From positions 62,001-126,000 of the forward strand of contig NZ_RBZW01000058.1 in assembly GCF_006543045.1 (NCBI RefSeq): 64,000 nucleotides of DNA, read 5' to 3'. The position numbers and the translations under genes were made by a program. Of this stretch, positions 1-64,000 are shown piece after piece. Under the pieces are notes generated by a model. That model was not told the DNA's origin. It saw only the letters and a program-made list of their open reading frames with translations, and searched no databases. Position 1 is the stretch's first letter. Every line of letters begins with the position of its first letter. Source of the stretch: Salinadaptatus halalkaliphilus (GTDB lineage Archaea > Halobacteriota > Halobacteria > Halobacteriales > Natrialbaceae).

Positions 1-1
1 A

Positions 2-457
2 CTGGGCGATCGCGGTCGGCGCGTGACCGACGCCGATCTGCTCGCGATCGCCGAGGACGTCGCCGGCGACGACCGCGAACGGGTCGTCGAACTGCGCGAT
101 CTCAACGCGACCAGCGGCGGCGCCGTCCCCACCGCGAGCGTCCGCCTCAAGGTCGACGGCGAGGAACGCGTCGCCAGCGGCACCGGCTCCGGCCCGGTCG
201 ACGCCGCCGTCTCCGCCGTGCGCCAGGCGCTCGGCTCGATGGCCGACGCCGAACTCGAGTCCTACCACGTCGACGCCGTCACCGGCGGTACCGACGCCGT
301 CGTGACGGTCGAGGTGACGATGGTCCGGGACGACCGGTCGGTGACCGTCGCCAGAAGCGAGGCCGATATCACCCACGCGAGCGTCGAGGCGATGGTCGAC
401 GCACTCGATCGCTTGCTCGCGACCGAATCCGAACCGCTCGCGCCGGCCGACGACTAA
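2..457 (+). CDS. 2-isopropylmalate/citramalate synthase family protein, C-terminal part (5' end outside window)
   Basis: The reading frame is open from the first bases of the window, so the gene begins upstream. The visible 151 residues match the C-terminal LeuA allosteric/dimerisation domain: an opening helix (DADLLAIAEDVAGD), then RVVELRDLNATSGGA, a beta-rich stretch with VASGTGSGPVDAAVSAVRQA, and a final helix before the stop. In the family this domain binds the end product (leucine or isoleucine) for feedback control; the catalytic TIM barrel would lie upstream. It cannot be decided from this part whether the enzyme is isopropylmalate synthase (LeuA) or citramalate synthase (CimA). The stop codon TAA touches the left end of a small palindromic element. 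Confidence 0.8.
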   Translation: MGDRGRRVTDADLLAIAEDVAGDDRERVVELRDLNATSGGAVPTASVRLKVDGEERVASGTGSGPVDAAVSAVRQALGSMADAELESYHVDAVTGGTDAVVTVEVTMVRDDRSVTVARSEADITHASVEAMVDALDRLLATESEPLAPADD

Positions 458-565
458 TACTGTTGGACAGAACTATTCAACGATCGGTCGCAGTACTGCG
501 GCCGTCACCGTAAGGACGGCCGCGAATTCGCGACCGACGTTTCACTGACTTCTGTCCGACAGTAT
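457..565. mobile_element. MITE-like palindromic element of about 109 bp
   Basis: The terminal inverted repeats ATACTGTTGGACAGAA (457-472) and TTCTGTCCGACAGTAT (550-565) match at 15 of 16 positions. Between them lie further nested inverted arms: GGTCGC with GCGACC, and GCGGCCGTC with GACGGCCGC. The single strand could therefore fold into one long hairpin. There is no coding capacity. It starts at the leuA-like stop codon and its right arm forms the last codons of the YihY-like gene. No clear target-site duplication is visible. The structure is seen directly; a MITE origin is inferred. Confidence 0.65.
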
Positions 566-1075
566 GAGCACCGTCGCGACGACGCCGCCGACGATGACCG
601 AGATGCTCACGCCGATGACCCCCACAAGCACGACGCCGACGACAACCGTCGCGGTCACGAGAAGACCCTCGAGAAGCGTCACCACCGTCACCGTCGTCGC
701 CGTATCGACGTACGACTGCTGTTTTCGACCACCGTAGACGTCGGTGAAAGCGCTGTTGACCGCCTGAAACAGCCGCACGGCACTCCAGGCGAAGATCACG
801 ACGGCGAGTATCGCTGCCCCCGTGCGGTCGACGCCGGTTGCACCCTCGAGTCCGCCGTCGGTCAGCGTTCCCTCGAGCCCGGCCGCACTCTCGATCGCCG
901 ACAGGAGCGGCTCGAGTGCGTCGGCGAGTGTGACGGCGACCAACGCGAGGATTGCTAGCGGAACGAGCGTGTTGAACCCGTGGTAGGCCAGCCCCGCGGA
1001 TTTGACGCTGATCTGTCGCTCACGGGCGACGGCGGCGACATCGCGAACGAACGCGAGCAGCCTCGAATCGATCAT
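542..1075 (-). pseudogene. YihY/BrkB-like membrane protein, C-terminally truncated
   Basis: The N-terminal 165 residues read like the YihY/virulence factor BrkB (formerly RNase BN) family: a short cytoplasmic start (ARERQISVKSAGLAYHGF), a first membrane helix (LVPLAILALVAVTLA), the typical AAILAVVIFAWSAVRLFQ and NSAFTDVYG stretch, then two hydrophobic segments. Family members usually continue for about 80-100 more residues with further membrane helices. Here the frame runs into the palindromic element at 550-565, whose sequence encodes the final ILSDR, and stops at 542. The other side of the element is the end of the leuA-like gene, so the 3' part is gone. It is probably non-functional, though a shortened protein could still be made. 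Confidence 0.7.
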
Positions 1076-1145
1076 GCCGGGGTGACGACAGACTGTCGGA
1101 TAGCGCTTGGGCCGGCAACTGGCCGTTTCGACTCGTCGAGACGGC

Positions 1146-1352
1146 CTACTCGTCGTGGACGATGCGTTGGACGTGTCCGACGACGCCGTTTTTCAGCACT
1201 ACTTCGGGGCCGTCGGGACTGTCCTCGTAGATCGTCCCGACCTCGCCGACGATCGGTTCGCGCTCGGTCGATTGGACGTCCTGATCGCCCTGGACGACCT
1301 CGACGGTGATCCCCTGTCGGAGTTCCTCGGCAGTCGGCCGTTCGTTCGACAT
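1146..1352 (-). CDS. YwbE-like protein (DUF2196)
   Basis: A 68-residue acidic protein starting MSNERPTAEELRQGITVEVV. It matches the small DUF2196/YwbE family in the opening RxGxxVxVVxKxDQ-like segment (RQGITVEVVQGDQDV), a central GEVGTIYEDSP and the closing GVVGHVQRIV. The fold is thought to be a small beta barrel; no molecular function is established. The ATG at 1352 was chosen because the family begins just before the RPTxxxLxxG segment; a longer in-frame reading upstream is not conserved-looking. It is transcribed towards the truncated YihY gene. Confidence 0.8.
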   Translation of the reverse strand: MSNERPTAEELRQGITVEVVQGDQDVQSTEREPIVGEVGTIYEDSPDGPEVVLKNGVVGHVQRIVHDE

Positions 1353-1528
1353 ACCTCGCAGTGAAACAGACGGCGAAAAACGTCGTGCCTGCATTCGAGG
1401 GCAGCGCTGGCCGTTGGACGGTGGCTCGACCGCGCGACTCGAGACCACGACAAGCAGTCACGAACGTGGTGATTCCAGGTCTTGTCGACGATCGAAATAC
1501 CCATAGTTACGGAACAGTGGGTATCGGT

Positions 1529-2239
1529 ATGAACCGCGCGGAGAAAGCCGCCCTCCAGTTACGTGCCGTCGACGTGTTGCAGATGTTGAAAGAAACCCGA
1601 ACGTACGACGAACTCGCCGACGAGACCGGCCTCCCCGCTGGCGATCTCAACCGCTACGTCAACGGACACGTCCTGCCGGGAACCGATCGCGCACGCGAGG
1701 TCGTCGAAGATCTCGGGAAGACCGCCCTCGCGGCCGAACTCGAGGCGCGGCTTCGCGTCGACGACGAGGGATACGTCGACAACACCGACACCGTCTTCGA
1801 CCAGCCGTTGCTCGATCTTGCCGCACCCGTGGTCGCAAACAGCTTCGCATTCGATCGTCCGGATGTCGTCCTCACCGCGGCGACCGACGGTATCACGCTC
1901 GCAGCGGCACTGGCGAGTTACTACGGCATTCCCTGTGCCTACGCGAAAAAACGCAAGGAAACCGCCGTCGAGGAGTTCATCGAGGCGCGCGAACGCCTCG
2001 AGTCCGGCATTCAACTCACCTACTACCTGCCCGCGTCGGCGATCGATCCTGGATCGTCGGTGCTGGTCGTCGACGATCTGATTCGCTCGGGCGAAACCCA
2101 GGAACTGCTGCTCGATATCGTCGAGGCCGCGGACGCCGACGTCGCCGGCGTGTTTACGCTCATCGCGGCCGGCGACGACGGGATTCGACGCGCCCGAGAG
2201 CGAACCGACGCCCCGGTCGACGCGCTGGTCTCGGTCTGA
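1529..2239 (+). CDS. HTH-phosphoribosyltransferase-like regulator
   Basis: 236 residues. Residues 1-55 form a helix-turn-helix-like region (YDELADETGLPAGDLNRYVNG). The rest is a type I phosphoribosyltransferase fold with a PRPP-loop signature VLVVDDLIRSGET near residue 180 and a conserved VVLTAATDGITLAAALA segment. The architecture is that of archaeal PRTase-like regulators, which bind a phosphorylated ligand to control DNA binding, or of a purine PRTase. GfcR at 6402-7052 has the same layout but different sequence. The ATG at 1529 was chosen because the HTH region follows directly and an AT-rich promoter-like stretch (AATACCCATA) lies about 30 bases before it. The ligand and target genes cannot be read from the sequence. 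Confidence 0.75.
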   Translation: MNRAEKAALQLRAVDVLQMLKETRTYDELADETGLPAGDLNRYVNGHVLPGTDRAREVVEDLGKTALAAELEARLRVDDEGYVDNTDTVFDQPLLDLAAPVVANSFAFDRPDVVLTAATDGITLAAALASYYGIPCAYAKKRKETAVEEFIEARERLESGIQLTYYLPASAIDPGSSVLVVDDLIRSGETQELLLDIVEAADADVAGVFTLIAAGDDGIRRARERTDAPVDALVSV

Positions 2240-2468
2240 TCGCGGTCGATCACGTTCCGCCGTCGATATCCAATCCTCGTTTGGCGATTTTCTCGAACGG
2301 TTGTTGTCATCGAGTTCACGAAGGTGATCGAATTACCGTGTAGGTGGTGTTCGAGTTCCAGATCGATCGTATTCACACCGCTGCAGTCCGGCGAAAATCG
2401 TGTGAGTGACTAACGTATTATTAATCATTAGGTTTATGGTGATCCTCCCTGTTTGTGGTGGTACGGAC

Positions 2469-2918
2469 ATGACGAAGACAGTCATCCTCGGCGTGATCGG
2501 TTCCGACGCCCACGTCGTCGGGATCACCATCCTTGAACAGGCGTTTGAGGCAGCCGGATTCGACGTCGTCAACCTGGGCGTCCAGACCTCCCAGGAGCAG
2601 TTCGTCGACGCGGCCACCGAACACGACGCCGAGGCTGTACTCGTCTCTTCGCTCTACGGACACGCCAAACAGGACTGCGAGGGCTTTCACGAGCAGTTTG
2701 CAGACGCCGACCTCGAGGACGTGACCACCTACATCGGCGGCAACCTCGCCGTCGGGCAGGACGACTTCGAGGAAACCCGACAATTCTTCCGCGAACTCGG
2801 CTTCGATCGGGTCTTTGACTCCGAGACCGATCCGGAAGAAGCGATCGAAGCACTCCGGGCCGATCTGGATATGCGCTCCTCGGAAGCCGAACAGGAAGGC
2901 CAGACGATCCGAGCCTGA
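2469..2918 (+). CDS. mamA: Methylaspartate (glutamate) mutase S subunit, B12-binding
   Basis: 149 residues with the whole cobalamin-binding fold of the glutamate mutase sigma subunit: VILGVIGSDAHVVG (the DxHxxG motif carries the cobalt-coordinating His), VNLGVQTSQEQFV, VSSLYGHAKQD, and the GG motif in YIGGNLAVGQDDF. These matches fit GlmS/MamA better than the small subunit of methylmalonyl-CoA mutase, which has a KVGLDGHDRG-like start. With the E subunit (GlmE/MamB) it converts glutamate to 3-methylaspartate, a step of the haloarchaeal methylaspartate cycle for acetyl-CoA assimilation. No E subunit gene follows; the next genes belong to methylmalonyl-CoA metabolism. The first ATG next to the conserved strand was chosen. 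Confidence 0.88.
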   Translation: MTKTVILGVIGSDAHVVGITILEQAFEAAGFDVVNLGVQTSQEQFVDAATEHDAEAVLVSSLYGHAKQDCEGFHEQFADADLEDVTTYIGGNLAVGQDDFEETRQFFRELGFDRVFDSETDPEEAIEALRADLDMRSSEAEQEGQTIRA

Positions 2919-3016
2919 CGACGGCTCGAGCGGTTCTATTTTGCCCGTCACTGGCCGAGAAGACGAGTTTCGGTATCCATCCGCTCAGCGAGCCGTGTCG
3001 GCCCAGCGAACTGACG

Positions 3017-3036
3017 TACAGTAAACCGTATCAGTG
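3017..3036. repeat. Solo terminus of the ~81-bp palindromic repeat family
   Basis: TACAGTAAACCGTATCAGTG matches one arm of the full repeats at 16772, 39546 and 63716 and has no second arm. Read on the minus strand it gives CACTGATACGGTTTACTGTA, and its TGA is the stop codon of the epimerase gene. Confidence 0.6.
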
Positions 3037-3414
3037 CTCGACGAGTTCGATCAAAATTCCGCCGGTGTCTTTCGGATGCAAAAACGCCACTGAGTGGCCC
3101 CAGGCGCCGGGCCGTGGCTCCTCGTCGATGAGCGCCACGTCGTGGTCGCGGACGGTCTCGAGTGCGCCCTCGATGTCGTCGGTCGAAAGCGCCAGATGGT
3201 GGATGCCCGCGCCGTTGTCCTCGAGATAGCTGGCGATGGTGCCATCCTCGAGTGGCTCGAGCAGTTCGAAGTAGCCGTCGCCGACCTCGAGAAAGACGAC
3301 GCGCATCCCGTCGAATGCCTCCTCGTGGACGGTCTCGAGACCGAACAGGGCCTCGTACAGCGTGGCGAGTTCGCGTGCGTCCTCTGTTGCGATCCCTGCG
3401 TGGTCGAAGTGCAT
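3031..3414 (-). CDS. mce: Methylmalonyl-CoA epimerase
   Basis: 127 residues of the vicinal oxygen chelate fold, as two paired beta-alpha-beta-beta-beta modules. Metal-ligand positions are visible: His5 in MHFDHAGIA, Glu in the FFELLEPL-like segment (YFELLEPL), His in GIHHLALST, and a Glu near the end (ILIELVEH). It interconverts the (R) and (S) forms of methylmalonyl-CoA, feeding the mutase encoded at 4621-6303. The ATG at 3414 is where the conserved first strand starts; upstream in-frame sequence is not family-like. The stop TGA is part of a solo repeat terminus. Confidence 0.9.
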   Translation of the reverse strand: MHFDHAGIATEDARELATLYEALFGLETVHEEAFDGMRVVFLEVGDGYFELLEPLEDGTIASYLEDNGAGIHHLALSTDDIEGALETVRDHDVALIDEEPRPGAWGHSVAFLHPKDTGGILIELVEH

Positions 3415-3535
3415 GATCGTTCGTTGTCGACCGACCGTCAAATAGCGTTGGGATCTTTTGGTGGTGGGTTTCACGCCGCCGACGCTCGAAATGTAGTCAG
3501 AAAACTTATGAGATGGCCGACACAATCTCGAGTCG

Positions 3536-3850
3536 ATGTATATCGCCAACACTGAAACGGTCCCCGATGGAGAAATCGTCGAAGTACTGGGTATCGCCCG
3601 AGGCAACACGGTCGAAGCGAAAAACGTCGGCAAGGACATCACACAGGGTATTCGCAACGTCTTCGGCGGCGAACTCAAGGGCTACTCCGACCTCCTGACG
3701 AAAGCCCGCGACGAAGCGATCACCCGAATGGAAGCCGACGCCGAGGAGATGGGTGCCGACGCCGTCGTCAACGTCCGCCTCGAGACCTCCCAGATTACCG
3801 ACGGCGGTTCGGAAGTGATGGCCTACGGGACGGCCGTTCGCCTCCGATAG
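3536..3850 (+). CDS. YbjQ family (UPF0145) protein
   Basis: 104 residues. The family pattern is clear: an opening strand with TETVPDGEIVEVLGIARGNTV, the RNVFGGELKGYSDLL segment, an AREEAxxRM-like helix (ARDEAITRMEADAEEMGADAVVNVR) and a terminal strand VMAYGTAVRL. YbjQ proteins form pentameric rings; the family is sometimes described as heavy-metal binding, but its role is not established. It is monocistronic, with an AT-containing stretch (AAACTTATGAG) about 30 bases before the start. Confidence 0.88.
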   Translation: MYIANTETVPDGEIVEVLGIARGNTVEAKNVGKDITQGIRNVFGGELKGYSDLLTKARDEAITRMEADAEEMGADAVVNVRLETSQITDGGSEVMAYGTAVRLR

Positions 3851-3861
3851 CACGACATCGA

Positions 3862-4032
3862 TCAGTCGCCCATCGCCGCCAACCCCTCCAGGACGAACCC
3901 CACGAGACCGACGACGAATCCGATCAGCATGATTGTCATCGCCGTGGCGCTACTCGAGGGGTCGATATAGGCTGAGAATCCGCCGAACAACACGGTGAGG
4001 ATACCGAATCGCTGTAGCGATGGGCCAGTCAC
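3862..4032 (-). CDS. Small two-helix membrane protein
   Basis: 56 residues with a GTG start, reading V(M)TGPSLQRFGILTVLFGGF then a short polar loop (DPSSSAT) and a second helix MLIGFVVGLVGFVLEGL. Two hydrophobic segments are separated by about ten residues. No family is recognised. Support comes from the clean hydrophobic pattern, the codon usage and its position, divergent from the GNAT gene across a short promoter region with an inverted repeat. An upstream ATG at 4041 is out of frame, so the GTG was chosen. Confidence 0.5.
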   Translation of the reverse strand: MTGPSLQRFGILTVLFGGFSAYIDPSSSATAMTIMLIGFVVGLVGFVLEGLAAMGD

Positions 4033-4053
4033 GACCCGTCATCTAGATTCGCG

Positions 4054-4068
4054 AACAGTAATACTGTT
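4054..4068. promoter_or_regulatory. Inverted repeat in divergent promoter region
   Basis: AACAGTA-A-TACTGTT is a perfect 7+7 inverted repeat with a one-base centre. It lies between the small membrane protein gene (start 4032, minus) and the GNAT gene (start 4096, plus), where an operator would sit. The regulator is unknown. Confidence 0.4.
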
Positions 4069-4095
4069 GGTATTGCCGTCCCTGGTGATCGTATC

Positions 4096-4602
4096 GTGAT
4101 CACCGTCCGTACGGCAACCCTCGAGGATGCACCGGCTATCGCGCGAATCCACACCGTATCGCTTCACCACTACGGTGGCGCGTGCTACGAGGACGAACAG
4201 GTAGCCCGTCTCGCGCCGACGGATGTCGGTCCCGAGGAAATTCGCGAAAACCTATTCGGTCCGGACCGATACGTCGCCGTCGCCGATGTCGACGACGATA
4301 TCGTCGGCTTCGGTGGCGTCCGTCGAAACACCGGTTCGTTGTTGGGTATTTTTGTCGATCCGTCCCACGGTGGTAACGGTATCGGGACGCGAGTTCTCGA
4401 GGGCGTCGAATCCCACGCCAGAGACCGTGGACTCGAGCGCCTCTCGGTATTTGCTGCGCTCAACGCAGTCGCGTTCTACGAGGCCTGTGGGTTCGAACGG
4501 GTTGGCGAGCGCGACGCGAACGGCGCCGACGGACCGTTCGGGACGTACGACGGTGGCGACCACGACTTGCCGGTGATGGAAATGCGAAAGCCCCTCGAGT
4601 GA
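4096..4602 (+). CDS. GNAT family N-acetyltransferase
   Basis: 168 residues. Features of the GNAT fold in order: ITVRTATLEDAPAIARIH (strand 1 and helix 1), a central VGFGGVRR strand, the acetyl-CoA pyrophosphate-binding loop HGGNGIGTRVLEGVE (the Q/RxxGxG/A-type signature), and NAVAFYEACGFERVGE near the end. It transfers an acetyl group from acetyl-CoA to an unknown amine. The start is GTG at 4096, immediately before the conserved first strand; no ATG precedes it in frame within a plausible distance. It is divergent from the small membrane protein gene. Confidence 0.85.
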   Translation: MITVRTATLEDAPAIARIHTVSLHHYGGACYEDEQVARLAPTDVGPEEIRENLFGPDRYVAVADVDDDIVGFGGVRRNTGSLLGIFVDPSHGGNGIGTRVLEGVESHARDRGLERLSVFAALNAVAFYEACGFERVGERDANGADGPFGTYDGGDHDLPVMEMRKPLE

Positions 4603-4620
4603 CACGTCTCGGCTTCGAAC

Positions 4621-6303
4621 TTACACTGCGCTTCCGGGCTGATACTCGCCGAACTCGTCGCGCATGACGTTACAGATCTCGCCGACCGTCGCGTAGACTT
4701 TCACCGCGTCGATGATGTACGGCATCAGGTTTTCGTCGCCACGGGCGGCCTCGCGCAGCGCCTCGAGTTTCGCCTCGACCGCCTCGTCGTCGCGGTCGGC
4801 TCGCGTCGACTCGAGGCTGTCGATCTGGCGTTGCTGGTCTTCCTCGGTGATCTCCTGGACGTCCATCTCGGGGTCTTCGTCGACTTCGAACTCGTTGACG
4901 CCGACGATGATGCGCTCTTTCTCCTCGATTTCCTTCTGGCGGTCGAAGGAGGTGTCCTGGATCTGTCGCTGGACCCACTGCTGTTCGACGGCCTCGAGCA
5001 TGCCGCCGCGTTCTTCGACTTCGTCTAAGATTTCGTAGGCCTCTTCCTCGACTTCGTCGGTGAGCGACTCGACATAGTAGCTGCCCGCCAGCGGATCGAT
5101 CGTGTCGGCCGCGCCGGACTCGTGGGCGAGGATCTGCTGGGTTCGCAGGGCGGTGCGGACGGACTCTTCGGTCGGGAGCGCAAGTGCTTCGTCCTTGCCG
5201 TTGGTGTGGAGGCTCTGGGTACCCCCCAGTACCGCGGCCAGCGCCTGGTAGGCGACCCGGACGACGTTGTTCTCGATCTGTTGGGCTGTCAGCATCGAGC
5301 CCGCGGTCTGGGTGTGGAACTTGAGTTGTTTGGATTTGGGGTCGTCGGGGTCGAAGCGCTCGTCGATGATGTCGTGCCACATTCGGCGGGCCGCGCGGAA
5401 CTTCGCGACCTCCTCGAAGATGTTGTTGTGGCCGTTGAAAAAGAAAGAGAGCTGTGGCGCGAACTCGTCGACATCGAGGCCGGCCTCGATCGCCGTCTCG
5501 ACGTACTCGATGCCGTTGCCGAGCGTGAAAGCGAGTTCCTGTGCGGCCGTCGAGCCGGCTTCCCGGATGTGATACCCCGAGATCGAGATCGTGTTGAACT
5601 TCGGCGTCTCGGCGCCACAGAACTCGAAGATGTCCGTGATGATCCGCATCGAGGGTTCGGGCGGGTAGATGTAGGTGTTGCGCGCGATGTACTCCTTCAG
5701 GAGGTCGTTTTGAATCGTCCCCCGAAGCTCCTCGCGGTCGACGCCCTGCTGGTCGCCGACGGCGATGTACATCGCCAACAACACCGATGCCGGCGCGTTG
5801 ATGGTCATCGAGGTCGAGACCTCGTCCAACGGAATGCCGTCGAAGACGGTCTCCATGTCCGCGAGCGAATCGATCGCGACGCCGGCTTTCCCGATCTCGC
5901 CCGCGGCCATGCTCGCGTCGGAATCGTAGCCCATCTGGGTCGGCAGATCAAAGGCCATCGAGAGCCCGGTCTGGCCCTGATCGAGCAGGTAGTGATAACG
6001 CTCGTTGGTATCTTCGGGCGTCGAGAACCCGGCGTACTGGCGCATCGTCCAGAGCCGCCCACGATATCCAGTCGAGTAGACGCCACGCGTGTACGGCGGC
6101 TCTCCTGGATTGCCGAGATCCGCCTGATACTCAAGGGTACCGACATCGTCCGGCGTGTAGAGCCGGTCGACTTCCTGTCCTCCTGTATCCGTCGTGAACG
6201 TCTCCTTGCGCTCGCCAAAGCGCTCGAGAACCGGTTGCACTTCCGACTCGTGCCACTCGTCCTTGCTGGCACGGATGTCCTCGAGTTCGTCGGGATCGAA
6301 CAT
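4621..6303 (-). CDS. mcmA1: Methylmalonyl-CoA mutase, large (catalytic barrel) subunit
   Basis: 560 residues, the usual length for the separate archaeal large subunit. Family motifs: [30 protein letters not shown] (substrate-binding region, residues about 70-100), [30 protein letters not shown] and [17 protein letters not shown]. The C-terminal cobalamin-binding domain of the fused enzymes is absent, so a separate small subunit must exist outside the window. It interconverts methylmalonyl-CoA and succinyl-CoA in propionate and odd-chain or branched-chain breakdown. It lies about 1.2 kb from the epimerase gene on the same strand. The ATG at 6303 directly precedes the conserved [16 protein letters not shown]. 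Confidence 0.95.
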
Positions 6304-6401
6304 TATAGTTACCGACGGGCCGCCGGGGCTTGAAGTTTGATGAACGCGACAAGGTTGCCCACAGCCTCGAGCGAGAGCAAACCCGGCACTCGCCGTGACG
6401 G

Positions 6402-7052
6402 TCAGTCCTCTTTGCCGACGCTGATGACGCCGAGCAGCGAGTAGACCGGCACGCCGTCGAGTTCCTCGACACCCTGTTTATCCGCGAGGACGACACAGGC
6501 AAGTGGTTCGCCGCCCTCGGTGCGGATCGCATCGATCGTTTCGCGCATCGTCGTCCCGCTCGTGATCGTGTCGTCGACGACGTAACACTCGCGATTGCGA
6601 ATCCCCGCGAAGTTCCGCGAGAACGTGCCGCCCAGCTCCTCGATATCGTCGTCGTCCCACTGATGTTTCGCCGGCGTATACGTCGCCAGATCCGTCTCGA
6701 GTTCGCGTGCGACGAGCGTCGCGATCGGACCGCCGGCCTTCTCGATGCCGACGGTGAGATCGACGTCTTCGCCGTGTTTCGCGAGGAGATCGGCCATCGC
6801 AGCACTGACATAGCGCATCCGTTTGCTGTCCCGACCGATCGCCGACCAGTCGACGTGGATATCCTGTGGGCCGTTTGCCTGGGCCACAGGCGTCGTCTGC
6901 TGGTCGGATGGCTCCGTCGTCGCTTCGCTGCGCTCGACGAGCCAACTCGCCGTCTCTCTCGAGACGTTCAGTTCGTCCGCAATTTCGCCTTTCGAGAGGC
7001 CGCGGTCTGCGAGGTCGGCGGCGCTCTCGATCAGGTCGTCGACGTTTTTCAT
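6402..7052 (-). CDS. gfcR: Transcriptional regulator GfcR (PRTase-like)
   Basis: 216 residues. The N-terminal HTH is [18 protein letters not shown] then [22 protein letters not shown] PRTase domain follows, with [10 protein letters not shown], the PRPP-loop motif [16 protein letters not shown], and the closing [21 protein letters not shown]. This is the layout and wording of haloarchaeal GfcR, described in Haloferax as a regulator of sugar-degradation genes and long annotated as PyrE-like. The likely ligand is a sugar phosphate-like metabolite (inference from the family). Its own targets are not visible, but sugar genes occur at 33445-37234. It is divergent from the HAD gene at 7158. Confidence 0.88.
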
Positions 7053-7157
7053 ACCTCCGCGTTCGCACGCCGTTTTTAAAGTCGTGTCGTCGTCTGCAAA
7101 CGATCGCGTGCGGTCGATACCGAAAACGGTTATCCGACAGCCATGCCTCTATCTGAC

Positions 7158-8450
7158 ATGGAACGGTACGACCTCATCTACCAGCTCTACGACCAGTACG
7201 AGACGACGACGTTGCGGGAATACCAGGAGTTCGTCGACGTCTTCCCACCGGTCGATTCCCGGGTCGCCTTAGCGCACTGGCAGGACGCGACCGAAGAGCT
7301 CGAGGCTCGCAAGGACGAGATCCGATCGGCGTTTGCCGCCGGTGAGACCTTCGCCGAGGTCGCTGCTCGGGCGACGCGCGATCAGGCCTTCACCGCGCTC
7401 GACCTCGAGGCGAAGTACGGCCGTGCGGTGAACGTTCTCGTGTTGGACGTCGACGAGACGCTGCGGTCTGCGGGCGGGACGGACAACGAGATTCCCCGCG
7501 AGACGTTACACCTCCTGACGGAGTTTTACGAGGCCGGCGTCCCGATCGTCATCTGTACGGGCCAAACCTTAGAGAACGTCAAAGGCTTCGCGATTCAGGG
7601 GCTGGGCAGCGAAGTCGTCCACTCCGGGAATCTCTCGATCGTCTACGAGGCGGGAACGGGCGTTTTCACGCCGGGCCACGGTGCGGACACGAAGCAACTG
7701 CTCTACGAGGATCTCGAGCCCGAAATCAGGACCGTCTTCGACGACGTTCGCTCGCGAATCCTCCCGGAAGCCCCCGAGAACCTGCGACGGGGCTGTCACC
7801 TGCAGGGCAACGAGTTCAACGTCACGATGAAGCCCAACTACGAGACCGGCTCGAGTGACGCCCGAGAGACGATCGACGAGGCGCTGGTCTATCTGATCGA
7901 TCTGTTGGCCGACGCCGTCGGCTCGACGCTCGAGAACGGGTCCACGCGCGATTCGGACGGCCATCTCGACGGCAACCGAGAACTCGCGGGGGAAACGATC
8001 ACCGACTGGACCCGCGCATTTTACGCCAACCAGGATCCCGAGATCAGAGCCGTGCTCGAGGGCGAAAGCGCCTATCCGGACCTCGAGTCGACGGCCATCC
8101 CCGGTCAGCTTGGGGCCGTCCTCGAGCGGATCGACGTCGCTTACTACGAGGCCGACGCGGCCGAGATCGGCAGCCTCGAGTTGAACAAGGTCGTCGGCGT
8201 CGAGCGCGCGCTCGAGGTGCTTGGCGTCGACGACCCGTTCGCGCTCGTGATGGGTGACTCCAAGAGTGATCTGCGCGTGATGAAATGGGTGGACGAGCAC
8301 GACGCTGGCATCGCCGCCGCGCCCGAACACGCCTCACAGGACACCCTGGAACACGTCCTCGAGACCGACGAACTGGTCTTCGATCGGGGCAAGAGTGGGG
8401 ACGTGCTCCGAACGATCTACGCGCTCAATCGACTGACCCGTCTCGATTGA
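7158..8450 (+). CDS. HAD superfamily hydrolase, haloarchaeal type
   Basis: About 430 residues. An N-terminal helical region of about 95 residues (ERYDLIYQLYDQYETTTLRE) precedes the HAD core. Motif I is VLVLDVDETLRSAG, with both aspartates in DxDxT-like arrangement; motif II is IVICTGQT; motif IV is FALVMGDSKSDLRVMKW. A large cap region with EFNVTMKPNYE lies between. The enzyme is probably a phosphatase of the Cof/trehalose-phosphatase-like branch; the substrate is unknown. An earlier in-frame ATG exists at 7143. 7158 is preferred because a TATA-like GGTTATCC lies about 27-30 bases before it, fitting a leaderless transcript. Confidence 0.78.
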   Translation: MERYDLIYQLYDQYETTTLREYQEFVDVFPPVDSRVALAHWQDATEELEARKDEIRSAFAAGETFAEVAARATRDQAFTALDLEAKYGRAVNVLVLDVDETLRSAGGTDNEIPRETLHLLTEFYEAGVPIVICTGQTLENVKGFAIQGLGSEVVHSGNLSIVYEAGTGVFTPGHGADTKQLLYEDLEPEIRTVFDDVRSRILPEAPENLRRGCHLQGNEFNVTMKPNYETGSSDARETIDEALVYLIDLLADAVGSTLENGSTRDSDGHLDGNRELAGETITDWTRAFYANQDPEIRAVLEGESAYPDLESTAIPGQLGAVLERIDVAYYEADAAEIGSLELNKVVGVERALEVLGVDDPFALVMGDSKSDLRVMKWVDEHDAGIAAAPEHASQDTLEHVLETDELVFDRGKSGDVLRTIYALNRLTRLD

Positions 8451-8508
8451 CGAGTACTCTCATCAGGTCGAGTGGCGACGTAGTATCTATCCGCACCCGA
8501 AAACGAAC

Positions 8509-9087
8509 CTACTCGTCTTCTTCGACGACCTCGGGATCGCTCATCGCACTCTGGAGGCTGTCGAGGCCGTTGATCCACTCGGTGACGAGCCCGTACTCGA
8601 GATCTTCGGCGATGGTCATATCGAGTTCGTCGCCGTCGATGATCAGCGTCCCGGCCTGGGCAGCATAGCCCAGTGCCGCGTCCAGATCTTCTTCGGCTTC
8701 GGCGTCTGCAGCCGCACCCAGGTAGTCGCCGACGCTGCCGTCCTCGGCCGGCCCGTTCGCGATAAACTCCTCGGCGGCGAAAAAGACGCAAACGAGGCTC
8801 GTCTGGACGCCGTCGACGAGGATCAGCGTCTCTTCGTCCTCGATGTCGACTTCGCCGAGAACGATCTCGCGGACGTCGTCGATTTCACCGAGCGCGTTCT
8901 CCTGCTCGAGTTCCCCGTCGTCGTAGGCGGCGACGATCTTTGCGATAGCGATCGCCGTATCGTCCTGTAGATTCAACAGGAGTCGGGCCGAATCTTCGTC
9001 CTCCGGATCGATCTCTTCGTCTTTGATGCGGTCGATCCAGTTCTGCCAACGTTCCTCCGAGTAGAACTCGGTCGGGGGATTGCTCAT
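8509..9087 (-). CDS. DUF2150 family protein
   Basis: 192 residues, very acidic. The family pattern is seen in the opening FYSEERWQNWIDRIKDEEIDPEDEDSARLLLN, the central DVxIEDEETLILVDGVQTSLVCVFFAAEEFI and the closing TEWINGLDSLQSAM. DUF2150 is restricted to halophilic archaea and methanogen relatives and has no known function. It is convergent with the HAD gene (58 bases between stops) and followed upstream by its own short promoter region. Confidence 0.85.
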   Translation of the reverse strand: MSNPPTEFYSEERWQNWIDRIKDEEIDPEDEDSARLLLNLQDDTAIAIAKIVAAYDDGELEQENALGEIDDVREIVLGEVDIEDEETLILVDGVQTSLVCVFFAAEEFIANGPAEDGSVGDYLGAAADAEAEEDLDAALGYAAQAGTLIIDGDELDMTIAEDLEYGLVTEWINGLDSLQSAMSDPEVVEEDE

Positions 9088-9161
9088 ACAGACACCTACA
9101 CCGGCCGCTTGAAATGCCTTTCTCTACCTTCCGACAAAACGACCAAACACGAATTGCGGTT

Positions 9162-10013
9162 TCAGGCTTTCTCGAGCGTCTCTGTCGTAGATATCCCGTA
9201 TACGAGTTCCGGCGTCTCGACGTGGGCGTTCCGAACCGCGTCGTCGTGGCCGTTCTCGAGCAACCAGTTTACTCGGCGCGGAACCGTCTTCGGTCCCAGA
9301 ACGGCCCCAGGACGGTCGGGATCGTCGATGTAGTCGGTCTCCATCAGGAACGGGTCGCCGCGCTCGACGGCCACCTCGAGGCGGTCGGTGTCGCTCATGA
9401 CGCTCGGGGTCGGCCCCTCGAGGCGGCCGGAAGCGTAGTGTTTGACGACCGTGTGAGCCGGCATGCCAGCGTCCTCGGCCCACGCAGCCACCTCGGTCAT
9501 CTCTGTTGTTGCCTCGGCGTGGAGCTGCACGGCACAGCCCAGTTCGCCACCGTGTTCGAACGCGTGTCGCATGACGGCGTTCGAGGCGTCCCAGACGGCC
9601 TCGTCGACGTCGTAGTGTGGCCGCCCGGATTTCAGCGCGAGTGCCTGATCCGACTCGACATACTCGGCAGCGATGTCGATCCCGGCCTGCATCAGATCGC
9701 GGGCCTCATCCGGCTCGAATCCGCGGTCGTCGACGAGCCGCGAAATCAACCCGGGGTGGACGCCAAGCACCGGCCAGGCGCGGCCCTCGAGTAGCTCGTT
9801 TGCCGCGGTGACGATGTCGATGGTGCGCTCGAAGACCGCCCGAAAATCCTCGCCGGTCTCGGCCTCGATGCCCAGATGCCAGGAGGGTTTGTTTACTATC
9901 AGCAAGTGGGTGCCGCCGAGTCGAGCGAAGTCACGGACCGCCTCGATCCCGCGGTGATTGTCCGGGTCGAGATGCAAGTGGTTGTCGAGAACCGGCGTCT
10001 CGTCGTCGATCAT
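9162..10013 (-). CDS. TatD-related metal-dependent hydrolase
   Basis: 283 residues of the amidohydrolase (TIM-barrel) superfamily, TatD branch. The metal-binding HxH occurs at the start (VLDNHLHLDPDN). Further ligands are suggested by LGVHPG, VQLHAEATTEM (His) and VVKHYAS (His), and by the terminal acidic LMETDYIDDP. Archaeal members of this group are annotated as TatD-related deoxyribonucleases, but the substrate is untested. The ATG at 10013 places the first strand with HLH at residues 11-13, as usual. A longer in-frame reading to 10073 is less likely. Confidence 0.82.
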   Translation of the reverse strand: MIDDETPVLDNHLHLDPDNHRGIEAVRDFARLGGTHLLIVNKPSWHLGIEAETGEDFRAVFERTIDIVTAANELLEGRAWPVLGVHPGLISRLVDDRGFEPDEARDLMQAGIDIAAEYVESDQALALKSGRPHYDVDEAVWDASNAVMRHAFEHGGELGCAVQLHAEATTEMTEVAAWAEDAGMPAHTVVKHYASGRLEGPTPSVMSDTDRLEVAVERGDPFLMETDYIDDPDRPGAVLGPKTVPRRVNWLLENGHDDAVRNAHVETPELVYGISTTETLEKA

Positions 10014-10479
10014 GGTCGTACGTTTGCCCGCACGAGGAAAAGCGATGTCCTCCACGATGGCCATCTCCGCCAATCACCAGACTGCCGCTCCACTGTGACG
10101 TTGAATTACGACGCCCTTTCGGAGATATAATTGATATCAACTATATTTTTCTGTAGGTAATATTTATAGTTGTGAGCAATTCTATTGACAGTACCGATCG
10201 CCGATAGTCGAGAACGATAGTGCCAATTGCAGCTATTTACACGCCAGCTTCACGGCTGTTGTATGATCAGGCATCTTTATTGACCCGATCTAACACGAGT
10301 AATGTAGCGGAAAATCAGCCCAACCTCGAGGTGTTATAAATAATATCGGGTGAAGAAACACATTGTGTTATATTTTCCGGCACTATCGTGGTATCTGGTG
10401 CATATAGTACTACATCTACCTGGTTTGAATATTGCTCAAAATATGAACAGCCATATGTAGATTAAATAAATGTTGGTAA
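10014..10479. other. AT-rich intergenic island without a recognisable gene
   Basis: From about 10130 the sequence becomes AT-rich, with several short runs such as TATATTTTTCTGTAGG and AATAATATCGGG. It has stop codons in all frames and no gene was found. It may hold promoters or be decayed DNA. The composition contrasts strongly with the GC-rich genes on either side. Confidence 0.5.
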
Positions 10480-10815
10480 TTGAAACCCAAGAAAGCGTGC
10501 GGATCGGCGTTCGGTGCAATCCGTCAATCGACATCGCCCGTTCTGCTAAGAGAAACGAGTTCACTGACTCGAGACGCTATTTCCTCGCTATCGGTCCGTA
10601 ACCGCGATTGGCAGTTTTCCACAGGCGTGTACTCGGGATATCCGTACGGACTTTCTGAGGAGCCCGTCGAACACGGCGTGTGGGACCGAGATAGCGAGAA
10701 GTACAAGTACTGGGTTGATCGATTGAAAACAACCTGGCTCTCACATCGCGATTTCGGACCACTCGTCGAACGGGAACACGCCCGTGTGAGGGGGCTCGAA
10801 CATAAGTACGGTTAA
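10480..10815 (+). CDS. Hypothetical protein or 3' remnant of a lost gene
   Basis: An open frame of up to 111 residues that must start at TTG (10480) or be a remnant, since no ATG precedes its plausible part. The last 60 residues (YSGYPYGLSEEPVEHGVW, then KYKYWVDRLKTTWLSHRDF) use codons typical of this genome and look like real coding DNA; the first part does not. No family is recognised. The ThDP-enzyme gene starts 31 bases after its stop, so it could be the tail of an older upstream gene of the same operon. Confidence 0.3.
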   Translation: MKPKKACGSAFGAIRQSTSPVLLRETSSLTRDAISSLSVRNRDWQFSTGVYSGYPYGLSEEPVEHGVWDRDSEKYKYWVDRLKTTWLSHRDFGPLVEREHARVRGLEHKYG

Positions 10816-10845
10816 ATAACTGCACCCAGTACCGTGCGGCACGTC

Positions 10846-12531
10846 ATGAAGGCACACGAGGCAATCATACGGTTGCTCCACGACGACGGTGTCGACACGG
10901 TCTTTACATTGATGTCGGAGGATACGATGGCGATGATGTCGCGGATGGAATCGGAGTGGGCCGACCAGTTCCGATTGATCAAAACGCGACACGAGCAGGG
11001 GGCAGTCGCGATGGCCGACGGGTACGCCCGCACGGGGGACGATATCGGCGTCTGTCTCGTCGGACGCGGACCCGCCGTCTCTCAGACCGGAAACGGCCTC
11101 GTTACCGCCCGAAAGAAGGGCTCGAACGTGTTACTCGTCGTCCCCGAATCCCCGTTATCCGACGGCTACGACGTCAAGGAGTTCGAACAGGAGACGTATC
11201 TCCAGTCGACGGTCGGCTCCGTCGTCTCGATCCGAAGCCATGACACGCTCGTTCGCGATTTCAGGGAGGCGCTGCGACGTGTTCGGGTAGCGGACGGCCC
11301 GCTCGCGGTCCAGATCCCGTGGGATATTCTCGACGGCGACATGGACGTTCCGGCGTCGTTCGAGACCAACGCCGACACCGTTTCGGGTGCCAATACCGAT
11401 ACTGGCGTTGCTCTCCCCTGCGGGACCGTCACGCCTCGTCCCGACCTCGTGAGCCAAGCGGTGGATACGTACGTCGAGTCAGACGCGTTCCAGCCGCCGA
11501 TTATCCTCGCCGGTCGTGGTGCCGTCGAAGCAAACGCCAAAGCCGAACTCGAGGAGCTCGCTCGTCGGACCAGCGGGCTCCTAGCGACATCCTTACAGGG
11601 CCGAAACCTGTTTGCGGACCACCCCTACTATCTCGGGTTCACCGGGAGTTGGGGAACCAACGTCGCGAACGAGTACGCCAGCGAAGCGAACGTCGTGTTT
11701 GCCGTCGGTGCGAGCTTGAACCCCTACACGATCGACGAGGGTCACGTCTTCGGCGAGGAAACGCAGGTCATTCACGTCGACCGCGATCCCGTTGCTATCG
11801 GCCGGTACGCCGATACGACCCTCGGCATCCAGGGTGACGCCCGCGAGACGGTCCGAGCCATCAACGAGGAACTGGAACGACGCGACATCGACCGCGAGGG
11901 CGAGCTTTGGAGCGACCAACTCGCGGCTCGACTCGATGAGACGAGTCCGATGAACGACGAGACGTACCCCGACGTTCCCGAGACGATGGATCCCCGTGAC
12001 CTCGTTCGCGAGCTGAACGACCTGCTCCCGGCGGCAAAGAAAGTGGTCGCCGACGGTGGCCACTTCACGCGCTGGGTGTTAGACGGCATCCAGACGCCGC
12101 CGGAAGACTTTACGTTCACACTCGATTTCGCCTCCATCGGCCTCGGCCTTCCGGTGGGAATCGGGACGGCGGTAGCGTCCGAAGACAAACCCTGCGTTAC
12201 CGTCTGTGGCGACGCCGGGTTTATGATGTCCATGCAAGAGCTCGAGACGGCGATACGCAACGACGTTTCGATGACGATCATCGTCATGAACGATAGTTCG
12301 CTCAACTCCGAGTATCACAGTCTGGATGTCGCGGGGAACGACCCCGAGGTGGCGCTCGTCCCCGCCCCGGATATCGCCGATGTCGCCGAATCGCTCGGTG
12401 CCGAGGGCCACACTGTCCGCAGCCGGGCGGATTTAACGGCGATCGCGGACAGACTCGGCGCCGAACCGGACGGCCAACTCGTCGTCGACTGCAAGCTCAA
12501 CCACCACGTTCGACACCGGAGCAAAGTGTAG
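10846..12531 (+). CDS. Thiamine diphosphate-dependent enzyme (acetolactate synthase/decarboxylase-like)
   Basis: 561 residues with the three-domain ThDP enzyme layout. The N-terminal Pyr domain carries the activating Glu in TRHEQGAVAMADGYAR (near residue 50). A middle domain has PPIILAGRGAVEA and a Rossmann-like core. The C-terminal PP domain contains CGDAGFMMSMQELETA with the GDG-N-type ThDP/Mg signature (GDA, then Asn in IVMNDSSLNSEYH). It resembles IlvB or benzoylformate/sulfopyruvate decarboxylase-type enzymes. No small regulatory IlvN subunit lies beside it, so acetohydroxyacid synthase is less likely and the substrate is unknown. The ATG at 10846 is preferred over the GTG at 10834. Confidence 0.82.
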   Translation: MKAHEAIIRLLHDDGVDTVFTLMSEDTMAMMSRMESEWADQFRLIKTRHEQGAVAMADGYARTGDDIGVCLVGRGPAVSQTGNGLVTARKKGSNVLLVVPESPLSDGYDVKEFEQETYLQSTVGSVVSIRSHDTLVRDFREALRRVRVADGPLAVQIPWDILDGDMDVPASFETNADTVSGANTDTGVALPCGTVTPRPDLVSQAVDTYVESDAFQPPIILAGRGAVEANAKAELEELARRTSGLLATSLQGRNLFADHPYYLGFTGSWGTNVANEYASEANVVFAVGASLNPYTIDEGHVFGEETQVIHVDRDPVAIGRYADTTLGIQGDARETVRAINEELERRDIDREGELWSDQLAARLDETSPMNDETYPDVPETMDPRDLVRELNDLLPAAKKVVADGGHFTRWVLDGIQTPPEDFTFTLDFASIGLGLPVGIGTAVASEDKPCVTVCGDAGFMMSMQELETAIRNDVSMTIIVMNDSSLNSEYHSLDVAGNDPEVALVPAPDIADVAESLGAEGHTVRSRADLTAIADRLGAEPDGQLVVDCKLNHHVRHRSKV

Positions 12532-12922
12532 GAGCCCGGGAGTATTCCAACATCCCAACGCCGAGGCGGAGTTGCGTCGAACGCTACTCCGTGGTGTACG
12601 CTAACAGAACCCCCTCTCGAGGCAATTCGATCTACAGTATTATGGCTTACATACATATATTTCCGACATTATGTCTGAGTTATTTGGTTTTTTATCACTA
12701 TAGAACGAGTAGATCATAGTAACAACTGCAACTAGTACTTCCCACGCGTCGACTGCTGATCGTCACGATTCCGCGCTATTCGCTATGCCGCGGTTCTCGC
12801 TCACGCTGTTCTCCGAACCGCGCATTCGTCGTGCGATCAGGGATGTAGTGACGTGCAATGGCTACTATAGTCGACGGGAGAATGGGCGAGACTTTTAGGC
12901 AGCCGGCCCTCGCTACCGAACG
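12532..12922. other. Intergenic stretch, no gene seen
   Basis: 391 bases between the ThDP-enzyme gene and the thioesterase gene. An AT-rich segment at about 12640-12740 contains ATACATATATTTCC. No conserved protein, RNA or repeat was recognised. The part just before 12923 presumably holds the thioesterase promoter. Confidence 0.4.
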
Positions 12923-13333
12923 ATGAGTGAGACATATTCGATAGACGTTCCCGTCCAATTTCGCGACCTCGACCCCCTCGAACACGTCAATCACGCCGTC
13001 TACGCGAGTTACCTCGAGACCGCCCGCGTCCACTACTTTTCGGACGTGCTGGGTGAGTATTACGAGCAAGCGTCGTTTATCGTCGCGAACCTCGAAATTT
13101 CCTACCTGCAACCGATCGTCCGCGATGACGAACCGACCGTCTCGGTCACCGTCACCGACCTCGGTGAGAGCAGCTTCACAATGACTTACGAGATCGATGT
13201 CGACGACGGGGTCGCTGCAACGGCCGAAACCGTGTTGGTCCAGATCGATGCCGAAACGGGCGATCCGACGCCGATTCCGGAGCCCATTCGTACTCGATTC
13301 CAAGCGGACGCGGGACTCGAGAGGACGGTCTGA
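12923..13333 (+). CDS. Hot-dog fold acyl-CoA thioesterase (4HBT family)
   Basis: 136 residues. It starts with a beta strand (YSIDVPVQFRDLDPLEHVNHAVYASYLETAR) containing the typical 4HBT arrangement: an acidic residue at RDLDPLEHVNH and a hydrophobic helix YASYLETARVHYF. LEISYLQPIVRDDE and the central SSFTMTYEIDV follow. Relatives such as YbgC/FcbC hydrolyse short or aromatic acyl-CoAs; the substrate here is unknown. It stands alone, with its promoter in the preceding intergenic region. A second, different hot-dog thioesterase occurs at 46360-46779. Confidence 0.85.
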   Translation: MSETYSIDVPVQFRDLDPLEHVNHAVYASYLETARVHYFSDVLGEYYEQASFIVANLEISYLQPIVRDDEPTVSVTVTDLGESSFTMTYEIDVDDGVAATAETVLVQIDAETGDPTPIPEPIRTRFQADAGLERTV

Positions 13334-13659
13334 CGACCGACGACAAGCCAAGCACCGACGAATTAGCATGTTGGCGGTGGTGCTCTCCGGGTGGCAGTTC
13401 ACCATCTGCTGGGAGATTCGTTCGAATCCGTGAGTAGTGGGGCTGCACGAACGAGGCTTTCGTGAGACTGGATGGTCTGATCTGAGTGTGACACGCGTCC
13501 GTTCGACTGGTTGAGAGAGTCCGTCCGCTGACCTCTGTGAATCACCCTAGTATATTCTCCCCCAGATATAGATCGAAAAGTATAATTTATTTACTATAGT
13601 TTGATTTCGAATAGGAACGCTGCTATTGAACCAGCTTGATTGCTAACGCCAGTACGGCT

Positions 13660-13947
13660 TCACGCGTCGATGCTGTGTGAAACAGACGCACCGTCGACCG
13701 CACACCACCCCTTCGAGGGCGGAAACGTCGGCAAACGATCGGTCGAAATCGAGCCGAACTGATACGGCTTACTGGCACCAGATTCGAGCCGAATTTCGTA
13801 GTGCCAGTCCGACGGAAGAACGAGATCGTCACCGGGGTCCATATACACATCACTGGTATGCGATTCGACGGTGATCGCCGTTTCACTAACAGTAGATCGA
13901 GTGTTATTGTATTCAGTGATACAGGGGCTATACCGACGATTCGGCAT
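13660..13947 (-). CDS. Hypothetical protein, doubtful
   Basis: A 95-residue frame inside an otherwise gene-poor stretch (13334-14128). The middle part (TAITVESHTSDVYM, then DDLVLPSDWHYEIRL and SKPYQFGSISTDRLP) has an alternating polar/hydrophobic pattern consistent with a small beta-rich protein. No family is recognised, and composition is less GC-rich than neighbouring genes. The ATG at 13947 is only the first available start. The rest of the 13334-14128 interval contains no recognisable gene. Confidence 0.3.
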   Translation of the reverse strand: MPNRRYSPCITEYNNTRSTVSETAITVESHTSDVYMDPGDDLVLPSDWHYEIRLESGASKPYQFGSISTDRLPTFPPSKGWCAVDGASVSHSIDA

Positions 13948-14128
13948 CGTTCGAGGGTGACGATATCGACGGACAATCGTACAGACTATCCGTCAGTCCC
14001 GACTGGCCACGACCGTCCTGCGAAACCACCAGTATATCGGTACAACGGATCGTATATCACACTGCGTGTCGTGGCCGTCTATTGTTATCGATAGCAACTC
14101 ATTAAAGCGACGAGTATGAGTATCGCGT

Positions 14129-14761
14129 ATGGGTCGAGACGAGAATTCGAGCAGCACTCGAGGCCGGCCGAGCAAGGTGGTCAGTTTGATCGATCAGTAC
14201 GATCTGGACGACATCGGTGCCGAAATCGAAGCTGCGTGGACGAGCGACGACGAACACCGTCGGAGTCTGCGTGATCTCGCCGACGACTTCAATCAGGAAC
14301 TCCTTCGCCAGAAACTCCGCGATGCGGGTATCCAGACACTCGATGGCGAGGTCGAGAACTTCTACCGACTGCTGACCGACGACGAAACGAGCACCGCTGA
14401 TCGGACCCGGATCCGACGGCGGCTCGAACGCGATGACATCGACGTCGGGACACTCGAGTCGGAGTTCGTCTCCTATCAGGCCATCAGAACGTACCTCCAG
14501 AACCATCGTGGCGCGAGCTACGACCCAGCCGAGACGGACCCGATCGACCAACTCCAGACCGCCGTCGACCGCCTCCAGCGCAAACTCGTCACCGTCACCG
14601 ACGACAGACTCGAGCGCGTCGATGACAACACTGCCCTCACTATCGAAAACCCGAGCGTCATCGCGGACGTTCGGATCGCGTGTGCGAATTGTGGCAGGCA
14701 GTTTAGCGTCGACGAGCTCACCGCCGAGACGCAGTGTGACTGCGTCGGTTCGGACAGTTAG
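14129..14761 (+). CDS. rdfA: Rod-determining factor RdfA
   Basis: 210 residues. It begins with a low-complexity, basic segment (NSSSTRGRPSKVVSLIDQYDLDDIGAEIEAAWT), continues with a helical region containing RSLRDLADDFNQELLRQKLRDAG, and ends with a putative zinc-binding cluster (CANCGRQF and QCDC). This matches the haloarchaeal RdfA family, described in Haloferax as needed for the rod cell shape. The RdfA gene is followed by an SMC-related ATPase gene 67 bases later, an arrangement expected for the family. It probably acts as a regulator or scaffold at the cell envelope or DNA (uncertain). Confidence 0.82.
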   Translation: MGRDENSSSTRGRPSKVVSLIDQYDLDDIGAEIEAAWTSDDEHRRSLRDLADDFNQELLRQKLRDAGIQTLDGEVENFYRLLTDDETSTADRTRIRRRLERDDIDVGTLESEFVSYQAIRTYLQNHRGASYDPAETDPIDQLQTAVDRLQRKLVTVTDDRLERVDDNTALTIENPSVIADVRIACANCGRQFSVDELTAETQCDCVGSDS

Positions 14762-14828
14762 TGAGTAACATAGCTAAGTCGGAAGAGAAAGGAACGTTTA
14801 TTGCCGTCCTGGTCAGAAACCTGAATAT

Positions 14829-16772
14829 ATGAGTAATCGAGAGCCGCAGTCTACCCACATCGACATTTCGATCGCTAATATCGGCGGTATCGACGAGACA
14901 GAAGCACAGTTCGACGCCGGAGTAACCGTTCTCTCCGGGCGCAACGCGACGAACCGAACGTCGTTTCTGCAGGGGATTATGGCTGGTCTCGGGAGCAACG
15001 ACGTATCGATGAAAGCAGATGCCGACGATGCCCACATCGAACTCACGACCGGCAACGAGACGTACACGCGGGAGTTCGAACGGGTCGACGGCACGATCCG
15101 AACTGACGGCGATCCATACCTCGAGGAGCCGCTGCTCGCGGATCTGTTCGCCTTTTTACTCGAGTCTAACGAAGCCAGACGGGCCGTCACGACGGAGACC
15201 GACCTCCGCGATCTCATCATGCAGCCGATCGATACCGACGAGATCAACGCCGAGATCGATCAGCTCGTCGACCGACGCCGGTCGATAACGCAAGAACTCG
15301 AGGCGATCGACGACAGCAAGAAGCGACTGCCGAAACTCGAGGAAGAACGGACCCGGCTCGAGGCCGAGATCGAATCGACCGCGGAGCAACTGGCCGAAAC
15401 CGAAGCGGAACTCGAATCCTTCGACGAGGGCGTCGAACAGACTCGCGAAGAAAAAAACGATGTCGAGGCGAAACTCTCCGAACTGCAGGACAAACGCGGC
15501 GACCTCGAGTCCGTTCGTTACGAGATCGAAACCGAACGGGAGAGCCTCGACTCGCTGCGGCGCGAACAGTCCGAACTCGCGGACGAGGCCGATGCCCTGC
15601 CGGACGCGCCGATGGGCGAGTACGAAGATATCGAGGCCCAAATCGATCGGCTCCGAACCCGCAAGCAACGGCTCGAGAGCAAGAGTAGCGAGCTCCAGAG
15701 CGTGATCCAGTTCAACGAAGAGATGCTCGAGGAATCCGGTGGCGGCCTCGTCTCCAATCCGGGCGATGGGAACGACGGCGCTGTGACCGACCAGCTGGTG
15801 GCCGACGACTCGGTCACCTGCTGGACGTGTGGAAGCACCGTCGACGCGGACCAGATCGAGGAGACGATTTCGATGCTGCAGAGCCAGAGCCAGGAGACGT
15901 TCGGAGAGATTTCCAATATCGAGGACGAGCTCGCAGCACTCACGGAGCGACGCGCGGAGATCGAACAGCAGCAACGCGAGCGCGAGCGAATCGACCGCCG
16001 ACAGGACGAGATCGACGCCGAAATCGAGACCACAACCGAGACGATCGACAGGCTCACCGACCGACGCGACGACCTGCGAGACGAGATCGCCACCCTGGAA
16101 GCAGCCATCGAGGAACAAGAAGCGGACATGCGAGAGGACGTCCTCGCGTTGCACCGCCAAGCCAACCAGTACGAGTACGATCTCGGGACGCTCGAGACGC
16201 AACTCGAAGAAGTCGAATCCGAGATCAGCGAGATCGAAGGGCGACTCGAAGACGCCGAGGACCTCGAAGCCGACCGCGAGGCGATCGTAGCGGATATCGA
16301 GGAGCTGCGCACGCGGATCGAACGCATCGAGCGGACGGCGATCGAGGAGTTCAACGACCACATGGATACCGTCCTCGAGCGACTCGGCTACGAGAATATC
16401 GACCGTATCTGGCTCGAGCGGACGGAAACGCAGGTCACGCGTGGCCGACGGACGGAGGCGAAAAGCACGTTCGAGCTGCACATCGTCAGACAGACCACCC
16501 ATGGGACGACCTACGAGGACACGGTCGACCATTTGAGCGAGAGCGAACGCGAGGTCGTCGGCCTCGTCTTTGCGCTGGCGGGCTATCTGGTTCACGAGGT
16601 CTACGAGGAGGTTCCCTTCCTCCTGTTAGACTCGCTCGAGGCGATCGATTCCGAGCGAATTGCAGCGCTGATCGATTACCTACAGGCGTACACACCGTAT
16701 CTCGTCGTCGCATTGCTCGACGAAGACGCGGCGGCACTCGACGACGCGTATACCTACATGTCGGTTGCCTGA
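14829..16772 (+). CDS. Archaea-specific SMC-related protein (ABC ATPase)
   Basis: 647 residues with SMC/Rad50 architecture. An N-terminal ATP-binding lobe has a Walker A-like LSGRNATNRTSFLQG; the canonical lysine is replaced by arginine (GRNATNRTS instead of GxxGxGKS). A long antiparallel coiled coil (residues about 140-520) is interrupted by a zinc-hook-like CWTCGS. The C-terminal lobe has an ABC signature-like LSESEREVVGL and a Walker B FLLLDSLEAID, with Ser after the Asp. It fits the archaeal SMC-related (ASRP/Sph-like) group. It lies 67 bases after rdfA and is probably co-transcribed. The stop TGA is formed by the first bases of a palindromic repeat. Confidence 0.82.
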   Translation: MSNREPQSTHIDISIANIGGIDETEAQFDAGVTVLSGRNATNRTSFLQGIMAGLGSNDVSMKADADDAHIELTTGNETYTREFERVDGTIRTDGDPYLEEPLLADLFAFLLESNEARRAVTTETDLRDLIMQPIDTDEINAEIDQLVDRRRSITQELEAIDDSKKRLPKLEEERTRLEAEIESTAEQLAETEAELESFDEGVEQTREEKNDVEAKLSELQDKRGDLESVRYEIETERESLDSLRREQSELADEADALPDAPMGEYEDIEAQIDRLRTRKQRLESKSSELQSVIQFNEEMLEESGGGLVSNPGDGNDGAVTDQLVADDSVTCWTCGSTVDADQIEETISMLQSQSQETFGEISNIEDELAALTERRAEIEQQQRERERIDRRQDEIDAEIETTTETIDRLTDRRDDLRDEIATLEAAIEEQEADMREDVLALHRQANQYEYDLGTLETQLEEVESEISEIEGRLEDAEDLEADREAIVADIEELRTRIERIERTAIEEFNDHMDTVLERLGYENIDRIWLERTETQVTRGRRTEAKSTFELHIVRQTTHGTTYEDTVDHLSESEREVVGLVFALAGYLVHEVYEEVPFLLLDSLEAIDSERIAALIDYLQAYTPYLVVALLDEDAAALDDAYTYMSVA

Positions 16773-16852
16773 TACGGTTTACTGTAAGTCGTTACCGCCG
16801 AAACCGCGACCCGTCTGCGGTTTCGCCGGTAAATCGTTACAGCAATCCGTAT
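16772..16852. repeat. Palindromic repeat copy A (81 bp)
   Basis: It starts ATACGGTTTACTGTAAG and ends TTACAGCAATCCGTAT. Internal arms GCCGAAACCGC and GCGGTTTCGCC flank a short loop. It overlaps the last base of the ASRP stop codon (TGATACGG). Close copies lie at 27399, 39546 and 63716. It could act as a stem-loop in the transcript. Confidence 0.85.
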
Positions 16853-17379
16853 GAATCGCGCCGCGTGCTCATCTCGATTCGACCGGCTGTATCGCCTCCT
16901 CATTATCCGGATATGATACAACAATAGATAGTTTTCTTCTATAATGATCACCTATCCTATCATTCTATTCGCCGCTTTCCTCCTCTCCCGACCCGTAGAT
17001 ATTATGTGCTCTAATACTGTATAGAGGCTCACATTTAAAATTCTAAAGGCTATATGGACACATATAGTTAAAATACACGCCATAAATACATATTATTTAT
17101 TCCTGGGGTCTGGTGTGTTAGGATCGTCCGTCGAACAGGTACGATCATATGGGACTTCTGAGCCCTTCTGCGCATCTACTACCGTAATTTGATTCGAGTA
17201 TCGTATGGCGTCACAGCAGTCGATTACCAAATACATACGCGAACGTTTAGAAACTATATTCGTGTTTCTTCTATATCTACTAGTCTGTCTAGGGGTGCGA
17301 AGTACAACTGGTCACGATCACGAACGGCCTCGGGAGCACAATACAATTATCCGGTGGGCGTTCGAAACACTACTATAGA
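16853..17379. other. AT-rich intergenic region without a recognisable gene
   Basis: 527 bases, strongly AT-rich from about 16915 to 17110, with stops in all frames. No RNA or repeat was recognised beyond the repeat just upstream. The end of the region must hold the promoter of the ThiR-like gene; CAATACAATTAT lies about 40 bases before its start. Confidence 0.45.
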
Positions 17380-18279
17380 ATGCAATTCGTCGAAGAAATC
17401 GTCGTCGACGAGTTTCTCCCGACGGTGCGGTCGCTGCTGGCGGGGAAACTCCGCGAGCGAGGACTCACGCAAAGCGAGGTCGCTACCGTCCTCGGCATTA
17501 GCCAGAGTGCGGTCTCGAAGTACGCCCACGCCGATGTCGCGACCAACGATCGAATCGCGACCGACGAGCGCGTCGAGGCCCTGACCGAAGAGTTGGCCGA
17601 CGGGTTGGCGTCGGGAGATGTCACCCCAGTACAGGCGCTCATCGAAATCGAGGTGTTGATCCGCGAGTTAGAATCCGGCGGTGATCTCCTCGCACAACTC
17701 CACGAGGACGCCGTCCCTGGTCTCGCCGACCGCGACTCGAGTTTCCGCATTCACGATCCGGATAGCGACTTGCGCACCACTGAACGAGTGCTTTCGTCGC
17801 TGCGACGCGGACTGCGGTTGCTCGAGAACACGAGCGGATTCGCAGGGCTCATCCCGGCGGTCGGCTCGAACCTCGTCGCGTGTACCCCCGACGCCGCCGA
17901 TCTGGACGACGTCGCCGGCGTCCCGGGTCGGATCTTCGACGTCAAGGGACAGGCGACCGTCCCTGCTGACCCCGAGTTCGGCGTCTCCGAGCACGTCGCG
18001 ACCGTGTTGCTCGCTGCCCGCCGAGAGGGGAGTGACGTCTCGGCAGCGATCAACGTCAGATACGAGCCGGCGCTGCTCGAGACACTCGCCGAGGCAGGAT
18101 ACGTCACGGCCGAATTCGACGAATCGGAGGCGATCGAACGACGAATCGCCGAGACGCTCGCTGACGAGCCCGACGCGACGGTACTGTACCAGACCGGCGG
18201 GATGGGAATCGAGCCGTTGATTTACGTGTTGGGAACCGACGCCGAGTCCGTCGCAGAGACGATTCGCTCGCTCGTATAA
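17380..18279 (+). CDS. HTH-ThiN regulator (ThiR-like)
   Basis: 299 residues in two parts. Residues 1-60 form an XRE-like helix-turn-helix (LRERGLTQSEVATVLGISQSAVSKYAHAD), followed by a helical linker. The C-terminal about 180 residues match the ThiN domain, with VGSNLVACTPDAADLDDVAGVPGRIFDV, AINVRYEPALLETLAEAGY and TVLYQTGGMGIEPLIYVLG. Fused to ThiD, ThiN is a thiamine-phosphate synthase. Fused to an HTH it is ThiR, an archaeal repressor that senses thiamine phosphates and controls thiamine synthesis and uptake genes. No thiamine gene or obvious operator lies nearby. Confidence 0.82.
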   Translation: MQFVEEIVVDEFLPTVRSLLAGKLRERGLTQSEVATVLGISQSAVSKYAHADVATNDRIATDERVEALTEELADGLASGDVTPVQALIEIEVLIRELESGGDLLAQLHEDAVPGLADRDSSFRIHDPDSDLRTTERVLSSLRRGLRLLENTSGFAGLIPAVGSNLVACTPDAADLDDVAGVPGRIFDVKGQATVPADPEFGVSEHVATVLLAARREGSDVSAAINVRYEPALLETLAEAGYVTAEFDESEAIERRIAETLADEPDATVLYQTGGMGIEPLIYVLGTDAESVAETIRSLV

Positions 18280-18308
18280 CATCGTCCGCGTATTCCAAGC
18301 CACGAACC

Positions 18309-19001
18309 ATGACAGCCGACACTGCACAGGAATTCTACGGCCGCTGGGAGCGGCTTTACGATCTGATCGCGCGTCGAACGCCCGGCATTCCGGCGCTGCG
18401 TCGACGCGGAGCACTCGCTTGTCGACTCGAGCCCGGCGATACCGTCGTCGAGATGGGCTGTGGGACGGGTGCGAACCTGCCGTACCTGCGAGAACAGGTC
18501 GGCCCCGATGGCACTGTGGTCGGCATCGACTTCACCGGGCCGGTACTCGAGCGTGCACGCACGCACACAGCCGAGTACGACAACGTCCACGTCGTTCGCG
18601 GTGATGCGACGCAGCCACCGATCGGGTTCGACGCCGACACCATGGACGGGAGGGCCGATATCGATGCTATCCTCGCAACGTTCGTCGTCGGAATGCTCGC
18701 GGATCCGCCGGGGGCGGTCGACGACTGGTGTGAGCTGGTTGGCCCGGACGGACACGTTGTGCTCGCAAACGCCGCGTTGAGCGACGAGTGGTACGCACTA
18801 CCGGTCAACGCCGTCTTTCGGGCGGTCGTCGTCCTGTCGACACCGCCGACGACGAAGCTGCGGTACGAGGGCCAACCCCATCGCCGCCTGGACGAGAAGA
18901 TCGCTGGCGCCCACAGCCGTCTTCGCGAGCGCTCGAGTGCAGTTGCCGACGAAACCCACGTCTTCGGGGTCGTTCGACTCACCGGCGGCCGACTCGAGTA
19001 G
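18309..19001 (+). CDS. Class I SAM-dependent methyltransferase
   Basis: 230 residues. Motif I is VVEMGCGTGANLPYL, motif post-I VVGIDFTG, and a motif II/III region reads DAILATFVVGML with GPDGHVVLANA. The N-terminus (AQEFYGRWERLYDLIARR) resembles the ubiquinone/menaquinone-type methyltransferases. The substrate is unknown. It starts 29 bases after the ThiR-like gene and may be read with it. It ends with a basic helix and VFGVVRLTGG. Confidence 0.85.
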   Translation: MTADTAQEFYGRWERLYDLIARRTPGIPALRRRGALACRLEPGDTVVEMGCGTGANLPYLREQVGPDGTVVGIDFTGPVLERARTHTAEYDNVHVVRGDATQPPIGFDADTMDGRADIDAILATFVVGMLADPPGAVDDWCELVGPDGHVVLANAALSDEWYALPVNAVFRAVVVLSTPPTTKLRYEGQPHRRLDEKIAGAHSRLRERSSAVADETHVFGVVRLTGGRLE

Positions 19002-19113
19002 CTGTCACGCGGGTAGCCGGCTGTCGAGGTTGGCGACCTGCACCGCATTACGACACCAGCATCGATCGCCTCCGTACAGCGCATATCGACGGTTACCGAG
19101 CATCGCTGTGGGT

Positions 19114-19124
19114 TTGCACAATAT
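19114..19124. promoter_or_regulatory. TTGCACAATAT motif upstream of the HTH gene
   Basis: The 11-mer TTGCACAATAT lies about 45-55 bases before the ATG of the TrmB-like regulator and just upstream of its TATA element. The same 11-mer occurs at 19955-19965 before the hypothetical gene at 19631-19912. It may be a shared operator. Confidence 0.4.
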
Positions 19125-19152
19125 ACACACAACCCTTATACCGGCCGGTCTC

Positions 19153-19165
19153 CTATCGACGATAG
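19153..19165. promoter_or_regulatory. Palindrome at the probable transcription start
   Basis: CTATCG-A-CGATAG is a perfect 6+1+6 palindrome directly before the ATG at 19170. A TATA-like CTTATA lies at about 19135-19140, so the palindrome covers the expected start of transcription, a usual place for repression. Confidence 0.4.
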
Positions 19166-19169
19166 AACT

Positions 19170-19574
19170 ATGGGAAACTCGCTGGCTGAACAACTGCAAC
19201 AGGATATGGAGTGTGAAGGGTTACTCGAGTGTATTCACGGCCTCAAACAGCTCGATAAGGATTGCTTTCGCGTATTGGTCGAAAGCGAAGAGCCGCTGAC
19301 GATCGACGACATCGCCGATCGCGTCGACCGCGAGCGTTCGACGGCCTACCGTGCGATCCAGCGGTTGCTCCAGAGCGGTTTCATCCAGAAAGAACAGATC
19401 AACTACGATCAGGGCGGATACTACCACGTCTACTATCCGACCGACCCGAGCCAGATCGCAACCGACATGCAACGGATGCTCAACGACTGGTACGCCAAGA
19501 TGGGTCAACTCATCCACGAGTTCGAAAACAAGTACGACCAGGTCGAGGACCGCAGTGTCACAGTCGAAGGGTAA
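19170..19574 (+). CDS. TrmB-like winged-helix regulator, OxsR-type candidate
   Basis: 134 residues. A winged HTH spans residues about 25-90 (LTIDDIADRVDRERSTAYRAIQRLLQSGFIQKEQ), followed by a short wing (GGYYHVYYPTD) and a C-terminal helix ending WYAKMGQLIHEFENKYDQ, probably for dimerisation. Three cysteines occur before the HTH (at residues 15, 21 and 32). The sequence resembles, from memory, the haloarchaeal TrmB-type redox regulator OxsR, which uses a cysteine to sense oxidants. A thioredoxin gene lies 660 bases downstream, which fits a thiol-redox role. That specific assignment is uncertain; the HTH class is clear. Confidence 0.75.
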   Translation: MGNSLAEQLQQDMECEGLLECIHGLKQLDKDCFRVLVESEEPLTIDDIADRVDRERSTAYRAIQRLLQSGFIQKEQINYDQGGYYHVYYPTDPSQIATDMQRMLNDWYAKMGQLIHEFENKYDQVEDRSVTVEG

Positions 19575-19630
19575 CGATATCGGCGTTTCGCTCGAGCGTC
19601 CTAGCCCCCGTCAGCTGGTATCAGCGCTCG

Positions 19631-19912
19631 TCAAATGGTATCTGTTGGTTCGTACTCAGTGGCCATCCGGGTCGCCTCGGTGGCGTACTGTGCTTGTACC
19701 GCCGGATCGCCGACGGTACCGAGATTCGATGAATCGACGGTGACTGCTGCCGTCGTCGAACGCGTATCCGTCGAACTCGTCAGCGCCCGCTCTTTTCGGC
19801 GGTATCGCGTGCCATCGGGTGTCGCATAGATCAAAATGATCAGATTCTGTTCGTCGTCCGAATAGGTGCGTTCGACCAGCCAGACGCGTACCGTCTCGAT
19901 GTCGTCGGCCAT
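19631..19912 (-). CDS. Conserved hypothetical protein
   Basis: 93 residues: MADDIETVRVWLVERTYSDD, then QNLIILIYATPDGTRYRRKE, then a Ser/Thr-rich stretch (LTSSTDTRSTTAAVTV) and an acidic tail. It looks like a small beta-sheet protein with a flexible end. No named family is recognised. The ATG at 19912 was chosen because a TATA-like ACTATTATG lies about 28 bases before it, suiting a leaderless transcript. An inverted repeat sits just upstream of that TATA element and includes the motif shared with the neighbouring regulator gene. Confidence 0.6.
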   Translation of the reverse strand: MADDIETVRVWLVERTYSDDEQNLIILIYATPDGTRYRRKERALTSSTDTRSTTAAVTVDSSNLGTVGDPAVQAQYATEATRMATEYEPTDTI

Positions 19913-19945
19913 AGTTGGCGATACGGACTCACCCAGCATAATAGT

Positions 19946-19962
19946 TTGTGCATATTGCACAA
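19946..19962. promoter_or_regulatory. Inverted repeat upstream of the hypothetical gene
   Basis: TTGTGCA-TAT-TGCACAA has perfect 7-base arms and a 3-base spacer. It lies immediately upstream of the TATA element of the gene ending at 19631 and contains the start of the 11-mer also found at 19114-19124. Confidence 0.45.
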
Positions 19963-20235
19963 TATTTCTTGCAGAGATATTGTTTATGCCAGCAGCTATA
20001 GCCTCGACGCTACGACGGTATCCCACGGGGTCGGGCCCGGTAGCAGTTATGACTTTCCGTCCTATTCCAGGGATAATGGCACCTCAAGACCGACCAACAG
20101 CGTCCAATATGGTTTCGGTTGTCGGTCCGGTCCACCGGTTGACGCTCGAGTGACGGCCACGGTGTGATCGTCGCACGCCTATATTGTATAATAAATACAA
20201 AATAATTAAACACTCTCGTCCCGTAGGACAGCGTG

Positions 20236-20595
20236 ATGACACCTGATGCATCCGATGGGTCTGCGGAACGGTCACCAACTGATCCACTCGACATCGAGAG
20301 CGACGCCCACCTCGAGGCGGTTCGCGACGAGCACGATGTCGTCCTCGTCGACTTCTATGCCGACTGGTGTGGCCCCTGCAAGATGCTCGAGCCGGTTCTT
20401 GAGGATCTTGCTTCGGAGACGGCGGCGACGGTTGCGACGGTCGACGTCGACCAGCAGCAACAACTCGCCGGCGACTACGGCGTTCGCGGCGTACCGACAC
20501 TGGTCTTTTTCGCCGGTGGCGAGCAGGTCGAACAGCACACAGGCGCATTGTCAGGTGACCGACTGCGATCGATCGTCGAGAACTACACCGACTGA
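20236..20595 (+). CDS. trxA: Thioredoxin
   Basis: 119 residues. The canonical active site is WCGPCK (VDFYADWCGPCKMLEPVLEDL), followed by the cis-proline loop GVRGVPTLVFF and the GALSGDRLRSIVENY end. An N-terminal extension of about 25 acidic residues precedes the fold, common in haloarchaea. It reduces protein disulfides in the cytoplasm. The ATG at 20236 was taken rather than the GTG one codon earlier. The AT-rich stretch at 20180-20210 is the likely promoter. Confidence 0.92.
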   Translation: MTPDASDGSAERSPTDPLDIESDAHLEAVRDEHDVVLVDFYADWCGPCKMLEPVLEDLASETAATVATVDVDQQQQLAGDYGVRGVPTLVFFAGGEQVEQHTGALSGDRLRSIVENYTD

Positions 20596-20636
20596 ACGCC
20601 ACACCGACCCCGACGTGCGCGATGTGATTATCGTCG

Positions 20637-20726
20637 GCTCATATCGTCTGCCGTACCGTTTTGCCGGAGACCGCGAGCCGTCCTGGGGTCGCTCCGGTAC
20701 CCACCCACAATATCCGTATCAGACAC
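20637..20726. repeat. Degenerate copy of the palindromic repeat family
   Basis: Within the gap 20596-20976 the stretch CCGTACCGTTTTGCCGGAGA, then CGCGAGCCGTCC, then TCGCTCCGGTAC and finally AATATCCGTATCAGAC follows the order of the intact 81-bp repeats with many substitutions. The rest of this 381-base gap shows no gene; a promoter for the UspA gene must lie near its end. Confidence 0.45.
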
Positions 20727-20976
20727 CCCCGGCCTCTCGGCGGCCGTTTCGGCCCACGAGCGAATCTCGAATCGTTCGCACTCGAGGCCGAAGCATAGCT
20801 CGAATCCTGGCCCGCCACTGCAAGCTCCAGTCGCTCGTCGAGTCCGAACGGAGCAATTGAACGGTTCGTGTCACTGTATCGTCACTCCGAAACGAGAATA
20901 TCGAATCCGTCCTCGTTCCACGGCCGATAGAATTGACCACAGAATTATCACCATTCCTCGAGTAGACGGAAGTGAA

Positions 20977-21426
20977 ATGTACGACCGAATACTGTTACCG
21001 ACGGATTTGAGCCCCGGCGTCAACGAGGCGATCGACCACGCGATCGACGCAGCACAGCGCTACGACGCCGAGTTGCACGTCCTCTACGTCGTCGACGCGG
21101 AGGCCTACAGCTCCTATCCCGGCGACGAGTACGTCCACGAGTTTGAGGGGTTAGAGAACGCTCTCGAGCAGGCGGGCCGCGATGCGGTCGCGTCGATCGC
21201 CGACCGGGCGGCCGACGCCGGCGTCGATACCGAAACTGTCGTCCGCCACGGCGTTCCCCACCAGGAAATCCTGCTGTACATGGACGAAGGCGATGTCGAT
21301 CTGACGGTCGTCGGCTCGAAAAACCGATCGGGAGAATATCGACGGTTACTCGGTAGCGTCGCCGAACGCGTCGCGAACATGGCCGAACGACCGGTGACGA
21401 TCGTCAAGACTCCCGTCGACGAGTAA
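20977..21426 (+). CDS. Universal stress protein (UspA family)
   Basis: 149 residues. The UspA fold is seen in the opening strand MYDRILLPTDLSPGVNEAIDHAI, AELHVLYVVDAEAY, a helix with AGRDAVASIADRAADAGVD, and VDLTVVGSKNRSGEYRRLLGSVAERV, which matches the ATP-binding G-2x-G-9x-G(S/T) region in degenerate form. It ends RPVTIVKTP. It is a cytoplasmic stress-linked nucleotide-binding protein. The ATG at 20977 begins the first conserved strand. Confidence 0.9.
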   Translation: MYDRILLPTDLSPGVNEAIDHAIDAAQRYDAELHVLYVVDAEAYSSYPGDEYVHEFEGLENALEQAGRDAVASIADRAADAGVDTETVVRHGVPHQEILLYMDEGDVDLTVVGSKNRSGEYRRLLGSVAERVANMAERPVTIVKTPVDE

Positions 21427-21522
21427 CGAGCCCTCGAGAACCCGGATGATACGAATACCGTGTGAGGAGGAGCTACTCATGAATCGCTATTCCTTTGTAC
21501 ACTCTTTCCATACGGACCCTCA

Positions 21523-22470
21523 ATGAAAGGTCGTGCTGCTGCTCCTGCTGCTGGGACAATTCTTTGTGCGTTCGCAACAGGATACGGATCCGCGTTCGGT
21601 ATCGACAAATACGGGACTGCGACTGTAGAACTCGATAATTCTGGAACGGTTACGGGAGCGGTCAAAGGAAAATCCAACATCGATACGACGCTCATCGAAC
21701 GGTGCGCCGAACGTTGTATCGAACGGTTCGGAGACGGGGAAGGAGCGACCGTGACGACCGATAGTGATATTCCGATGGCCGCGGGCCTCAAATCCTCGAG
21801 CGTCGTCGCCAACGCGTCCGTACTGGCGACACTCGATGCGCTCGACGTTGCAATCCTCGATGCAACGACACAGAACGGCGTCCGGAGCGATGGTGGACAG
21901 CGACGTATCACCGGGCAAAACGACGCCACTAGCACCAACGACGCCGATCACTCGGTGACGATGCTAGAAGCAACTCGCATCGGCGTCAACGCAGCACGGG
22001 ATGCAAACGTCACCACGACCGGTGCGTTCGACGATGCGACGGCATCAATGTTCGGTGGTGTGACAGTGACAGATAATTCAGAAGACGAGCTCATTCAACG
22101 CGACACCATCGACTGGGATGTCCTGGTTTGGACGCCACCAAAACAGGCGTTCAGTTCCGAAGTCGATCACGATCGTTGTAAACAGTTGGCACCGGTTGCT
22201 GACGAAATACTCGACATGGTAGTAGAGGGGAGGTATAAGGAAGCGATGATGCTGAACGGATTTGCGTTTTGTACGGCGCTACGGTTTACTGCAGAACCGA
22301 TTCTCGAAGCGTTACCAGCGACGAAGGGCGTCTCTCTTTCTGGATCCGGACCGAGCTTTGTTGCCGTCGGCGAGCGAGAATCCCTCGAGTCGGTTAAAGA
22401 AAAGTGGGAGCTTCGCGAGGGGTCAGTCTGGTTTACGACGACGGTGGAAGACGGTGCACGAATCTTATGA
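21523..22470 (+). CDS. aroK: Archaeal shikimate kinase (GHMP type)
   Basis: 315 residues. GHMP kinase layout: an N-terminal RAAAPAAGTILCAFATGYGSAFGID, the phosphate-binding loop IPMAAGLKSSSVVANA, and the C-terminal motif VSLSGSGPSFVAVG. Archaea use this GHMP-family enzyme in place of bacterial AroK to phosphorylate shikimate. A loop of about 30 polar residues after the ATP loop (QNGVRSDGGQRRITGQ, then NDATSTNDAD) is longer than usual, and base usage is more AT-rich than in neighbours. aroD lies 590 bases downstream, convergent. In many haloarchaea chorismate mutase sits next to this gene; here it is 3.2 kb away in the opposite direction. Confidence 0.9.
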   Translation: MKGRAAAPAAGTILCAFATGYGSAFGIDKYGTATVELDNSGTVTGAVKGKSNIDTTLIERCAERCIERFGDGEGATVTTDSDIPMAAGLKSSSVVANASVLATLDALDVAILDATTQNGVRSDGGQRRITGQNDATSTNDADHSVTMLEATRIGVNAARDANVTTTGAFDDATASMFGGVTVTDNSEDELIQRDTIDWDVLVWTPPKQAFSSEVDHDRCKQLAPVADEILDMVVEGRYKEAMMLNGFAFCTALRFTAEPILEALPATKGVSLSGSGPSFVAVGERESLESVKEKWELREGSVWFTTTVEDGARIL

Positions 22471-23058
22471 ATACATGTTTGATTTGTGTCTTTCCCGGGA
22501 TTTTATCGAACATTGAAATTACCAGTTGAGAGAATCCATATTCGGTAGCTCGTCGAGATGTGCATCTGCCATGGTCCTCTGTGGAGTCCCGCACTCCTGT
22601 CGACTACTCTTCGTTCTCGCCGCTGAGATCGTCCATACAGCCGGCGAAACCAACGGTCGCTTCCGCACTGACTGCTTTCATGAACGTACATCGATTTCAG
22701 TAGCTACTTCCTGCATCAGTGTCTGCCATGCGCTATCTTCTCATCGCATCGCAGAGAATGTATTTTATAGTTGTGTCGGTTGGACAGATGTGCTCTGGTT
22801 GCATTCACGACCGACGCTGTTGGTAATACGGCGATGATCGATCGGTCACTGGAGTCGTTCGTGTTGTTGAAGGGATCTCGAACTAGCCGTTTCGTAACGA
22901 GGGATGGTTAGTAGTTGGTTCCCTGGGTTGGACGCCCGATCCCCATTCGAAGTCACTTTACTCACATATGGACTATTGTAATTCAGTGAGCGGGCTGCGG
23001 TCGATCGGAGAGAGCAGCGACCGAAAATACGGAGCAATGTGGCTGGTACTCGAGCGCA
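22471..23058. other. Intergenic region, no gene recognised
   Basis: 588 bases between the convergent aroK and aroD genes. Short open frames exist on both strands but have arginine/serine-rich, shadow-like content and no family resemblance. Two AT-rich patches (near 22750 and 22970) are present. Decayed DNA is possible. Confidence 0.4.
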
Positions 23059-23733
23059 TTATACGAGGTCGTCGGCGAGACGGCGGAGCGTCTCGATATC
23101 GTACTGGCCGGGTGCCGTTGCCTTCGTCGGGTCGACCGGTGCATATCCGATTGCGGAACCGTACGCGAACGCGACGGCCCGCGTGTGACCGCCGACAGCA
23201 CCCATCGACATGGTAGCGACCGTTTCACCACGTGAACTGTGTTTGTATGTCACCTCGAGGAGAGCGAGCGTATCATCGTAGTCGTCTGCTGTGACAGCGA
23301 GCTTGGCAACGTCGCCGTATTCGCCAGCGTCACGTAAGAGGCGACTCAGTTCGTCTGCGGGAGGTGTCTCCTCGAAGTTGTGCGTCGAAACGATAACCGA
23401 GACGTCCTGTTGCGATGCTGCCTCGAGTAGTTCGGTTCCGTCTCCGTCCTCGAGTGACGCCAGTTCGATGTCGACGGCTTCGACGTTGGGAGAATCGACT
23501 GCCGTGGTCAGCGTCTCGATCCGGTTTTCGTCAGGTGCCTCACCACCTTCCCACTCGGCGCGGTTCGTCACGATGAGAGGCAGGTCGCCGTCGTATTCGG
23601 CGAGGGCCTCGAGCGGAGAGTCGGCGAGGTCCATTCGGAACTCGATAGCGTCGGCGGACGGACGCGCATTCGGTTCCTCAGAGAGATCCGCTATCGCCGC
23701 AGCAAGCGTAAACGGCTCGAAATCGAGTGTCAT
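23059..23733 (-). CDS. aroD: Type I 3-dehydroquinate dehydratase
   Basis: 224 residues. Type I (Schiff-base) features: DAIEFRMDLADSPLE (EFRxD), the catalytic-base His in VIVSTHNFEETPP, the Schiff-base Lys in GDVAKLAVTADDYDD, and the substrate-binding end MSMGAVGGHTRAVAFAYGSAIGYAPVD. It converts 3-dehydroquinate to 3-dehydroshikimate. The ATG at 23733 begins the usual LDFEPFTLAA start; the longer frame to 23871 runs into the remnant insertion sequence. A TATA-like AATATTTATAT lies just upstream. Confidence 0.92.
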   Translation of the reverse strand: MTLDFEPFTLAAAIADLSEEPNARPSADAIEFRMDLADSPLEALAEYDGDLPLIVTNRAEWEGGEAPDENRIETLTTAVDSPNVEAVDIELASLEDGDGTELLEAASQQDVSVIVSTHNFEETPPADELSRLLRDAGEYGDVAKLAVTADDYDDTLALLEVTYKHSSRGETVATMSMGAVGGHTRAVAFAYGSAIGYAPVDPTKATAPGQYDIETLRRLADDLV

Positions 23734-23827
23734 ACCTGGACGAGTGGTGGTATAATATTTATATCTACTGTCGTCTGTACTGGCGGTGTTCAGATAAGGA
23801 TGAGGCGATTCGTTTTCTGAGTGATCT
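23734..23827. other. Promoter of aroD and possible left end of the IS6 remnant
   Basis: An AT-rich TATTTATATCTACTG precedes aroD. Next to it GGCGGTGTTCAGATAAGGAT at 23783-23802 resembles the terminal repeats of haloarchaeal IS6-family elements, but no matching right end was found. Confidence 0.35.
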
Positions 23828-24390
23828 ATGCCCGAAAACGACCGCCTCAACGGTTGTTTAGACGAGATCACCGTAGCGTTTGTTGAACAAGAAGCGACAC
23901 CGCGATTGCTAATGAAGCGCAGTATTTAGCTGCATCTTGCTGACTCTCGCTTTTGAATACTGTATCTATTATTGAGGTATTTGGTGTCGAACGCGCTCAG
24001 CCCACCGTTCACAATTGGGTTCTCATGGCCGACCTACAGCCCGGGTCTGGTCGGTGTCCGGATTACGTTTCGGTTGACGAAACTATAATCTAACTAAATA
24101 ATGAGCAGTATTGGCTGTACACTGCAGTCGATCCTGAGACTAACGAATTGTGCCATACAAAGCTTGAACCGACAACAGCAAAGGTACTCGCTCATTCGTT
24201 TCTGACGGAATTCTCCGAGAAACACGACATCTTCGACGCCGTGTTTTCCGTCGATGGATCGCACTCGTTACAAGATGCATGTCAGCGTCACGGCTTCGAT
24301 TTCAGATCCGAGCAACATGGAAATCGGAATGCTGTTGAACGTGTCCTTCGATATAAAACGACGGACTTTCTGTTTCTCAAACTTCTTTAG
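23828..24390 (+). pseudogene. IS6-family transposase remnant
   Basis: The first frame reads MPENDRLNGCLDEITVAFVE then QEATPRLLMKRSI and meets an in-frame TAG where the family has Gln (SIQLHL). Another frame resumes with QYWLYTAVDPETNELCHTKL, SEKHDIFDAVFSVDGSHSLQ and GFDFRSEQHGNRNAVERV. This is the wording of haloarchaeal IS6-type DDE transposases, in which the lost middle part carries the first Asp. At least one stop, several frameshifts and an internal deletion make it inactive. The right end is cut off near 24390, where another remnant begins. Confidence 0.8.
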
Positions 24391-24645
24391 CTGAAATAGA
24401 GGGCGCTAAGCCCTCGTCCGTAAGGAGCGAACAGAGCATAGCGACGGGGATACAGCGTTCACAAGAGCAAGCTCTTGTACAGCCCATCAGAACTTCGGTT
24501 CTGAGGACGCCCGCACGAGAACTCCGTTCTCGTGGATGCTGTGGATACGCTTTCCGTGTCTGCAAGTCGCGTCGTAGAAGCAGGAAGCTCCGTCCTCAAG
24601 GAACGAACGGCGCAAGCCGTGAGTGAGTAGGGCGGAGTAGTTCAC
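24391..24645 (+). pseudogene. IS200/IS605-family tnpB 3' end remnant with right end
   Basis: The last codons before the TAG at 24628-24630 read VDAVDTLSVSASRVVEAGSS then VLKERTAQAVSE, a typical C-terminus of haloarchaeal TnpB proteins (IS1341-type). Upstream the frame is broken by stops. The stretch after the stop (GGCGGAGTAGTTCAC) resembles the right end of such elements. In intact elements this 3' region also encodes the guide (omega/re) RNA, so a relic of that RNA is possible here. No upstream nuclease part remains. Confidence 0.65.
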
Positions 24646-24695
24646 GAGATAGAGTATCTAAGACGTGTGTTTTAAATCCTACCGATTCTCTCGCT

Positions 24696-24711
24696 GCTCA
24701 ACTTTGTTCAG
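24696..24711. repeat. Direct repeat, left copy (att-like)
   Basis: GCTCAACTTTGTTCAG. The right copy at 25706-25721 differs at one base and forms part of the chorismate mutase 3' end (codons for LNKVEQ on the minus strand). The two copies bracket about 1 kb containing the toxin-antitoxin genes. Confidence 0.55.
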
Positions 24712-24802
24712 GTAGATGAAATCCATGGTACGAGTCACAGAAAATATCTGCCGTGGGTAATAGTGGGCAACACTTATTCAGCAGTGGGTCCAAGTCGGTA
24801 AC

Positions 24803-25042
24803 ATGACGAAAGTAGATGCTCGGGACCTACGAACTAACGAGACCGATGATCGAGGTCGAATCTATCTCGGAACGGAGTACGCGAACAAGCGTGTGACCGT
24901 CGCCGTTGTTGAGGTAGAATCTGACCATCCCAACGAAGATGAACTGGCTGCTGCGTACCGCGAGGCATCTGAGAGTGCGGAAGAGCTTGCAGAAGAGTGG
25001 GACGAAGCATCGGACGAGGCGTGGGACAGGCTGGATAAATGA
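24803..25042 (+). CDS. Antitoxin of a MazEF-like pair (AbrB-like N-terminus)
   Basis: 79 residues, acidic. The first half has the short strand pattern of swapped-hairpin AbrB/MazE-type antitoxins (TDDRGRIYLGTEYANKRVTV). The second half is an acidic helix rich in Glu and Asp (SAEELAEEWDEASDEAWDRL), fit to occupy the toxin's RNA-binding groove. Its stop overlaps the toxin start by four bases (ATGA), the usual coupling. A TATA-like ACTTATTC lies about 30 bases before the ATG. Family naming is by context and pattern. Confidence 0.65.
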   Translation: MTKVDARDLRTNETDDRGRIYLGTEYANKRVTVAVVEVESDHPNEDELAAAYREASESAEELAEEWDEASDEAWDRLDK

Positions 25043-25392
25043 GCGAGGACTCGGAAATTCGTCGCGGCGACGTTGTTATCGTTCGACTCGATCCTGCGGA
25101 AGGGCACGAAATGAAGAAAACTCGCCCTGCGGTAGTCGTCCAGAACGACGTTGGGAATAACAATGCTAGCACGACTATCGTTGCACCCGCGACGGGGACA
25201 TATCGGGGCTATCCGTTCGAGGTTCTCGTTGAAGCAGCGGAGTCGCCGTTCGAGAAGGATTCCTCGATTCGCCTCGATCAAATTCGTGTCGTCTCCATCG
25301 AAAAACGGATTCACTCGGTGCTTGGGAGTCTCGACAGAGAGTCGGTGGAGGCAGTGGACGAAGCGTTGAAACTGAGTCTCGGACTGGACTGA
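25039..25392 (+). CDS. MazF/PemK-type toxin endoribonuclease
   Basis: 117 residues. MazF/PemK fold signatures: RRGDVVIVRLDPAEGHEMKK, the conserved TRPAVVVQND strand, TTIVAPATG, a central GYPFEVLVEA, and SSIRLDQIRVVSIEKRI near the end. Such toxins cut single-stranded RNA at short motifs and are held inactive by the upstream antitoxin. The gene overlaps the antitoxin gene by four bases. The pair lies in an island between insertion-sequence remnants and chorismate mutase. Poly-T runs (GGCCTTTTTAGCG and GATTTTTCG) at 25480-25510 may end transcription. Confidence 0.85.
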   Translation: MSEDSEIRRGDVVIVRLDPAEGHEMKKTRPAVVVQNDVGNNNASTTIVAPATGTYRGYPFEVLVEAAESPFEKDSSIRLDQIRVVSIEKRIHSVLGSLDRESVEAVDEALKLSLGLD

Positions 25393-25626
25393 CGTATCTG
25401 CTGTGATCAGTATAGGCTGAGGCGTTACCGCTGCGGTCGTGATGCAAGCAGTGCACCCGCGAGCGACCAACGGGAGCGAGCGGCCTTTTTAGCGTAGATT
25501 TTTCGAGGAGCGGTGAGCGAGCAACGCGAGCGAACCCGACGAGAAAAAGGTACGTATGCACGTGTAGTGTCCGCTGGTTCTGGTGATCGGTCTACTGCTC
25601 AATCCGTTCAACACAAACCAACTGAA

Positions 25627-25641
25627 CAGCAGCCGGAAGAT
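25627..25641. repeat. Relic of the chorismate mutase 3' end
   Basis: CAGCAGCCGGAAGAT is identical to 25728-25742 inside the chorismate mutase gene (codons for IFRLL on the minus strand). The surrounding bases (CTCAATCCGTTCAACAC) resemble the end of the same gene with changes, so this is a decayed partial duplication. Confidence 0.5.
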
Positions 25642-25688
25642 TTCTAATCGCTTATTAGCGCTACACGCGCTTAGAAACCCGATTAGTG

Positions 25689-26006
25689 CTATCTAGTGTT
25701 CCTTTGCTCAACCTTGTTCAGTTCGATCAGCAGCCGGAAGATCGCCTTGACGAGATTCGCGTCGACATCGAACTGTTCGGCGTTTTCGCCAGCCCGATCC
25801 ATCACCTGTTGTTCTTGGCTTTCGTCGGTCGTCGGCAGATCCTGCTCGGCTTTGACCTGGGCGATCGTGTCCGCGACGTAGGTTCGCTGGGCGATCAGTT
25901 CGACGATTTCGCGATCGATCGTTTCGATCTCCTCGCGCAGTTCGTCCAGACTCATCTCGTCCGGCGTCCGATTCCCCGTGCCGTCTGTAGCGGTCTCTCG
26001 AGTCAT
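25689..26006 (-). CDS. AroQ-type chorismate mutase
   Basis: 105 residues. The all-helical AroQ pattern is seen in SLDELREEIETIDREIVELIAQRTYVADTIAQVK (first helix with the catalytic Arg and Lys positions), DESQEQQVMDRAGENAEQF, and the last helix ANLVKAIFRLLIELNKVEQ. It converts chorismate to prephenate for Phe and Tyr synthesis. The ATG at 26006 gives an acidic 17-residue lead before the fold. Its last codons coincide with the right copy of a 16-base direct repeat that also occurs 1 kb downstream, beyond the toxin-antitoxin pair, which suggests insertion at this 3' end. Confidence 0.88.
   Translation of the reverse strand: MTRETATDGTGNRTPDEMSLDELREEIETIDREIVELIAQRTYVADTIAQVKAEQDLPTTDESQEQQVMDRAGENAEQFDVDANLVKAIFRLLIELNKVEQRNTR
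25706..25721. repeat. Direct repeat, right copy (att-like)
   Basis: GCTCAACCTTGTTCAG, 15 of 16 identical to 24696-24711. It lies in the last codons of the chorismate mutase gene. Confidence 0.55.
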
Positions 26007-26426
26007 GTCGTATGTGTGTCGTCCGTTCGCATCGTCAGTAATCGTCTCGCTCCGCCGCGGTCGTCCCCCAGTCGTAGCCTCCTCGAGCGGGATGGAGTCG
26101 AACGCCGGCCCTGATCGCAAACGCATTCAGGATCGATCCGGCTGCTGGCGCGACGGCGCGGCCGTCCATACGGAACCACTCTCAGACCGCGTATTTACGG
26201 CTGACGGTATCACCGAGCGGGCTGCGATGGACCCTTTCGCACTGACTCGAGCAGGCCGTAGAGCACGTATCGGCGTACTCGCGGCTGATGTGGGAGTGGT
26301 TCCGGAGCCGTCCGTTCTGGCGAAAGCCGCGAGATCCAAAGACCTGCATGGAGGTCGTTGTCCTCGAACGGCGCCTACGTCGTTGGGAACGTACCGTTTT
26401 TCCCCGATCCGAACGAACGGACCACT
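26007..26426. other. Intergenic region, no gene recognised
   Basis: 420 bases between the divergent chorismate mutase and DUF5796 genes. Long antisense frames exist but have shadow-type composition. Promoters for both neighbours must lie here; no clear repeat or RNA was found. Confidence 0.4.
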
Positions 26427-26927
26427 ATGAGTGCACGCAGTAACGTCGCCCCGAGTACGATCGGCGTCGATCTCGTCGATGGCGGAGTCGTCGTCGAGTA
26501 TCTCGACGGTCGTGAGGTTTTTTACCACGGGCCGCCGGATCCGGTCGCGGAGTCGCTGACGACGCCGCCTGGCAAGCACGTCCACGTTCTCGTCACCGAT
26601 CCCGACGGGATCGAGGGGGTCATGACCTATGTCAACGACCGCGACACCCACGACGACATTCTCGAGACGACCGGCGTCGGTCGGGTCATGCTCGAGGAAG
26701 ACGACGAGGAGGTGCTGTATCCTGGGGTCACCGTCTCGACGGCAGCGTATTCGATCCGGGTCGAGGCCGACCTCGAGGTCGTCGACGGTCGGGTGTTCGT
26801 CTTCGCAGAAGACGAGATGAGCGAACACGCCTACGAACTCGTCGCCCCCGAAACCGTCGACGAGCAGTCGGCTTCGGGCGGTCTCGACGATGAGAGCTCC
26901 ACCGCTGACGATACCGCTGGGGTGTGA
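26427..26927 (+). CDS. DUF5796 family protein
   Basis: 166 residues, strongly acidic. The family pattern appears in STIGVDLVDGGVVVEYLDGREVFYHGPP, PGKHVHVLVTDPDGIEGVMTYVNDR, and GVGRVMLEEDDEEVLYPGVTV. It is a mostly beta-strand protein limited to haloarchaea, of unknown function. An acidic, low-complexity tail follows residue 140. The ATG at 26427 is directly before the conserved part. The next gene overlaps or follows within eight bases, so the two are probably co-transcribed. Confidence 0.82.
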   Translation: MSARSNVAPSTIGVDLVDGGVVVEYLDGREVFYHGPPDPVAESLTTPPGKHVHVLVTDPDGIEGVMTYVNDRDTHDDILETTGVGRVMLEEDDEEVLYPGVTVSTAAYSIRVEADLEVVDGRVFVFAEDEMSEHAYELVAPETVDEQSASGGLDDESSTADDTAGV

Positions 26928-26935
26928 TCGAGTCG

Positions 26936-27181
26936 ATGCCACTCCAGAAATCCTGGCAATCCCTCGACCGCGAGACCGTCTCGAGCGTCCCCGACCGACC
27001 CGGCGTCTACGAACTTGGCGACGAGTCGGGGACGGTAGTCTCGATCGATTACGGTCCGTTGCAGGACGACCTCAAGAGCGCGCTGGCATACGGCGACGAC
27101 GACCGTGTTCGCTGGACGACGACCCACACTATCGAGCAGGCCCGCGAGCTCGCCGCCGAGCATCGCGACCGACTCGAGTGA
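26936..27181 (+). CDS. Small haloarchaeal protein with a GIY-YIG-like opening
   Basis: 81 residues. The start (WQSLDRETVSSVPDRPGVYELGDESGTVVSIDYG) resembles the first strands of GIY-YIG domains (xxPGVYxLxDxxGxVxYIG), but the usual Tyr and catalytic Arg region is incomplete. The end (TTTHTIEQARELAAEHRDRLE) is helical. Relatives of this length are common in haloarchaea; no activity is known. The ATG at 26936 was chosen; a GTG at 26924 would overlap the stop of the DUF5796 gene. Confidence 0.65.
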   Translation: MPLQKSWQSLDRETVSSVPDRPGVYELGDESGTVVSIDYGPLQDDLKSALAYGDDDRVRWTTTHTIEQARELAAEHRDRLE

Positions 27182-27398
27182 GATGTCCGGACAGCAGTCA
27201 CGGATACGTTCGGCTGTAACGTGTTCCCGGAATGAGCGGGGCTATTGTCCCCGAGCGACGTAGGGGAGGGTAGTTTACACTCGTACCAGGTGGCGTCGTC
27301 CCGCTGGGTCTGGACGACCATACCACACGGTGACGTGGCGAACGTGTATCTGCGTTTCTCCGATGTGAGAGGTGATGTGACGGAGTCGAGTACGCCCG

Positions 27399-27480
27399 TA
27401 GCGGGATTACTGGAAGTCATTTCCGGCGCAACCGCCGTCGGTTCGCGGTTGCGCCGGTAAACCGTTGCAGCAATCCGTAT
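27399..27480. repeat. Palindromic repeat copy B (about 82 bp)
   Basis: The right end TTGCAGCAATCCGTAT and the inner arms GGCGCAACCG and CGGTTGCGCC are intact. The left end (GTAGCGGGATTACTGGAAG) is degenerate. It touches the end of the R2-like gene: on the minus strand GCCTGATACGG gives that gene's last codon and stop. Confidence 0.75.
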
Positions 27481-28391
27481 CAGGCGTCAAGCTGTGTGAG
27501 CTCTTCCACGTCCGGAATGTCGGCGCTTGCGGAGGTGATCTGTTGCATTCGCTGTTCGTGCTTTTGGGTCGCGTAGGTTGCGAGTTCGGACGGGCTCGGG
27601 CCGGGGCCATCTGCGCCACCGCCGTCGCCACCGTCGCCGCCGTCCACGAGACTCGACTGGACGAGCGGGACCAGATCGCCGACCGTCTCCCGGATGAGCG
27701 ACGGATCGACGTCCTCCTCGGCGACCAATGCCTTCAGTTGGGCCATCCCGAATCCGACGTGGCGGCCCTCGTCGCCGCGGATCTGTGTGAGTCCATCGAC
27801 GAGGCCGGGAAGATCCGGAAGCGCGTCTTCGTCTTCACCGTAGGCCAGCGTTAGACCGTAGTAGCCCGTCTGAGCCAGAATCCCTTCGATCGTCATGTGG
27901 TAGTGACAGTGGGCCTTCGCCCGCGTCTCGGGCGTGTCCTCCTCGAGAAGTCTCGTCATCGCTTCCTCGTTGCGCTCGAACAGTTCGTCGTAGGCGTCGT
28001 CGAACCAGTGGTCGGCCGTCGGCGACGAGAGCTCCTGCCCACGTCGCTGCTCTTCCGTGTGAACGACCTCCCGCCAGTAGCGATCGAAGAAGTCCGCGTG
28101 CTTCGACTCCTCGTAGAGTTGGGTCGTGATGAACAGCTGATCGTCGATATCCTCGAGGACGACGGCCAGCGGCGCGAGGTCCTCGGTAACGGCCTCTTCA
28201 CCGGCACCGAACTTCGCGAGTGACTCTTTGAGTGCCTCGAATCCGGGCTCGGACAGCTCCGCGACACCCTCGAGGTCGGCTTCGAGGTCGATGTCGTGTG
28301 GGTCCCAATGGCGTTCGACTGCGTTGCGATAGTATCGATGCGACCGTCGCTCGTCGTCGAGTTGCATCTGCGGCTGGCTGCTAGTTGCCAT
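27480..28391 (-). CDS. R2-like ferritin-fold protein (ribonucleotide reductase small-subunit family)
   Basis: 303 residues. Di-metal ligand motifs of the R2/R2lox superfamily are present: Glu in AVVLEDIDDQ, EExxH in LYEESKHADFF, Glu in MTIEGILAQTGYYG, and DExxH in QIRGDEGRHVGFG (Asp in place of the first Glu). This matches the haloarchaeal group annotated as ribonucleoside-diphosphate reductase beta subunit and is closer to R2-like ligand-binding oxidases. A large R1 subunit is not nearby, so an oxidase role is plausible. A glycine-rich insertion (DGGDGGDGGGADGPGP) precedes the last helix. The stop is supplied by a palindromic repeat. The ATG at 28391 was chosen over an upstream reading that overlaps the divergent promoter. 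Confidence 0.82.
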   Translation of the reverse strand: MATSSQPQMQLDDERRSHRYYRNAVERHWDPHDIDLEADLEGVAELSEPGFEALKESLAKFGAGEEAVTEDLAPLAVVLEDIDDQLFITTQLYEESKHADFFDRYWREVVHTEEQRRGQELSSPTADHWFDDAYDELFERNEEAMTRLLEEDTPETRAKAHCHYHMTIEGILAQTGYYGLTLAYGEDEDALPDLPGLVDGLTQIRGDEGRHVGFGMAQLKALVAEEDVDPSLIRETVGDLVPLVQSSLVDGGDGGDGGGADGPGPSPSELATYATQKHEQRMQQITSASADIPDVEELTQLDA

Positions 28392-28475
28392 ATCGATCGT
28401 GAGTATTTGCCAGACGGCGTTGAGCGTAACTCTCATACATTAAGCCATTTATATACTGTCGCCGAACATGTGGGT

Positions 28476-29108
28476 ATGGGTCTCGTCGCGGAGTTTCAGG
28501 TTCGCTCGCTCGAGTTACCATTGACCGATGCGGTTGCTGCGGTGCCGGACGTCACGCTGTACATCGATCGAATTCTCGTCGTCGATCCGGATCGACCGGT
28601 CGTCTTCTGTCGGGCCGTCGGTCCGTACGAAGCGTTCCGCGAGGCACTGGCAGACGATCCAACGGTCGATGCCCACGCCACCGTCGACGAGTCGACGGAG
28701 AGCGCCCTCTACCGAATTACGCTCTCCGATCCGCCGCTGCCGATTTACCGGAAGTTCGTCGAGGTCGGGACCACCCCGCTTGGCGGTATCGTCACCGTCG
28801 ACGGCTGGTGGTCTCGAGCACGCTTTCCCGACCGCGAGGCGTTGGCCGAGTATCGGGCGTTCTGTCTCGACCGTGGCGGCACCTTCTCCCTCGAGCGGTT
28901 GCGCCAGGAACCGGGCAGCGACGGTCCGCCGCTGGGGCTCACCGAACAACAGTACGACGCCCTGCTCGTCGCCCGTGAGGAGGGATACTTCACCGTGCCC
29001 CGCGAAACCTCGACGAAGGCGATCGCTGACGAACTCGGTATCTCGCCACCGGCCGCGTCCGAACGCATCCGACGCGGGATCGACCGCGTGCTCGAGAACG
29101 CGCTGTGA
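28476..29108 (+). CDS. HTH_10 regulator (bacterio-opsin activator type)
   Basis: 210 residues. An N-terminal sensing domain of about 150 residues (LVAEFQVRSLELPLTDAV) is followed by the HTH_10 domain at the end: LTEQQYDALLVAREEGYFTV then RETSTKAIADELGISPPAAS and ERIRRGIDRVLENAL. These regulators are widespread in haloarchaea; the ligand and targets are unknown. A clear TATA element (ATTTATATAC, 28448-28457) lies about 25 bases before the ATG. It is divergent from the R2-like gene and may regulate it (inference from position). Confidence 0.85.
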   Translation: MGLVAEFQVRSLELPLTDAVAAVPDVTLYIDRILVVDPDRPVVFCRAVGPYEAFREALADDPTVDAHATVDESTESALYRITLSDPPLPIYRKFVEVGTTPLGGIVTVDGWWSRARFPDREALAEYRAFCLDRGGTFSLERLRQEPGSDGPPLGLTEQQYDALLVAREEGYFTVPRETSTKAIADELGISPPAASERIRRGIDRVLENAL

Positions 29109-29171
29109 CCGAGACTCGACCGCTCGAGGCGTGGGGCAATTCTCAAGACGATCGACGCGAAAGGAACTGAT

Positions 29172-31373
29172 ATGAGTGGATCGGACGCCGACGGCGTGAC
29201 GCTGTCGGTCCAAGCCGCGGAGAAGCGCGACGCCGGTCGCGGCGTCGCACGGGTCCCCGAACAGGCGCGACGACGACTCGGCGTCCTGAGCGGCGACACC
29301 GTCGTCATCGAAGGCGACGAGCGGACCGTCGCCAAGCTCTGGCCCGCGGATCCATCGATCCCCGAGAACGCCATCCAGGTCGATGCGGACACGCGAGCCA
29401 ACGCCGGCGTCCACGTCGGGGATACGGTCACCGTTCGCTCGAAGGATACGTCCTCGATCCGGGACGCCGAGCGCGTAACACTCGCCCCCCCGCCATCGGT
29501 CTCGAGCGGTGCCGACCAGCTCAGTACTCGCGAGGCGACGAAGAAACTCCGCAATCGCCCGGTTCGGGTCGGCGAACAGGTCCGTATCGAGGGCGTCGGC
29601 ACCGATCCGTTCCGGGTCGTCGACACCGATCCTCGCGGGGACGTTCGCATCACGAGTTCGACGACGATACGGGTCGTCCAGACCGAGTCGAACACCGCCT
29701 CGAGCGATTCGTCGACGGCCACCAGCGGCGGGACCGAACAGTCGACGGCGTCTAACACCGAGACCGACTACGACGGCGACGTCGAGCCCAGTTCCGGCGT
29801 CACCTACGAGGACATCGGCGGGTTAGACGAGGAACTCGAGCTCGTTCGCGAGATGATCGAGCTCCCGCTGTCGGAGCCAGAACTGTTTCAGCGACTGGGC
29901 GTCGAGCCACCCTCGGGAGTCTTGCTCTACGGCCCGCCAGGGACAGGCAAGACGCTGATCGCCCGCGCGGTCGCCAACGAGGTCGACGCCAACTTCGAGA
30001 CGATCTCCGGGCCGGAGATCATGTCGAAGTACAAGGGCGAATCCGAAGAGCGTCTGCGGGAGGTCTTCGAGATGGCCGAGGCGAACGCGCCGACGATCAT
30101 TTTCTTCGACGAGATCGACTCCATCGCGGGCACCCGCGACGACGAGGGCGACGCCGAAAACCGGATCGTCGGCCAACTGTTGACGCTGATGGACGGCCTC
30201 GACGGTCGGGGTGACGTGATCGTCATCGGGGCGACCAACCGGGTCGACACGATCGACCCCGCACTTCGCCGGGGCGGGCGCTTCGACCGCGAGATCCAGA
30301 TCGGCGTCCCGGACGAGGAGGGGCGCACGGAGATCCTCGAGGTCCACACCCGTGGGATGCCACTCGCCGACGACGTCACGGTCGAGACGATCGCTCGACG
30401 AACGCACGGGTTCGTCGGTGCCGACTTAGACGGCGTCGCGAGCGAAGCGGCGATGGCAGCGATCCGGGATCGCCCGACCGAAACCGACGAACGCGAGGCG
30501 TGGAACCGCGATCCGCTGGTCCACAAACGTCACTTCGACGAGGCGCTGGCGTCGGTCGAACCGTCCGCGATGCGCGAGTACGTCGCCGAGTCGCCGACCA
30601 CTGACTTCGCGGATGTCGGTGGTCTCGAGGACGCCAAAGGAACGCTTCGGGAATCGGTCGAGTGGCCGCTGACCTACGATCGGCTCTTCGAGGAAACCAA
30701 CACGGATCCACCCTCGGGCGTCCTGCTCTATGGACCGCCGGGCACTGGCAAGACGCTGCTTGCCCGCGCGCTGGCCGGCGAGACGGACGTCAACTTCGTT
30801 CGGGTCGACGGCCCTGAGATCGTCGACCGCTACGTCGGGGAGAGCGAGAAGGCGATTCGCGAGGTGTTCGAACGCGCCCGCCAGTCCGCCCCCTCGATCG
30901 TCTTCTTCGACGAAATCGACGCCATCACCGGTGCACGCGGCGAGAGTCACGAAGTGACCGAACGGGTCGTCTCCCAGCTCCTGACGGAACTCGACGGGAT
31001 GCGCGAGAACCCGAATCTCGTCGTCCTCGCGGCAACCAATCGCAAGGACCAGATCGATCCCGCCTTGCTCCGGCCGGGCCGACTCGACACGCACGTCCTC
31101 GTCGGCGAACCGGACCAGGCGGCCCGCGAGAAGATCCTCGAGGTCCACACCCGAGGCAAACCGCTCGCCGACGACGTCGACGTGGCCGATCTCGCAGCGG
31201 ACCTCGAGGGTTACACCGGCGCCGACCTCGAGGCGCTGGTCAGAGACGCCTCGATGAAGGCGATTCGGGAGGTCGCCAGCGAGCACGATCCCGACGATGC
31301 AAACGCCAAAGCCGACGAGGTCGTCGTCGAGCGACGCCACCTCGAGGCAGCACGCGAGAACGTCGACACCTGA
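29172..31373 (+). CDS. cdc48: Cdc48/VCP-type AAA+ ATPase
   Basis: 733 residues. The N-domain (residues 1-170) has SVQAAEKRDAGRGVARVPEQ and a double-psi barrel followed by a Ser/Thr-rich acidic linker. Two AAA modules follow, each with Walker A (YGPPGTGKT), Walker B (IIFFDEID in D1, IVFFDEID in D2) and arginine-finger-type segments (LRRGGRFDREI, LRPGRLDTHV). It unfolds or extracts proteins in an ATP-dependent way, probably feeding the proteasome. It starts 63 bases after the HTH_10 gene. The length and motif set are complete. Confidence 0.95.
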   Translation: MSGSDADGVTLSVQAAEKRDAGRGVARVPEQARRRLGVLSGDTVVIEGDERTVAKLWPADPSIPENAIQVDADTRANAGVHVGDTVTVRSKDTSSIRDAERVTLAPPPSVSSGADQLSTREATKKLRNRPVRVGEQVRIEGVGTDPFRVVDTDPRGDVRITSSTTIRVVQTESNTASSDSSTATSGGTEQSTASNTETDYDGDVEPSSGVTYEDIGGLDEELELVREMIELPLSEPELFQRLGVEPPSGVLLYGPPGTGKTLIARAVANEVDANFETISGPEIMSKYKGESEERLREVFEMAEANAPTIIFFDEIDSIAGTRDDEGDAENRIVGQLLTLMDGLDGRGDVIVIGATNRVDTIDPALRRGGRFDREIQIGVPDEEGRTEILEVHTRGMPLADDVTVETIARRTHGFVGADLDGVASEAAMAAIRDRPTETDEREAWNRDPLVHKRHFDEALASVEPSAMREYVAESPTTDFADVGGLEDAKGTLRESVEWPLTYDRLFEETNTDPPSGVLLYGPPGTGKTLLARALAGETDVNFVRVDGPEIVDRYVGESEKAIREVFERARQSAPSIVFFDEIDAITGARGESHEVTERVVSQLLTELDGMRENPNLVVLAATNRKDQIDPALLRPGRLDTHVLVGEPDQAAREKILEVHTRGKPLADDVDVADLAADLEGYTGADLEALVRDASMKAIREVASEHDPDDANAKADEVVVERRHLEAARENVDT

Positions 31374-31508
31374 AGTGATTCGAAAACGGGTCGCATCTAA
31401 AGTCCCGGAGACCGTCGCCGCCTGTGACGGTCGCCGACGGCGTCCCGGCGGTTGCTGGCCAACGATTCTTGGCACACGCGGTGGTTACATCGACACCGAC
31501 TATCCTGC

Positions 31509-33419
31509 ATGAAGTATCCACCACTTCGTGACTACGGCGTTATCGGCAACGACGACCGGTGTGCACTCGTGAGCCGTCACGGCTCGATCGATTGGTGTTG
31601 TTTTCCTCACCTCGAGTCGTCGAGCGTCTTCGCTCGCCTGCTGGACGCTGCAGACGGTGGTCACTTCGCTATTTCGCCGGCCGCGGCCTACGAAGCGCAT
31701 TTCGACTACGTCGACCGGACCAACGTCCTCGAGACCACGTTCGAGACGGCGAACGGGCAGGCGACGGTCACCGACTTCATGCCGATTCCCGACGGGAGTA
31801 CCGGTGCCGAACGCGAATCGGGGGTCGAAGAACTGTTTCAGCAGGCGATCTACCGCCGCCTCGAGTGCGACCGCGGCGAGATCGATCTCGAACTCGAGTT
31901 CGCACCGCGGTTCGATTACGCCCGGACGACGCCGTCACTCGAGCGAGTCGACGACGGCGTTCTCGCTGCGGGAGAGGACGAGCGGCTGGCGCTGTATGCA
32001 GGCGGCGCTATCGACGATCTCGAGCTATCGTCGTCGGCGACCGTGACGGGCACGGCATCGCTCGAGGCCGGCCAGAGCTGCTGGACCGGCGTCCAGTACG
32101 GCGGTCGCGAACCGTTGGCGACCGGCGACCCCGAAGCGACGCTCGACGAAACGAAGCGCTACTGGCGGGAGTGGCTCGGCCACCGTGAGGAGCCGCCCGG
32201 TGCGATGCCCGAGCGTTGGCACGAGATGGTCGGTCGCTCGGAACTCGTCCTGAAACTGCTCATCCATCAGGAGACGGGGGCGATTCCCGCCGCGGCGACG
32301 ACATCGATTCCGGAGAAGATCGGTTCGGACCGCACCTGGGACTACCGCTACAACTGGATCCGCGACGCCAAGTTTACCGTTCAGGCACTGCACGACACCG
32401 GTCACCGCGAGGAAGCCAGGAAGTACTTCGAGTGGTTCGCCGACATCGCCCGGACCGATCCCGAAGATATCCAGCCGCTGTACGACCTCCACGGCGAGAC
32501 CGATATCGTCGAGCGGGAACTCGAGCATCTCGCTGGCTATCGTGAGACTGGACCCGTACGGATCGGCAACGGCGCGGCGCCACAGCGGCAACTCGACGTC
32601 TACGGCACGATCGTGCAGGCGATCTACGAGACCATGCAGTTCGACGAGACGACGGATATTCGCGACGAGTGGGACGCGATTTACTCGATCGTCGACTACG
32701 TCTGTGACCACTGGAACGAACGCGACGCCGGCATCTGGGAGTTTCGCGACGAGCGTCGTCACTTCCTGCACTCGAAACTACTGTGCTGGGTCGCACTCGA
32801 TCGCGGGCTCGCACTGGCGGCCGACCACGACCTCGAGGCCCCGATCGATCGCTGGACGGAGAGTCGCGACGCCGTTCGTGAGGCCATCGAAACCCGGGGA
32901 TACAGCGAATCGGCCGAGAGTTTCGTCCAGCACTTCGAGACCGACGAGGCGATCGACGCCGTCGCCCTGCTGATTCCGATTTACGAGTTCCTCCCACCCG
33001 AGGACGACCGCGTCCAGTCGACGATCGACACCGTCCTCGAGCGCCTCACTACCGACGAGGGATTCGTCGTCCGGTTCGTCGACTCGGAGATCCGTCCCGA
33101 CGAGCAGACGGGGTTCGTCCTCTGTTCGTGCTGGCTGATCGACGCGCTCGTGCTGTCGAATCGAATCGATCTCGCTCGAGAGTACTTCGAATCGCTCCTC
33201 GACTGTGCGAACCCGCTCGGACTCTACGCCGAGAAGATTGATCCCGACGACGGAACCTTGCTTGGGAACTTTCCGCAGGCGTTCTCCCACCTCGGGCTAA
33301 TAAACAGCGTCACCTATCTCTCGCGAGCGCTCGAGGTCGACGGCGACGTGACACCCGAGAACTTCCACCCGGACCACGTGGAGACGCTGTTCAGGCGCGG
33401 CGATTCGCCGACGACGTGA
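31509..33419 (+). CDS. Glycoside hydrolase family 15 protein
   Basis: 636 residues. GH15 layout: an N-terminal beta-sandwich domain (PPLRDYGVIGNDDRCALVSR, then GSIDWCCFPHLESSSVFARL) and an (alpha/alpha)6 barrel with the hallmark RTWDYRYNWIRDAKFTVQAL and a second catalytic Glu near the C-terminus (LYAEKIDPDDGTLLGNFPQAF). Archaeal members are glucoamylases or trehalases that release glucose by inversion. There is no signal peptide, so it is cytoplasmic. It lies next to glucose-oxidation genes at 33445-35818, fitting supply of glucose to that pathway. The ATG at 31509 begins the conserved first residues. Confidence 0.9.
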   Translation: MKYPPLRDYGVIGNDDRCALVSRHGSIDWCCFPHLESSSVFARLLDAADGGHFAISPAAAYEAHFDYVDRTNVLETTFETANGQATVTDFMPIPDGSTGAERESGVEELFQQAIYRRLECDRGEIDLELEFAPRFDYARTTPSLERVDDGVLAAGEDERLALYAGGAIDDLELSSSATVTGTASLEAGQSCWTGVQYGGREPLATGDPEATLDETKRYWREWLGHREEPPGAMPERWHEMVGRSELVLKLLIHQETGAIPAAATTSIPEKIGSDRTWDYRYNWIRDAKFTVQALHDTGHREEARKYFEWFADIARTDPEDIQPLYDLHGETDIVERELEHLAGYRETGPVRIGNGAAPQRQLDVYGTIVQAIYETMQFDETTDIRDEWDAIYSIVDYVCDHWNERDAGIWEFRDERRHFLHSKLLCWVALDRGLALAADHDLEAPIDRWTESRDAVREAIETRGYSESAESFVQHFETDEAIDAVALLIPIYEFLPPEDDRVQSTIDTVLERLTTDEGFVVRFVDSEIRPDEQTGFVLCSCWLIDALVLSNRIDLAREYFESLLDCANPLGLYAEKIDPDDGTLLGNFPQAFSHLGLINSVTYLSRALEVDGDVTPENFHPDHVETLFRRGDSPTT

Positions 33420-33444
33420 GCGGTGGCTCGGCTCCGTCGATCGG

Positions 33445-34683
33445 TTAGGCCTCGTCGAAGATCTCCTCGCCTTCGACGGCGTGTTCGGCGACGACATCCA
33501 TGTCGAGCGTGACACCGAGGCCCGGCTGTTCCGGAATCTCGATGTAGCCGTCGTCGATGACATCCTCCTCGACGAGGTCGGCCCACCACTCGAGTTCGTA
33601 TGAGTGGTACTCGACGGCGAGGGCGTTCGAGACGGCCGCACCGACGTGGGCACTCGCCATGGTCGCGACCGGTGAGGCGACGTTGTGCATCGCGACGGGC
33701 ACGTAGTAGAGATCCGCGAGGTCGGCGATTTTTGCTGTCTCGCGCATGCCACCGACCTTCGGCATGTCTGGGGCGATGATGTCGACGGCCTGACCTTCAA
33801 TCAGCCGACGCTGACCGTGGTTACGATAGACGTTCTCGCCGACGGTGATCGGCGTCGTCGTCGACTGGGTCACCTCTCGCTGCACGTCGTGATTTTCCGG
33901 CGGGACGGGATCCTCGAGCCACCAGACGTCGTACTCTTCGAGGCGTTTCGCGAGGCGCTTGGCGGAGCCGCCGGAAAACGACCAGTGACAGTCGAAGGCG
34001 ACATCGGCACGGGAGCCGACCCGTTCGGTAACGGCCTCGACGATCGATGCCTTGTGTTCGATCTCCGGTTCGCGGAGATGGCGGTTCGCGCGGTCTTTCT
34101 CGTGGCCGGAGGGGACGTCGAGGTCGAATTTCAGCGCGTCGAAGCCCAGTTCCTCGACGACGCGTTCGGCTTCGTCGGCACAGGCGATGGGGTCGGCTTC
34201 TTCTTCGGTGTGACAGTCGCAGTAGACGCGGACGTCGTCACGATACTTGCCACCGAGTAACTGGTAGGCCGGCACCTCGAGGATCTTTCCTGCCAGATCG
34301 TGCAGGGCGACCTCGATGCCGGAGATGGCGGTGACGGTGACGCCGCCGATCGAGCCCTCGCCGGACATCTTCTGGACGAGGTGTTCGGTAAGACGGTCGA
34401 TGTCGAGTGGATTCTCACCCCGGAGAAACGGCGCCATGCGCTCGATGAGTTCGGGCGCGCCTGCCCCCCAGTAGGCTTCGCCGGTGCCGACGATGCCAGC
34501 GTCGGTGTAGACGCGGACGAGCGTCCAGGGGAAGTTGCCGTCGACCATCGTGGTCTGGATATCGGTGATCTCGACATCCCGTCCGCCACCGCGCTCGCGA
34601 GTGACGTTCATCGTCTCCGCGGAGAGGTCCCGCATCGTGTACTCGGCGTTCGGGTCGTGTAGTTGTGAGTAGTCGACTCCCAT
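33445..34683 (-). CDS. gad: D-gluconate dehydratase (enolase superfamily)
   Basis: 412 residues. Enolase-superfamily MR/MLE layout: the capping domain VEITDIQTTMVDGNFPWTLVRVYTDAG, then the barrel with LKFDLDVPSGHEKDR, metal ligands in VAFDCHWSFSG (Asp), WWLEDPVPPEN (Glu) and ITVGENVY (Glu), and the catalytic His region VAMHNVASP. The opening LHDPNAEYTMRDLSAETM agrees with the haloarchaeal gluconate dehydratase. It makes 2-keto-3-deoxygluconate from gluconate. The glucose dehydrogenase gene lies directly upstream on the same strand. A TrmB-like operator sits before the start. Confidence 0.85.
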   Translation of the reverse strand: MGVDYSQLHDPNAEYTMRDLSAETMNVTRERGGGRDVEITDIQTTMVDGNFPWTLVRVYTDAGIVGTGEAYWGAGAPELIERMAPFLRGENPLDIDRLTEHLVQKMSGEGSIGGVTVTAISGIEVALHDLAGKILEVPAYQLLGGKYRDDVRVYCDCHTEEEADPIACADEAERVVEELGFDALKFDLDVPSGHEKDRANRHLREPEIEHKASIVEAVTERVGSRADVAFDCHWSFSGGSAKRLAKRLEEYDVWWLEDPVPPENHDVQREVTQSTTTPITVGENVYRNHGQRRLIEGQAVDIIAPDMPKVGGMRETAKIADLADLYYVPVAMHNVASPVATMASAHVGAAVSNALAVEYHSYELEWWADLVEEDVIDDGYIEIPEQPGLGVTLDMDVVAEHAVEGEEIFDEA

Positions 34684-34695
34684 AGGCTGAATTAC

Positions 34696-34713
34696 TTACT
34701 TTGATCGTAGTAA
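34696..34713. promoter_or_regulatory. TrmB-like operator before gad
   Basis: TTACT-N8-AGTAA is a perfect inverted repeat 13 bases before the gad start codon. On the minus strand it contains TACT-N7-AAGTA, one change from the TACT-N7-GAGTA site recorded for the haloarchaeal sugar regulator TrmB. Its position just before the start fits control of transcription. Confidence 0.5.
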
Positions 34714-34750
34714 TGGTTTTCATCGGTCGCTTCGTTGAGGCGTTTGCAGA

Positions 34751-35818
34751 TCAGACGGTATCGAATTCGACGGCCGTCTTGATAACGTCATCCCCCGTCC
34801 CGAACGCGGCGTCGTACGCCTCGAGATCGTAGACACCGGTTACGAGGTCTGCAAGGACCCACTCGGGCAACTGTGAGAGCGTGTCGATCGCCGATTCGAA
34901 GTGGCCGCGATTCGAGTTGACCGTGCCAAGCAGCGCTTTGTTGTGGAGAACGAGTTCACGGTGGAGTCGGCCGCCGTCGACCTCGAACGACCACGGCTCG
35001 GGGACCCCGAGGAGGACGCCGACGCCGTTGGGTGCGAGCGCGTCGACCGTCTCGAAAGCGTGTTTGGCGTAGCCGGTCGCCTCGTAGACGAGGTCGACGG
35101 CTTCGTACGCCTCTGGAATCGCCGACACCGGCGTCTCGCGAGAGTCGATATACGTCGATCCCAGCGCTTCGATGAGATCGATCGACGGATCCGGACGGTC
35201 GCGTCGACCCAGACAATAGGTCCGATCCACGTCGTAGATCGTCTCGAGCATCGCCAGCGTCAACAGGCCGAGCGACCCGTTTCCGAGGACGAGCGCCGAC
35301 TCGTGATCCCACTCGAAGGCCGCTCGCGAGGCGAAGGCGTGCTCGAGGGCTTTCTCGGTGATGCTGATCGGCTCGACGAGGAATCCGTGTTCGGCGAGGT
35401 CGGCGGAAATCGCCACCAGATCCGTCGCCGGACTGGTAACGTACTCGGCCATGAAGCCGTGAGCGCCGACGATCCCTCGTTCGACGTACTCCCCGTCAGG
35501 GGCCATATCGGGCTCACCGCGCTCGAAGTACGCGTTGGTGCCGTTTGGCGGCCGTCGGACCGTCGGGACGACGTACTCCCCCCGCTCGAGGTCGGTGCCG
35601 TTCGGATCCTCGACGACGCCGACGGCCTCGTGACCGAGGACGAGTTGGTCCGCCCCCGCAGGTACGTCACCGTGGTGGCCGGCGATGACTTCGTGGTCGG
35701 TTCCATCGACGCCAACGCGAAGCGTCCGAACGAGGGCCTCGCCCCGCGCTGGTTCGGGACGGGGAACGTCGACGAGAGCCGGTGTTCCAGCCCCGGGCTC
35801 GACTGCGATCGCTTTCAT
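34751..35818 (-). CDS. gdh: Glucose 1-dehydrogenase
   Basis: 355 residues, zinc-dependent medium-chain dehydrogenase. It begins MKAIAVEPG then EALVRTLRVGVDGTDHEVI; DQLVLGHEAVGVV has the His/Glu of the catalytic site. A cofactor motif of the Rossmann domain is LVLGNGSLGLLTLAML; CLGRRDRPDPSIDLIEALGS and ALAPNGVGVLLGVP follow. Asp38 in VDGTDHE replaces the usual zinc-binding Cys, as in the known haloarchaeal enzyme. It oxidises glucose to gluconolactone with NAD(P). It is read before gad (67-base gap). A TrmB-like site lies at 35849-35868. Confidence 0.93.
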   Translation of the reverse strand: MKAIAVEPGAGTPALVDVPRPEPARGEALVRTLRVGVDGTDHEVIAGHHGDVPAGADQLVLGHEAVGVVEDPNGTDLERGEYVVPTVRRPPNGTNAYFERGEPDMAPDGEYVERGIVGAHGFMAEYVTSPATDLVAISADLAEHGFLVEPISITEKALEHAFASRAAFEWDHESALVLGNGSLGLLTLAMLETIYDVDRTYCLGRRDRPDPSIDLIEALGSTYIDSRETPVSAIPEAYEAVDLVYEATGYAKHAFETVDALAPNGVGVLLGVPEPWSFEVDGGRLHRELVLHNKALLGTVNSNRGHFESAIDTLSQLPEWVLADLVTGVYDLEAYDAAFGTGDDVIKTAVEFDTV

Positions 35819-35848
35819 ACGTCCACGTTAGTCCCGAAGCCTAAATCA

Positions 35849-35868
35849 TTTACTCAATCGGTAGTGAA
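35849..35868. promoter_or_regulatory. TrmB-like operator before gdh
   Basis: TTTACTCAATCGGTAGTGAA is an imperfect inverted repeat (TTTACT and AGTGAA). On the minus strand CACT-N7-GAGTA is one change from TACT-N7-GAGTA. It overlaps or adjoins the TATA-like GTAAATGATTTAG upstream of gdh. Confidence 0.5.
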
Positions 35869-35999
35869 TTATGGAATCGAGCTGATAGAGTAGGTAAACG
35901 GCCGATTCATACGGACTCATACGGTCTGGTCTAACGTGTTTCTGGCACATCCACAGAACCGCTCCCCGTTACGCCGGTGACGGCGTACAACGGTCCTTC

Positions 36000-36458
36000 T
36001 TAGCTCTCCGTGGGCGGTTGCTGGACGATCGACAACCACAGATCCTCGATCTCCTGGACAAACTCGAGAAAATCCTCGGGCTCGACCGGTTTCTGGACGT
36101 AGTAGTCGGCTTCGAGGCCGTGTGATTTGATGATCTCTTCGCCGACGCTCGAGCTCGTCAACACGACGACCGGAATGTCCGAGAGCACCGGCTCGTCGTT
36201 CATCCTCGAGAGGATATCAGCACCGTCCGTTCCCGGTAACTGCGGCTCGAGCAAAATCAGATCCGGCTGTGAGGCGTCTGCAAACTCCCCTCGCTGATAG
36301 AGAAAGTCGAGGCTCTCGTCACCGTCGGAAACGGTGTAGACGCTGTTCGTTAGCTGCGTCTCGGCGAAGGATTCGGTAAAGAGGCGAGTGTCGCCTGGGT
36401 TTGGTTCGATCAGTAAGATATCGATCAGATTTACGTGCTCATCGCCTGTTCCAGTCAT
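36000..36458 (-). CDS. Response regulator receiver-like protein without the phosphoacceptor Asp
   Basis: 152 residues, a single receiver-like domain of the Rcp1 type common in haloarchaea. The first strand reads DILLIEPNPGDTRLF, where the usual acidic pair ED is EP. The phosphoacceptor region reads PDLILLEPQLPGTDG, with Glu where other members have Asp. The switch Thr/Ser region (VVVLTSSSV) and conserved Lys (YYVQKPVEP) are intact. It probably cannot be phosphorylated normally and may act as a fixed or ligand-independent adaptor. The ATG at 36458 precedes the fold by about 12 residues. Confidence 0.82.
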   Translation of the reverse strand: MTGTGDEHVNLIDILLIEPNPGDTRLFTESFAETQLTNSVYTVSDGDESLDFLYQRGEFADASQPDLILLEPQLPGTDGADILSRMNDEPVLSDIPVVVLTSSSVGEEIIKSHGLEADYYVQKPVEPEDFLEFVQEIEDLWLSIVQQPPTES

Positions 36459-36583
36459 GCCAGACCCTTTCGAGCGCACCGGTAAAATACCGTAGGCGCT
36501 AACGTAACCTGACACGTATCTGGAGTCGTCACTGTTCGACATTCCGTAGCTGAACGGGCGGAAACTGTACTACCGAGTCCCGA

Positions 36584-37234
36584 TCACGTTCGCGTTGCCT
36601 CGACGGCCTCGACGAACGACGCGGCCGTCTCGCGCACTTCGTCGAAATCGCCGTCTGCGATCGCGTCGTAATCGACGAGTGCGCTGCCGGCGCCGACGGC
36701 GACAGCGCCGGCGTCGAAATACGCCCCGACGTTGTCCTGGGAGATCCCGCCGGTCGGAACGATGTCGACGTCGCCGAACGGCCCCCGGATCGAACTGATG
36801 TGAGCCGGGCCGACGGTCGCGGCGGGAAAGAGTTTGAGTACGTCCGCGCCGGCCTCCATTGCCGTCATCGTCTCCGTCGGCGTCATCACGCCGGGTGCCG
36901 ACAACACGCCGTGTCGGTTACACGTCTCGACGACCTCGAGATCCGTATGCGGCGAGACGACGAACGACGCGCCGGCGTCGATCATCGACTGGGCCGTCGC
37001 GGCGTCGTGGACCGTTCCCGCACCGACGACGGCGTCGGTTCCCGCCAGTTCTCGGGCGACGGCGACGAGTTTCTCGCGCGCTCGCGTCCCGTCGGCAGTC
37101 ACCTCGAGTGCGTCGACGCCACCCTCGTGTATCGCTCGCGCGGCGGGGACGATATCGGATTCGTCGATCCCACGGAGTACTGCGATGACGCCACCGTCGA
37201 CGATTCGATCCCGGACCTGTTGGGTCGAAGCCAT
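36584..37234 (-). CDS. kdgA: KDPG aldolase (Eda family)
   Basis: 216 residues of the TIM-barrel KDPG/KHG aldolase family: VIAVLRGIDESDIVPAARAI (with the catalytic Glu/Arg region), VGAGTVHDAATAQSMIDAGA, FVVSPHTD and the Schiff-base lysine in ADVLKLFPAATVGP; IVPTGGISQDN binds phosphate. It cleaves 2-keto-3-deoxy-6-phosphogluconate into pyruvate and glyceraldehyde 3-phosphate. Together with glucose dehydrogenase and gluconate dehydratase upstream it makes up most of the semi-phosphorylative Entner-Doudoroff route; the KDG kinase is not in the window. Confidence 0.88.
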   Translation of the reverse strand: MASTQQVRDRIVDGGVIAVLRGIDESDIVPAARAIHEGGVDALEVTADGTRAREKLVAVARELAGTDAVVGAGTVHDAATAQSMIDAGASFVVSPHTDLEVVETCNRHGVLSAPGVMTPTETMTAMEAGADVLKLFPAATVGPAHISSIRGPFGDVDIVPTGGISQDNVGAYFDAGAVAVGAGSALVDYDAIADGDFDEVRETAASFVEAVEATRT

Positions 37235-37279
37235 TGGCGCGTCTTCGAGCGCCTACATTAAGAGCGTTGACACTGAGCC

Positions 37280-38578
37280 TTACTCGAGGGCGCGACGAAC
37301 GTCCTCGAGGCCCGCGTCGAACCCGCCACCCTGTGCGAGTTGCGCCGAGCCACCACCGCCGCCGCCGACGGTCGCCGTTATCTCCTCGAGAACCGCCGTC
37401 GCCGACTGAGAACCGACCGCACCGACGACCGCGTACCCAGTGTCACTCTGGCCGACGGCGATGACGACATCCGCTTGCCCGTCGTCCACGCCGACGGCCA
37501 CCCCCTCGTCGTCGGTCTGCTCTTGAACGACATCGCTGACGACATCCGTTGGCACGTCGCCGACGTCGGCGAGTAGCCATCCTTCGTCGTCCCGGTCGAT
37601 CGTCGATGCGCGCTCGAGTCGCTCGGCGACGAGTTCGCGTTCTCGCTCTCGAAGTTGGTCGGTAAGGGCCTCCCGGTCGTCAACGAGTCGCGCCGCCTCG
37701 TCACCGACCGCATCGATGCTCGTTCCGAGCACGCGTTTGGCGTCGAAGGCTGCCCGTTTCTCCGCCGCTCGGCGATCGATCGCCATCGGCCCGACAGCCA
37801 GTTCGAGACGGGTCTTCCCTTCGCCGGGGTTCGATCGGCCGAGCACCGTCACTGGGCCGATTTCGCGCGTGTTCCGGACGTGAGTACCGCCACAGGCCGC
37901 GACGTCCCAGTTGTCGGAACCGTCCCCGTCGGCGATACTGCCGGTCGATCCATTGCGGAGCGCGGTCGTGTGTCCGTTCTCGGTCTTGTCTTTCCCGCCG
38001 ATCGTCACGAGTCGAACGCGGCCGTCCTCGAGCGCGCCGTCTTCGGTCGCGTCGTTGAACGCCACGTCCGACCGGTCCCGTACCGACCCGACTGGCACCG
38101 ACTCCCAGGAGACCGGCCGCGACTCCCAGACGACGCGGTTGACCAGTCGCTCGAGGTCGATCATCGTCTCGTCGTCGATCGGCGTCGGCGTCTCGAGGTC
38201 GACTCGAACCTTCTGCTCGCCGATGTCGAACCCGGCGTAGCCGAGGTCCTCGAGAAGCCGTCTGCCGGCGCCGTAGAGGACGTGACTGGCGGTGTGAGCC
38301 CGCAGACAGTACAGTCGAAACGCCCGGTCGATCGAACACAGCACCCGCCGGCCGGGCGAGAACGACGGCTCCGCCGCGAGGTGATGCACCTGCTCGCCGT
38401 CGACGAGTTGGACGGCGACGACTTCATACTCGCCGATCGAGCCCCGGTCGGCCGGCTGGCCGCCGCTTTCTCCGTAGAAGTAACTTCGCTCGAGCCGGAC
38501 TTGCCGTCCGTCGACGGCGGTCACCTCGGTCTCGAATCGCGTCGTATACGGCTCTGCAGCTGCCCGTTGTCCGCTCAT
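37280..38578 (-). CDS. AlaX-like alanyl-tRNA editing protein with DHHA1 domain
   Basis: 432 residues. The editing domain resembles that of AlaRS: RSYFYGESGGQPADRG, the zinc-binding HTASHVLYGA (HxxxH), and VAACGGTHVRNTREIG (CxxxH). A coiled-coil linker (EALTDQLRERERELVAERLER) leads to a C-terminal DHHA1 domain ending VGGGGGGSAQLAQGGG. Such stand-alone proteins remove Ser or Gly wrongly attached to tRNA-Ala. The ATG at 38578 starts the conserved region. It is in the same direction as the MBF1-like gene upstream. Confidence 0.88.
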   Translation of the reverse strand: MSGQRAAAEPYTTRFETEVTAVDGRQVRLERSYFYGESGGQPADRGSIGEYEVVAVQLVDGEQVHHLAAEPSFSPGRRVLCSIDRAFRLYCLRAHTASHVLYGAGRRLLEDLGYAGFDIGEQKVRVDLETPTPIDDETMIDLERLVNRVVWESRPVSWESVPVGSVRDRSDVAFNDATEDGALEDGRVRLVTIGGKDKTENGHTTALRNGSTGSIADGDGSDNWDVAACGGTHVRNTREIGPVTVLGRSNPGEGKTRLELAVGPMAIDRRAAEKRAAFDAKRVLGTSIDAVGDEAARLVDDREALTDQLRERERELVAERLERASTIDRDDEGWLLADVGDVPTDVVSDVVQEQTDDEGVAVGVDDGQADVVIAVGQSDTGYAVVGAVGSQSATAVLEEITATVGGGGGGSAQLAQGGGFDAGLEDVRRALE

Positions 38579-38645
38579 CGGTCGTACTCTACCGTCCGCC
38601 ACCAAAAAGCTGCTCGCCGAGGCACCCGCTCACTCGCGTCGGCGA

Positions 38646-39161
38646 TCACTCCGAGAGTTCGATCTCGAGGTAGTCCTCGATGGCTTCGATGAGGCCGCCA
38701 CCGATTCCGGCCTGCGTTGCTCGTCCCTGTTCGATCGCGAGGAGATCCTTCTCGCGAGCGCCCAGTTCCTCGGCGAGTTCCTCGCGCTGTAAGCCCGCCT
38801 CTTGGCGCGCCTCGACGAGGACATCGCCGTAAGAGGAGACGAGATACGGCAACGGATCGTCGCTGTAGTTCGTCCCTTCTTTTTCCCAGTGTTCGGAGTC
38901 GCCGTCCCACACCGGGTTCGCCTTGGCGACGTTCTGAGCCGCCTTCTGCTTGCGGCTCGGTTCGTCCTCGCGCGAGTCGTCGCGAGACTGGTCCTGTCCG
39001 CTTGGGCCGCGCTGGCTGTCGTCGTGGGGCGCACAGTCCCGACAGACCTCGAGTTCGGCACCGGCGACGTTCGCGAGCCGGAGCGAATCGCTTTCGGCGC
39101 CACAGAGTTCGCAGTTCGTCCCGCCGCCCCCGGAGGACGAACCCGTCGAGTATTTGGCCAT
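38646..39161 (-). CDS. Multiprotein bridging factor aMBF1-type protein
   Basis: 171 residues. An N-terminal zinc ribbon (CELCGAES, then CRDCAPH) follows a Ser/Gly-rich start. A flexible acidic linker (SQRGPSGQDQSRDDSREDEP) leads to a C-terminal HTH (DVLVEARQEAGLQREELAEELGAREKDLLAIEQG). This is the layout of archaeal MBF1, a ribosome- or transcription-associated factor. A tRNA gene lies immediately upstream on the other strand. The ATG at 39161 begins the protein at the usual MAKYSTG-type start. Confidence 0.85.
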   Translation of the reverse strand: MAKYSTGSSSGGGGTNCELCGAESDSLRLANVAGAELEVCRDCAPHDDSQRGPSGQDQSRDDSREDEPSRKQKAAQNVAKANPVWDGDSEHWEKEGTNYSDDPLPYLVSSYGDVLVEARQEAGLQREELAEELGAREKDLLAIEQGRATQAGIGGGLIEAIEDYLEIELSE

Positions 39162-39300
39162 GATACCATTTGGCAACTGTCGCATTTTAACGCTCCGTTC
39201 GACCCGGTTCCGTGTGAGGTCGACGCAGTCGCAAGCACAAAGGAAAGGGCTTTTATAATCACGCTGGATACGATTGAGTGCAGTAAGAAAGACACCGCGA

Positions 39301-39385
<85 letters not shown>

Positions 39386-39545
39386 TCGCACGGGTGGACG
39401 ATCTCCACCAATTGCGAGGCGGCATCGCCGCCGAGCACAACGATGCAGGTGATCTCCCTTCGTGGACATCACCCACGCATATTCCTTCAGAACACTACGA
39501 TCCAAAAGCGACGGCTTCGCGACGGGCTACCGACTCAGCATACTG
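39386..39545. other. Gap between tRNA-Leu and repeat copy C
   Basis: 160 bases after the tRNA with no recognisable gene. It contains short inverted stretches such as GGCGGCATCGCCGCC. A terminator for the tRNA is expected here but is not obvious. Confidence 0.35.
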
Positions 39546-39627
39546 ATACGGATTACTGTAACGATGTACCGGCACAGCCGCGACCCGGGCGGCGGTTGCG
39601 TCGGTACATCGTTACAGTAATCCGTAC
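39546..39627. repeat. Palindromic repeat copy C (82 bp)
   Basis: It starts ATACGGATTACTGTAACGAT and ends ATCGTTACAGTAATCCGTAC, making 19 of 20 matched terminal bases. The inner arms are GTACCGGCACAGCCGC and GCGGTTGCGTCGGTAC. It is the most symmetrical copy and lies free between tRNA-Leu and the DUF420 gene. The 250 bases after it hold no recognisable gene. Confidence 0.85.
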
Positions 39628-39877
39628 CACTCCTCGGTCGTCCACCTCGTTCACCGGCCGTCCGGATCCAGGAGAGTGCGACCGTACCGATCGGCGAGCA
39701 CGCCGCACAACGGCACGAAGACAAGCGCCGGGCGGTGTAGACCGTCCACCAGCAGGCCGATGCTGGTCGGCGACACCCCGAAGGCGTCTTCGCTCGAGTT
39801 CGACGAGTCGAACGCGCCGCCGTCGAGTCGCGCGGAGAGACAGAAACGGCTTTCCCGTCCCGGTCGAAGGTCGGCAT

Positions 39878-40441
39878 ATGACGTTCGTCCCGCGAGAGCG
39901 CGTCCGTCCGCTGACGGTTCTCTTGAGCGTCGTCTCGCTGGTGGTGGTGTTTGCGGCCGCCGGCGGCCAGGTTCCGCGATCGGCGGTACCGACCGCGCCC
40001 CAGTGGGTGCTCGAGTCGATCCCGTACGTCAACGTTGGCATCAGCGCGGCCGCGATCGTGACGATCACGGTGGGGTGGCGAGCGATCCGTCGAGGGAACG
40101 TCGACCGGCACCGACTCGCGATGGTCGCGTCGTTCGGCCTGTTCGCGAGCTTTCTCGTCCTCTATCTGTATCGGCTGGTCGCGACCGGCGGGCCCCAGCC
40201 GTTTCCCGGCCCCGAGACCGTCTACCAGTTCGTTTACCTTCCGGTGCTCGCGATCCACATCCTGCTCGCGATCGTCTGCGTGCCGCTGGTCTACTACGCG
40301 CTGTTGCTCGCGGGCGCACACTCGGTGACGGAATTGCGTCGGACCGCCCACGCCCGCGTCGGGCGCATCGCCGCGGCGCTGTGGCTCGTCTCGTTCTCGC
40401 TGGGCATCGTCGTGTTCGTACTCGGTCACGTCATCTACTGA
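39878..40441 (+). CDS. DUF420 membrane protein
   Basis: 187 residues with five hydrophobic segments: LTVLLSVVSLVVVFAAAGG, VNVGISAAAIVTITVGW, LAMVASFGLFASFLVLYLYR, VYLPVLAIHILLAIVCVPLVYYAL and AALWLVSFSLGIVVFVLGHV. The segment RGNVDRHRLAM and the pattern YQFVYLPVLAIHILLA with conserved His match DUF420, related to CtaG/Cox-assembly-type membrane proteins. The role is uncertain. The ATG at 39878 begins the first hydrophobic unit. Confidence 0.88.
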   Translation: MTFVPRERVRPLTVLLSVVSLVVVFAAAGGQVPRSAVPTAPQWVLESIPYVNVGISAAAIVTITVGWRAIRRGNVDRHRLAMVASFGLFASFLVLYLYRLVATGGPQPFPGPETVYQFVYLPVLAIHILLAIVCVPLVYYALLLAGAHSVTELRRTAHARVGRIAAALWLVSFSLGIVVFVLGHVIY

Positions 40442-40512
40442 TTGTCCGTATGGCGTCGGTTCGGGGACACCCTTTCCAAACACTCAATCGCCGGCCGTCC
40501 CTACAGTAGTCC

Positions 40513-41292
40513 ATGACCGACTACGAGGCGGCGATTCTCGACGTCGACGGGACGATCGTTCGGGGAGACGCGTTACTCCCGAACGTGACCGACGGCCTGG
40601 CAGCCCTCAAGGCCGCGGACTGTGATCGACTCCTGTTTTCGAACAACCCGACCCGCGACGGTGGCTACTATCGCGATCGACTCGAGCCACACGGGATCGA
40701 CATCGATCCGGAGCGGGTGCTCACCTCGGCGGCCGTCGCCGCGTCGTACCTGTCCGACAATCACCCCGGTGCGACGGTGTATCTCGTGGGCAGTGACCGC
40801 CTCGAGGCGATTCTCGAGGGCGCGGCCGTCGAGCTTACCGACGATCCCGACGCAGCCGATGTCGTCCTCGGCTCGTTCGACAAGGAGTTCTCCTACGGCA
40901 CGCTGTGGGAGTCACTGCGGGCGCTCGAGGGCGACGTTCCCTTCTACGGCACCGATCCGGATACGACGATTCCGATCGACGACGGCCAGATACCGGGCTC
41001 GGGCGCGATCCTCGCCGCGATGGAAGCCGTCGCCGGCCGCGAACCCGACGCTGTCCTCGGCAAACCCTCGAGCGTCGCGGCCGAGGCGGCGATGGATCGT
41101 CTCGGGACCGAGCCCGCCAAAACGCTCGTCGTCGGCGACCGCCTCGATACGGACATCGCGCTCGGCAACCGGGCCGGCATGACGACGGCCGTCGTCGAAA
41201 CCGGCGTGACCGACCCCGCGACGCTCGAGGCCTCGCGGATCGAACCCGACTACGTCCTCGAGTCGCTCGCCGCGGTCGACCGGCTGCTGTAG
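40513..41292 (+). CDS. HAD-IIA family phosphatase (NagD-like)
   Basis: 259 residues. HAD motifs: motif I AAILDVDGTIVRGD, motif II LLFSNNPTRDG, a class IIA cap (VYLVGSDRLEAIL), the conserved Lys in DAVLGKPSSVAAEAAMD, and motif IV TLVVGDRLDTDIALGNRAGM. The DxD pair is intact, so it is an active phosphatase candidate of the NagD/phosphoglycolate-phosphatase group; the substrate is unknown. Confidence 0.88.
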   Translation: MTDYEAAILDVDGTIVRGDALLPNVTDGLAALKAADCDRLLFSNNPTRDGGYYRDRLEPHGIDIDPERVLTSAAVAASYLSDNHPGATVYLVGSDRLEAILEGAAVELTDDPDAADVVLGSFDKEFSYGTLWESLRALEGDVPFYGTDPDTTIPIDDGQIPGSGAILAAMEAVAGREPDAVLGKPSSVAAEAAMDRLGTEPAKTLVVGDRLDTDIALGNRAGMTTAVVETGVTDPATLEASRIEPDYVLESLAAVDRLL

Positions 41293-41376
41293 CCGGCGAT
41301 CGGAGCCGTTCACAGCGGACGCGTGATCGCCGACTCGAGAGACATGTTTATTTACGTGACTCACCACGGACTAGGT

Positions 41377-41625
41377 ATGGAAGCGAAACTCCCGACCGAC
41401 GACATCTCGGCACTAAGAGACAATCTGACGACGATCGCACGCCGCGCTCGATACGCGGCGATCGGTGCTGCAGTCGGTGCCGCGATCGGCGCGGTGTTCA
41501 GCCGTAACGCGGCCAGTACTGGCGGCGCAATCGGCGGGCTCGCCGGCGCGCTCGTCGCCGATACCCAGGACACCGCCAGTTCGGTTATCGACGACGTCCG
41601 GACCCGTAAGAGCCCCGACGAGTAA
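41377..41625 (+). CDS. Small glycine-zipper protein
   Basis: 82 residues. A basic amphipathic opening (DNLTTIARRARYAA) is followed by an Ala/Gly-rich hydrophobic stretch (IGAAVGAAIGAVF, then GGAIGGLAGALVA) with a GxxxG pattern, suggesting membrane insertion or close helix packing. The C-terminus is polar. No named family is recognised. It faces the gas-vesicle operon and overlaps the gvpM 3' end by 41 bases on the other strand. A TATA-like TTTATTTACG lies about 30 bases before the start. Confidence 0.6.
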   Translation: MEAKLPTDDISALRDNLTTIARRARYAAIGAAVGAAIGAVFSRNAASTGGAIGGLAGALVADTQDTASSVIDDVRTRKSPDE

Positions 41626-41833
41626 CCGCTGACCGGCGGTGTTCGAGGTCCCACTCCTCGAAGAGCCCGTACTCGGTCATCGTCTTCATCCCCGCGATAG
41701 CCGCGGTGAGCTTGATCCCGACGAGTGGCACGTCGGCGACGGAGAGGATCACGTCCGCCCGAAGGATGGCCCCATCTCGCAACAGCACATCGAGGACGTC
41801 GACGAGCGCTTCCTGGTCCTTGCTCGGTCTCAT
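41585..41833 (-). CDS. gvpM: Gas vesicle protein GvpM
   Basis: 82 residues of the GvpA/J/M family: LVDVLDVLLRDGAILRADVILSVADVPLVGIKLTAAIAG then MKTMTEYGLFEEWD. The strand-turn-strand core is that of the vesicle-wall protein. GvpM is a minor protein needed at the start of vesicle assembly. It is the last gene of the leftward F-to-M series; its ATG overlaps the gvpL stop by four bases (ATGA). The C-terminal 20 residues are basic. Confidence 0.9.
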   Translation of the reverse strand: MRPSKDQEALVDVLDVLLRDGAILRADVILSVADVPLVGIKLTAAIAGMKTMTEYGLFEEWDLEHRRSAVTRRGSYGSGRRR

Positions 41834-42729
41834 GGATTCGCCCCTCCAGCGTCCTGTGGGTCCGACTCGCCCAGTTCCGGCGCGAACGTATACGGCGGCC
41901 ACGGGCCGGTGAATCGAACCTCGAGACCGTCGGTCGAGGCTACGTCGTCGAGAATCGAGCCGACCACCCCCTCGTCGGCCTCGTGGGCCAACAGCGTGAG
42001 CCGACAGAGCGTCTCGCCCTCGTCGCGCTCGTCCGACACCGCATCCGCGTCGAGCGAGGCCGTCGGTGATCGTTCGAGGGCGTGGACCTCCCGGACCGTC
42101 TCGGCCAGTCGCGACTCGAGGTCGGCGGTCACCGATTCCCGACGAGCGGCCCGTCGCTCGGCCAGACGCTGGTCGCGCTGTTTCTCGAGGAGAAAGGCGG
42201 TACCGTCTTCGGCGTCGTCGATCTCGGACTGCAGGTCGGCCAGTCGCTCGTCGCGTTCGATCAACGTCTCGTCGTCGATCGGATCCGTCTCGACGACCTC
42301 GACGCGGTACTCCCAGTGGCCGGCCAGTCCCGAGAGTGCACGCTCGAGAGTCTCCCGTTCCTCGCGGAGCCACTCGCGGACGGCCCCATCGTCCCCCCGG
42401 AGGATCGTATCGAACTGGAAGGGGATCGGCGTGTCGAATCTCTCGCCGGCGTCGTCGACGACGGTCTGGTGGCGCACCAGCCAGCGCCGAATCTCCGTCA
42501 GATCCGACGAGTCGTAGAGCCCGTCGCAGGGGTGGACGACCGCGCCGATGCCGTTCTCGACGACGACCGACACTGGCTCGTCGTCGACACCGGTGGTCTC
42601 GAGCGTGGTATCCGCCCCGGCCTGGACGATGCAGTAGAGATACCGGCCCTCGTCAAATTCCGGAACGTCCCCCGCGGTATCGGTCGTCTCAGCGGTCCGG
42701 TCGCCCGGATCGGCGTTCTCGAAACTCAC
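41830..42729 (-). CDS. gvpL: Gas vesicle protein GvpL
   Basis: 299 residues of the GvpF/L family: YLYCIVQAG near residue 30, [39 protein letters not shown], a long helical region ([20 protein letters not shown]), and the closing [14 protein letters not shown]. GvpL is an assembly protein that interacts with other accessory Gvps. The GTG start at 42729 overlaps the stop of gvpK by four bases. A short acidic N-terminal lead is present. Confidence 0.9.
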
Positions 42730-43079
42730 TCCTGCTCACCTCCGAAGACCGAGTAGCCGGGCGCCTGAGAGATCGTCGGCTCGCCGTGAAGTTGCTCGAT
42801 CGCGTCGTTGACGAGGCCGTCGAGATCCCCGCGAAGGTCCTCGACGCCGTCTTCGATTCCCTCGTCGGCTTTGAGCTGTTCGATCTCGGCCTCGATCGTC
42901 GCGAGCTGGGTGCCGAGGCGTTCGATCTCCTCGTCGGCCAGTGCGCCCGACTCCATCCGCCGAACTGCCTCGCGCTCGAGTGCGTCGATCAGAATCTCGA
43001 CGACGGTCACGACGAGCGTGAGCAGCCCCTGGCGGGCGTCCGTGCCGTCGCCGACGTCGATCTGCGTCACGTCACTCAC
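42726..43079 (-). CDS. gvpK: Gas vesicle protein GvpK
   Basis: 117 residues with GTG start. The GvpK pattern: [43 protein letters not shown] then a coiled helix ([17 protein letters not shown]). GvpK is a small accessory protein of unknown detail. The start at 43079 overlaps the gvpJ stop by eight bases; an alternative GTG at 43070 would remove three residues. It ends with a Gly-rich tail ([11 protein letters not shown]). Confidence 0.88.
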
Positions 43080-43749
43080 CCCCCGATTCTTCGGTCGCTG
43101 TTTCGGTGGTTGGTTGGTCGTCGATATCCGCCGTATCGCCTTCCCCGGTAGCACTCGCATCGTCCTCGGCGGCGTCGCCCGAATCCCGCTCACCCTCGTC
43201 GTCGCTGATCATGTCGAAGCCGCCGGCCGTCGGCCGTTCCGGGTCCGGACGCGCGCCGAGGTGTTCGGTGCCCCGATCCGATGGCTCGAAACTGCTGTCC
43301 GTTTCGTCCCCGTCGTTGGCTACAATGCCACTCCGGTTCTCGCCGTCGTTCGATCCCTCAGCGTTCGCGTCGCCGCCGTCGCTCTCGTCGGGCGTCACGT
43401 TGACGCTTCGGGTCGGATCGATCGCGGGATTCGGTCGTTCCATCTCCGCGAGTTCGGGATCGCCGGCCGCCTCGGCGACTCGCCGCATATCGGTTCCCTC
43501 GGGGAACTCGAGGCCGTACTTCGCCGCGGTTTCGAAGGAGGCGATGGCCGCACGAAGCTGGACGCCGAGCAGTTGCGTGTCGCCGATCGAGACCGCGATG
43601 TCGGCGTTGATAACGATCCCCTTGTCCAGCAGCATCTCGACGACCTCGGCGAGGTCCGTCTTCTGGCGGCTCGGCTGGAAGTCATCGACCACGGCACTCA
43701 CCTCCCTTTTCGAGGCCTCGTTTCGGACGTGGATCGTGCTGTCGGCCAC
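43072..43749 (-). CDS. gvpJ: Gas vesicle protein GvpJ with long acidic tail
   Basis: 225 residues. Residues 30-105 are a standard GvpJ core ([41 protein letters not shown] then [20 protein letters not shown]). The remaining about 120 residues are acidic and low-complexity ([35 protein letters not shown]), about twice the usual GvpJ length. It is a minor vesicle protein in the GvpA family. The GTG at 43749 gives a 25-residue lead before the core. It has a 66-base gap to gvpI upstream. Confidence 0.88.
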
Positions 43750-43815
43750 GCTCGCTCGAAGATCGGATTCGGTCGCAGGCAGTACCTCGCCGGATCGGTC
43801 GTGGTGGTGGATCAG

Positions 43816-44712
43816 TCATCGTCGTCTCCGTCGCTGCCGTTCTCGCTCGAACCGCTGGCCGTAGATGCGCCTGCGGCTGGGGGCCGTCGAGAGGTGCACG
43901 TCCTGTGGAACTGTCGCGTGTTTGACGCCGCTGCCGACGGCCGCGCGTTCGGTCGGCATCGTCGACGCCGCCGTCGGATTTCGCGAGTTCGGGCTGGTGT
44001 CCTGGCGGCGCATCTTCTCGCGGTTGAACTGGTAGAGTCGATTGAACGTCGCGTGGGTCTCGAGTAAGGCCTCGCGGAAGGCGTCGATGCCCGCCATCGC
44101 ACCCTGCTGGATCGCGACCTGGTAGGCCTCGGGGTCCTCCATCACGTCGATGTCGCCGAGCGCCTCGACCGGGTCTGCGTCCTCGAGCATATCGTCGTCA
44201 CCGATCAGTCCATCGTCGCCCACCAACTCGTCGTCACCCTCGCCGGAGACTGCATCTGCCGCCGTCTCGACGAGGCCGCCGTCGCCGATATCGTCGACCG
44301 CATCCTCGAGTTCGCGTTTCTCCTCCCAGATGGCCCCGAGATCCGTCGCGTCCCAGGCCGAGAGTAAGTCGATCGCCCGGAACACCTGCGTGAAATCGAC
44401 GACGTCGCCGACGCCGGTGTCTGCGTCCGTGAGGGCGTCTGGAATCTCGCCGGCGTCGATCGCCGCGAGCAGGTCGTCGCCGTCGACCGCGTCGGGCAAG
44501 TTACTGAAGTCGATCGCCTCGAGCAGTTCCTCGGTTTCCGTCGCGACTGCCGCGAGCGTCTCGATGTCCCCCAACACCGACTCCAGCGTACTGCCCTCGA
44601 GGTCCTCGAGCGAGTCGGCGTCGCCCAGTACCGACTCGAGGTTGTCGAGGGCGTCCTGGCCCTCCTCGAGTAGCGCGTCGAATCCGTCCTCGAGCGCGTC
44701 CGTCTCACTCAT
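43816..44712 (-). CDS. gvpI: GvpI-like protein with large acidic N-terminal extension
   Basis: 298 residues, about twice the usual GvpI. The last 65 residues match GvpI: NSRNPTAASTMPTERAAVGSG, then STAPSRRRIYGQRF and a basic end (ERERQRRRRR). The first about 230 residues are very acidic and helical, with repeats such as LESVLGD occurring twice, IDFSNLPDAVDGDDLLAAID, and a hydrophobic segment DFTQVFRAIDLLSAWD. The origin of the extension is unknown. The ATG at 44712 overlaps the gvpH stop by eight bases. The position between gvpH and gvpJ supports the name. Confidence 0.78.
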   Translation of the reverse strand: MSETDALEDGFDALLEEGQDALDNLESVLGDADSLEDLEGSTLESVLGDIETLAAVATETEELLEAIDFSNLPDAVDGDDLLAAIDAGEIPDALTDADTGVGDVVDFTQVFRAIDLLSAWDATDLGAIWEEKRELEDAVDDIGDGGLVETAADAVSGEGDDELVGDDGLIGDDDMLEDADPVEALGDIDVMEDPEAYQVAIQQGAMAGIDAFREALLETHATFNRLYQFNREKMRRQDTSPNSRNPTAASTMPTERAAVGSGVKHATVPQDVHLSTAPSRRRIYGQRFERERQRRRRR

Positions 44713-45325
44713 CGTCACCCTCCGAACCGGTCGTCTCGTCGATCGTCCCCTCGCCGTCGCGGTCGTCGGGTTCCACGCGAACAGTGAGCACGCCGTTTCG
44801 AAGTCGCGCCTCGGCCGTTCGAGCGGTCCAGGGCACCTCGACGCGCTCGAGTTCGCGACCGGCGACGGCGACGACCAGCGTCGAATCCGAGAAGCCGACC
44901 GTCACCGCGTCCGGATCGGCCCCGGCGACGTCTGCAGTCACGAGCAGTTCGTCGTCGCGGTGGCGGGCCGAGAGGTGATGGTTCGACACCGTCGGTCCTC
45001 GACGGCGTCGTTTCTGTCGTTCTCGCCCGCGACCCGTGGCGTCGGTGTCTCGGCGTGACCGCTCGCGGTCGGCCGACTCCTCGAGCGCGTCCGCGATCGA
45101 ACGGATCGACACGTCGAACTCGAGCGTCGAGCGATCGGGTCGTCGCCGTCCCGACGCCGACCCGTGGCCACGATCCTCGAGCGCGGAGAGCAGACTCGAG
45201 AGCCAGGCTCCACCACCGTCGAGGATCGAGCCGTCGGTGTCGCGGTCGGATGGGGCGTCCCCGCTCGCGTCGTCGCGCTCGTCTCCCGGTTCGTCCGCGT
45301 CGTCGCGGTGTGGGTCGTCGGACAT
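44705..45325 (-). CDS. gvpH: Gas vesicle protein GvpH (Hsp20-like)
   Basis: 206 residues. The N-terminus is acidic and disordered (HRDDADEPGDERDDASG), the middle reads LEFDVSIRSIADALEE. A C-terminal alpha-crystallin/Hsp20-like fold follows: ARHRDDELLVTADVAGADPDAVTVGF then LVVAVAGRELERVEVPW and LRNGVLTVRVEP. GvpH acts as a chaperone-like accessory that protects other Gvps from aggregation. The ATG at 45325 overlaps the gvpG stop (TAATG). Confidence 0.88.
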   Translation of the reverse strand: MSDDPHRDDADEPGDERDDASGDAPSDRDTDGSILDGGGAWLSSLLSALEDRGHGSASGRRRPDRSTLEFDVSIRSIADALEESADRERSRRDTDATGRGRERQKRRRRGPTVSNHHLSARHRDDELLVTADVAGADPDAVTVGFSDSTLVVAVAGRELERVEVPWTARTAEARLRNGVLTVRVEPDDRDGEGTIDETTGSEGDDE

Positions 45326-45579
45326 TAGGATTTTACCTCGATCTTGCCGCTTCGCAGGTGGTCGTGGACCTCGCGAGCGATCTCGAGTTCGGCCTCGAGT
45401 TCCTCCTTGCGGCGCCGATACTCGTCTTCGGACCGCTCGCCGAGTTCGTATAGCAGTTGATTCTCCTTGCGCTCGTCCTCGAGGGCCTCGATGTCGTACA
45501 GTTCGTCCAGCGCCATCGTATGCAGTGCGTCGACGATGCCGACGAACGGCCGCAACAGGAGGTCGTCCAGTACGAACAT
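45325..45579 (-). CDS. gvpG: Gas vesicle protein GvpG
   Basis: 84 residues. The GvpG pattern: MFVLDDLLLRPFVGIVDALHTMALDELYD then a charged helix (ALEDERKENQLLYELGERSEDEYRRRKEELEAE). A small accessory protein that binds GvpF/L-type partners. It is two bases from gvpF and overlaps gvpH by one base. Confidence 0.9.
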   Translation of the reverse strand: MFVLDDLLLRPFVGIVDALHTMALDELYDIEALEDERKENQLLYELGERSEDEYRRRKEELEAELEIAREVHDHLRSGKIEVKS

Positions 45580-45581
45580 GA

Positions 45582-46205
45582 TTATCGTTGGGCGCCGATT
45601 TCGACGTCGACGAAGCTGTACGGTGCGAACGGGCCGGTGTAGCGAAACGTGAGATCGTCGTAGGTCTCCTCGAGATCCGCGACGGCCGCGTCGAACGTCT
45701 CGCGCTCGTCACGGTCGACGAGATACGATCGATTGGTCACGAGCCGGTCGCTGAACAGATCGTTGGGGACCGACTGGGCCGCGATCGGCTCGAGTGCGTC
45801 GGCCACGCCTGCTTCGACCGTGTCGACGTCGACGGTGGCGTCCTCGTCGCGAACGACTTTCAGACCGAGTTCGAACCGCCCCTCGATGTCGTTGATCGCG
45901 CGTCGAAACGCCGGTCGCGCACCCCGAAGGACATTCTTCAGCGCCCGGTCGCTCTCGAAGGCCATCCCGAACTGCATCGGAACGATGGTTCGACCGCCGT
46001 CGTGGTCCATTATTTCCCGAAGGACGTCGTCGTGGCGCTGTGCGTCCTCGTCGGTCTCCTCGGGATCGGTCGTCTCGATATCCGAGACGACGGCGCCGAG
46101 CCGACGGTAGGAGATGGTGTAGACGGACTCCTCGCCGTGGACGGCGTCGGTCTCGAACTCGATCGGCTCGCCATCGACGATGCCGTATACGTAGCGGTTG
46201 GTCAT
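45582..46205 (-). CDS. gvpF: Gas vesicle protein GvpF
   Basis: 207 residues of the GvpF/L family, with the opening MTNRYVYGIVDGEPIEFETDAVHGEESVYT, RHDDVLREIMDHDGGRTIVPMQFGMAFESD, and the terminal FRYTGPFAPYSFVDVEIGAQ. GvpF is found inside the vesicle surface and nucleates assembly with GvpA. It is the first gene of the leftward F-G-H-I-J-K-L-M order seen in haloarchaeal gvp clusters; gvpD and gvpE, usually upstream, are missing here. Confidence 0.92.
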   Translation of the reverse strand: MTNRYVYGIVDGEPIEFETDAVHGEESVYTISYRRLGAVVSDIETTDPEETDEDAQRHDDVLREIMDHDGGRTIVPMQFGMAFESDRALKNVLRGARPAFRRAINDIEGRFELGLKVVRDEDATVDVDTVEAGVADALEPIAAQSVPNDLFSDRLVTNRSYLVDRDERETFDAAVADLEETYDDLTFRYTGPFAPYSFVDVEIGAQR

Positions 46206-46359
46206 GGACTCGAGGAACGTGTGGCGGTCGTTCGACAGGACGCGGCCTGACGGTGGTGCTTGCAGTCGCCAGTCGCCGACCGGAAAGAGCTGTCACTCGA
46301 GACGCGCTCGAAAAACGGGACGACAGTTCGCCCTGGACGGCCTCGACCGCCGCCGCGGG

Positions 46360-46779
46360 TCAGGCCGTCGGCAGTTCGCCCTGGAAGGCCTCGATCGCCG
46401 CGAGAATATCGTCGGGAACGGGGGTCGGTTCGCCGTCGTCGTCGACGCCGACGTGGGTGAGCGTCCCGCTGACGATCAGTTCGTCGTCGGCCGCGCGTCG
46501 ACACTCGTACTCGAACTCGAGACTCGAGGTGCCGATGCTCGAGACGCGCATCGAGTTGACGAGTCGGTCCCGAACGCCGGCGGACGCGTGATAGGACAGG
46601 TCGACGTTGACGACGTGGAGCTCCCACTCCAGCGGGTTGCGTTCCTCGTAGGGGTAGCCGATGGCGTCCATGTACGACATCAGCGTCTCGTCGGCGTAGG
46701 TCGTGTAGTTGCCGAAGAAGACGATGCCCTGGGCGTCGGTTTCCTCGAAGCGAACCGTATTTTCGTACACCTCGTGCAT
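46360..46779 (-). CDS. YbgC/FcbC-type hot-dog thioesterase inside the gas-vesicle cluster
   Basis: 139 residues. 4HBT-fold features: VRFEETDAQGIVFFGNYTTYADET contains the catalytic Asp region (TDAQGIVFFGNY), followed by helix LMSYMDAIG and VVNVDLSYHASAGVRDRL, then SLEFEYECRR. It probably hydrolyses an acyl-CoA. It lies between gvpF and gvpA, a place usually empty or occupied by gvpE/gvpD. A TATA-like TTTATTC lies about 27 bases before the ATG at 46779, so it has its own promoter, divergent from gvpA. Confidence 0.88.
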   Translation of the reverse strand: MHEVYENTVRFEETDAQGIVFFGNYTTYADETLMSYMDAIGYPYEERNPLEWELHVVNVDLSYHASAGVRDRLVNSMRVSSIGTSSLEFEYECRRAADDELIVSGTLTHVGVDDDGEPTPVPDDILAAIEAFQGELPTA

Positions 46780-46936
46780 ACCACGACTCTGGAGCGGTAT
46801 CGAATAAACGTCCGGGTCGATCAGCCGTTCGGAACGTGTCGGATCGGACCGGCTCGGAGACCGACGAGGCGACCGCCGGTGGCTTGCAGTCGCAGTGCAA
46901 GTCGTGTTGGGAGCCGGTCGTGAACGCCAAGACGGC

Positions 46937-47221
46937 ATGGCACAACCACAACGACGGCCCGACTCCTCGAGTCTGGCGGAGGTACTCGACCGGATCCTCG
47001 ACAAGGGTGTCGTCATCGACATCTGGGCGCGAGTGTCCGTCGTCGGCATCGAACTGCTGACGATCGAAGCGCGTGTCGTCGTCGCATCCGTCGACACCTT
47101 CCTGCACTACGCGGAGGAGATCGCAAAAATTGAGCAAGCCACCGCAGAGGGCGATCTCGAGGAGCTCGAAGAGCTCGAGGTCGAACAGCGACCCGAATCG
47201 TCGCCCCAGTCCGCGGAGTAA
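46937..47221 (+). CDS. gvpA: Major gas vesicle wall protein GvpA
   Basis: 94 residues. The core is nearly the canonical sequence: [42 protein letters not shown] then [17 protein letters not shown]. The hydrophobic beta-turn-beta faces form the gas-tight wall. The tail ([20 protein letters not shown]) is longer than in many GvpA proteins, and a QRR insertion follows the first four residues. The ATG at 46937 was chosen for the [17 protein letters not shown] start. gvpN follows after six bases. Confidence 0.93.
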
Positions 47222-47227
47222 CGCTCG

Positions 47228-48259
47228 ATGGCCGACGACACCTCGCGCAAGCGTAAGGTCCGCGGTCGGAAGATCAGGAGCGATCGATCCCAGAAAGAAG
47301 GGCGACGAGCGAAGAAAGAACTGGCGCGAACGGCTTCGAACGCGCGCGAGCGAAACGGCGACACTCCGCTCGCCGACCCCGCTGACATCACCCCGGAGCC
47401 GTTCGTCGAAACCGACGCCGTCGAATCGATCCGAGATCGGATCACCGGCTGGCTCGAGGCCGATCAACCGGTCCACCTGATCGGACCGACGGGCTGTGGC
47501 AAGACGGCCTTGGCCCTGTCGGCGGCCGCCGAACGCGGCCGGCCGGTCGTCTGGCTCAACGGCGACGAGGCCGTCGACACGGCGGCGCTCGTCGGCGCAC
47601 ACGCCGGCGGAGAGCGCTACACGGAAGACGACCGGTTCGTCAGCGGCGTCAGCAAGCAGACCGAGATCGTCCGCGAACGCTGGGTGGACAACCCACTCTC
47701 GGTCGCGGTGCGAGAGGGTGCGACGCTCGTCTACAACGAGTTCTCGCGCAGCGATCCCGCGGCACACAACGTCTTGCTCTCGGTCTTCGAGGAAGGCGTC
47801 TTGGAGCGCCCGGGAAAGCGCGGCGAGGATCGCACGATCGAGGTCCACCCCGAGTTCCGGGCCATCGTCACCTCGAACGACGCCGAGTACGCGGGCGTTC
47901 ACCGCCAGCAGGACGCGTTACTCGACCGGTTCGTCGGCGTCCACGTCGACTACTACGACGAGCAGACCGAACGCGATGTCGTCGAGGCCCACGTCGACCT
48001 CCCCGAGGACGATATCGAGACGATCGTCGGCACCACCCGCGCGTTGCGCGACGACCTCGAGATCGTCGTCGGAACGCGAGCGGCGATCACCGCCGCGAAG
48101 GGGCTCACGGTGTTCGACGGACGGGGCGGCGACGAGGACGGGCAGTTCGAGGACGAGCTACTCGTAGACGTCTTTACCGACGTGCTCGCGCCGAAAGTCG
48201 CCGAGGCCGGCGTGGAGGATATCGAAGAACTCCGCTCGACGATCGCCGAGACGGTATGA
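47228..48259 (+). CDS. gvpN: Gas vesicle ATPase GvpN
   Basis: 343 residues. A basic N-terminal lead (RKRKVRGRKIRSDRSQKEGR) is followed by a MoxR-like AAA domain: Walker A LIGPTGCGKTALALS, Walker B-like TLVYNEFSRSDPAAHN, VLLSVFEEGVLE and a sensor segment RAIVTSNDAEYAGVH. It enlarges vesicles during assembly. It starts six bases after gvpA, where gvpC stands in many clusters. Confidence 0.92.
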   Translation: MADDTSRKRKVRGRKIRSDRSQKEGRRAKKELARTASNARERNGDTPLADPADITPEPFVETDAVESIRDRITGWLEADQPVHLIGPTGCGKTALALSAAAERGRPVVWLNGDEAVDTAALVGAHAGGERYTEDDRFVSGVSKQTEIVRERWVDNPLSVAVREGATLVYNEFSRSDPAAHNVLLSVFEEGVLERPGKRGEDRTIEVHPEFRAIVTSNDAEYAGVHRQQDALLDRFVGVHVDYYDEQTERDVVEAHVDLPEDDIETIVGTTRALRDDLEIVVGTRAAITAAKGLTVFDGRGGDEDGQFEDELLVDVFTDVLAPKVAEAGVEDIEELRSTIAETV

Positions 48260-48286
48260 GACCGACCTAATCACAGGAGACCGACA

Positions 48287-48841
48287 ATGGCCGAAGCCGA
48301 CACGAACGATGCGACCGATCGATGTCTCGCGCTCACCGGGGACGGCGAGCGCTGTTCGCGGCCGGCCACCGAGGACGGATTTTGCTTCCAACACGACGAG
48401 AGTGATCCAACCGTGAGTGACAGTCAAACAGCCGAGACCGAGCACGCAGAGGAACAGGACGAAACCGAGAGCGAGGAGGGCGAGAGCCGAAGCCGTCAGC
48501 TCGACGCGACCGAGATGACGGCGGAAGAAAAGACCGACCCTGATTCGGTCGACACGGAGGATGTCGACGCCGACTCGGAGATCGAAGGCGTCCTCGCCGT
48601 GCGCCGGACCGTCCAGTCGACCGCCGGCGACCTCATCGGCCGTGAGTTCGACGCCGTCAGCGAGATTGCACCCACCGACGAGGGCTGGCGTGCCGTCGTC
48701 GAGGTGGTCGAGCGCCGCTCCGTCCCCGACACGCAGGACATCATCGGCCGCTACGAGATCGAACTCGACACCCAGGCGACCGTCCACGGTTACCGCCGAC
48801 TGGACCGCTACCGGCGCGGCGATACCGCGGCCTTCGAGTGA
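48287..48841 (+). CDS. gvpO: Gas vesicle protein GvpO with cysteine-containing N-terminus
   Basis: 184 residues. The C-terminal about 90 residues match GvpO (GVLAVRRTVQSTAGDLIGREFDAVSE then GWRAVVEVVERRSVPDTQDIIGRYEI). The N-terminus carries a separate small Cys/His module (CLALTGDGERCSRPATEDGFCFQHDE, spaced C-x9-C-x9-C-x3-H), a probable zinc site also found in other haloarchaeal proteins. A long acidic linker joins them. GvpO is required for vesicle formation. It is 28 bases after gvpN. Confidence 0.88.
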   Translation: MAEADTNDATDRCLALTGDGERCSRPATEDGFCFQHDESDPTVSDSQTAETEHAEEQDETESEEGESRSRQLDATEMTAEEKTDPDSVDTEDVDADSEIEGVLAVRRTVQSTAGDLIGREFDAVSEIAPTDEGWRAVVEVVERRSVPDTQDIIGRYEIELDTQATVHGYRRLDRYRRGDTAAFE

Positions 48842-49044
48842 GGCGTGGCCTCGAGAGCCGGCTCGCTCGGCTCCCCAGCCATTGCGGATGCCACCTCGAG
48901 TTACAGGCTCGCCACCTCGAGAGCGCCAGGTTTCGTCGCTTGCGGTGAGTGGTCACTTGCGAGGGGAGTTACCCGTCGAGACGTACCCGAAGCGGGATTC
49001 ACAACGCCGAAGGCCCGTGAGGCCGTCGGTTCGAACGATCACTC

Positions 49045-49389
49045 GTGTCTTCCCCGTCCGTCCGCGGCGTCGACGTCGACGACGACACGCGGTGTGAACA
49101 CTACCACACCGAACGCGACGTCGTCGCCTTCAGATTCGCCTGCTGTGAGGATTACTTCCCCTGTTTTCGCTGTCACGAAGCGGTGACCGATCACGACGCC
49201 GTGCCGTGGCCTCGCGCTCGCTTCGACGAGCCCTCGGTCCTGTGTGGCGTCTGCGGGTCCGAACTGACCGTTCCCGCCTACCTCGAGGCCGACTATCGCT
49301 GTCCCGACTGCGACGCCGAATTCAACCCGGGTTGTGCGAATCACGCCGAGTTGTACTTCGAGACGAACTCCCGAACTGACGAGGCGTAG
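49045..49389 (+). CDS. CHY zinc finger protein
   Basis: 114 residues. The CHY finger pattern: CEHYHTERDVVAFRFACCEDYFPCFRCHE then DHDAVPWPRARFDEPSVLCGVCGSELTVPAY and YRCPDCDAEFNPGCANHAELYF. Many Cys and His pairs bind several zinc ions. In eukaryotes CHY domains occur in RING proteins; the role of the haloarchaeal single-domain form is unknown. The start is GTG at 49045, just before GVDVDDDTRCEHY. Confidence 0.88.
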   Translation: MSSPSVRGVDVDDDTRCEHYHTERDVVAFRFACCEDYFPCFRCHEAVTDHDAVPWPRARFDEPSVLCGVCGSELTVPAYLEADYRCPDCDAEFNPGCANHAELYFETNSRTDEA

Positions 49390-49919
49390 CCCGTTTCGAC
49401 TAGAATATGCAATATCTGCGTTTCCGATTCTTTCTCGAGTGCTAGAAAGACAGCCGATCGTGACCTTCCAGAACCTGTCGAATAGCCTTATTTATCACAG
49501 TGTGGTCAGTCGATATGCAGGCCTGTCAGGGCTTGCGTACACTGGACGTATCGTCGACGGCTGGCTTGATTCACCAGCCATTTTGGCGCGGCCGATCTCG
49601 AGTACGACTGCAACGAGTCTCGCCGAGCGGCGTGTCTCGAACGAATACCATCCTGGTTCTTCGAGTGGACCGATGCAGCGGCGCGTCGGAACCGTCACAC
49701 CGCGTGCGGTGAGTTATCATCCTGTGCGAACGATCGACGTCGATTATAGTCACCGTGGAGTACACGTAACTGGCCACTCCCCGTGGCTACCAGCACAACC
49801 CATCGCCTACCGTCTGTGGCGTGTGACATCCCCCACACTCCCGCTTTCTCTTTCGGCCCGCCGATCGGATACCGTCGGATCCAGCAAGCTATTTCCCCGT
49901 CGAGCGGCCCGATTGGAGT
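49390..49919. other. Intergenic region before mutS, no gene supported
   Basis: 530 bases. A TATA-like CTTATTTATCAC lies near 49484 and is followed by a short frame starting at 49515 with arginine/serine-rich, shadow-like content that is not convincing. No repeat or RNA was recognised. The promoter of mutS must lie near the end. Confidence 0.4.
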
Positions 49920-52676
49920 ATGGATTCCGCGCTTGGCCCGCCCGAAGCGATGGCCGAGAAACGCGAGGAACTGACGCCGATGATGCGTCAGTATCACGAC
50001 CTCTGTGCGCGCTACGACGACGCGCTCGTCCTCTTTCAGGTCGGTGACTTCTACGAAACCTTCTGCGGCGCCGCCGAACGAACCGCGCGACTGCTCGAGA
50101 TAACCCTCACCAGCCGGGAGGACTCGACCGGCGAGTACCCGATGTCCGGGATCCCGATCGACAACGCCGAATCCTACATCGAGGCGTTGCTCGAGGCCGG
50201 CTATCGGGTCGCGGTCGCGGATCAGGTCGAGGAACCCGGCGAAACCTCGGGCGTCGTCGGGCGGGCAGTCACCCGCGTCATTACGCCCGGGACGCTCACC
50301 GAGGACGAACTGCTCGCAAGCGACGACAATAACTTCGTCGCCGCAGTGGCTCGCGGCGACGGGTCCGGCGCTCCCTCGGACGACGACGCCCTCGCACTCG
50401 CCTTGCTCGACGTCTCGACCGGCGACTTCCTCGCGACGAGTTCGACCTCGAGCGAGGCGATTACCGACGAGATCAGCCGCTTCGATCCATCCGAGGCCGT
50501 CGTCGGTCCCGACGCGTCGACGGATCTGGTACCCGCGGACTGCATGGTGACGCCGTTCGACGCCGCGGTCTTCGAGCGCGAGCGCGCCGCGTCCCTGCTC
50601 TCGCAGTACTTCGGTCAGCCCGACGCGCTGGTCGCCGGTGACGCCGAAACCCGGGCCTGCGGCGCGTTGCTCGCGTACGCGGAGTATGCCCGCGGCGGCG
50701 AACACGGCCAAGCAGACGACACTGACGAACCGGCCGACGCCGGTAATTCGGAGCCGGCCCCGCCGATCGACGCGAGCCAGCGCACCCGCCTCGAGTATCT
50801 CACCCACCTCACGCGGTACGACCCGCGCGAGTACCTGCTGCTCGACGCCGTCGCCCTGCGGAGCCTCGAGTTGTTCGAACCGCGGGCCGTCCACGCCCGG
50901 GACGACGCGACGCTGGTCGGCGCCCTCGACGAAACCGCGAGCGCGCTCGGCGGGCGCAAACTCCGGGACTGGGTCCGGCGGCCGCTGCTCGAGCCCGATC
51001 GGATCGATGCTCGCCTCGACGCTGTCGAGGAGCTAACCGGCTCGGTCCAGAGCCGGGAACACCTCCACGAACTGCTGCGAGATGTCTACGACCTCGAGCG
51101 CCTGATTGGACGGATCTCCCGCGAGCGAGCGAACGCCCGCGACCTGCGGTCGCTCCGGGATACGCTCGCCGTCGTTCCCGAACTCCGCGAGCGACTGGCC
51201 GACGCCGACTGCGAGCGCCTCGAGCGGCTCCACGAGACGCTCGATCCGCTCGCGGACATCCGCGAACTGATCGACGACGCCATCGTCTCGGATCCGCCGA
51301 TCGAGATCACAGCGGGCGGCGTCATCGCCGAGGGGTACGACGCGGACTTAGACGACCTTCGGGCCACCGCTCGAGACGGCAAGCAGTGGATCGACGACTT
51401 GGAGGAACGAGAACGCGAGCGCACCGGCGTCGACTCGTTGAAAGTCGGCTACAATTCGGTACACGGCTACTACATCGAGGTGACGAATCCGAATCTCGAG
51501 GCCGTCCCCGAGAACTACGAGCGCCGTCAGACCCTCAAAAACTCCGAACGGTTCGTCACGCCGGCACTCAAAGAGCGCGAGAGTCAGATTGTCGGCGCGG
51601 AGGAGCGAGCCGACGAGCGCGAGTACGACTTGTTCTGCGATGTCCGACGGCAGGTCGCCGACGAGGTCGAGCGCGTCCAGACGCTCGCAGACGCTGTCGC
51701 GACGCTCGACGCCCTGGTCTCGCTCGCGACCGTCGCCGCCCAGTACGACTACTGTCGGCCGGAGATTCTCGAGCCCGATGCAGGGAGCGACGACGCCACG
51801 GCGACTGGGGACCCGTCCGGGCTCGAGATCGACATCGAAGGCGGTCGCCACCCCGTCGTCGAGCGCACGCAGGACTCGTTCGTCCCGAACGATGCTCACT
51901 TCGCCGACGACGAACGGCTCGCGGTCATCACGGGTCCGAACATGTCGGGAAAGTCGACCTATATGCGCCAGGTCGCTCAGATCGTCCTGCTCGCACAGGT
52001 CGGCAGTTTCGTCCCCGCGACGGCGGCGCGGCTCACGCCCGTCGATCGGATCTTCACCCGGGTCGGCGCGAGCGACGACATCGCGGGCGGGCGCTCGACG
52101 TTCATGGTCGAGATGGACGAACTCGCGACCATCCTGCGTGCGGCCGACGAGCGCTCACTGGTACTGCTGGACGAGGTCGGTCGAGGTACTTCGACGGCGG
52201 ACGGCCTCGCCATCGCGCAGGCCATCACCGAACACCTCCACGACGCCGTCGGCGCGACGACGCTCTTTGCGACCCATCATCATCCGCTGACTGACGTCGC
52301 CGAGGACCTCGAGGCCGCGTTCACGCTCCACTTCGAGGTCGAGCAGGACGAGGGCGAGGTCGTCTTCGAGCACGAGGTTGCTCCCGGCGCGGCGACGGGT
52401 TCCTACGGTGTCGAGGTCGCGACCGCCGCCGGCGTTCCCGAAACGGTCGTCGAACGCTCTCGAGAACTGGTCGACGAAGCGGCGAGTGACGGGACGGCCG
52501 TCACAACGACCGACGTCGAACGGAGCGCCGAGGCCGTCGCCGCGACCGCAGACGGCGGTGACGTGCCGACCGACATCGCCGCCGAACTCCGGGCGCTGGA
52601 TCTCGCCCATCTGACGCCCGTCGAGGCGCTGACCGAACTGGACCGACTCAAACAAGTACTCGAGAACGAGCGGTGA
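49920..52676 (+). CDS. mutS: DNA mismatch repair protein MutS
   Basis: 918 residues. All MutS domains are visible: the mismatch-binding domain with [19 protein letters not shown] (the Phe-x-Glu motif as FYE), a connector region with [24 protein letters not shown], the lever/clamp (residues about 300-590), and the ATPase with Walker [17 protein letters not shown] and Walker [21 protein letters not shown], plus the TTLFATHHH helix. Acidic insertions ([15 protein letters not shown]) are halophilic features. It binds mismatches and works with MutL, which is not in the window. The ATG at 49920 gives a short lead before the conserved [20 protein letters not shown]. Confidence 0.96.
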
Positions 52677-52697
52677 GATAGCGTCGATCGGTTGCGG

Positions 52698-53162
52698 TCA
52701 GTCCTCGCGCTGCCCGACCTTCAGGAGCGCGAGCGCAGCACCGAGGAGTGCGGTGTTTTTGAGGAAGTGGATCAGTTCGTTCTGTTTCTCCTCGGGATCG
52801 TCTGCGTTCCAGAAGTCGTGCATCATCGGCGTCACGCCGATGAGAAAGCTTGCGACTGCCCCAGCGGCGCTGGCTGGCAGCCGCCACAGGGCGACCCCGA
52901 TGCCGCCGGCGAGCAGACTGACGCTGATCGCGGGGACCGCGATTTCGGGCTCCGGTGCGCCCTTGGCCTCGGCGTAGGCGATCCGGCCCTCGAGGTTCCG
53001 CAGATTGTCGAGCGCGTTGAACGCGAGGACGCCACCGAACAGGATGCGTCCGAGGCGAAACGCCGGCGTCTCGGTAACGGCGGAGTCAGTGCCATCGCGA
53101 CCAGTTGTGTCGGCTCGTTCGGCCTCGCTCTCGTCGGTTCGTCGCTCGAGTCGACTACTCAT
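52698..53162 (-). CDS. DoxX family membrane protein
   Basis: 154 residues. After an acidic lead of about 45 residues come four hydrophobic segments: LGRILFGGVLAFNALDNL, VPAISVSLLAGGIGVALW, AAGAVASFLIGVTPMMHDFW and FLKNTALLGAALALLKVG. The pattern LRNLEGRIAYAEAKG and MMHDFWNADDPEEKQNELIHFLKN are typical of DoxX (quinone- or SoxY-associated in some bacteria, function otherwise unknown). The ATG at 53162 was chosen. It is convergent with mutS. Confidence 0.88.
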   Translation of the reverse strand: MSSRLERRTDESEAERADTTGRDGTDSAVTETPAFRLGRILFGGVLAFNALDNLRNLEGRIAYAEAKGAPEPEIAVPAISVSLLAGGIGVALWRLPASAAGAVASFLIGVTPMMHDFWNADDPEEKQNELIHFLKNTALLGAALALLKVGQRED

Positions 53163-53243
53163 AGCTCGAGGGCAGGTCGCGAGCCAGTTAGGAATCATCG
53201 CGACAACTGCAGGCACGCCGACGAGGGGGATCCGTACCCCGTC

Positions 53244-54038
53244 TCATTCGGCTGTCGGCTCGAGGGCGACGAACTCGAGGTCGTGTTCGGCCAGCAGGCG
53301 GCTTGCGCGGTCGGTCACCGAGGGTGCGACCAGGATGCCCCGGACGGTGGCGTCGGCGTGGAGATCTCGCGTCAGCGCGTCGACGTACCGGCGCAGTTGG
53401 CTCACCGCGTCCGGGCCGACGCGGCGGCGTTTGAGTTCGACGACGACCGTTCGGCCGGCGTCGTCCTCGCCGTAGATGTCGACCGCCCCAGCAGAGGTTT
53501 CGCGCTCGGTCGCAAGCGGGGTAAAGCCGGTCTCGAGCATCGCTGGCGTCTCGAGGATCCGCTGGCGGAGGTCCTCCTCGGTGCCCGACAGCGTGAGTTC
53601 GGTCTCGTCAGTACCGGCGAAGGCGGCGACGTGATCGACGCGTCGAAACCGAACGCACAATCGCTCGTCGGGCGTCGATCGAACGCTCTCGAGGACGAGC
53701 GTCCTCGCGTCGTCCTCGCGGAGACAGGAGACGGCGTGCTCACAGCCCGGTGGCTGCCAGTTGACCGGCTGTTGGCCCTCGTCGGTGTGGACAAGCGCCG
53801 CGCCGTCGGGTTTGAGCATGACGTGGCGATCCCCGGCCTCGAGCCGGCTCGAGGCGCGCCCGTCGTAGTCGACCGTACACCGACCGAAGATCGTCACGAG
53901 CGCCTCGCGTGCGATCCCGTCGCTGACGGCGTCGCAGGCGGCTTCGAGGGTGGGCTGCTCGAGCGTCACCGTCTCCGGCTGATCGATCGACGTCACTACA
54001 ACGGCGTAGCCGTCGGGCGAACAAAAGGACCGCGACAC
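53244..54038 (-). CDS. nucS: Endonuclease NucS (EndoMS)
   Basis: 264 residues. The C-terminal nuclease domain has the PD-(D/E)xK-type core: AVDIYGEDDAGRTVVVELKRRRVGPDAVSQLRRYVDAL. The N-terminal DNA-binding domain contains RLEAGDRHVMLKPDGAALVHT then QPVNWQPPG. NucS/EndoMS cuts double-stranded DNA at mismatches in archaea and Actinobacteria, an alternative to MutS/MutL repair. The start is GTG at 54038, as no ATG lies close; the exact start is uncertain. It is on the same strand as DoxX and 0.6 kb from mutS. Confidence 0.88.
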   Translation of the reverse strand: MSRSFCSPDGYAVVVTSIDQPETVTLEQPTLEAACDAVSDGIAREALVTIFGRCTVDYDGRASSRLEAGDRHVMLKPDGAALVHTDEGQQPVNWQPPGCEHAVSCLREDDARTLVLESVRSTPDERLCVRFRRVDHVAAFAGTDETELTLSGTEEDLRQRILETPAMLETGFTPLATERETSAGAVDIYGEDDAGRTVVVELKRRRVGPDAVSQLRRYVDALTRDLHADATVRGILVAPSVTDRASRLLAEHDLEFVALEPTAE

Positions 54039-54102
54039 GAGTGCCGCGTTCTCGAGTGCATAAAAAGGCTTATTCCGGGGGCGTTCCGCGGGCTAGTACA
54101 CG

Positions 54103-54657
54103 ATGTCAGACTTCCAGCAGCGCCGTCGAGTCCTTCAGCTTGCAGGCACCGGCGTCGCGGCCTCTATCGCCGGTTGTTCGGATCTCAGCGTCTCCGACGA
54201 TCCAGATGGTGATGAGAGCACCGGAACCGAACTCACGGCGGTCGCTGAACCCTCCTCCGAAGACCTTCAGGAACTCGAGCAGGCAGTTCAGGCGGGCGAA
54301 CTCAGCCAGGAGGAAGCCTACCAGCGCCAGATGGAGCTGTTCGAGGGCGCCATCGAGCAGTTCGAGGACCGCGCCGCTGCGGAAGCCGACGACGATTTGC
54401 GAATCGAGGAGTCCGAAGGGGAGATGGGGATCTATCTTATCGACGGCAGTGCCGACGTGATCATCGACGCACTGCGGACGGGCGACATCTCTGTTCTCGG
54501 CGACACCGACCTCTACGAACAGTTGCTCCAACAGCAGCAACCCCCACAGGGCGACGGGCAGGAGATCGACGAGGACGAACTCGAGGAGCAACTGCAAGAG
54601 CAAGTCGAAGAACAGGAAACAGCGGACGGTGACGAGGACGCTGCGGACGGCGAGTGA
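54103..54657 (+). CDS. Tat-exported lipoprotein, unknown function
   Basis: 184 residues. The N-terminus carries an RR motif and lipobox: QQRRRVLQLAGTGVAASIAGCSDL, a Tat lipoprotein signal with Cys at about 25. The mature part is acidic and glutamine-rich (SSEDLQELEQAVQAGELSQEEAYQRQMELFEG, then QQQQPPQGDGQEIDEDELEEQLQEQVEE), helical and low in complexity. No family was recognised. A TATA-like CATAAAAAGG precedes the start. Its stop codon coincides with the end of an inserted element remnant, so the natural C-terminus may be altered. Confidence 0.72.
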   Translation: MSDFQQRRRVLQLAGTGVAASIAGCSDLSVSDDPDGDESTGTELTAVAEPSSEDLQELEQAVQAGELSQEEAYQRQMELFEGAIEQFEDRAAAEADDDLRIEESEGEMGIYLIDGSADVIIDALRTGDISVLGDTDLYEQLLQQQQPPQGDGQEIDEDELEEQLQEQVEEQETADGDEDAADGE

Positions 54658-55140
54658 CCTCCTCCACGGCCTTCAGGCCGTGGCATCCGGCCATCGGATG
54701 ACCGGCCTGCCGAAGCAGGACGTTGCGGTTCCAACCCGCACTCAGAGGGAACCGGCAGCATCTTGGAAGACACAGTCTTCCGACGGTTCCGCGAGAGCTT
54801 TGCTCTCGCTTGATACCGGCGAAACTCTCGTTTTCTCCCTCGGTATAGGGCTGTGGCCCGGTCACGCAGGCCCCATCGGAATCGATGTCATTGCCGTGTG
54901 ACGAACAGACCGCGTTCGTCACCGCCCCTTGTCTGTTGGGGGCCGGCGTCTCACCGATTCCGTTGCAGTTTCCAGTATGTTGGGACACGAGAAAAACCTT
55001 TGGTCGGTCATCCAGTCCGGCCACAGTACGGTGATTTGTGTGTCCTGAGTGTCCACTCGACCCTCGCCTGTTCGCTCCTCGGTTCCGACGCTCTGTCGGA
55101 ACACTCGTCACTCACGGGAAGGCGGGGGTATGCGCTCGTA
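54654..55140 (-). pseudogene. Decayed IS200/IS605-family (tnpB-type) element
   Basis: On the minus strand the end reads CCACGGCCTGAAGGCCGTGG then AGGAGGTCAC, the hairpin and terminal bases typical of the right end of haloarchaeal IS1341-type elements. Upstream (54938-54973) the fragment GNCNGIGETPAP matches a segment near the C-terminus of TnpB (usually GNGIGETPAP), with stops and frameshifts around it. The nuclease core is absent. Several hairpins between these points (CTTTGCTCTCGC and CTCTCG arms) may be remnants of the guide RNA region. The outer limit at 55140 is approximate. Confidence 0.55.
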
Positions 55141-55172
55141 TCTCTATCAGCCGACGACTAACCGAGTCATTC

Positions 55173-55661
55173 TCATTCTGGATCCACGCTGAAGGGACTC
55201 TCCCGTTCGGTCCAGTTCCAGCCGGGAATTCGTTCCTGAAATCCCGCAGCGAGGGCCGCCTCGAGGTCGTCGACGCCGGCGTTTTCGTCCGGGCCGCCGT
55301 GGACCTGTAAGTCGGCGTAGTGGAAGGTCGCCTCGCCGAGGGTCCGGAGGGGCTGGGTGCCGGCGATGGTCGCCGCCAGCTCGCGCCCGAGAATTTCGTC
55401 GACGACGAAGCCGGGATAGTCGCCGTCGACATCGAGATCACGAAGGATGGCGACCATCGCAGCGACGTTGACCGCCAGATCACCGTCGGCGAAGACAGCG
55501 TCGACTTCGGTGTGGTACTGCGATTCGGACACGTGGTCGACATCGGTGTCGAAGACCGCACCGAGGTCGTCGCGGACATCGTTGATGATCGGAACGACAG
55601 TTCCGGCGCGGGCTGTAATCCAGTCGCGTTCGGCGCGGACGCGGTCGGGTGTAACGTGCAT
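55173..55661 (-). CDS. Conserved hypothetical protein
   Basis: 162 residues: VTPDRVRAERDWITARAGTVVPIINDVRDDLGAVFDTDVD then a middle AVFADGDLAVNVAAMVAILRDLDVDGDYPGFVVDEIL and HYADLQVHGGPDENAGVDDLEAALAAGF. Mixed alpha/beta, acidic, no signal peptide. No named family is recognised. Upstream lie a TATA-like TATAAAAG about 35-45 bases away and a Shine-Dalgarno-like AAAAGGAGACGT directly before the ATG at 55661, an unusually clear ribosome site for this window. Confidence 0.65.
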   Translation of the reverse strand: MHVTPDRVRAERDWITARAGTVVPIINDVRDDLGAVFDTDVDHVSESQYHTEVDAVFADGDLAVNVAAMVAILRDLDVDGDYPGFVVDEILGRELAATIAGTQPLRTLGEATFHYADLQVHGGPDENAGVDDLEAALAAGFQERIPGWNWTERESPFSVDPE

Positions 55662-55975
55662 ACGTCTCCTTTTCGCTCGAGTGTCCTTTTGTTTGCGAAG
55701 GCTTTTATACCACGCAAGGAATAGCCACAGGTAAGCGGGTTCTCCCTGGAATTGTCCCGCAGTAGACCAGGATAACCAACCTGGGAGCGTGTTCGTCACG
55801 GCACGGAGTATACAGATGAGTCGGATAGTGACGTACTGCGTCGTTCGATCCGGACCGTCCCCGAAACTGTCGTCGACACGGGAGAGACAACGACTGGACG
55901 GTCCCGACCAACGGACTGTCGACTCCGGACGGACGCTCCCGCCGGCGAGTTCACGCAAGCCACATTTGGCGACCT

Positions 55976-57907
55976 ATGAGCACTGTAGAGCAGCAACTTG
56001 ACGATCTGAAAGCAGAGATCACGAGCGAGCTACCGAGCGATATCTCGGTCTCCTCGGTGAAATACGAAGGGCCGGAGCTAGTCGTCTACACCCGCGACCC
56101 GAAGAAGTTCGCTCGGCAGGGCGATCTCATCCGCAAGCTCGCGAGCAAACTCCGCAAGCGGATCACCGTCCGCCCCGATCCGACGGTCCTTTCGCGTCCC
56201 AACGACGCCCGCGAGGAGGTCATGCAGGCCATCCCCGAGGAAGCCGGCGTCACCGACCTCGATTTCCATACCGATACCGGTGAAGTCGTCATCGAAGCCG
56301 AGAAACCAGGAATGGTGATCGGCCGCCACGGTTCGACGCTTCGAGACATCACGAAAAACGTCGGCTGGACGCCCGAAGTCGTCCGCACGCCGCCGATTGA
56401 ATCCTCGACGGTTTCGAACGTCCGCAGCTTCCTCAAGCAAGAACGCGACGAGCGTCGGGACATTCTCGAGAAAGTCGGTCGACAGATCCACCGCGAAGAG
56501 ATGTCCGACGACGAGTACGTCCGCATCACGACGCTCGGTTGCTGTCGCGAGGTCGGTCGGGCCTCCTTTATCCTCTCGACGCCCGAAACGCGCATCCTCG
56601 TCGACTGTGGTGACAAGCCCGGTGCGGAGGGAGAAGTGCCGTATCTACACGCCCCCGAGGCACTCGGCGCTGGCCCCCAGACCATCGACGCCGTCGTCCT
56701 CACCCACGCCCACCTCGACCACTCCGCCCTGATCCCGCTGCTGTTCAAGTACGGCTACGACGGACCCATCTACTGTACCGAGCCGACGCGGGATCTGATG
56801 GGACTGCTCACGCTCGACTATCTGGATGTCGCCGCGAAAGAAGGGCGCTCACCACCGTACGACTCCGAACAGGTCCGCGAGGCGATCAAACACACGATCC
56901 CGCTCGAGTACGGCGACGTCACCGACATCGCACCCGATGTCAAGCTTACGCTGCACAACGCCGGCCACATTTTGGGCTCGGCCGTCTCGCACTTCCACAT
57001 CGGCGACGGTCTCTACAACGTCTGTTTCTCGGGGGACATCCACTACGAGGACACCCGCCTGTTCAACGGTGCGGTCAACGACTTCCCACGGGTCGAGACG
57101 CTCGTCTTAGAGTCGACCTACGGCGGTCGCAACGACTACCAGACCGATCAGCAAGACTCCGAGGAGAAACTCAAGGAGGTCATTCGAGACACCTACGAGC
57201 GCGACGGCAAGGTCGTCATCCCGGCGTTCGCCGTCGGTCGCTCACAGGAGATCATGCTCGTCTTAGAGGAGGCGATGCGAAACGGCGACATTCCGGAGAT
57301 GCCCGTTCACCTCGACGGCATGATCTGGGAGGCGACGGCGATCCACACTACCTATCCCGAGTACCTGCGCGACGACCTCCGGGACCGGATCTTCCACGAG
57401 GACGAGAACCCGTTCCTGGCCGAGGAGTTCAACCACATCGACGCCGGTGAGGAGGAACGACAGGATGTCGCCGATGGCGGTCCCTGTATCATCCTCTCGA
57501 CGTCGGGGATGGTTACTGGCGGTCCGATCATGTCCTGGCTCGGCCACATCGGTCCCGACCCGGACTCGACGCTCGTCTTCGTCGGCTACCAGGCCCAGGG
57601 AACCCTCGGTCGACGCATCCAGACCGGCTGGGACGAGATCCCGACCAGCGAAGTCGGCGCCGCCGGCGACACCGGTCGCGGCACCCTCTCGCTGAACATG
57701 AACGTCGAAACCGTCGACGGCTTCTCCGGCCACGCCGACCGCGCCGGCCTCGAGAACTTCGTCAAGACGATGAATCCCCGCCCCGAGAAGGTGCTGTGTG
57801 TCCACGGCGACGAACGCTCGACCCAGGATCTGTCCTCGGCGCTGTATCACGACTACAACATGCGCACCTTCGCGCCGAAGAACTTAGAGACGTTCCGCTT
57901 CCTGTAG
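55976..57907 (+). CDS. aCPSF1, beta-CASP ribonuclease with KH domains
   Basis: 643 residues. Two N-terminal KH-like domains (residues 1-150; PGMVIGRHGSTLRDITKNVGW carries a GxxG loop). A metallo-beta-lactamase domain has the zinc motif LTHAHLDHSALIPLL, GHILGSAVSHF and CFSGDIHYE. The beta-CASP insert has ILSTSGMVTGGPIMSWL, and the C-terminal motifs include VDGFSGHADRAG and CVHGDE. In archaea aCPSF1 cleaves nascent RNA at U-rich sites and brings about transcription termination. The length and motif set are complete. Confidence 0.95.
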   Translation: MSTVEQQLDDLKAEITSELPSDISVSSVKYEGPELVVYTRDPKKFARQGDLIRKLASKLRKRITVRPDPTVLSRPNDAREEVMQAIPEEAGVTDLDFHTDTGEVVIEAEKPGMVIGRHGSTLRDITKNVGWTPEVVRTPPIESSTVSNVRSFLKQERDERRDILEKVGRQIHREEMSDDEYVRITTLGCCREVGRASFILSTPETRILVDCGDKPGAEGEVPYLHAPEALGAGPQTIDAVVLTHAHLDHSALIPLLFKYGYDGPIYCTEPTRDLMGLLTLDYLDVAAKEGRSPPYDSEQVREAIKHTIPLEYGDVTDIAPDVKLTLHNAGHILGSAVSHFHIGDGLYNVCFSGDIHYEDTRLFNGAVNDFPRVETLVLESTYGGRNDYQTDQQDSEEKLKEVIRDTYERDGKVVIPAFAVGRSQEIMLVLEEAMRNGDIPEMPVHLDGMIWEATAIHTTYPEYLRDDLRDRIFHEDENPFLAEEFNHIDAGEEERQDVADGGPCIILSTSGMVTGGPIMSWLGHIGPDPDSTLVFVGYQAQGTLGRRIQTGWDEIPTSEVGAAGDTGRGTLSLNMNVETVDGFSGHADRAGLENFVKTMNPRPEKVLCVHGDERSTQDLSSALYHDYNMRTFAPKNLETFRFL

Positions 57908-57959
57908 TCGTCGCTCCGTCTCTGTAGGACATTCCCGAGGTAACCGCCGAGCCGTCGTG

Positions 57960-57977
57960 CGTGTACTTCGGTACACG
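57960..57977. terminator. Hairpin with TTCG tetraloop after aCPSF1
   Basis: CGTGTAC-TTCG-GTACACG forms a 7-base-pair stem with a C(UUCG)G loop, a very stable RNA hairpin, 53 bases after the aCPSF1 stop. No poly-U tract follows directly. It may mark or protect an RNA 3' end; a terminator role is only inferred. Confidence 0.35.
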
Positions 57978-58131
57978 AGACGAGTCCGCTTCGAGAACCG
58001 GTCGTCGGAGACGAGCGAATTTTGACCCTCGATTCGTTTGTCCGGGACGTGGTGTGGACCCGCTCCGCTCGAGATCGGCGACCCGACCGGGCGAACGATC
58101 GCTATCGTCGCAGTAGCAAGGTGACCCGCTG

Positions 58132-59175
58132 GTGATCGCGACCTGGCTCGTCTACGCGATACTCACGGCCGCGATCTACGCCGGGATCGCGTTGCTCTTG
58201 AAGGTCATCAGCGGCACCGCTATCGACGATCCGGTGGCGCTGTTGATCTACACCTGCGTCCCGTTTTACGCCGTCTACGTCGCCGCCGGTCCGGTCCTCG
58301 AGTGGACCGCGATTACGGGCGGATCCGGAGCCGCAGTCCCGACGACTGCGGTCGTGGCGGCGATCGGTATTGGCGTCGTGTCGACGCTCGCGTACGGCGT
58401 CTACTACTGGGGACTCGTCGTCGGCGATGTCTCGCGGTTCGTGCCGGTGCTGGCGATCGAAACGGTCTTCGTCCTGATACTCGGCGCGCTCGCACTCGGC
58501 GAGTCGTTCCCGACGGGCGTCTACGTCGGGATCGGACTCGTCGTCGCAGGGGCGTTGTTCATCTCGATCGATCGCGAGCGTGACGCCGGAGCGACGGGAT
58601 TCGGCCGAACCGGTCGCCCCGACATGGAACCGTCGGTGCTCGCAGTCGCCCTGCTTGCCGCGGTCGCGTTCGCGGTCTTCAATACGGGAATGAAGGCGCT
58701 CACGGCGAACTTCGGAACCTGGGAGTTGCTCTTCTGGATCAGCCTCGGGGGCCTCCTCTCGGTCGGCGCGGCGATCCCGTTTCGAACCGACGGTCGGTTC
58801 CGGCCGCGAGTCGATCCGGCCATCGAGGTGGGTCCCGACACGCCGATCTCGGTCCGCCTTCCCGGCAGAGCAGTGGCGGGAACGGAAACCCAATCAAAGA
58901 CGGTATCGGTCGGCGCCCTCGTCCTCGTCGCTGGCGGTCTGCTGAACGCGCTCGCGCTGTTTACGTTCATCCGTGCTCTCCAGTACGGCCCGGTATCGCT
59001 TGCGACGGCGATCACCAAACTCGACGTCATGCTCGTCTTCGTCGGCGCGCTCTCGCTGTCGAAGCTTGCCCCCGAGCTCCTCAGCGAACGGTTCAACCGG
59101 TTCACGCTGCTCCAGAAAGGGACAGCATCGGCCGTCATTCTGGTCGGCTGCGTGTTGATACAGTTCGCCTATTGA
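58132..59175 (+). CDS. DMT (EamA-like) transporter
   Basis: 347 residues with about ten hydrophobic segments in two homologous halves: LVYAILTAAIYAGIALLLKVI, VPTTAVVAAIGIGVVSTLAYG and VYVGIGLVVAGALFISI in the first half; LAVALLAAVAFAVFNTGMKAL, VLVAGGLLNALALFTFI and SAVILVGCVLIQFAY in the second. EamA-type duplications are visible (GPVSLATAITKLDVMLVFVGAL). The substrate is unknown; members export amino acids or metabolites. The start is GTG at 58132. A polar linker with RxxRxxRP lies between the halves. Confidence 0.85.
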   Translation: MIATWLVYAILTAAIYAGIALLLKVISGTAIDDPVALLIYTCVPFYAVYVAAGPVLEWTAITGGSGAAVPTTAVVAAIGIGVVSTLAYGVYYWGLVVGDVSRFVPVLAIETVFVLILGALALGESFPTGVYVGIGLVVAGALFISIDRERDAGATGFGRTGRPDMEPSVLAVALLAAVAFAVFNTGMKALTANFGTWELLFWISLGGLLSVGAAIPFRTDGRFRPRVDPAIEVGPDTPISVRLPGRAVAGTETQSKTVSVGALVLVAGGLLNALALFTFIRALQYGPVSLATAITKLDVMLVFVGALSLSKLAPELLSERFNRFTLLQKGTASAVILVGCVLIQFAY

Positions 59176-59474
59176 GTCTTCGCACGTGGAACGCTCGGTT
59201 TCGTCGTCGCTCCGCCTGTCCTGAAGCGGCGTTCGCCTGCTAGTTGCCCTGGCAGCGCCATTGCTCGCGGCCGTCTCGACGGTCGACCACGACGATCCGT
59301 GCGCCGTTTGTTCTCACAGAGTAGGTTTCCCGTATCGACGGAACCGACGAGGGTCCTCGCCGCGTCGACCCGACGACTCGAGAACGCGTCGGTGCGACGA
59401 GCCGACTCGAGCAGCGAACCGGAGGGAGCGAGAATCACGAAACGTTCTCGAGGGGGCCGACCTCGGCCCTGTGG

Positions 59475-60293
59475 TCAGGACAACTGTCTCGAGACCCACT
59501 CCAAGTTCGTCGCGAGCACCGCGAGGGCGAGCGCGACGAGCGAAAACAGGATGAGGAACGTCGAGACGACGCTGACCATCGGATCGAGCGCCTGTCGGAT
59601 CTCGGTCCAGGCGAGGACGGGGATGGTCTCGGTACTCGCCGTCGAGAGGAACAATGCCATCACGAACTCCTGAAGGCTGATGATGAACGCCAGCAGGCCG
59701 CCGACGAAGACGCCCTGTTTCACGTTTGGCAGGACGACGTGGACGAACGACTGGATCGGCCCGGCACCGAGGTCGGCGGCGGCGTCGAGTTGTTGCCAGT
59801 CGAAGCGGCTGAACACCGACCGCATCACGAAGTAGACCAGCGGCGTCGCCCACAGCGTGTGAGCGAGCACGAGCGTCACGTACGAGCCGCGGATGCCGAG
59901 CTCGCTGAAGTACATCAGGAGCGTGATCCCGAGGATCACCGGCGGGATCAACAGCGGGAGCAGGACCAGCGGCCCAACAATCGAGCCGATCCGACTGTCG
60001 TCGTCGATCTCCTGGCCGAACGCGCCCAGCACACCTAGAACGGTCGCGAGGATCGCCGTGCCGACGCCGACGATGATGCTGTTCTCGAAGGCCGTGAGCC
60101 ACCGAAGGTCGCCGAAGAACTCGCCGTACCAGACGAGCGAGTAGCTCTCCGGTGGGAACGCGAGCCGACCGGACGCCGCGAACGACGTCACGACGACGAC
60201 GAGCAGCGGTAACACGAGCAACGCGAACAGTGCTAGATAGCCGGCGCGGAACGCGAGCGTCTCGAGCGTTTCTCTATGCAAGGTCGAAGTCAC
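59475..60293 (-). CDS. ABC transporter permease, PotC-like
   Basis: 272 residues, six hydrophobic segments. The EAA loop that binds the ATPase is DAAADLGAGPIQSFVHVVLPNVKQG. It begins with a cytoplasmic start, then LALFALLVLPLLVVVVTSFAA. It is the second permease of the spermidine/putrescine-like importer encoded at 59475-63572. It overlaps the upstream permease gene by 20 bases. The 299 bases beyond its end (59176-59474) hold no recognisable gene. Confidence 0.9.
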   Translation of the reverse strand: MTSTLHRETLETLAFRAGYLALFALLVLPLLVVVVTSFAASGRLAFPPESYSLVWYGEFFGDLRWLTAFENSIIVGVGTAILATVLGVLGAFGQEIDDDSRIGSIVGPLVLLPLLIPPVILGITLLMYFSELGIRGSYVTLVLAHTLWATPLVYFVMRSVFSRFDWQQLDAAADLGAGPIQSFVHVVLPNVKQGVFVGGLLAFIISLQEFVMALFLSTASTETIPVLAWTEIRQALDPMVSVVSTFLILFSLVALALAVLATNLEWVSRQLS

Positions 60294-61206
60294 CTCCGAA
60301 GCGGTTGAGCACGAGCGTGATGGCCGTGACGCTGACGAGCATCAACACGAGCATGACGACCGACAGCGCGGCCGCGAGCGAGTAGCGCATATCGCCGATC
60401 ATCAGATCCTCGGCGTGGACGGCGAAGGTGATGCCATTCGAGAGGAGGTCCGGCGCCGCGTAGGCACCGACGCTCCAGGCAAAGGAGATCACCGCCGCGA
60501 CGATGATGCCGGGAATCACCTGCGGGAGAACGACCTCGACGAACGACCGTGGTCGGCTCGCCCCGAGGTCGCGTGCCGCCTCGACGATCCCCCAGTCCAT
60601 CGTCGCCAGCACGCTGTAGATCGCCAACACGGCGTAGGGGAGGACGATGTACAACTGGCCGGCGACGGCCCCCGCCGTCGCGGGAACGAACTGGATCGGC
60701 TCCGAGAGTAGCCCCGCCGACAGGAGGACATCGTTGAACGTCCCCGTCGGCGACAGTAGCGGATTGAACGCGTAGGTCCTGATAACCAGCGTCGTCAACA
60801 GTGGCATGACGACCGACAGCAACAATAACGACTTGACGATCCCGCTCGAGCGCCAGATCGCATAGGCGTAGAACAGCCCGATGAGGACCGACAGCACGGT
60901 CACAATCGCACCCAGCAGGAACGAGTAGAGGATGATGTCGTGGAGTAAGCCGCTGTTGAACACGACGGCGTAGGACTCGAGCGACCAGGTGCCGGGTTCG
61001 TAGACGTGGTCGCTCGAGCCCTCGGTGACGCTGATCCGCAGCAGGATGAAAAACGGGACGACGAAGATCAGCGCCTCGAACGCGAGCAGCGGCGCCATCA
61101 ACAGCAGCGCCTTCCGCGAACTCGACAGTTCCGCGAGGTCCGAGCGGGTCGGAAGCGCCGTCCCGACCGAGCCGACGAGGCCGGTGTCGGTGTTCGTCTC
61201 TGCCAT
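60274..61206 (-). CDS. ABC transporter permease, PotB-like
   Basis: 310 residues with six membrane segments. The EAA loop is EAARDLGASRPRSFVEVVLPQVIPG. A cytoplasmic lead (TGLVGSVGTALPTRSDLAELSSSRKALLL) is followed by MAPLLAFEALIFVVPFFILL. With the PotC-like permease it forms the channel. It starts two bases before the ATPase stop, so they are translated together. The ATG at 61206 was chosen over a longer reading. Confidence 0.9.
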   Translation of the reverse strand: MAETNTDTGLVGSVGTALPTRSDLAELSSSRKALLLMAPLLAFEALIFVVPFFILLRISVTEGSSDHVYEPGTWSLESYAVVFNSGLLHDIILYSFLLGAIVTVLSVLIGLFYAYAIWRSSGIVKSLLLLSVVMPLLTTLVIRTYAFNPLLSPTGTFNDVLLSAGLLSEPIQFVPATAGAVAGQLYIVLPYAVLAIYSVLATMDWGIVEAARDLGASRPRSFVEVVLPQVIPGIIVAAVISFAWSVGAYAAPDLLSNGITFAVHAEDLMIGDMRYSLAAALSVVMLVLMLVSVTAITLVLNRFGGDFDLA

Positions 61207-61208
61207 CG

Positions 61209-62363
61209 CTAGATCCCAACCCGCGTTCCGTCGGTGTGGAACGCGAGCACGTCGCTTCCGTTCCACTCGATGCGAATCTCGTCGCCGACCGACAGGGATT
61301 CCTCGGTCGTGTCGGTGCGTTCGACAAACACTGACGAGTCGCCAACCGAGACGGAGTAGCGGACGGTCGAGCCTCGATAGAGGACGGTGTCGACCGTCCC
61401 GGTGACGGTGTTCAGGACGCTGCCGTCCGCGAGCATGGGTTCGTGCTCCTCGTCCGCCTCGCTCGCCGTCCCCTCGGCGTCGGACGCCAGTCGATCGATC
61501 GAGAGGATTTCGGGTCGCAGCGACAACTCGAGGGGCGTCCCCTCGGCCACCTCGTGGTCCTCGCCAGCCGGGATCGTGAGCGTGTCATCCAGTTCGCTCT
61601 CGACGGTGACGAGGTCCGGGTTGGCCGACTCGACGGTTCCCTCGACGAAGTTCGTATCGCCGAGGAAGCCTTCGATGAACCGATTCTTCGGGTTCTCGTA
61701 GATCTCGTCGGGGTCGCCGACCTGGATCAGCTGTCCCCCGTCCATGATCCCGATACGGTCGGCCAGCGTGAACGCCTCGTCCTGATCGTGCGTGACGTGG
61801 ACGAACGTCTCCTCGACGTCCTCGTGGATCTCCCGGAGTTCGATCTGCATGTCCTCGCGCAGCCGCTTGTCGAGGTTCGACAGCGGCTCGTCGAGCAACA
61901 ACACGTCGGGATTGACCGCCAGCGAGCGGGCGAGTGCCACCCGCTGTTTCTGTCCCCCACTCAGGTTCGTCGGGTCCTCGTCGTCGTAGGATCCCATCTG
62001 GACGCGCTCGAGCATCGTCTCGGCGCGTTCGTGGCGCTCGTCTTCCGAGACGCCGCGCATCTTCAGGCCGAAGGCGACGTTCTCGAGGACCGACTTGTGG
62101 GGAAACAGCGCCCAGTCCTGAAACACCGTCGAGGTGTGTCGGTCGTAGGCCGGCTGCTCGGTGACGTCCTCGCCGCCGATTCGGATCGCGCCTTCCGTCG
62201 GCGTCTCGAGGCCGGCGATCATCCGGAGCGTCGTCGACTTGCCGCTGCCGCTCGGCCCGAGTAGACACAGCAGTTCGCCGTCGTTGATCTCAACGGAGAC
62301 GTCTTCGACCGCCGTCGTTTCGCCGTACTGTTTCTCGAGTCCCTGTAACGTAATTTCGGACAT
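61209..62363 (-). CDS. ABC transporter ATP-binding protein, PotA-like
   Basis: 384 residues. The ABC domain has Walker A LLGPSGSGKSTTLRMIAG, Q-loop FQDWALFPHKS, the signature LSGGQKQRVALARSL, Walker B DVLLLDEPLSNLDKRL and the H-loop VTHDQDEAF. The C-terminal TOBE-like domain (residues 240-384) contains an acidic insertion (EGTASEADEEHEPM). This is the energy unit for the importer; the substrate is probably a polyamine or similar cation, but metal or sugar transporters are related. It is 21 bases downstream of the binding-protein gene. Confidence 0.93.
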   Translation of the reverse strand: MSEITLQGLEKQYGETTAVEDVSVEINDGELLCLLGPSGSGKSTTLRMIAGLETPTEGAIRIGGEDVTEQPAYDRHTSTVFQDWALFPHKSVLENVAFGLKMRGVSEDERHERAETMLERVQMGSYDDEDPTNLSGGQKQRVALARSLAVNPDVLLLDEPLSNLDKRLREDMQIELREIHEDVEETFVHVTHDQDEAFTLADRIGIMDGGQLIQVGDPDEIYENPKNRFIEGFLGDTNFVEGTVESANPDLVTVESELDDTLTIPAGEDHEVAEGTPLELSLRPEILSIDRLASDAEGTASEADEEHEPMLADGSVLNTVTGTVDTVLYRGSTVRYSVSVGDSSVFVERTDTTEESLSVGDEIRIEWNGSDVLAFHTDGTRVGI

Positions 62364-62384
62364 TGGATTGAGTGTGTGGTCGCG

Positions 62385-63572
62385 TTAGGACTCCTGTTGC
62401 ATGCGGGAGAACTCGTCGGAGAGGTCGGAGCCGTGCTCCGAGAGATACTCCCAGTCCGGGAACTCGATGGTGCGAGCCTCCTCGTCGGTCGTCGGGAGGT
62501 CGTCCTCAAGTTCCGCAGGGTAGTCGATGTGTTCGTTGCTGAACATCATCGGGTGGTTCTGGGCCCACTCGGACTGGACATCGGCGTCGAGCAGGAAGTC
62601 GATGAACTGCTCGGCCTCGTCGTGCATCTCGGTCCCCCGAACGATACACCAGTTGTTCATCCAGCCGGTCGTCTGCTCTGGCATCGTGTGGGACAGATCC
62701 TCGTAGTCGTCGATGTCGAAGGCCGTCTGGTCGTAGTACCACTGGGCGATGTCGATGATGTCGTTCTCGAAGGCCTGCCAGATGTCCTCGCCGGAAGCGG
62801 CCCACTCCTCGACGCCCCAGTCCTCGATCTGCTGGAGGACATCGTCGTGTAGCGCGTCGTCGTACATCTCGCTGGCGCCGTCTTCGTCGTCCATGCCGAT
62901 CGCGGCGGCGTACATCGGGTACCACCAGAAGCCGGTGTCGATGCCGACGCCTGCGCTTTCGTCGACGGCGTCGGAAGAGAGGTCGGCCCACGTTTCGGGG
63001 TCGATCTCCGCGTCGTCGCGGTGGATGATCGTACACGGCGCCCCGTCGACGGGCATCCCGTACTCCGGATCACGGATCTCGGTGAAGAAGTCCATGATCT
63101 CGTTATAGTTCGAGATGTTGTCGACATCGATCGGCTCGAAGAGATCGTCCTGCCGGCCGTAGTAGTAGAAGTTCCCCTCCGCGACGGTGACGTCGAACGG
63201 CGGGTCGTCTTCCGGCGCGTTCCGGATGTCTTCTAACACCTCGCCCCACCCACGACGAAGATCGATCTCGACGTCGTGTTCGGCCTCCCACTGGGAGACG
63301 AGTCCCTCCTCGAAGCGGTCGGCGTAGTTGCCGCTCCAGACCATCACACGCAACTGGTCCTCGGCAGCGTCTTCGCCCGCAAACGTCTCGGCGCACCCTG
63401 CGAGTGCGGCCGCCCCACCGGTCGCCGCCACAGATAGGAGTCGACGACGGGACGTCGCCGCTGTCCCGTCGGATTCGGTTGTCGACTCGAGCACTGATTC
63501 CGTCTCTTCGGTATCTGCATCCCGTTGTGGGTCTGCAGCCATTGGTGCCCCGGTTTTCCCGGACGGTGACAT
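62385..63572 (-). CDS. ABC transporter substrate-binding lipoprotein, PotD-like
   Basis: 395 residues. The N-terminal Tat-type lead reads SDGTAATSRRRLLSVAATGG then AAALAGCAE with a lipobox Cys, so it is tethered outside the membrane. The mature part follows the PotD fold: LRVMVWSGNYADRFEEGLVSQWEAEHDVEIDL, DVTVAEGNFYYYGRQDDLFEPID and NWCIVRGTEMHDEAEQFIDFL. The start is 63572 (MSPSGKTGAP) or 63542 (MAADPQRD); the first fits an AT-rich promoter-like stretch about 35 bases upstream. It is the first gene of the operon. Confidence 0.85.
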   Translation of the reverse strand: MSPSGKTGAPMAADPQRDADTEETESVLESTTESDGTAATSRRRLLSVAATGGAAALAGCAETFAGEDAAEDQLRVMVWSGNYADRFEEGLVSQWEAEHDVEIDLRRGWGEVLEDIRNAPEDDPPFDVTVAEGNFYYYGRQDDLFEPIDVDNISNYNEIMDFFTEIRDPEYGMPVDGAPCTIIHRDDAEIDPETWADLSSDAVDESAGVGIDTGFWWYPMYAAAIGMDDEDGASEMYDDALHDDVLQQIEDWGVEEWAASGEDIWQAFENDIIDIAQWYYDQTAFDIDDYEDLSHTMPEQTTGWMNNWCIVRGTEMHDEAEQFIDFLLDADVQSEWAQNHPMMFSNEHIDYPAELEDDLPTTDEEARTIEFPDWEYLSEHGSDLSDEFSRMQQES

Positions 63573-63715
63573 AAAACGGTTGTGGACTCGAGAGATTGTG
63601 GCAATTTTTTCTCCACAGTTCCCGAGACGTTCCCGAATCGTATCCGTTCCACCGCTCTTCGTGGAGGAGTACCTCGAGATCCGGTCGGTCGTGCCAGCCT
63701 TCCTGCTGGACACTG

Positions 63716-63796
63716 ATACGGATTGCTGTAACGATTTGCCGGCGAAACCGCGACCCGTCTGCGGTTTCGGCGGTAACGACTTACAGTAAACCGTAT
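63716..63796. repeat. Palindromic repeat copy D (81 bp)
   Basis: It starts ATACGGATTGCTGTAACGAT and ends CTTACAGTAAACCGTAT. The inner arms CCGGCGAAACCGC and GCGGTTTCGGCGG flank GACCCGTCT. It shares the segment AACCGCGACCCGTCTGCGGT with copy A. It lies upstream of the substrate-binding protein gene. Confidence 0.85.
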
Positions 63797-64000
63797 GAGT
63801 CGTCGGGAAATCCGTCCTCGGAATCAGGAATCGGCTCGTCGCAAAACCCCGGATATCGCGCCGGGCGTAGATCGTCTCGTAGACTGTCGCTCGCTCTTGT
63901 CCGTGGACGAACGTCGTGCAGAGCCGAAACTGCAACTGTATAAATTTGCTGATCAGTGCGCGGGACAAACCCAGCGTGGAGTCGATCAGTCGTCGGCTTC
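63797..64000. other. Window end, no complete gene
   Basis: 204 bases. AT-rich promoter-like TGTATAAATTTGC lies at about 63938. On the minus strand the last 15 bases could be the end of a gene (EADD then TGA at 63986-63988), but too little is visible to support it. Confidence 0.3.

Follow-up and report, generated by a model that had tools for sequence, protein, structure and literature searches.

Tandem toxin–antitoxin and other gene cassettes behind the chorismate mutase gene of Halobacteria: a probable site-specific capture array

The window analysed here is a 64-kb stretch of the Salinadaptatus halalkaliphilus genome. Its minus strand carries a chorismate mutase gene (CM; 25689–26006; PF01817 CM_2, E = 3.8e-20; conserved neighbour DUF5796), which we regard as a landing platform and whose last 33 nt appear to be a recombination site. 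Adjoining the end of this gene is a MazEF cassette of 1010 bp from crossover to crossover (24711–25720, minus strand), a type that recurs in 18 of the 88 cassettes described below. The cassette contains a gene for a 117-aa MazF/PemK toxin (25039–25392, plus strand; PF02452, E = 4.2e-30) and, upstream of it with a 4-nt overlap, a gene for a 79-aa antitoxin (24803–25042, plus strand), which had no Pfam match and was assigned by position and by its conservation in 14 cassettes. Both genes are convergent with CM. An earlier note, made from the sequence alone, had placed a MazEF-like pair between repeats at this position, and our searches agree; the gene layout fits a type II toxin–antitoxin (TA) module, in which neutralisation of the toxin is predicted.

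The same note had reported two 16-mers as the flanking repeats. Both are present where it put them (24696–24711 and 25706–25721), one mismatch apart and with no further copy in the 64 kb at up to three mismatches, and the right copy indeed comprises the LNKVEQ codons of CM. By itself this pair is weak evidence, since 8 of 100 shuffled controls likewise gave two matches at ≤3 mismatches. The left repeat is, in addition, longer than first claimed, being a displaced CM gene end of 33 nt that runs in the direction of the gene and closes with the stop codon. Read in the direction of CM (minus strand), the gene-end core is CTGAACAAGGTTGAGCAAAGGAACACTAGATAG (25689–25721; tail LNKVEQRNTR plus stop), its right half being supplied by the MazEF cassette, and the displaced core, which contains the left 16-mer, is CTGAACAAAGTTGAGCAGCGAGAGAATCGGTAG (24679–24711; LNKVEQRENR plus stop). 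The repeat pair is above chance, because the left copy extends to this 33-nt CM end and the 33-mer pattern had no match besides these two anywhere in the 4.52-Mb genome when up to three mismatches were allowed (reversed-pattern controls, 0). A chance likeness of the two 16-mers, for which the shuffles speak, is hardly credible in view of this uniqueness, the identical architecture at 53 of 81 loci and the empty and filled pairs presented below.

Other parts of the cassette recur elsewhere as well. Alignment of 14 cassette ends delimited a conserved gene-proximal end of MazEF cassettes (25579–25688, minus strand). It contains a CM-like 18-mer (25624–25641, repeat D7) that might have been a third CM end of independent origin; we rejected this, as the 18-mer is a conserved part of these cassettes. 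An Rfam search of 23000–27000 of the window at E 0.1 returned no match. The segment 25392–25589 inside the cassette is a dispersed non-coding repeat that occurs at five places in the window genome, including a tandem pair; it has unannotated copies on many haloarchaeal plasmids and is mostly missing from most MazEF cassettes of relatives.

On the far side of the displaced core lies what seems to be the stub of a second, VapBC-type cassette (24647–24678, minus strand): 28 of the 32 nt after the core are identical to the first 32 nt of a cassette of Natronorubrum halalkaliphilum (L069), whose name, second VapBC type, was assigned by eye. Beyond the stub the array is cut by an apparent TnpB-type element 3′ end and an ISH29-like relic, and the window array is therefore most likely a truncated two-cassette array. 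The first of these segments (24391–24646) matches sequence from the 3′ parts of TnpB-type transposon elements, itself lacks a tnpB gene and is possibly a solo guide-RNA-like remnant; the second (23782–24391) is an IS6-type relic resembling ISH29/ISH15 with a broken transposase frame. Still further along, at about 3 kb from CM (segment 25689–26942), is a shikimate-kinase-like ORF (21523–22470, recognised by eye). Shikimate kinase is located directly upstream of CM in six annotated relatives, so the shikimate kinase–CM operon seems to have been split in the window genome. In many Natrialbaceae (L153–L158) this pair resides on a secondary replicon of 160–400 kb, not on the main chromosome.

We surveyed CM gene ends with a weight matrix trained on loci L031–L050 and the window, some of which come from the same genomes as the 80 named loci that, together with the window, make up our count sample of 81. 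In the 21 training loci, further copies of the gene end were found 0.75–6 kb downstream, frequently several in tandem. Globally, at a score >18, 53 of the 81 loci carried displaced gene ends, 27 carried none and one (L117, omitted from the site statistics) had no core. The 53 positive loci had one (28 loci), two (17), three (6) or four (2) displaced copies, amounting to 88 cassettes, and without exception the displaced ends lay downstream of the gene and pointed the same way. Two loci of one Halorubrum salinum strain (L083 and L087) with identical cores were both counted; their flanks are identical as printed too, and Halosimplex aquaticum likewise has two CM loci (L093/L097). A further set, L131–L150, served for integrase searches only and stands outside the counts. 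At a score >25, 47 of the 80 named loci were still positive, with 76 displaced copies. Lowering the threshold to >12 gave 175 matches in 1.50 Mb, all of them on the strand of CM and none on the other (controls: reversed matrix 0, complement-only 6). Displaced copies were seen in Natrinema, Natronorubrum, Natrialba, Natronococcus, Halorubrum, Halorussus, Haladaptatus, Haloarcula, Halococcus and others. An independent count, made with an IUPAC pattern at up to two mismatches, gave matches in 112 of the 125 family genomes and in 228 of the 293 genomes at order level, many of these matches being the CM gene end itself; the reversed pattern was absent among the matches listed.

The earlier note had suggested a minimal island borne by a TA pair. 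Its site-specific insertion holds, and its solitude does not: the window unit is one cassette of an array system that is spread over Halobacteria and holds several TA families as well as genes of other kinds. At a single platform, marked by a site that recurs, cassettes with one or two genes stand in tandem (88 cassettes, 53 of 81 loci). The CM tail LNKV is kept in 78 of 80 gene ends (the other two read LNKI and LNKA), and 69 of the 88 displaced copies read as an intact tail plus stop. Gene ends supplied by cassettes would explain CM C-termini that vary with the neighbouring cassette. Cores with the left arm that we call type I below were also noticed far from CM in four genomes (L185 in G171, L188 in G326, L192 in G338 and L194 in G309), the distance being 1.1 Mb in G171 and 26.5 kb (downstream) in G309, with the core of G338 on another contig; these may be rearranged arrays or secondary sites. 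The 26.5-kb inter-core interval of G309 was considered as an autonomous element and dismissed, as it is without an integrase.

Integration at the 3′ end of CM with restoration of the gene end, as the earlier note had proposed, predicts a single gene-end copy in genomes without a cassette, and this was the state of the 27 single-copy loci. A precise empty and filled pair is provided by Natrinema gari (L077), which has no cassette, and N. pallidum (L092), which has two. Their alignment runs unbroken to +19 of the core and picks up at −6 of the last displaced core, which identifies the overlap of about 25 nt as the duplicated site. Other pairs differ by one additional AbrB-PIN cassette (L107 vs L112), three additional cassettes (L070 vs L068) or two (L056 vs L055, with the flank behind the core 99.2% identical over 600 nt). 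In three of the four pairs that were informative, the extra cassettes lay on the gene-proximal side; in L101 vs L112 they were internal. Gain and loss are unpolarised in these comparisons.

The intervals of the 88 cassettes have a median length of 892 bp (276–5805 bp). About 57 are single TA modules (MazEF, RHH-ParE/RelE, AbrB-PIN or VapBC), a tally resting on clusters of mechanically called ORFs, which give 58; by eye, L074_c2 is a false member and L129_c1, outside the clusters, is PIN-pair-like, which puts the number at 57–58. By cluster, MazF was found in 18 cassettes (14 with MazE), RelE-type toxins in 16 (15 with an RHH partner), AbrB plus PIN in 11, VapBC in 5, a second VapB type in 5 and a further PIN cluster in 3 (one of them false), and 30 of the 88 cassettes fell into none of the TA clusters. 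Pfam searches of the cluster representatives supported ParE_toxin, PIN and VAPB_antitox, with no match for the RHH, second VapB and MazE-like antitoxins and a sub-threshold MraZ match only for AbrB. Each cassette family keeps to one strand, as exemplified by AbrB (11 of 11 ORFs) and MazE (14 of 14 ORFs). The non-TA cassettes encode transporters (for example Nramp, PHO4 and NicO), oxidases (a berberine-bridge-type enzyme), hydrolases (an alpha/beta hydrolase) and regulators, as well as an AhpC/TSA protein and a metallo-beta-lactamase-fold protein. In the annotation of a plasmid collection, Haloterrigena alkaliphila has four TA-like pairs consecutively behind CM and Natronorubrum bangense has AbrB-PIN, RHH-RelE and PemK modules; Natronorubrum aibiense shows the identical downstream gene set without TA modules.

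Comparison of the toxins with the CM bodies of their hosts suggests exchange superimposed on inheritance, as judged from pair counts and rank correlations. The toxins were more alike than CM in 75 of 105 pairs for RelE, 37 of 55 for AbrB-PIN, 6 of 10 for VapC and 63 of 153 for MazF, and the Spearman coefficients between toxin and CM were 0.30 (RelE), 0.31 (PIN), 0.85 (VapC) and 0.54 (MazF). MazF and VapC are the least clear; given the 63 of 153 pairs, recent transfer of MazF is not general, the most discordant pair being L061 and L108 (toxin 96.4%, CM 81.2%).

Where the exchange takes place within the site can be read from its two halves: each right half moves together with the cassette that follows it, and the left half remains with the sequence in front. 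We counted linked pairs of polymorphic positions at p < 0.01, with related sites taken as independent. In displaced sites, linkage was found for 152 of 276 left–left, 14 of 78 right–right and 5 of 312 left–right pairs (about 3 expected); at gene ends for 4 of 45, 21 of 91 and 5 of 140; and over all sites for 224 of 253, 22 of 66 and 14 of 276, respectively. The invariant 7-mer TGAACAA, itself below the polymorphism cut-off, lies at this break (in the window at 25714–25720 at the gene and 24704–24710 in the displaced site, both minus strand). It is also the centre of the best dyad among all placements (10-nt arms, spacers of 4–9 nt) in both site classes, with 6.69 of 10 positions complementary at gene ends (placement mean 2.47, sd 0.90) and 5.17 of 10 in displaced sites (mean 2.46, sd 0.48); a spacer of 5 nt ranks first and one of 7 nt second. 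There are thus strong hints, short of proof, that the crossover sits in TGAACAA, because related sites were counted as independent and the left arm at the gene is coding, so that the dyad there could be partly coincidental. The left arms of unrelated cassettes are of two main types by consensus made by eye, ATGGATTTYATCTAY and TGTAACRTSAGT..GAC; the window cassette has type I (..CCATGGATTTCATCTAC; 24712–24733, minus strand). An overlap of 5–8 nt between inverted arms, a feature of att sites, is accordingly present, on the correlative evidence of linkage break and dyad. A break at TGAACAA that coincides with a dyad centre would be the trace expected of a site-specific, tyrosine-type recombinase.

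Homologous or microhomology recombination on the ~33-nt repeats, by RadA or end joining, would do without a dedicated recombinase, and any DNA bearing a CM end could then bring in cassettes. The lack of an integrase in the cassettes, a common stretch of about 25–33 nt and TA gene histories that are often inherited, not exchanged, all agree with this. We nevertheless think it rather unlikely, as the crossover is limited to the 7-mer despite homology that reaches further right, left arms shared by unrelated cassettes would not be required, and the inserts are short and all direct.

For site-specific recombination, candidate enzymes were sought with PF00589, which marked 8–18 places per genome in ten genomes (8 in the window's own); none of the matches listed for these ten genomes was inside an array, the nearest downstream being about 20 and 32 kb off. 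An integrase motif expression gave a single, spurious match, and we adopted instead an HMM built from PF00589-type genes, which recovers its test integrase regions. This HMM had no match within any cassette of the named loci, no integrase gene was found inside an integrated CM unit, and no IntI-type integrase was found beside an array of the named loci. In three of the 80 named loci an integrase gene lies within 10 kb downstream of CM, outside cassettes: Natrarchaeobius (L061; 13666–14706), beyond the last core, and Halolamina pelagica (L095; 10948–12150) and Haloarcula vallismortis (L125; 11349–12470), both without displaced cores. These integrases belong to two unrelated families and have no flanking cores; they are leads for the array recombinase. 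The family of L061 and L125 was examined as a universal recombinase and set aside, since its presence in 34 of 41 genomes, at 1–8 places each, is too general to decide. In Haloterrigena alkaliphila an integrase is located about 11 kb upstream of CM. A ~760-aa ORF with an integrase domain, common to many genomes, was rejected as the recombinase because by eye it is a Bat-type regulator. Large proteins with a phage-integrase domain first and Bat-like regulator parts behind were seen in L159 (1866–4148), L160 (401–2602) and many relatives, and a PF00589+BAT family is named in a passage of an archaeal integrase review (PMC8371274).

The cassettes might also descend from a conventional integrative element, whether a virus, a plasmid or an island, that sat at the end of CM, decayed and lost its integrase but kept the TA pair. 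Restoration of a gene end is typical of integrases, and the three loci with an integrase downstream of CM fit such a history. The ~1-kb MazEF unit is, however, intact in 18 cassettes and at many array positions, the site was found in 0 viral contigs, the MazEF cassette matched no phage record, and the adjoining integrases are of unrelated families and not bounded by cores, all of which makes this origin improbable.

We therefore consider it likely that the MazEF cassette of the window is one unit of a gene-cassette array that has its anchor at the 3′ end of CM and was assembled by site-specific capture. Precise insertion, repeated arrays, one crossover interval, the dyad, fixed family orientation and the restored tail are read from sequence; the cassette circle and a tyrosine recombinase encoded elsewhere are inferred. 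As no integrase lies inside the cassettes, this enzyme would act in trans. A cassette would be a short DNA circle with one site, in which a left arm specific to the cassette is followed by TGAACAA as the 7-bp overlap and then by a stretch encoding the last CM residues and the stop. By recombining with the gene end, this site would bring in the cassette, provide the gene with a new last ~25 nt that preserve the protein tail and shift the old gene end downstream, where it would become the next boundary; successive rounds would build the array. That most cassettes carry TA genes is probably due to addiction, in which a cell that loses the pair is punished, an explanation proposed earlier for superintegrons.

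Integrons account for gene collecting in many bacteria, and haloarchaea exchange genes widely. To our knowledge, no cassette system has been described as such for haloarchaea, and we found no description of cassettes at the haloarchaeal CM end in the openly licensed literature. Integration by elements of the SSV, pNOB8 and SNJ2 types restores the target gene end, as at CM. According to passages of the archaeal integrase review (PMC8371274), these elements use tyrosine recombinases, as we suppose for CM cassettes, but they carry their own integrase and are single and large, whereas CM cassettes are about 0.9 kb and tandem. The pdif (dif) modules of Acinetobacter plasmids are moved by the host XerCD and, in the parts of the two sources considered (PMC13141974, PMC6449649), resemble CM cassettes in being small, often TA-bearing, bounded by short sites and without a recombinase of their own. 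CM sites differ from pdif sites in that they never alternate (175 on one strand, 0 on the other), are centred on TGAACAA and are anchored at one gene end.

Likeness is also evident to integrons and CALINs, including archaeal integrons, which in sections of PMC9668308 share with CM arrays small tandem cassettes, a single type of repeated site, a single place of landing, frequent TA modules and arrays without a neighbouring integrase. On the same sections, CM arrays differ in having no IntI and no conserved attC core, in a site that is the CM coding end and is rebuilt, in many cassette genes that run opposite to the platform gene, and in their occurrence in isolates across Halobacteria. We weighed whether they could be classical integrons (CALINs) with overlooked attC sites. 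Small, TA-rich, integrase-less tandem cassettes would fit, and an attC-type 7-mer (RYYYAAC or GTTRRRY) occurs in 22 of 88 sites compared with 3.6 after shuffling. Yet 13 of these 22 are the core itself with T at the wobble base, both 7-mers are absent from the other 66 sites, and the site is the end of a protein-coding gene. A folded, attC-like cassette end was likewise discarded: the MazEF cassette ends show neither covariation nor compensatory pairs, and most of the 7-mer excess is the core. We accordingly rate a classical integron as very improbable.

With no integrase in the cassettes, no conserved attC core and sites that are all direct, CM arrays are neither classical integrons nor pdif modules. 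If a trans-acting recombinase is confirmed, they would give haloarchaea a platform for capturing genes, supply a 7-bp crossover site of known sequence on which genetic tools could be built, and allow the question whether TA pairs can themselves be the mobile unit to be tested in a natural setting. What we have found looks like a system that works like an integron without being a member of that group, its recombinase being of another kind. On balance, we lean towards the view that Halobacteria have a native gene-cassette capture system of a third kind that does not depend on IntI and attC, in which the end of a biosynthetic gene is the platform, each cassette supplies replacement C-terminal codons, so that insertion would be nearly silent, and a dedicated recombinase encoded elsewhere takes up TA and adaptive genes, stacks them and trades them across genera.
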